18,893 nucleotides of DNA, taken from the NCBI GenBank assembly GCA_029573975.1, contig JAKQBU010000217.1, positions 1 to 18,893 of the forward strand, given 5' to 3'. Below, in pieces: positions 1-18,893 of this stretch. This stretch comes from Planctomycetota bacterium. GTDB lineage: Bacteria > Planctomycetota > Phycisphaerae > Sedimentisphaerales > SM23-30. Below the pieces are notes generated by a model, which ran no database searches, was not told the origin of the DNA, and saw nothing but the letters and a program-made list of their open reading frames with translations. The position numbers and the translations under genes were made by a program. How positions within the stretch are numbered: the stretch's first letter is position 1; each line of letters opens with the position of its first letter.

Positions 1-1463
1 CGCAAATCCTGCGCCACCTCAATCCATGCCTCATCAGCGGTCTGTTCCACGAATTTTGCTTTTTTCGTCTGATAATGGCTGGCCAGCCGCTTGACAATCG
101 CCCAGGTCGCATAGGTGGAAAATTTAAAGCCCCGCGAAAAATCAAACTTTTCCACCGCGTTCATCAGCACCATGTTGCCTTCGCTGATCAGGTCCAGCAT
201 CTCTTCCTCATGGCGTGTGTGTTTGCGGGCCACCGCCACCACCAGCCGCAGGTTACTGCGAATCAAAAGATCCTTGATCTGGCGGGCCTGCTGCATTAAA
301 GACTGCACCTGCCGCAGCAGCAACGCCTGCGGAAATTGCGGATCGATTTTCCCCTGCAGCCGGGCGGCACAACACTTCAAATAATTATACTTCCGGAACA
401 AAAACATCTCCTGCCGATGATTCAGCAGACTGGTATCTTGAATATCCGCCACATACACATCCAGATCTTGCGCGGATTTGAACCGGCTGGCCGGTATGGG
501 GAGCAAATGGATTTTATCTGCCTGTTCAAAGAGATCGGATGGCGGTTCTAAAATTTGCTGTTTTAGAGAGTTGTCATCGAATTCCGGGCAGGAAATAAAT
601 TCGACTGGTATGTTCTTCAGCCGTTGTGCCCGCTCCAGATTGATAGCATAATAAATATTCGTCCGGCTCCTGCCAAACCGCTGCATAAGTTGTTCCACCG
701 GGATTCCCTGCTCATTAAGATCGCAGATTTCCCGCCGTTCCTCCGGGTTGATACCGGTCGGCCGCTTAGCAAACAAGCCCCCCTCAGCCGCATCCTCTTT
801 CGGAAATGGCCGTTGCATCTGTTTTTCGTGCCGTTCCAGGATGGAGCGGACGGTCTCCGCGGACCGGCCGAATTTCCGGGCGGTCCGCCGGATCGCCTCC
901 TGCCGGTGGCCAGGGCATCGGCGGCCCCAGCGGATCAGCCGCTTCAGAATGGCCAGTCTTTCCAATTCCGTAAGCAGGGAAAAATTCTTGCCCCGCGCCA
1001 CCCGTTTCCGCTCTTTTTGCAGAAAATAATCCACGCTGGCGGCCAGATACCCCACCTTCATCCGGCCATCCGGAAACACCAGAAACCGCCCAATCAGGCC
1101 CTGTTTTTGCCAGCGGCTTAGCGTCTTGGGGCAGACCCGGAAGCGGCGGGCCAGCGATTCCCGCGTATAGACTTTCTGCCCGACACCACCGGAGGGAATT
1201 TTCATAGTCCGGCTGAGAGTCTCCGCATAGAATGGCAGGTCCGATAATAGTTGCTCGTAGGAAAGCAACCGACCGGCTTTGTCCGTTTTCGGACGGTATC
1301 CGGTCAGGTGGAAACAAACAAATTCATAGGGATAGGTCTTACCAGGTTCGATCAGCCGAATCAAAGTCTCGCAGGCGTCAAGCTGCATAAACCGTTGTCG
1401 TTCCGGGGCATAGCGAGCCTGGTTGAGCAAATCACTTAGTTCCTGGCATATATTTTTAGCCAT
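1..1463 (-). CDS. sigma-70 family RNA polymerase sigma factor with N-terminal helix-turn-helix segments (partial, C-terminus off the left edge)
   Basis: This protein should direct RNA polymerase to promoters. 487 codons are visible before the window edge. Residues 397-465 are a clear sigma region 2: [15 protein letters not shown], then [12 protein letters not shown], then [19 protein letters not shown]. They are preceded by a region 1.2-like stretch at about 333-365 ([21 protein letters not shown]). The first 280 residues are not a standard sigma N-terminus. They hold a MerR-like helix-turn-helix (about 98-150, [24 protein letters not shown]), a second one (about 186-212) and a Hin-recombinase-like one (about 240-278, [22 protein letters not shown]). 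Regions 3 and 4 would lie beyond the window. The ATG at 1463 is chosen because GAGG sits 7 nt upstream. Sigma identity is very likely; the role of the extra segments is unknown. Confidence 0.88.
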
Positions 1464-1809
1464 GACCGGACCTCGAAAACCTTAACCGCAGTAATTGCCT
1501 GCTACTACTATATTTTGCGACAAAATTGGGGAAAAATCAAGTTTATTCCAAAAATTCCCAAAGACTAATTGTCTTAGTTAAATAACTATAAATATATAAT
1601 TAAAAAATATTTATGAAATATCTATAAAATAGATAAATGTTGATTAATATTGAATGAAAATACGATTTTATAGTGTAAAAATTTATATTTCTTTGCAACA
1701 TTTCGTTGATTTTTGCGTCTTTTAGAATAGTTAGCGTGAATCAAAGAAATCTGGAAGGCTCAGAGGGAGAAGTATCTGGTTATTACATTTGAGGTGATTC
1801 GAGGTTTTT
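1464..1809. other. AT-rich divergent intergenic region with two dyads
   Basis: No gene is visible in these 346 bases. They separate two divergently transcribed sigma-type genes. Roughly 1500-1740 is strikingly AT-rich beside the GC-rich neighbours. Two inverted repeats stand out: AAGAC/GTCTT with a 5-nt spacer at 1561-1575, and TATCTAT/ATAGATA with a 3-nt spacer at 1619-1635. On the minus strand, TTGATT (1540-1535) and CAAAAT (1517-1512) have 17-bp spacing and could be the promoter of the large sigma gene, although the -10 match is only fair. The dyads could be operators, or just by-products of high AT content. Confidence 0.4.
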
Positions 1810-2121
1810 ATGGATTCATTGGGCATGAATAGTGAGATTCAGGGGAAAATCGCTGATGGCCTGCGTGCCGGGGATCATAAAGCCAGATTGCTGCTCTATG
1901 AAATTTACGCCACCCATATCCGGCGGCGTGTAGCCCTGCTAACGGGTGGGGATTCCATGGAAGTGGCGGATATTGTCCAGGAAACCTTCCTGGCTGCCAA
2001 CCGGATGTCGGATCGCCTGGATTTACAGTCCGGCTCGTTATGGGACTGGCTATGGGGGATCGCCCGCCGCCAGATGCTGCGGCATAACCGGAAAAATACG
2101 GCCCGCCCAGCTTTTGTATAG
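1810..2121 (+). CDS. ECF-type sigma factor remnant, region 2 only (103 aa)
   Basis: Residues about 26-95 match sigma region 2 of ECF factors: LLLYEIYATHIRRRV, then DIVQETFLAANRMSDRLD, then GSLWDWLWGIARRQMLRHNRKN. Normal ECF sigmas are 160-200 aa and carry a region 4 helix-turn-helix that binds the -35 element. Here a TAG at 2119-2121 ends the frame just after region 2. Only 31 bases remain before the convergent hydrolase gene, so no region 4 fits. CGAGG lies 5 nt upstream of the ATG, so translation signals look intact. It may be a decayed gene truncated at its 3' end, or a small protein that binds core polymerase or an anti-sigma factor. The family is clear; present function is uncertain. Confidence 0.7.
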   Translation: MDSLGMNSEIQGKIADGLRAGDHKARLLLYEIYATHIRRRVALLTGGDSMEVADIVQETFLAANRMSDRLDLQSGSLWDWLWGIARRQMLRHNRKNTARPAFV

Positions 2122-2152
2122 TTCAATATAGCTTTTTCAAGATCCATAAAGC

Positions 2153-3235
2153 TCAGCGCAGATGCTTGTTAAACCAATCGCCGGTCCTTGTCCACATCTG
2201 TTCGGAGAGGACATGGCCGGTCTTCTCCTCGATGAAATAACTGAAGTTATCTTCGGCGTTTTGGTTTTTATAGGCTTCCGCGATTAATTTCACACCCTCC
2301 CTGACTTCCTGGATGGGACTTCCCTCATCTTCTGCGCCAAAGTTCAGCAGCAGCGGCCGGGGGGCAATCAGGCTGACGATGTCCGGGGTGTCGCCATACT
2401 GGAACAGGCCGGGGATGAAATTGGGAAAACAGTGGATGAGATGATTTCGATGAATCGCGGCATAGGTCGGCAGGCAGCAGTTTCCCACCAGGCATTTCAG
2501 CCGCGGCTCCCAGGGGCCCACCAGCCAGGTATGGGTGGAGCCCATTGAATGGCCGTAACAGCCGATCTTTTCCTTTTGCACCTCCCCGCGGCTGCACAGG
2601 TAGTCAATGGCCCGGCGCATATCCAGGATATTCTTCCAGGCCATACACTTCCCCGCAACCACATACCGCAGAAATTCGAACCGCTCGTACGAATTCCCTT
2701 TCAGATGTTCGTTTTGCCGCTCCTCGAAGCACAGGGCATCCGGACAGAGAACCACATACCCCAGCCGGGCCAGGGCCGCGCCGGTGTGGTGCATAGGATT
2801 GCCCAGCAGGCCGGCCGGCTCACTCTTGCCGAGGTGATATTCCCCGTTATGCTGGTGCCAGACGGCGATGGCCGGGGCCGGATGGCTGGCATCGACGCCG
2901 TCAGGAATCAGGAGCAGGGCTGGCACCCGCTCCCCCGGCTCCACCTCATACGAAACCGATTCGATGCGATAACCTTCCTTCTGCATGGTCTCGCGGACTT
3001 GGGGACGCAGGTCACAGGCTTGCGGCCAGGGCCCGCCCAGGCACTCCCCCAGCTTTTCCCGAAAATCATCCGCTGCCATATGCTTGCCCTCTGCCAGCGC
3101 AGCCGTCAGAGACGTTTGCGAACCCATCATCACCATCGCTCCTATCGAAGATTGCTTCAAAAATTTCCGCCGCTGGATATCGATATCACTTGATCTATTA
3201 TATTCTGTTTTATCCTTCATGACTATCTTATCCAT
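2153..3235 (-). CDS. Tat-exported alpha/beta hydrolase, dienelactone hydrolase/acetyl-xylan-esterase-like
   Basis: A 360-residue predicted esterase-type hydrolase. The N-terminus has a twin-arginine signal (QRRKFLKQ at 21-28, then a hydrophobic stretch ending near residue 48), so it should be folded in the cytoplasm and exported. The alpha/beta-hydrolase triad is readable: nucleophile Ser230 in GHSMG, acid Asp303 in GAEDEG, and His341 in KTGHVL. The region APRPLLLNFGAED is typical of the fold. The substrate cannot be read from sequence; carbohydrate esters are a guess from family members. The ATG at 3233-3235 lies inside the last codons of the upstream membrane gene (8-base overlap), which suggests translational coupling. 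A second ATG at codon 6 is an alternative start. Confidence 0.85.
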   Translation of the reverse strand: MDKIVMKDKTEYNRSSDIDIQRRKFLKQSSIGAMVMMGSQTSLTAALAEGKHMAADDFREKLGECLGGPWPQACDLRPQVRETMQKEGYRIESVSYEVEPGERVPALLLIPDGVDASHPAPAIAVWHQHNGEYHLGKSEPAGLLGNPMHHTGAALARLGYVVLCPDALCFEERQNEHLKGNSYERFEFLRYVVAGKCMAWKNILDMRRAIDYLCSRGEVQKEKIGCYGHSMGSTHTWLVGPWEPRLKCLVGNCCLPTYAAIHRNHLIHCFPNFIPGLFQYGDTPDIVSLIAPRPLLLNFGAEDEGSPIQEVREGVKLIAEAYKNQNAEDNFSYFIEEKTGHVLSEQMWTRTGDWFNKHLR

Positions 3236-3704
3236 AAGGCCATAAACACCAAATCAACACAATTGCAAAAAAAACCATGCCCAAAAAAACTGCTATTCCA
3301 ATGCCTAACATTGTGATATTAACAAGTAAAGCCTTTCCAAACGAAATATGAAGACGCCAGCCAATAACCAAGGATTGAATGAGAATGCTCACTGGCAGCA
3401 AAATTATCTGCCCCGAAATACTTGTAATTAAAACAACTAGTTGGATAAGAATGCAAGGTGATAATCTTACTATTTCAACATTGATACCAGTACTTGAAGC
3501 AACTATAAGGCCTAAACAAAAGCAAATCAAAAAGATGACAACAAAAGAAAGATAGATTGTCCAATAAGCCCTAATGAAAGGAACTTCCTGCTTTATTACC
3601 CATTTAGTAGCTGCCCGAAGTAATATCGCACCAATACAACTCCCTATAAAATTACCAATAATCATTCCGATTAGTATTGAAAGGATTGGGATTGTTGTTT
3701 CCAT
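3228..3704 (-). CDS. hypothetical integral membrane protein
   Basis: I do not recognise this family. The 158-residue product is very hydrophobic, with about four to five predicted membrane helices near residues 5-30, 45-70, 80-110, 112-120 and 128-155, and few charged residues. No catalytic motif is visible. Its stop overlaps the start of the Tat-exported hydrolase by 8 bases, so the two are probably one transcription unit, with this protein made first. The gene is conspicuously AT-rich with A/T-ending codons, unlike mutS and the hydrolase on either side, which hints at a different origin. The Shine-Dalgarno is weak (AAAGTGAT just before the ATG at 3704). Confidence 0.6.
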   Translation of the reverse strand: METTIPILSILIGMIIGNFIGSCIGAILLRAATKWVIKQEVPFIRAYWTIYLSFVVIFLICFCLGLIVASSTGINVEIVRLSPCILIQLVVLITSISGQIILLPVSILIQSLVIGWRLHISFGKALLVNITMLGIGIAVFLGMVFFAIVLIWCLWPYG

Positions 3705-3819
3705 ATCACTTTTCTTTTATACTAGGAGTTTAGAGTAGCATAAAGGTGCCAAATAACAATGACACTGTAATGTTTTCCAAAAGGCATAATTCATTATTGA
3801 AAAATATATGTATCTCCTA

Positions 3820-6483
3820 TTATCGATTCTCCAACTCCTCCTTAATCGTCTGCAGCAGATTAATCGCCTGCATCGGCGTCAGATTATTGATATCCGTATG
3901 CCGCAGGCGCTCCAGCAGCGGATCCGGCGGGCTGTTATCGAACAGCAGCAATTGCCGGTCCTGCTTCTGCTCCAGCCGGCCGCCGAGCTGGGGCACATGC
4001 GCCTCCCGCGCGAAATTATTCTCCAACTCCTCCAGGATCTCCCGGCTGCGCTTCAGCACCGGCCGCGGGATCCCCGCCAGCCGCGCCACGTGAATCCCGT
4101 AGCTCTTGTCCGTCCGGCCCGGTACGATCTTGTGCAGGAACACCACCTCCTCCTTCCACTCCCGCACCGCCACGTTGTAATTCTTCACATTCCCCAGCAA
4201 ATCCGCCAGTTCCGTCAGCTCGTGATAATGCGTCGCAAACAGCGTCCGGCACTTCACCTGAGCGGCGATATGCTCCGTAATCGCCCACGCCAGCGCCAGC
4301 CCGTCATACGTGCTGGTCCCCCGCCCGATCTCGTCCAGAATCACCAGCGACCGCTCCGTCGCGTTGTTGATGATGTTGGCCGTCTCGGTCATCTCCACCA
4401 TGAAGGTGGACTGGCCCCGCGTCAGCTCATCGCTGGCCCCCACCCGCGTGAAGATCCGGTCCACCAGCCCGATCTGGGCAGTTTTGGCTGGGATGAAACT
4501 GCCCGTCTGCGCCAGCAGCACCAGCAGGGCCGTCTGCCGGATATAGGTACTCTTGCCGCTCATGTTCGGGCCGGTGATGATCGCCAGGTCCCCGTGCCCG
4601 CCTCCCAGGGCCACATCATTCGGCACAAACTGGCTGGCAAGCTGGGCCTCCAGCACCGGATGCCGCCCCTCCGCAATCACCAGTTCCTTCTGCTCGTGCA
4701 GCTCCGGCCGGCAGTAGTTCCGCTCCCGCGCCAACTGCGCCAGCCCCGCCAGCACGTCGATCTTCGCCAGGGCGTCCGCCACCTGCTGCAAGTGCAGCGT
4801 CTGCGCCGCCACCTGCCCCCGCACCTGGCCGAACAACTCTTCCTCCCGCCGCTTGCACCGCTCCTCGGCTGTCAGGGCCTCCGACTCATACTTTTTCAGT
4901 TCGTCGGTGATATACCGCTCGGCGTTCTTGATCGTCTGCTTCCGCACGAACTCCGCCGGCACCCGCTCCCGGTGCACATGCGAGACCTCCACATAATAGC
5001 CGAACACCTTATTGAATCCCACCTTCAGCGAATTGATCCCCGTCTGTTCGATGAGCTTCCGCTGATACTCCGCCAGCCAGGTCTTGCCGTCCCGGCCGAT
5101 GCTCCGCAGCCGGTCCACCTCCTCGTCGAAACCTTTGCGAATCACGCCGCCGTCGCGGCAGGTCAGGCCCGCGTCCGGGTCAATCGCCGCCTCAATCAAA
5201 TCCGCCGTCGCCTCCAGCGTATCGCACTGCCGGGCCAACTGCATCAGCAGTTCCGCGCTGCACCAGTCCAGGACCTTTTTGATCGCCGGCAACTGCCGCA
5301 GCGTTCCGCCCAGGCTGAGCAAATCCCGCGGCATCGCCCGGCCGGTACTGATCCGCGTCGTGATCCGCTCGATATCCGCCACCTCGGCAAAGCACTTCCG
5401 CAAATCCCCCCGCAGTTCCTCCGCCTGCACCAGTTCCGCGATCGCGTCCTGCCGCCGCTCGATCTCCGCCAGCTCGTTCAGCGGATAACAAATCCACACC
5501 CGCAGCTTTCGCGCCCCCATCGCCGTCATGGTCTTGTCGATGCTGTGCAGCAGCGAACCCGCCGCCGCATGGTCCCGGATCGTCCGCTCCACCTCCAGAC
5601 TCCGCAGCGTCGTCTGGTCCAGTTGCAGAAACCTCTCCCGCACCACCTTCCGCAACTGCGAGATGTGCCCCAGGGCCGTTTTCTGCGTCTCGTTCAGATA
5701 ATCGATGATCGCCCCCGCCGCCGCCACTGCCGCTCCCGCCTGAGAAAATCCAAACCCCTCCAGCGATGCCGTCCCGAAATGCTTCTTCAGCATCTCCAGC
5801 CCCTGCCGCCCCTCGAAGACCCATCCCGGCCGCTTCGTCAGCGCCGCACCCGTCAGATCGCGCAACTGCTCGCCGAACTTAACAGGGACATCCTCCGCTT
5901 CCTCGCTCAAGAGGCACTCCGCCGGCCGGATCCGCACCAGCTCATCCAGCACATACCGCCGCTCCACCGTCTCGGCGAAAAATTGCCCCGTCGATAAATC
6001 CACCCACGCCAGGCCCGCCGGCTCCCGCTCCGCCCCGGCCCCGCCGCCTTTCCCCGCCGCCTGCCGCCCGAAACACACCGCCGCCAGATAATTCCCCCGC
6101 CGCTCCTCCAGCAGCGAATCCTCCGTCAGCGTCCCCGCCGTCACCAGCCGCACCACGTCCCGCTTGACCACCCCCTTGGCCAGCGCCGCGTCCTCCATCT
6201 GCTCGCAGATCGCCACCCGGTGCCCCGCCTTGATCATCTTGTGCAAATACCCATCCACCGCGTGATACGGCACCCCCGCCAGCGGCACCGGGTTCTCTCC
6301 CCCCTTGTTCCGGCACGTCAGCGCAATCCCCAGCACCTGCGAACACAGCTTCGCATCCTCATAAAACGTCTCGTAAAAATCCCCCATCCGGAAAAACAGC
6401 ACCACCCCCGGATACTGCTCCTTAAAATGCATATACTGCCGCATCGCCGGCGTCAGCTTCGTATTGTCCGTATTCTCTTCCAT
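3820..6483 (-). CDS. mutS: DNA mismatch repair protein MutS
   Basis: A full-length 887-residue MutS, which recognises mismatches and uses ATP to recruit the repair machinery in the cytoplasm. The mismatch-reading Phe-X-Glu is intact (Phe36 and Glu38 in GDFYETF, as in the Escherichia coli protein). The ATPase carries Walker A GPNMSGKST (638-646), Walker B LVILDEIGRG (713-722, with Asp717 and Glu718), and the THYHEL switch near 751-756. The C-terminus ends with LTPMQAINLLQTIKEEL, a typical MutS tail. The ATG at 6483 gives the standard N-terminus. It starts only 6 bases after the hepT stop, so it is probably co-transcribed with the mntA-hepT toxin-antitoxin genes. No mutL is in the window. Confidence 0.98.
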   Translation of the reverse strand: MEENTDNTKLTPAMRQYMHFKEQYPGVVLFFRMGDFYETFYEDAKLCSQVLGIALTCRNKGGENPVPLAGVPYHAVDGYLHKMIKAGHRVAICEQMEDAALAKGVVKRDVVRLVTAGTLTEDSLLEERRGNYLAAVCFGRQAAGKGGGAGAEREPAGLAWVDLSTGQFFAETVERRYVLDELVRIRPAECLLSEEAEDVPVKFGEQLRDLTGAALTKRPGWVFEGRQGLEMLKKHFGTASLEGFGFSQAGAAVAAAGAIIDYLNETQKTALGHISQLRKVVRERFLQLDQTTLRSLEVERTIRDHAAAGSLLHSIDKTMTAMGARKLRVWICYPLNELAEIERRQDAIAELVQAEELRGDLRKCFAEVADIERITTRISTGRAMPRDLLSLGGTLRQLPAIKKVLDWCSAELLMQLARQCDTLEATADLIEAAIDPDAGLTCRDGGVIRKGFDEEVDRLRSIGRDGKTWLAEYQRKLIEQTGINSLKVGFNKVFGYYVEVSHVHRERVPAEFVRKQTIKNAERYITDELKKYESEALTAEERCKRREEELFGQVRGQVAAQTLHLQQVADALAKIDVLAGLAQLARERNYCRPELHEQKELVIAEGRHPVLEAQLASQFVPNDVALGGGHGDLAIITGPNMSGKSTYIRQTALLVLLAQTGSFIPAKTAQIGLVDRIFTRVGASDELTRGQSTFMVEMTETANIINNATERSLVILDEIGRGTSTYDGLALAWAITEHIAAQVKCRTLFATHYHELTELADLLGNVKNYNVAVREWKEEVVFLHKIVPGRTDKSYGIHVARLAGIPRPVLKRSREILEELENNFAREAHVPQLGGRLEQKQDRQLLLFDNSPPDPLLERLRHTDINNLTPMQAINLLQTIKEELENR

Positions 6484-6489
6484 AGAAAC

Positions 6490-6834
6490 TCAAGGCTGCT
6501 TGGCCAAAACCTTTTCCAATTGTGTTTTCAAGGTCGGGAGGTCTTCTGTAATAATCTTCCAGACAATATCCAGATCAACATCGTAGTAACCATGTATTAA
6601 ACGATCTCTGGTTCCTGCTATTGATTTCCACGGAATTGCTGGGAATTTGTTTCGTGTTGGCTCAGACACTCCTTTGGCAGCTTCACCCAGAATTTCTAAT
6701 AGTCGAACCAAAGCCAATGCCAGCAATTCATCTTTATCAAGCTCCTCCCGCTTACGCACTTTGGTAAACTCAATCGCCTTGACCACCGCATCATACATGT
6801 GATGCAAACGAAAATCATCCTTGTCCCTGGACAT
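6490..6834 (-). CDS. hepT: HepT-like toxin (HEPN RNase) of a type VII toxin-antitoxin pair
   Basis: A 114-residue HepT/DUF86 HEPN protein. HEPN toxins are dimeric RNases with an R-X4-6-H active site. Here it is Arg76-X4-His81 followed by Tyr83 (RDRLIHGY), the R-X4-H-X-Y form in which the tyrosine is the residue adenylylated by the partner antitoxin. It overlaps mntA by 20 bases and has a strong Shine-Dalgarno (GGAGG, 6 nt before the ATG), so the two are made together. It ends in TGA 6 bases before mutS. The composition is less GC-rich than that of mutS, consistent with acquisition of a mobile module. The family is secure; toxicity of this copy is inferred. Confidence 0.93.
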   Translation of the reverse strand: MSRDKDDFRLHHMYDAVVKAIEFTKVRKREELDKDELLALALVRLLEILGEAAKGVSEPTRNKFPAIPWKSIAGTRDRLIHGYYDVDLDIVWKIITEDLPTLKTQLEKVLAKQP

Positions 6835-7120
6835 ATTGCACCTCCGCCTGCTCCATTACCGTATCCCGGAAATAGCGGCTCAAAAATTGCGGCGTATTCA
6901 AATCCACCTTGTGCCCCAACAGCTCGGACAATTCCACCTGCATATCAAAAAACGCAAAGCCCGGCTCATGCCCCTTTTCAAATTCCACCAGCACATCAAT
7001 GTCACTACCGGCGGCAAAATCATCCCGCAGCGCCGAGCCGAATATCGATAACTGTTGAATATGATGCTGCTTGCAAAACGCAGCGATCTTCTCTTTTGGC
7101 ATTTTCACTTTCTTATTCAT
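6815..7120 (-). CDS. mntA: MntA-like nucleotidyltransferase antitoxin
   Basis: A 101-residue minimal nucleotidyltransferase. The catalytic signature GS-X10-D-X-D is complete (Gly28, Ser29, Asp40, Asp42), with a third acidic residue, Asp73, in KVDLNT. In characterised MntA-HepT pairs this enzyme transfers AMP to the HepT tyrosine and so neutralises the RNase; both partners' motifs are present here. The frame is open further upstream to a TTG at 7183, but that TTG coincides with a good -35 hexamer. The ATG at 7120 has GGAG 9 nt upstream, so it is preferred. It is the first gene of the likely mntA-hepT-mutS unit. Confidence 0.93.
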   Translation of the reverse strand: MNKKVKMPKEKIAAFCKQHHIQQLSIFGSALRDDFAAGSDIDVLVEFEKGHEPGFAFFDMQVELSELLGHKVDLNTPQFLSRYFRDTVMEQAEVQYVQGQG

Positions 7121-7154
7121 AGATTCCATCTCCGATAAAAAATTCCAACATACC

Positions 7155-7183
7155 ATGATAATCCCCCCATCCCACCCGGTCAA
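7155..7183 (-). promoter_or_regulatory. candidate sigma-70 promoter of mntA-hepT(-mutS)
   Basis: On the minus strand, TTGACC (7183-7178) and TATCAT (7160-7155) are separated by exactly 17 bp. Each hexamer matches five of six consensus bases. Transcription would start near 7148, giving a leader of about 28 nt to the mntA ATG. It lies in the 68-base gap after the mnmE-like gene, so the toxin-antitoxin genes and probably mutS have their own start. It has not been tested. Confidence 0.6.
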
Positions 7184-7188
7184 CCCAA

Positions 7189-8325
7189 TTACTCCCCCTC
7201 GTCCACAACCCGCCGCAGCTGCTCCGCCATCTCCGCCGCCGCACTCCCCAGCGCCGCCCGCAGCAACTCATACTGCCGCCGCGTGAACACCAGCGGCCGC
7301 TCCGGCTCAAACCCGCCAAACCCCAGCTTCGCCGCTATCGCCTGCCGCAGCCGCTCCAGATTCTCCTCCTTCAGCGCCGATACCCCGACCCAGCCGTCCA
7401 CCTGCCCATACTCTCCCAACCGGTCCATCTTATTCACCACCAAGATATACGGCTTCCCCGCCGGCAGGCTGGCAAGCTGCCCCTCCGCCTGCTCCGCCGC
7501 CTTCGCCCCCGCCTCCACCACCACCAGCACCAAATCCGCCCCCGCCGCCTGCCGCTCCGCCCGCCCAATCGCCTCCCGCTCCAACTCATCCTCAGCCTCC
7601 TGCCGCCGCCCCGCCGTATCAATCAGGTTCACCGGCACCCCCTCCATATCCACCAGTTCCGCCGTCCAGTCCCGCGTCGTGCCCGCCAAGTTCGAGCCGA
7701 TACTCTGCCGTCGCCCCGCCAGCGCATTGCACAGCGTACTCTTGCCCACATTCACCGCACCCGCCGCCACCACCGCCGCCGGATGCAGCAGTCGCTCCGC
7801 CAGCTTAAAGCTGCCCAGCACCTCCTCCATCCGCCACCGCGCCTCCGCCGGCTCACACTCTCGCCTCTCCAGCCGCCCCGCCAGCTCCGCCGCCCACGCC
7901 CCCAGCGCCCGCTGCTCCTGCGCCGCGATCGCCAGCACCCCCAGCCGCGTCCGGCACCGCGGCAGATACAACTCCACCTCCTCCCGGATAGACCGTCCCC
8001 CGATCATCTTCTCCCAGCTCACGACCTCCGCCCCCTCCTTCTGCAACAGCAGCAAAATCCGCTGCACAATCCGCGGCCCGCCGTGACAATCGATATCCAC
8101 CTCCTCCCGCCGGCTATCCGCCGCCACCACCACCTGGTCCACCGGCTCCTGTTCATCGTATATCTCACCCAACCACAACCGCCCCGGCTCCTCCCCCAGC
8201 TTCACCTGCCGCCCCGACCGCCCGCGAAATATCTTCGCCACCGCCGCGATGCATCCCGCCCCCTTTATCTGGATCACCGCAATCCCCGCCGTCCCCGCCG
8301 GAGTCATCAAGGCTGCCCGCATCAT
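7189..8325 (-). CDS. divergent MnmE/TrmE-like GTPase lacking the C-terminal CxGK motif
   Basis: 378 residues. MnmE normally works with MnmG to modify wobble uridines in tRNA. An N-terminal TrmE-like domain is recognisable (TPAGTAGIAVIQI at 8-20; VDIDCHGGP at 76-84). It is followed by a G domain: G1 GAVNVGKST (189-197), G2 GTTRD (215-219), G3 DTAGR (236-240), G4 NKMD (298-301), G5 SAL (316-318). Two things are odd: the usual GEFxxRAFxNxKxDL segment is absent, and the protein stops at RRVVDEGE without the terminal Cys-X-Gly-Lys that carries MnmE's essential cysteine. It is also shorter than the usual 450 or so residues. The ATG at 8325 overlaps the coaX stop (ATGA) with AGGAG 5 nt upstream. Orthology to MnmE is likely; standard activity is doubtful. 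Confidence 0.8.
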   Translation of the reverse strand: MMRAALMTPAGTAGIAVIQIKGAGCIAAVAKIFRGRSGRQVKLGEEPGRLWLGEIYDEQEPVDQVVVAADSRREEVDIDCHGGPRIVQRILLLLQKEGAEVVSWEKMIGGRSIREEVELYLPRCRTRLGVLAIAAQEQRALGAWAAELAGRLERRECEPAEARWRMEEVLGSFKLAERLLHPAAVVAAGAVNVGKSTLCNALAGRRQSIGSNLAGTTRDWTAELVDMEGVPVNLIDTAGRRQEAEDELEREAIGRAERQAAGADLVLVVVEAGAKAAEQAEGQLASLPAGKPYILVVNKMDRLGEYGQVDGWVGVSALKEENLERLRQAIAAKLGFGGFEPERPLVFTRRQYELLRAALGSAAAEMAEQLRRVVDEGE

Positions 8326-9113
8326 CCCTGCTCCTGGGCCTCCTGGGCCGCCTGGTACTGCTGATACGCCAGATACAGCCCGCTCAAACACAAATCCGGC
8401 GCCAGCGAATCCGCAAAGTCGCACTTCTTCGCAATCAGCTCCGCATACCCGCCCGTCAGCACCACCTGCGGCCACTTCCCCAGCGTCGTCGCATACCGCT
8501 CCACCAGCTCCCGCAACGCCCCGATCGCCCCGTAATAGATCCCGCTCTGAATCGCCATCTCCGTATTGATCCCGATCTCAAACTCCGGCACCGCCGGCTC
8601 CACCAGCGGCAGCGCATCGGTATAATCCTTCAGGCTCCGTGCCGCCAGATGCAGCCCCGGCATGATCACCCCGCCCAGAAAGATCCCCTGCTCGTTCACG
8701 CAGTCAATCGTCGTCGCCGTCCCGAAATCCGCCACCACCACCGCCCCCTGCACCACCTCATACGCCGCCGCCGCCGTCAGCAGCCGGTCCGTACCCACCG
8801 TCTCCGGATTCTCAATCGCCAGCTTCATCCCCAGCGGAACCTCCCGCCCCACCAGCAGCACCCGCTGATCCAGCCCCTTGAGCACCGCCGCCTCCACCAC
8901 CGCCAGGCTCTTGCGGTTCACCGAACTGACCACCACCGGCACCGTCCGCGCCCCCAGCGGCTGCGGCCCGCACACCCCCCGGAACCGCGCCAGCACCTCC
9001 CCCAGCCGACCCTGCTCCGCCAGCCCCAGATGCTCCGCCGGACTCATCTGCTCCTTCACAAACACCGACAGATTCACCGTGCTATTGCCTATATCGATTG
9101 CGATCATGTCCAT
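8322..9113 (-). CDS. coaX: type III pantothenate kinase
   Basis: 263 residues. It phosphorylates pantothenate in the first step of coenzyme A synthesis. The ASKHA-fold motifs are present: the N-terminal phosphate loop IAIDIGNST (from residue 4), PETVGTDRL near 105-113, and VADFGTATTIDCVN near 129-142, with GGVIMPGL after it. These identify CoaX rather than type I or II enzymes. The frame is open upstream, but the ATG at 9113 is chosen because AGGAG lies 9 nt before it and it places the phosphate loop at the N-terminus; an ATG two codons later (9107) is possible. Its TGA overlaps the next gene's ATG in an ATGA junction, implying coupled translation with the mnmE-like GTPase. Confidence 0.95.
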   Translation of the reverse strand: MDMIAIDIGNSTVNLSVFVKEQMSPAEHLGLAEQGRLGEVLARFRGVCGPQPLGARTVPVVVSSVNRKSLAVVEAAVLKGLDQRVLLVGREVPLGMKLAIENPETVGTDRLLTAAAAYEVVQGAVVVADFGTATTIDCVNEQGIFLGGVIMPGLHLAARSLKDYTDALPLVEPAVPEFEIGINTEMAIQSGIYYGAIGALRELVERYATTLGKWPQVVLTGGYAELIAKKCDFADSLAPDLCLSGLYLAYQQYQAAQEAQEQG

Positions 9114-9414
9114 CTCTTGGGACTCCTGAAAATCAGCCATTGCCCAGGGCAATGCTCCAATTTATGTATTGGCCTTTTCTTGCTTTATCGTATTTACTAT
9201 TTCCCACCTTTTACCATATTTTTCCCATCTCCACAATGAAATCCTTTTCGCCTAGCAACAGGGCGGCAGCGTCTGTCTGACACTTTTGGCAAATCAAAAG
9301 ATAAAACGCTGACCCCATGCGGTTTCTGCACCTGATGTGAATAAACCGGCAGTCAGAAGATTTTCTACCGGCTTGCCGCTGGGATGTCATTGGGGGCTAT
9401 TGCGCCGGCGAGGC
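9114..9414. other. intergenic region with a nested inverted repeat
   Basis: No gene is visible in these 301 bases, which lie between the start of coaX and the end of the oxidoreductase gene. The only structure I see is a nested pair of dyads at 9267-9311: outer arms CAGCGT (9267-9272) and ACGCTG (9306-9311), enclosing inner arms CTTTTG (9283-9288) and CAAAAG (9295-9300). On the minus strand it lies about 100 nt past the oxidoreductase stop, so it could mark a transcript end, but there is no clean terminator. The coaX promoter should also be in this region; I cannot assign it. Confidence 0.35.
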
Positions 9415-10782
9415 TTACACAGTCCAGCCGGGGCGGTTTTCGCGGCGGAGGAACTGATTGGCTTCCGGCAGGTTGGTGAACTGCATGTTATCACCGTCCC
9501 AATGCAGGCGTATCTGGGTAAGTTTTTCCTTCAGGCTGCGGCGCAGCGCGATATTGCCCAGCAGCACGACTTCGGTCAGCGGGCCGGCATGGTCGAAGTT
9601 GGAACCGGCTGGGGCGCCGCCCTTGCAGGCGTTGGCCCACTCCTGATAATGGCCCAGTGAACGGGGCAGGGTGGCAGGCGGGGGAGTAAATTCCTGCATT
9701 TTGCTTTCGGGGATAAGCCGGTTGCCATACATTATACCTTTCTCCCCTATAAAGATCGCGCCGTTGTCCGGCCATGCCCGGCCCTCCTCCAATTCCGCCG
9801 GGCGATGGGGCTTTAGGCCACCATCATACCAGTTGAGCTGAACGGGCGGCATATCGCCGCGGGCAGGGAACTCATAGCGAATCATCGAAGCGGCGGGATA
9901 GGTTTCTTCATTCACCAGCGTGGAATTCGCCTCGACACTGGTCGGATGCCCCAGCTTCAAGGCCCGGAATGACGCATCCATGGCATGGCAGCCGATGTCG
10001 CCGAGTGCCCCGGTGCCGAAATCCCACCAGCCGCGCCAGCGAAACGGGGCATAGGCCGGATGATACGGCCGGACCGGGGCCGGACCCAGCCACAAATCCC
10101 AGTCCATCGTATCGGGTACCGCTGGGGTATCCGACGGGCGGTCCACTCCCTGCGGCCAGTACCAGTTGAACATGCCCTGCATCGGGCGATCCGTCCAGAT
10201 GTGAACCTCGCGCACGCCGCCGATGGCCCCCGCCCAGATCATTTCGCAGAGGCGGCGGGTTTCTTCCGAGGCCTGACCCTGATTGCCCATCTGGGTGGCC
10301 ACCTTCGCCTGACGGGCCGCCGCCGCCAGTCGCCGGGCCTCCTCCACCGTATGCGTCAGCGGCTTCTCGCAGTACACATGCTTGCCCATTTGGATCGCCC
10401 ACAGGGACACCGTCGCATGTAAATGGTCGGGTGTGGCCACCACCACCGCGTCGATCTCTTTCATCTCGTCCAGCATCTTGCGGAAATCGCGGTATTTTTT
10501 GGCGTTGGGATAGCGGTTGAATACATGGGCGGCATGGGCCTCATCCACATCGCACAGTGCCACAATATTCTCGCCGGCATACTGGTCGATATCATGGCTG
10601 CCCTGCCCGCCGATACCGATGCCGGCGATGTTGAGTTTTTCATTGGCGCCCGGCTGGCCGTTCTGGCCCAACACCCGTTTGGGTACATAGGTAAACAGGG
10701 CCACGGCCGCGGTACTCTGCAGGAAATTACGCCGGGACAGGCCCGTCTGTTTTTGGGGGGTATCCGGATTTATACTTTTCAT
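9415..10782 (-). CDS. Tat-exported Gfo/Idh/MocA family oxidoreductase
   Basis: 455 residues. The N-terminus has a twin-arginine signal (SRRNFLQ at 16-22, then TAAVALFTY), so it is exported folded with its cofactor. A Rossmann NAD(P)-binding motif GIGIGGQG follows at 54-61, then ALCDVD, VVATPDHLHA near 114-123, and the family hallmark Glu-Lys-Pro at 139-141 (YCEKPL). Secreted members of this family with tryptophan-rich C-terminal domains are numerous in Planctomycetota and are thought to act on sugars or sugar derivatives; no substrate can be assigned here. It lies 86 bases downstream of a LacI-type regulator on the same strand, suggesting carbohydrate-dependent control. A sequence-level Shine-Dalgarno is weak (AGAG). 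Confidence 0.92.
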   Translation of the reverse strand: MKSINPDTPQKQTGLSRRNFLQSTAAVALFTYVPKRVLGQNGQPGANEKLNIAGIGIGGQGSHDIDQYAGENIVALCDVDEAHAAHVFNRYPNAKKYRDFRKMLDEMKEIDAVVVATPDHLHATVSLWAIQMGKHVYCEKPLTHTVEEARRLAAAARQAKVATQMGNQGQASEETRRLCEMIWAGAIGGVREVHIWTDRPMQGMFNWYWPQGVDRPSDTPAVPDTMDWDLWLGPAPVRPYHPAYAPFRWRGWWDFGTGALGDIGCHAMDASFRALKLGHPTSVEANSTLVNEETYPAASMIRYEFPARGDMPPVQLNWYDGGLKPHRPAELEEGRAWPDNGAIFIGEKGIMYGNRLIPESKMQEFTPPPATLPRSLGHYQEWANACKGGAPAGSNFDHAGPLTEVVLLGNIALRRSLKEKLTQIRLHWDGDNMQFTNLPEANQFLRRENRPGWTV

Positions 10783-10842
10783 GGCTTGGCTCTGGAATCA
10801 AAATGCGTAAATTCATTCAAAACTACTTATTGTAAAATGAAG

Positions 10843-10863
10843 GTCGGACAGGGATTGTCTGAC
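10843..10863 (-). terminator. imperfect hairpin between the lacI-type gene and the oxidoreductase gene (terminator or operator)
   Basis: Arms GTCGGACA (10843-10850) and TGTCTGAC (10856-10863) pair over 8 bp with one G-T mismatch and a 5-nt loop. It begins 5 nt past the regulator's stop codon. On the minus strand the following bases (CTTCATTTTAC) are only moderately T-rich. On the plus strand it is followed by GCTTTTT, but no plus-strand gene ends there. It could attenuate read-through into the oxidoreductase gene or be a regulator-binding dyad. Confidence 0.4.
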
Positions 10864-10868
10864 GCTTT

Positions 10869-11945
10869 TTACGCGGACTCGCGCACAATCAGTGTGGAAG
10901 GAAACGTTTTCTGGATATATTTTTTGGGGGCGGAAAGGCCTTGATCGATGTCGATAATAATATCCACCGCCGCCTGGCCGATTTCCGTACGGGGCTGCCG
11001 CACGGTGGTTAATGCCGGATAGGTAAAGGAACTGAAACTTTGATCGTCGTGGCCGGCCACCAGAATATCCTCGCCGGGTTTCAGGCCGCAATCGTGGATT
11101 GCCTTCATGGCCCCCAGGGCCAGCAGGTCAGTAGCGCAGAAAATGGCAGAGGGTTTATTTCCATTTTTCAGCCAGGCGAGTGTATTGTCATAGCCGAAAT
11201 TTTCATTGTCCAACAGGCCTTTTTCATATTTGGGGATCGGGATGAAAGCCGGTTTTTTGCCGTGCTTCTTCATGGTCTGCACATATCCTTCTTCGCGCAG
11301 TTTCAAACCCACATTATAGGTTCCGAACAGGCTATTGAGATATACCGGTTCGGTACCGCGGCTCAGCAAATGTTCGGTTACCAGGCGGGCACTGCCGAGG
11401 TTGTCGTTCATAACATAGTGCGAATTTTTTTTCAGGTACCGATCGAAATAGACAATCGTGCCGCTTTCCGCCAGATGGTTCAAAAAACTCCGGTCCGGAT
11501 CTGTGACAACCGGAGCGACGAGGATCCCGCAAACGCCCATCGCCCGGAAAAACTGGAGGATCTGCTCCTCTTTCTCGTGGTCGGAATAAGAGCACCGATA
11601 GGCTACCTGGTAGCCCCGCTCGTTGGCCTGCATTTCGGCGGCCTTGATGATTTCCCCGTAAAACGGATGCGTCACGGAGGTGACCACCAGACCGATGATC
11701 CGGGTTCGTCCCCGGACCAGGTGTACGGCATGGGGATTGGGAACGTAATGCAAAAACTCGCAGGCCTCCATGACCTTCTGGCGGGTGGATTTTTTGACGG
11801 TGGGATCGCCGTTGAGGACCTTGGAAACGGTATAACGCGAAAGGCCTGCCCGACGGGCGACCTCGCTCATGGTCGCCAGCGGCCCCAATCCAACAGTTTT
11901 TTTTGGTTCTACCTTGCCCGCTTCCTTTTTTTTTGTTTTTGCCAT
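10869..11945 (-). CDS. LacI family transcriptional regulator
   Basis: 358 residues from the ATG at 11945. A LacI-type DNA-binding helix-turn-helix lies at about 26-45 (MSEVARRAGLSRYTVSKVLNG), followed by the hinge region LHYVPNPHAV. Residues about 80-355 form the periplasmic-binding-protein-like effector domain (IIGLVVTSVTHPFYGEII, AIFCATDLLALGAMKAI, VAGHDDQSF, LTTVRQPR). Such proteins usually repress carbohydrate genes until a sugar ligand binds. The oxidoreductase directly downstream is the obvious target, with autoregulation likely given the dyad over its own promoter. A lysine-rich tail (MAKTKKKEAGKVEPKK) precedes the helix-turn-helix. A TTG two codons upstream is an alternative start. 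Confidence 0.95.
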   Translation of the reverse strand: MAKTKKKEAGKVEPKKTVGLGPLATMSEVARRAGLSRYTVSKVLNGDPTVKKSTRQKVMEACEFLHYVPNPHAVHLVRGRTRIIGLVVTSVTHPFYGEIIKAAEMQANERGYQVAYRCSYSDHEKEEQILQFFRAMGVCGILVAPVVTDPDRSFLNHLAESGTIVYFDRYLKKNSHYVMNDNLGSARLVTEHLLSRGTEPVYLNSLFGTYNVGLKLREEGYVQTMKKHGKKPAFIPIPKYEKGLLDNENFGYDNTLAWLKNGNKPSAIFCATDLLALGAMKAIHDCGLKPGEDILVAGHDDQSFSSFTYPALTTVRQPRTEIGQAAVDIIIDIDQGLSAPKKYIQKTFPSTLIVRESA

Positions 11946-11967
11946 AAACAATCCGTTCTGTAAAGAC

Positions 11968-12005
11968 TTGACAAAAATTATATCATGTCAAAATTACTCT
12001 GCCAG
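11968..12005 (-). promoter_or_regulatory. candidate promoter of the lacI-type gene with a dyad operator over the -10
   Basis: On the minus strand, CTGGCA (12005-12000) and a perfect TATAAT (11982-11977) are spaced by 17 bp, giving a short leader to the ATG at 11945. The -10 is flanked by a perfect inverted repeat, TTGACA (11968-11973) and TGTCAA (11986-11991), separated by 12 bp. A repressor bound there would block RNA polymerase, consistent with autoregulation. LacI-type operators often have a more compact centre, so the binder is uncertain. Confidence 0.5.
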
Positions 12006-12021
12006 CTTTTTTTTAGTTTTA

Positions 12022-12051
12022 CTGGCATTTTACCGGTTTTCCGACTAAAAT
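12022..12051 (+). promoter_or_regulatory. candidate promoter of larB-nnrD
   Basis: CTGGCA (12022-12027) and TAAAAT (12046-12051) are spaced by 18 bp, with a leader of about 30 nt to the larB ATG. The -35-like CTGGCA is the same hexamer, in mirror orientation, as that of the divergent lacI-type promoter. The two are 16 bp apart and form an inverted repeat around a T-rich centre. Confidence 0.4.
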
Positions 12052-12088
12052 AAACGGGTCTGCCGGGTTCTGACGGCGGAAATAAAGC

Positions 12089-12859
12089 ATGAATACAGAG
12101 AAACTTACATTATTGCTGGGCCAGGTAAAAGACGGGAAAGTCTCCATTGAGCAGGCCCTGCATACCCTGCGGCACCTGCCGTTTGAATCCCTGGACTACG
12201 CCCATCTGGACCATCATCGGCACCTGCGGTGCGGCCTGCCGGAGGTCATCTACTGCCCGGGTAAAACCACCGCGCAGATTGTCGAAATTTTTGACCGCCT
12301 GGCACAGCGAGGACATAATGTCCTGGCCACCCGCACTGACCGGGAAACCTATGAAAAAGTGGCCCATCGCTATCCGGAGGCCCGATTTGAAGAACTGGCC
12401 CGTGCGATTACCCTCAAACAGGAGGCGGTTTGTCCTTCTCCCGGTCACATTGCGGTTGTTACTGCCGGGACTGGCGATATCCCGGTGGCGGAAGAAGCCC
12501 GTGTTACCGCCGAAATCCTGAACCAGCAGGTATTTACGATTTACGACGTCGGCGTGGCGGGCATCCACCGGCTGTTGAATTATCAAACCCAACTTCAGTC
12601 AGCCAATGTAGTTATCGTTGTGGCAGGTATGGAAGGCGCCTTGGCCTCCGTTGTCGGCGGCTTGGTGGCGGTACCGGTGATCGCGGTGCCGACTTCCATC
12701 GGTTATGGGGCCAGTTTCGGCGGGGTTGCAGCACTGCTAGCAATGTTGAATAGCTGTGCGGCGGGGGTTTCAGTGGTGAATATCGACAACGGCTTTTCCG
12801 CCGGGTGTATCGCGGCCCTGATTAACCGGCAGTCGAAGCCTGTTTCTATGGAAAAGTAA
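12089..12859 (+). CDS. larB: nickel pincer cofactor biosynthesis protein LarB
   Basis: 256 residues. LarB carboxylates and hydrolyses nicotinic acid adenine dinucleotide to pyridinium-3,5-biscarboxylic acid mononucleotide, the first step toward the nickel pincer nucleotide of lactate racemase and related enzymes. The C-terminal half is the PurE-like catalytic domain: VVTAGTGDIPVAEEA near 126-140, YDVGVAGIHRLL near 155-166, VVAGMEGALASVVGGL near 181-196, and PTSIGYGASFGGVAALL. The N-terminal region (PEVIYCPGKTTAQI) is also characteristic. The larC, larE and larA genes are not in the window. nnrD follows after 4 bases, so the two are co-transcribed; both deal with nicotinamide-type dinucleotides. 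Confidence 0.93.
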   Translation: MNTEKLTLLLGQVKDGKVSIEQALHTLRHLPFESLDYAHLDHHRHLRCGLPEVIYCPGKTTAQIVEIFDRLAQRGHNVLATRTDRETYEKVAHRYPEARFEELARAITLKQEAVCPSPGHIAVVTAGTGDIPVAEEARVTAEILNQQVFTIYDVGVAGIHRLLNYQTQLQSANVVIVVAGMEGALASVVGGLVAVPVIAVPTSIGYGASFGGVAALLAMLNSCAAGVSVVNIDNGFSAGCIAALINRQSKPVSMEK

Positions 12860-12863
12860 AATC

Positions 12864-13733
12864 ATGATTGAGGAAATTACCCAGATTCCCAGATTACCGG
12901 CCCGTCCGCGTGATGCCCATAAAGGCCTCTTTGGTCGAATTTTAATCATTGGCGGCAGCCGGGGTATGGTCGGCGCTTCCAGCCTGGCTGGCCGGGCGGC
13001 TTTGCGGTCGGGGGCAGGACTGGTGCGGATTGCCGTTCCCGCCTCCATTCAGCTTACGGTTGTCGGCCTAGTCCCCTGCGCCACGACCATACCCCTGGCG
13101 GAAGATGGCGACGGTCGCATCTCCAGCAAAGCCATTCCGGAAATTCTGGCTACTATTGAAGATAATGATATAGTAGCCCTAGGGCCGGGGCTGGGGCAAT
13201 CGAACGAGCTACAGGGTCTATTAGAGAGTATTCTCCGGCAGGGAGAAAAGCCGGTGGTTTTGGATGCCGACGGTCTCAATAACCTAGCTAGCCTCTGGCA
13301 CAGAAAAACACAAATGCCTGCTAAAACTATACTTACACCTCATCCGGGCGAGATGAAACGGCTCTGGGCAGCGATTCTGCGTGAGCCTCTGCCCACCAAC
13401 CGGCAGGAGCAGGCGGAAATCCTGGCCCGGAAACTGCAAGCGGTGCTGGTTTTAAAGGGTTCTGGTACCGTAATAACCGATGGGAAAAGAACTTATATCA
13501 ACACCACCGGCAATCCCGGCATGGCTACCGGGGGGACCGGCGATGTTTTGACCGGTTGTATCGCCGGGGTGCTGGGGCAGGGCTTGACGCCCTTTGAGGC
13601 GGCGGTGCTGGGGGTTTATGTTCACGGTCGCGCCGGCGACCTGGCGGCGGCGGAACGGTCGGAAATCGCCCTGACCGCTGAGGATGTTATCGACTTTTTG
13701 CCCCCGGTCTGGCGGGAATTTTCGCAGCGATAA
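12864..13733 (+). CDS. nnrD: ADP-dependent NAD(P)H-hydrate dehydratase
   Basis: 289 residues. It repairs damaged hydrated NADH and NADPH by dehydration coupled to ATP or ADP use. Ribokinase-fold motifs are clear: GRILIIGGSRGMVGA (24-38), DIVALGPGLGQS (102-113), PVVLDADGLNNLA (130-142), TPHPGEM (158-164), LKGS (197-200), and the anion-hole/catalytic stretch GNPGMATGGTGDVLTG (216-231, with Asp227). The N-terminal epimerase domain found in fused YjeF-type proteins is absent, so NnrE would have to be encoded elsewhere. The start follows larB by 4 bases; the Shine-Dalgarno is poor (GGAAAAG, more distant than usual), which fits translational coupling. Confidence 0.94.
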   Translation: MIEEITQIPRLPARPRDAHKGLFGRILIIGGSRGMVGASSLAGRAALRSGAGLVRIAVPASIQLTVVGLVPCATTIPLAEDGDGRISSKAIPEILATIEDNDIVALGPGLGQSNELQGLLESILRQGEKPVVLDADGLNNLASLWHRKTQMPAKTILTPHPGEMKRLWAAILREPLPTNRQEQAEILARKLQAVLVLKGSGTVITDGKRTYINTTGNPGMATGGTGDVLTGCIAGVLGQGLTPFEAAVLGVYVHGRAGDLAAAERSEIALTAEDVIDFLPPVWREFSQR

Positions 13734-13742
13734 ATTCCGTTC

Positions 13743-13771
13743 TTGTATCGGCAGGGCATACCGGTTATAAT
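13743..13771 (+). promoter_or_regulatory. candidate promoter of the first selenoprotein gene
   Basis: A perfect TATAAT (13766-13771) lies 17 bp after TTGTAT (13743-13748), a weak -35 with only the first three bases in consensus. It falls in the 96-base gap after nnrD and would give a leader of about 50 nt to the ATG at 13830. Confidence 0.45.
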
Positions 13772-13829
13772 TCCTGTCATTAGCTGCTGGCGGAACATTA
13801 AATAGTGTTTAAACTGGTTGAGGTTCCGG

Positions 13830-15233
13830 ATGGTCGTTTTTATTGCAAAAAGAATTGAGTTTTTGGGGTGGATCATTGTGATTGGTTTTTGCCTGGGATT
13901 TTTCCCGCTCCGTCAAGCAGCCGCCCAGCCGGAGGAATCCCAGCCGCCGCCGCAGGCACAACTGGAGATACAGGGGCAATTTATTAAGAAGCTCGTACTG
14001 CAAAATGAAAAAAATGAGAGTGTGTCCTTCGAGAATCCGGGGAAAAAAATCGAACTGCCCCCCGGAAAGTATCGGATAATTAATGTAATAACCAATGGAT
14101 ACAATTCTTACAGTGATTTGTGGATTGAGGTGGAATCCGACAAGGAGAATGTACTCAAGGTTGGTGGGCCTTTATATCAGTATGTTACCGCCACCCGGCA
14201 GGGAAAGATTATTCGGCTGGATTATTCGCTGAGGGGTCAGGGCGGCGAAAGTTATACCAGCCTAATGAGGAACAAACCGCCCCAGTTTGCCATTTTTCAA
14301 GGGGATAAGCAGATCGCCGCCGGCGCCTTCGAGTATGGCTGAGGCGGGACCTGCGCGTACTCGTGGCGAGTACCCATTACGGCGTTTGGCAAGTTACGGA
14401 TTGAAGCCTGGCAGGATGGCGAGGAAGGCACCTTCGGCAAACGGGGGATCGCTTTTTATGACTGGCCCTGGTATGATCACCTTTGGTCATTTGGTTTGTG
14501 GGCCATTCTGATTGGGATGCTGGTGCTAATCCGGGAAAATCGCTGCCGCCCAGCCTGGTTGATCTGGCTGCCGGTTTTGGTTGTCTTTGCCCTGTGGGGA
14601 ATGTTCTGCCAGGTACTGGGAATCCCCTCCTCCAGTATCGAACAATTTGGTTTGTTAATCAGTACGGTAGTCCTGGCGCTGGCTGTTTTGTGGCTGGTGG
14701 GCGGCTGGTTGGGCCGATTCAGAGGAAGGGTATCCTTCTTTTTGGCATTTTTGCTGATGGCAATCGTTGGGATTATCGGCATTTTTAGCAATTTCAGTTT
14801 CCAATGGGACAGGAATGTAACACCTTGCATCCTGGTGTATGGTATCAGTGTTTTCGTTCTATTGCTGGCTATTGCACTGACCCGCCGCTGCTGCCGCAAA
14901 AAATTTGGTGCCAAACGGTTCATGCTGTTTTTATTATTGTGGATACCGGTTTTCATCATGGCTTCCATCCTTGTTTACATGGGCATATTCGTAATCTTCG
15001 AGGAGAATCTGCGCCGGATGATTCTAACGGTATTATTCCAGGTTGTTATTATCAGTTCGGTTATGGGCATAGCTTTGTATCTCATCCTGCTGCCGTTTAT
15101 GATTCTGGCCTTTCGCAGCAGGTTTTACCGGCGGCGGCTGGAGGGGTGCCTGAATCTGCCGGCCCCGGCAGCAGAGGGCGGCAATCTTGAAAAGGCCAAG
15201 CCGGAAAATGTGAGAATTGATGACATTACTTAA
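13830..15233 (+). CDS. predicted selenoprotein: secreted UGGTC domain fused to about seven membrane helices (467 aa, Sec171)
   Basis: One gene read through an in-frame UGA at 14340-14342. The part before the UGA has a signal peptide (hydrophobic 11-25, AAA near 30-32) and a beta-rich domain. The same frame stays open after the UGA for 296 codons. The site reads FEYG-Sec171-GGTC-AYSWRVP, with Cys175 as a likely selenenylsulfide partner. After about 45 more extracytoplasmic residues come hydrophobic helices near 218-234, 242-265, 273-295, 301-320, 330-351, 362-389 and 396-427, then a polar tail. The ATG at 13830 has GAGG 6 nt upstream. A covarying hairpin follows the UGA. Function is unknown; a redox or metal-handling role at the cell surface is inference. 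Standard gene callers would split it into two genes. Confidence 0.87.
14340..14373 (+). promoter_or_regulatory. selenocysteine UGA and SECIS-like hairpin, copy 1
   Basis: UGA (14340-14342) is followed by 14 nt and then a perfect 7-bp stem, GTACTCG (14357-14363) with CGAGTAC (14367-14373), closed by the triloop TGG. It can also be drawn as 6 bp with loop GTGGC. The apical loop begins 22 nt after the UGA and contains G, within what is known for bacterial SECIS elements, which are read by the SelB elongation factor. The loop and its closing pairs encode Ser-Trp-Arg, so RNA and protein constraints coincide. Confidence 0.85.
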
Positions 15234-15257
15234 TGTATAGAAAGGACTTACGGCAAG

Positions 15258-15276
15258 CCGGCCTAAAAAGAGCCGG
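15258..15276 (+). terminator. possible weak terminator hairpin after the first selenoprotein gene
   Basis: CCGGC (15258-15262) and GCCGG (15272-15276) form a 5-bp stem with a 9-nt loop, starting 24 bases after the stop codon. The T-run (GATTTTCTT) begins several bases later, so this is not a canonical intrinsic terminator. Confidence 0.3.
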
Positions 15277-15336
15277 ACCGGGGATTTTCTTAGAAACAAA
15301 ATAGCAGCAAAAGCGTCTGTATTTTTATAAGCGATT

Positions 15337-15345
15337 TGCTATAAT
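15337..15345 (+). promoter_or_regulatory. candidate extended -10 promoter of the second selenoprotein gene
   Basis: TGC followed by a perfect TATAAT (15340-15345) makes an extended -10 element. No convincing -35 is present at 16-18 bp, which extended -10 promoters tolerate. Transcription would start near 15352 and give a leader of about 40 nt to the ATG at 15392, which has AGGAAGGA upstream. Confidence 0.5.
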
Positions 15346-15391
15346 CGAAGGATAATCACAATAGGGTTCAACGCCAGGAAGGAAACGTATC

Positions 15392-17503
15392 ATGAAGAAA
15401 CACGTTATTTGGGCAAGCCTGGTTTTGGCAGTTTATTTAAGCTTTCCCGCTGGGGTTTCAGCGGAGCCGCAGTGGCTCCAGTATCGCACCGCCCGGGAAA
15501 CGCGGGAAATACTGGGGGATATCGGGTATCAGAACTTGAATTTTACCTCGAATCGGAGCCGCCAGGATGATCCGAACCGGGTGCATCTGACCGCCTTGTC
15601 TTTTTTCAAGGCCAATCCGGATGGTTCGGTGGTGGAGCTGGAACGCTGGACCACCCTGTTTCCCTCGACCGCCTGGGGGATCGGGGTGCGGGAGGGAGAG
15701 ATTGACTCGGCTGCCAAATGGCTCAATCATCCGGAGAATTTCCAGCTTGATATCCCGCTGGAGGTTGGCCGGGAGCAGACCTTTACCTTCCAGATGGCGC
15801 ATACCGGTGATATTCAGGACTATTACGGCCTGAATTTCTTCTTCGACGGCCGGGAAACCGGCCTGGAGGGGCCTAAACCGGGGATTTCGGTGTATTCGCT
15901 GGTGGATGGCACGGGTTTGCAGGACGGCAATCCGGAATTTCTGGCCAATAGCGCCGGGCAAACCCAGGGCTGGCCCTTTGATCCGTCGGTGCCGGGGGCT
16001 GGAACGCTGGTGTATGATGACCCGATCAAGGGGATACGGGTGACACTGGCCAACTATGCGATGTACCCCAAATCCGTTTTTAAGCTGGATTATATTCAGC
16101 CCAGCCCCAACGGCTATCCTATTGCCCCGGACGGCTCTCCGGACCCGGTCGGTCAGTTTACCCTGCGGGCGGAGCGTTATGAGGCGGTCGCACCGGCGGA
16201 AGCGGAGAAGCCGGCGCCGCTGATTCTGCCCAAGGCGGCCGGGCAGGATCTACTGATTGCCAAATGGAATGCCCCGCTGGCGGAATGGGGCTTTTTGTGG
16301 GTGATTCTGGATGTAACCAAAAATACCTCCGGAACGGTTTGCCTGTATATCGATTCGGATGGGGACGGCAATCTGGAGAATGAAAACCCGATCCATCCCA
16401 GCTTTACGGACAATTACCGGCTGACCTTTGGCCCGGTCCAGGTTCCCTTTGAGGTGGATGGGGAGCCGGTCAGCTACCATGTGAACTTCATGTTTTACAA
16501 CCGCAGCGATTATACGCGGCTGTATGCCTATGCCGGCGGGTGGTACGAAGGTCCCATCCGGGTGGGGGATACGGAGCAATTCTGTATGCTGATGGATCAG
16601 AATGCCAACGGTACCTTTGATGACAAGAGTGTCAATTTCAGCGAAAGCGACCGGATTCGCATCGGTCCCAAAGACCAGCGGGATAGCCGCTATGTCGGCA
16701 ATTATGTCCAGTTGGCCGGCCAGCTCTATGCCTTACAGGTGGCACGGGATGGCGCCTATATCGAGCTGGCGGTGGCGGAGGACGTAAAGTACGGTTCGGT
16801 GCAGGTCCCGGAAACCATTACGGAGCTGGCGGCCGGCGGGGAAAATGGGCTGTTCACCGTGCCGCTAGAGAAGGGCAAGGGTTCGCTGCCGGTGGGAACG
16901 TACCGGATCGAACACTGGGGGATCGAGCGGAAAGACGACCAAGGTGCGAACTGGAGGCTGGCGGGCCGCTGGTTCGATGACAAGGGAATTTTCGCGATTA
17001 CACAGGATCAGCAGACGGATCTGAAGATTGGCGAACCGATTGTCTCCACTCTGGAAGATCGTACGCAGGGGAAGGAACATTATTTCAATCAGCGTACGGC
17101 CGGCTCGCTGGGAGAGTATATTGAGCTTACCCGCAACGGCTCCCAGCCGTCAGCCCCCGGCGTGCGCATCAAAAACCAGGACGGCTCCTATGACCGCAAA
17201 TTTACCCTGGAGTATGGGTGAGGCGGCACCTGTTCGCTCTCGTGGCGAGAGCCTTCATCCGAATCGGGAACATTTTTCGCAACAGTCGAACTTGGCGGGC
17301 CGTTTCAGGTTACCGCCCAGCCGTACAGCTTTAGCGTGGGCAGCGGCCCCGCGGTCCGGGAAGCAACCGAAGTTGCCCTGGGAACGGAAACCACCCAGAT
17401 GCCGCCCCCGTCATCCAGTAAAAACTGGATTATTGTGCTGGGTATTCTCCTGGTAGTGGCGGTGATCGCGGTGGTCACGCGGAAAAAGAAAACGCCGAAT
17501 TGA
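15392..17503 (+). CDS. predicted selenoprotein: large exported protein with C-terminal UGGTC domain and single membrane anchor (703 aa, Sec610)
   Basis: Read through an in-frame UGA at 17219-17221; the real stop is the TGA at 17501-17503. A signal peptide (1-24, ending GVSA) leads into a large extracytoplasmic region with two acidic, calcium-loop-like stretches (DSDGDGNLENE at 321-331, DQNANGTFDD at 402-411). The last domain (about 485-650) resembles the ectodomain of the upstream selenoprotein: LPVGTYRI, LKIGEP, then FTLEYG-Sec610-GGTC-SLSWREP, with Cys614 after Sec. A proline/serine linker, one membrane helix (about 679-695) and RKKK follow, so the protein is anchored with its bulk outside. 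Without read-through the anchor would be lost. AGGAAGGA precedes the ATG. Function is unknown. Confidence 0.87.
17219..17252 (+). promoter_or_regulatory. selenocysteine UGA and SECIS-like hairpin, copy 2
   Basis: UGA (17219-17221), 14 nt, then a 7-bp stem GCTCTCG (17236-17242) with CGAGAGC (17246-17252) and the triloop TGG. Spacing, stem length and loop equal those of copy 1. Two stem base pairs differ between the copies (U-A to C-G and A-U to U-A), and pairing is kept in both. That is compensatory covariation, and it changes encoded residues outside the conserved S-W-R. Confidence 0.85.
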
Positions 17504-17543
17504 CGGCGGTCGTTGTTTTTGGAAAATTGTGGTTTTGAATAGT

Positions 17544-17561
17544 TGGCAGCACCTACTGCCA
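17544..17561 (+). promoter_or_regulatory. leader hairpin just upstream of the carboxypeptidase-regulatory-like gene
   Basis: TGGCAG (17544-17549) and CTGCCA (17556-17561) pair perfectly over 6 bp with a 6-nt loop. It sits in the 72-base gap after the second selenoprotein gene, directly before the Shine-Dalgarno (AGGG). There is no T-run, so it looks like a leader or mRNA-stabilising hairpin rather than a terminator. Confidence 0.35.
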
Positions 17562-17575
17562 GAGAGGGTTTGGTT

Positions 17576-18893
17576 ATGCGCAAAAATGGGATATGGATTG
17601 GGAATATCGTTCTGGCAGTAGTTTTAACCGGCAGTATGGCATTGGCCCAGACACCGGAAGCGGTGCAAAAGGACCCGAATCAGCCGCCCCAGGTCCGCTG
17701 TGCGGGCAAGGTGGTGGATGGGCAGGGCCAGCCGCTGGCTGGGGCGCAGGTGGAACTGTATCGTATAATCCTGGTTGATGAAAATACCTATTCGTTTGAA
17801 GTGGAAAAGACCAAGGAGGCAATCACCGGCAACGACGGGGCCTTTTCGTTTGAGACTGCCCAGGAGGAAAACAGTCAAGCCAATCAGTCTGTGCTTCTGG
17901 CACAAAAGGATGGTTTCAGTATCGGCTGGGCCAATTGGATTCGGCGGGAAAATCTGGAAACCACTATCACCCTGGGCCAACCGGCGGACCTGGCCGGCCG
18001 GGTGGTGGACGAGGTGGACCAGCCCGTTGCCGGGGCGCAGGTGGGGATTGCGTTTCTGGTGGTAAATGTAAAGAATGAACCGCGGTATATGATTCAGAAA
18101 ATATCAAAAAAATTGCTCACAGCCGTTACGGACCCGGAAGGCGGTTTTGTTTTTAAGCGTTTGCCGGCGGAAGCGACCGCGGAATTTGCGGTGGAAAAAG
18201 CGGGCCGGGCGACGGTCAACACCTTCCAGCCGGGAAATTACCAGGGAAATGTCCTGCAATTTAAGCCGGGCCAGAAGGATATCAAGATCGTACAGCCCCT
18301 TGAAGCCATTATCGAAGGACAGGTGGTGGAGAAAGACAGCGGCAAACCGGCAGCAGGGATTCGGCTGGCGGCGCGGCAGAAACAGAGTTCGGCTCCCTTT
18401 AGCCCGGACCCGGTTTTATCCGATGCCGAAGGCCGCTTCCGTCTGAAGGGATTAATGGCGGGAAGCTGGACGATCAGCCTGGTTCAGCCGAAGGAAGTTC
18501 TGGGGGAGTGGGTGGGTGCGCCGGTAGAAGTGACCGCGGAAGCGGGCAAGACCAGCGAAGCCGTTAAAATCGAATTGTCAAAAGGCGGCGTCATCGAAGT
18601 AAAAGTGACCGACGAGGAAAGCAAACAGCCGGTGGATAAAGCCAGAGTAATGATCGACCCGGCTGAGGGGGGACAATCCCTGTCCATGCAGTCCGACCCG
18701 CAGGGTCTGGCACGCCTGCGGGTGCTGCCGGGCCAATACCGGCTCCGCGGTGTGTACATACAGGGAGGAGGCATGAGGCAGCGACGGGATGAGGCGATAA
18801 CCGTGGAAGAAGGGAAAACGGTGAGTCTGGAGTGCCAGATTACCGGTCCGACCAAGGTGGCCGGGGTAGTGAAGGACGAGGCAGGCCAGCCGG
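17576..18893 (+). CDS. exported protein with tandem carboxypeptidase-regulatory-like (Ig-like) repeats (partial, C-terminus off the right edge)
   Basis: 439 codons are visible with no stop. A signal peptide (hydrophobic 7-22, ending ALAQ) is followed by at least five beta-sandwich repeats with about 100-residue spacing. They start near residues 40, 138, 245, 338 and 426, each opening with a pattern like AGKVVDGQGQPLAGAQV. Further landmarks such as TDPEGGFVFKRLPAE and SDAEGRFRLKGLMAG are typical of the carboxypeptidase regulatory-like domain, a structural module of surface proteins that does not itself show a catalytic role. The ATG at 17576 has AGGG 7 nt upstream. It lies 72 bases after the second selenoprotein gene and is probably in the same envelope-protein cluster. 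No in-frame UGA is present in the visible part; the missing C-terminus should be inspected for one. Confidence 0.85.
   Translation, partial: MRKNGIWIGNIVLAVVLTGSMALAQTPEAVQKDPNQPPQVRCAGKVVDGQGQPLAGAQVELYRIILVDENTYSFEVEKTKEAITGNDGAFSFETAQEENSQANQSVLLAQKDGFSIGWANWIRRENLETTITLGQPADLAGRVVDEVDQPVAGAQVGIAFLVVNVKNEPRYMIQKISKKLLTAVTDPEGGFVFKRLPAEATAEFAVEKAGRATVNTFQPGNYQGNVLQFKPGQKDIKIVQPLEAIIEGQVVEKDSGKPAAGIRLAARQKQSSAPFSPDPVLSDAEGRFRLKGLMAGSWTISLVQPKEVLGEWVGAPVEVTAEAGKTSEAVKIELSKGGVIEVKVTDEESKQPVDKARVMIDPAEGGQSLSMQSDPQGLARLRVLPGQYRLRGVYIQGGGMRQRRDEAITVEEGKTVSLECQITGPTKVAGVVKDEAGQP

Follow-up and report, generated by a model that had tools for sequence, protein, structure and literature searches.

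Two adjacent reading frames with one in-frame UGA each

The locus raises the question whether two neighbouring genes, each containing a single in-frame UGA, are ended by this codon or encode selenoproteins, and what a selenocysteine would do at this site. The window, i.e. the whole stretch of DNA that was analysed, comprises 18,893 nucleotides of a Planctomycetota bacterium (contig JAKQBU010000217.1). The first-pass annotation had described two frames with one UGA in a matching peptide context, both staying open afterwards to 15233 and 17503, and these coordinates proved to be right.

Gene A (13830..15233, + strand) starts with ATG at 13830, with TTG 13818 as an alternative, and ends with TAA at 15231-15233. 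It encodes an N-terminal hydrophobic helix, a beta domain, a U-domain (14148..14465, +; residues about 107-212), which is predicted to be Ig/FN3-like, and seven predicted membrane helices (14484..15116, +; residues 219-429). The UGA that is read through in this frame lies at 14340..14342 (+) and likely specifies selenocysteine at residue 171. Gene B (15392..17503, +) starts with ATG at 15392, and its own stop, TGA at 17501-17503, is not accompanied by a SECIS-type hairpin. Here, an N-terminal hydrophobic helix is followed by beta domains, a U-domain (17036..17344, +; residues 549-651), predicted as an FN3/Ig-like sandwich, and a predicted C-terminal membrane helix (17426..17482, +; residues 679-697) with a basic tail. 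The single UGA read through in B is located at 17219..17221 (+) and corresponds to residue 610, again likely selenocysteine. The peptide contexts are AFEYG-U-GGTCAYSWRVP in A and TLEYG-U-GGTCSLSWREP in B, with the common motif [FL]EYG-U-GGTC. When the window was compared with its closest relative (L001), dN/dS 3' of the UGA amounted to 0.37 (A) and 0.22 (B) in the reading frame and to 0.79-3.3 in shifted frames. Judged from this sequence comparison, the frame beyond the UGA is under purifying selection in both genes.

Conservation of the UGA and of the neighbouring cysteine

Homologues were searched among Planctomycetota relatives. TGA was present at the aligned site in all B-type loci from genome contigs (24/24). 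The B search yielded 600 matches, and among the 120 listed, 119 end in Tyr-Gly or His-Gly right before the UGA site; the remaining one (P0006) carries Cys at the UGA position. An A-type UGA was found at the same place, adjoining B, in L001, L002, L005, L010, L012, L020 and L023; 7 of 15 A homologues were read. Within 392 genomes of the phylum, 33 of 34 domain matches had TGA. Individual genomes contain up to 13 U-domain copies, as in G486 with 13 single-UGA copies. The combination of UGA and U-domain is far broader than A and B alone. The B gene of L023 contains an assembly frame shift upstream of the UGA site.

Homologues with Cys aligned to the UGA, which the first-pass annotation had proposed to look for, do exist but are rare (P0006, L043, L101, L102 and L104), where it should be considered that the search profiles consisted mostly of UGA members and distant Cys relatives may be undercounted. 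For the Cys forms in three genomes, the hairpin described below is broken and selB and tRNA-Sec are missing. In some relatives, T, L or G takes the place of U or C. Four residues downstream of the UGA, Cys is found at 101 of 104 sites. This residue is missing at the other 3 sites and in at least 2 of the 13 copies of G486, and the U-x3-C pair is therefore not universal.

A covarying hairpin follows the UGA

A predicted SECIS hairpin is located at 14357..14373 (+) in A and at 17236..17252 (+) in B. As noticed before, each consists of a 7-bp stem with the loop UGG exactly 14 nt past the UGA. The two stems differ at two pairs, both of which are compensated (U-A versus C-G and A-U versus U-A). The published bacterial SECIS model describes a loop of 3-9 nt with a G within the first two positions, a stem of 4-16 bp, 16-37 nt from UGA to loop and an MFE of -7.5 or lower. 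Both window sites lie within these bounds (loop UGG, 7 bp, 21 nt, -10.8 and -10.5 kcal/mol).

A hairpin in the exact register with at least 6 of 7 pairs was observed at 93 of 104 distinct homologous UGA sites having enough sequence, a count that includes several, not independent, sites per genome. The background for this degree of pairing was 2.1% of 10,841 + strand TGA triplets in the fetched loci, which still include the homologous UGA sites themselves. Covariation was analysed in an alignment of 59 sites, made without L021, where only 11 nt of contig remain past the UGA, and without L033 and L051, both repeats of L001. Additional sites of L012 and L023, among them the B site at 6840 in L023, lie outside this set as well, as do 4 of the 34 domain matches from the phylum genomes. 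Pairing cells made up 88.9% compared to 68.7% in shuffled alignments, and 75 double changes were counted compared to 23, values reached by none of 500 shuffles in either case. For two of the five covariation measures, 3 and 5 of 500 shuffles reached the observed value. Compensatory changes were seen at all 7 stem pairs of the 59 sites. The stem variants CUCUCG, UACUCG and CUCCGG correspond to the peptides SLSWRE, SYSWRV and SLRWPE, respectively; the hairpin dictates much of the peptide S-x-S-W-R-x-P.

Selenocysteine machinery and decoding of the UGA

The presence of the selenocysteine genes, suggested earlier as a check, was examined in relatives. selB scored above the cut-off in 19 of 22 relative genomes with B loci, and tRNA-Sec (selC) was likewise found in 19 of these 22. 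selA was detected in 17 of 18 relative genomes of one set and in 1 of 7 of another set, which had been taken mostly from genomes already poor in sel genes. The genome of the closest relative (G001) contains selD and tRNA-Sec and gave no match for selA and selB. In G005 and G019, both with UGA copies, none of selA, selB and selD was found; our guess is that these assemblies are incomplete. Among the phylum genomes, selB was present in 15 of 17 with UGA copies versus 219 of 375 others (p = 0.010). U-domain genes often stand beside selA-selB or tRNA-Sec; in 13 of the genomes examined the distance to a sel gene is at most 3 kb, where the stretches, G022 excepted, were chosen because they hold both genes.

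The retained UGA, the selected frame, the covarying hairpin and the Sec genes in most relatives support the initial assignment of A and B as selenoproteins, and on this sequence evidence both UGAs are very likely decoded as selenocysteine. If the UGAs were true stops, the downstream parts would be separate or decayed genes, and indeed public gene models stop at the UGA and those of A relatives begin after it. However, selection acts in frame past the UGA, the codon is kept in 24 of 24 B loci, the hairpin covaries and Cys homologues read through, and we consider termination highly improbable. Reassignment of UGA to Trp or Gly, or its reading by an ordinary tRNA, would explain an in-frame UGA in both genes, but it is just as hard to credit: UGA terminates 5 of 12 window frames checked, including that of B, the hairpin obeys the SECIS rules, and the site is Cys where a genome lacks selB.

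The U-domain and known protein families

The unit shared by A and B is a domain of ~110 residues with varied partners and a predicted Ig/FN3-like fold. In the B model, U610 and C614 flank a predicted beta-hairpin turn; the turn has a pLDDT below 50 in the A model. The U-domain is predicted to act outside the cytoplasmic membrane, as concluded from the N-terminal helices and the topology of the models. Downstream of B follows gene C (17543..18893, +), which is cut by the end of the window and whose relatives are carboxypeptidase-regulatory repeat proteins. When the 24 loci are taken together with the window, 19 of these 25 sequences have such a protein near B. Protein C has QRPSR at the position where a thioredoxin would have CxxC, and 1 of 4 scanned C-type proteins passes a thioredoxin-type cut-off.

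The family had not been recognized at first inspection, and no Pfam or NCBIfam model scored above its cut-off, in line with an undescribed family. A comparison with the descriptions of 119 catalogued families of prokaryotic selenoproteins likewise gave no fit. DUF1573 is itself Ig-like. Catalogued as a selenoprotein family whose name does not suggest a thioredoxin-like protein, DUF1573 / OS_HP2 (PF07610, NF041425; motif UxC or UGC; PMC2398784, PMC13188914) comes close, and NF041425 is the only selenoprotein model touching a U-domain member across the U site (L037, E 0.06, residues 58-101). However, its best score was 13.7 bits versus a cut-off of 100 and concerned 1 of 33 members, PF07610 matched 0 of 33 U-domain members at E 0.1 or less, and the U-domain has U-x3-C (101/104 sites) with a conserved W and P instead of UxC/UGC. 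DsbD combines an Ig-like periplasmic domain bearing a cysteine pair with a membrane domain. Gene A similarly couples a membrane bundle to a domain that is predicted to be Ig-like and bears a redox-type hairpin pair, a likeness limited to the common Ig/FN3 arrangement of the U-domain model. In contrast to DsbD, A has Sec in the pair, seven predicted helices and no thioredoxin domain, and no DsbD model was present among its Pfam matches at E 1 or less. 7TMR-DISM proteins (PF07695) show a weak profile similarity to A and have the architecture predicted for it, an extracytoplasmic beta domain followed by seven membrane helices, but A scores 22.3 bits versus a gathering score of 29, lacks a cytoplasmic signalling domain and has the likely Sec site in its outer domain. 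Several selenoprotein genes are gathered in one neighbourhood also in the SAO and Tso operons, which group mostly unrelated selenoproteins (PMC13188914), whereas here one domain is duplicated.

Discussion

We regard it as probable that Sec is inserted at both UGAs via SECIS and occupies the same site of a shared domain, for which an Ig-like fold, export and redox activity are predicted. Sec would lie outside the cytoplasmic membrane, at the predicted beta-hairpin turn U-G-G-T-C with Cys four residues on. The U/C pair could cycle between selenol/thiol and selenenylsulfide, and electrons may pass to or from envelope partners. A would be the membrane-embedded member and B an anchored arm, with the thioredoxin-fold protein C perhaps acting as a partner. 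Such an action would resemble that of the Ig-like cysteine-pair domain of DsbD without membership in this family.

A selenoprotein might also use U-x3-C to bind a soft metal or selenium species, serving as a surface sensor, store or scavenger with no electron relay, in which case selenium homeostasis would account for the proximity to selA-selB and tRNA-Sec. The short distance (at most 3 kb) between U genes and a sel gene in 13 genomes agrees with this, as do the very different partners of the U-domain, the catalytically degenerate appearance of the thioredoxin-like partner C and the few members without the Cys. Yet Cys at U+4 is nearly constant (101 of 104 sites) and the predicted turn is tight, which fits a reversible Se-S bond, and in alignment A8 no further conserved metal ligands were seen near the site, so that we judge a binding function to be unlikely.

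Extended beyond the window, the redox reading leads to a more tentative proposal, for which we see slightly less than an even chance. Planctomycetota may possess an envelope system whose basis is an Ig-like domain that is mobile and practically Sec-obligate. Membrane bundles, lectin-like arms, ankyrin repeats and lipoproteins would all carry the same selenenylsulfide hairpin. A genome would hold as many as 13 paralogues, gathered near selA-selB and tRNA-Sec, and such a surface redox apparatus might be the main reason why these lineages keep the Sec machinery.

According to PMC12013277, nearly all selenoproteins have many Cys homologues, and families lacking such homologues may escape finders that depend on Cys/Sec pairs. 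The U-domain family would be such a blind spot, as 119 of 120 listed gene models stop right before the Sec codon. It would place selenocysteine in a predicted Ig-like surface domain and not in a thioredoxin fold. Many Planctomycetota genomes would need re-annotation, and the role of an exported selenium switch, as well as the reason for keeping the Sec machinery, become testable questions.

Genes A and B remain open beyond a single in-frame UGA

Genes A (13830-15233, + strand) and B (15392-17503, + strand) are arranged head to tail. Gene A starts with an ATG at 13830 and has one in-frame UGA at 14340, in the context AFEYG-U-GGTCAYSWRVP; gene B starts with an ATG at 15392 and has one at 17219, in the context TLEYG-U-GGTCSLSWREP. 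The first-pass annotation had described two neighbouring frames, each with a single UGA in like peptide context and open beyond it, and this was confirmed at both positions. Past the UGA, 296 more codons of gene A, which include a membrane bundle, lead to a TAA stop. In gene B there are 93 further codons, with one predicted membrane helix and a basic tail, and the terminator is a UGA without a SECIS-type hairpin behind it. Compared with L001, the closest relative of the window, B is 93% identical. The dN/dS values against L001 were 0.36 before and 0.37 after the UGA for gene A, and 0.14 and 0.22 for gene B, compared to 0.79 to 3.3 in the two shifted frames. We regard A and B as very likely selenoproteins.

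A conserved hairpin follows the UGA

The hairpins of A (14357-14373, + strand) and B (17236-17252, + strand) have a 7-bp stem and the loop UGG and lie 14 nt past the UGA. They differ at two pairs, both compensated, in agreement with the compensatory stem changes first noted. Both hairpins also satisfy the rules that PMC13188914 gives for bacterial SECIS elements. In A6, an alignment of 59 UGA sites, 88.9% of the pairing cells were paired (68.7% after shuffling), changes on both sides occurred at all 7 pairs, double-change cells numbered 75 (23 shuffled), and the covariation score was 0.475 (0.137 shuffled). No shuffle among 500 reached the observed values for paired fraction, double-change cells or covariation score; the other two measures were reached by 3 and 5 of the 500. 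Shifting the partners by 1-3 columns lowered pairing to at most 54%. A full 7-pair stem was present at 79 of 104 UGA sites and at least 6 pairs at 93, against a background of 2.1% of all + strand TGA in the loci reaching 6 pairs. The stem sequence accounts for the peptide as well: CUCUCG/CGAGAG yields SLSWRE, UACUCG/CGAGUA yields SYSWRV, and CUCCGG/CCGGAG yields SLRWPE (L015, L016).

Among nine distinct non-UGA homologues, 6 pairs were kept in one (L104, Cys) and 2 to 5 in the rest. The L104 homologue (L104:1136; genome G518, selB present) carries TGC and retains 6 of the 7 stem pairs, possibly a recent Sec-to-Cys change.

Homologues retain the UGA in a shared domain

Searched with B, a set of about 5.8 billion proteins yielded 600 relatives; of the best 120, 119 stop at Tyr-Gly or His-Gly, directly before the UGA. 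The anticipated homologue with Cys at the UGA position was found among these 120: P0006 continues as FRYG-C-GGTCSLSWREP. For A, 15 relatives were found, and all eight inspected begin downstream of the UGA. A scan of genome contigs gave 24 B loci, all with TGA at the aligned position, with record titles naming Planctomycetota, Phycisphaerae, Phycisphaerales, Sedimentisphaerales or Anaerohalosphaeraceae. The UGA context is altered to DQ-U-GPDC in L014 and L019 and is U-GNTC in L023 and L024. In 7 of the 24 (L001, L002, L005, L010, L012, L020, L023) gene A is found no more than 2 kb away from B, likewise with its TGA.

The domain common to A and B, here termed U-domain, spans about 110 residues (alignment A2). 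Of 392 phylum genomes searched, 18 contained the domain; 33 of their 34 matches have a TGA and one has none. A broader profile, A8 (33 members; 32 UGA and 1 Cys in the U column), found matches in 63 of the 397 class genomes searched; among the matches listed, eight had no stop, one had TAA and the others each had one TGA. The 114 alignable distinct sites in the fetched loci comprised 105 UGA, 4 Cys and 5 others, a tally for which non-UGA cases were deliberately chosen for fetching. Cys was found at U+4 in 101 of 104 UGA sites with sufficient sequence. In genome G486 there are 13 matches; every one carries UGA at the site, and 12 form all 7 pairs in this register. Thr, Leu, Gly or Thr/Gly occupies the U site in L105:1232, L103:821, L106:1199, L107:836 and L108:1088, in genomes with selB; these are non-selenium paralogues.

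The partners of the U-domain are highly varied: seven predicted helices in A, a beta arm and C-terminal helix in B, ankyrin repeats in L037, laminin-G-like domains plus F5/8-like ones scoring under the cut-off in L017, and in L039 a membrane region that resembles DUF4190 below threshold. In L058 there is almost no partner sequence, and in L062 (genome of L001) the domain follows a lipoprotein-type N-terminus, judged by eye. Another membrane bundle is joined to it in the minus-strand gene of L022 and in L043. This third membrane type is also seen in L101 and L102. Its TGA form in L022 (U at 7902) and its CC form, present in three genomes that lack selB, look like versions of one gene. A subtype VMPFG-U-[DA]GTCG[YF][ST]WRVP recurs (L012:4021, L023:2617, L109:3479 and 5241, L062:1603), near A/B in L012 and L023, near selB in G022 and with the lipoprotein-type N-terminus in L062.

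Sec machinery in genomes carrying the UGA

The proposed check for sel genes (selA, selB, selD, tRNA-Sec), run in relatives, was borne out in most genomes: selB was above cut-off in 19 of 22 B-locus genomes. For tRNA-Sec the count was again 19 of 22, including one match right at the threshold and one partial match. selA was detected in 17 of 18 genomes of one set and in 1 of 7 of a second set of mostly sel-poor genomes. In the 392-genome sample selB occurred in 234, including 15 of 17 genomes with a UGA copy (one-sided Fisher p = 0.010); the other two were G001 (selD and tRNA-Sec) and G030 (selA, selD and tRNA-Sec). The selD match of G030 (G030:C148:11405-11983) contains TGA, and its SelD may be a selenoprotein. 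tRNA-Sec was above cut-off in 14 of 17 survey genomes tested; the three with none were G072, G294 and G410, the last a genome with the Cys form. G486 has tRNA-Sec and no selB match. G005 and G019 had no selA, selB or selD above the thresholds used; incomplete assemblies are our guess. G410, G483 and G699 carry the form FQSQ-C-CGNYR or similar, where U is replaced by Cys, the partner Cys is gone and a new adjacent Cys is present. Neither selB nor tRNA-Sec was found in these three at the thresholds used.

Gene neighbourhood

We examined 17 stretches with a U-domain match or sel gene, mostly both, on one contig; in this picked set, which does not give a rate, 14 genomes had a UGA site no more than 10 kb from a sel gene, and in 13 of them the distance was at most 3 kb. 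Two stretches (G001:C554, G004:C2) had no UGA site near a sel gene. selA and the U gene closest to it lie on opposite strands in G002, G003, G007, G012, G014, G017 and G022, and U genes diverge from tRNA-Sec in G030, G041 and G214. The single-contig chromosome of G022 has 7 UGA sites in 18 kb around selB-selA (chance 3e-15 per given 20 kb, assuming 12 genome sites). Coordinates indicate further proximity in G421, G486, G518, G635 and G647. In G309, a short UGA frame (L070:2736-2945, - strand; ELEYG-U-GAVCRCSWRAP) with a like hairpin lies 0.3 kb from selA and may be a U-gene remnant.

In 19 of 25 sequences a carboxypeptidase-regulatory repeat protein, with a thioredoxin-like end in relatives, is encoded near B; it occupies 17543-18893 of the window and is also seen at L002:9847-13041, at L005:7146-9638 and in relatives. 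All four relatives scanned have the repeats; a thioredoxin-type domain was above cut-off in one (AhpC-TSA), below in two and absent in one. The C-terminal parts inspected mostly have QRPSR at the CxxC place, often with Cys two residues on. A second kind of TGA-split gene near A/B has the motif SSYT-U-PPF (L003:10541-12247, -; L004:7230-8177, +; L005:9732-11480, -; L023:8799-10493, -). The L003 piece matches T4_deiodinase (PF00837) at 38.5 bits (cut-off 27), with sub-threshold cytochrome c likeness, and the gene probably encodes a deiodinase-like selenoprotein.

Relation to known families and possible function

No convincing sequence relative of the U-domain was found in Pfam, NCBIfam or PDB. 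The excerpted catalogue of prokaryotic selenoproteins (119 families; PMC13188914, 2026) holds no fit by names, domains or motifs; the nearest family in it, DUF1573/OS_HP2, shows weak, sub-threshold likeness. Literature searches on planctomycete selenoproteins, UGGTC selenocysteine motifs and Ig-like selenoproteins gave no description of the family. According to the excerpted text of PMC4807772, two Planctomycetes have Sec genes and candidate selenoproteins, and the family may overlap these candidates.

The UGA is very likely decoded by SelB and tRNA-Sec, with the hairpin assisting. The product is predicted to be exported, and in the model Sec and Cys would meet across a beta turn. The main rival to a redox role is that the U/C pair binds a metal or selenium; we give the selenenylsulfide relay roughly even chances. 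The reading as a whole seems to us reasonably probable. In this relay of the envelope the U/C pair would cycle between open and closed selenenylsulfide, with B as the arm and A as its membrane-embedded partner.
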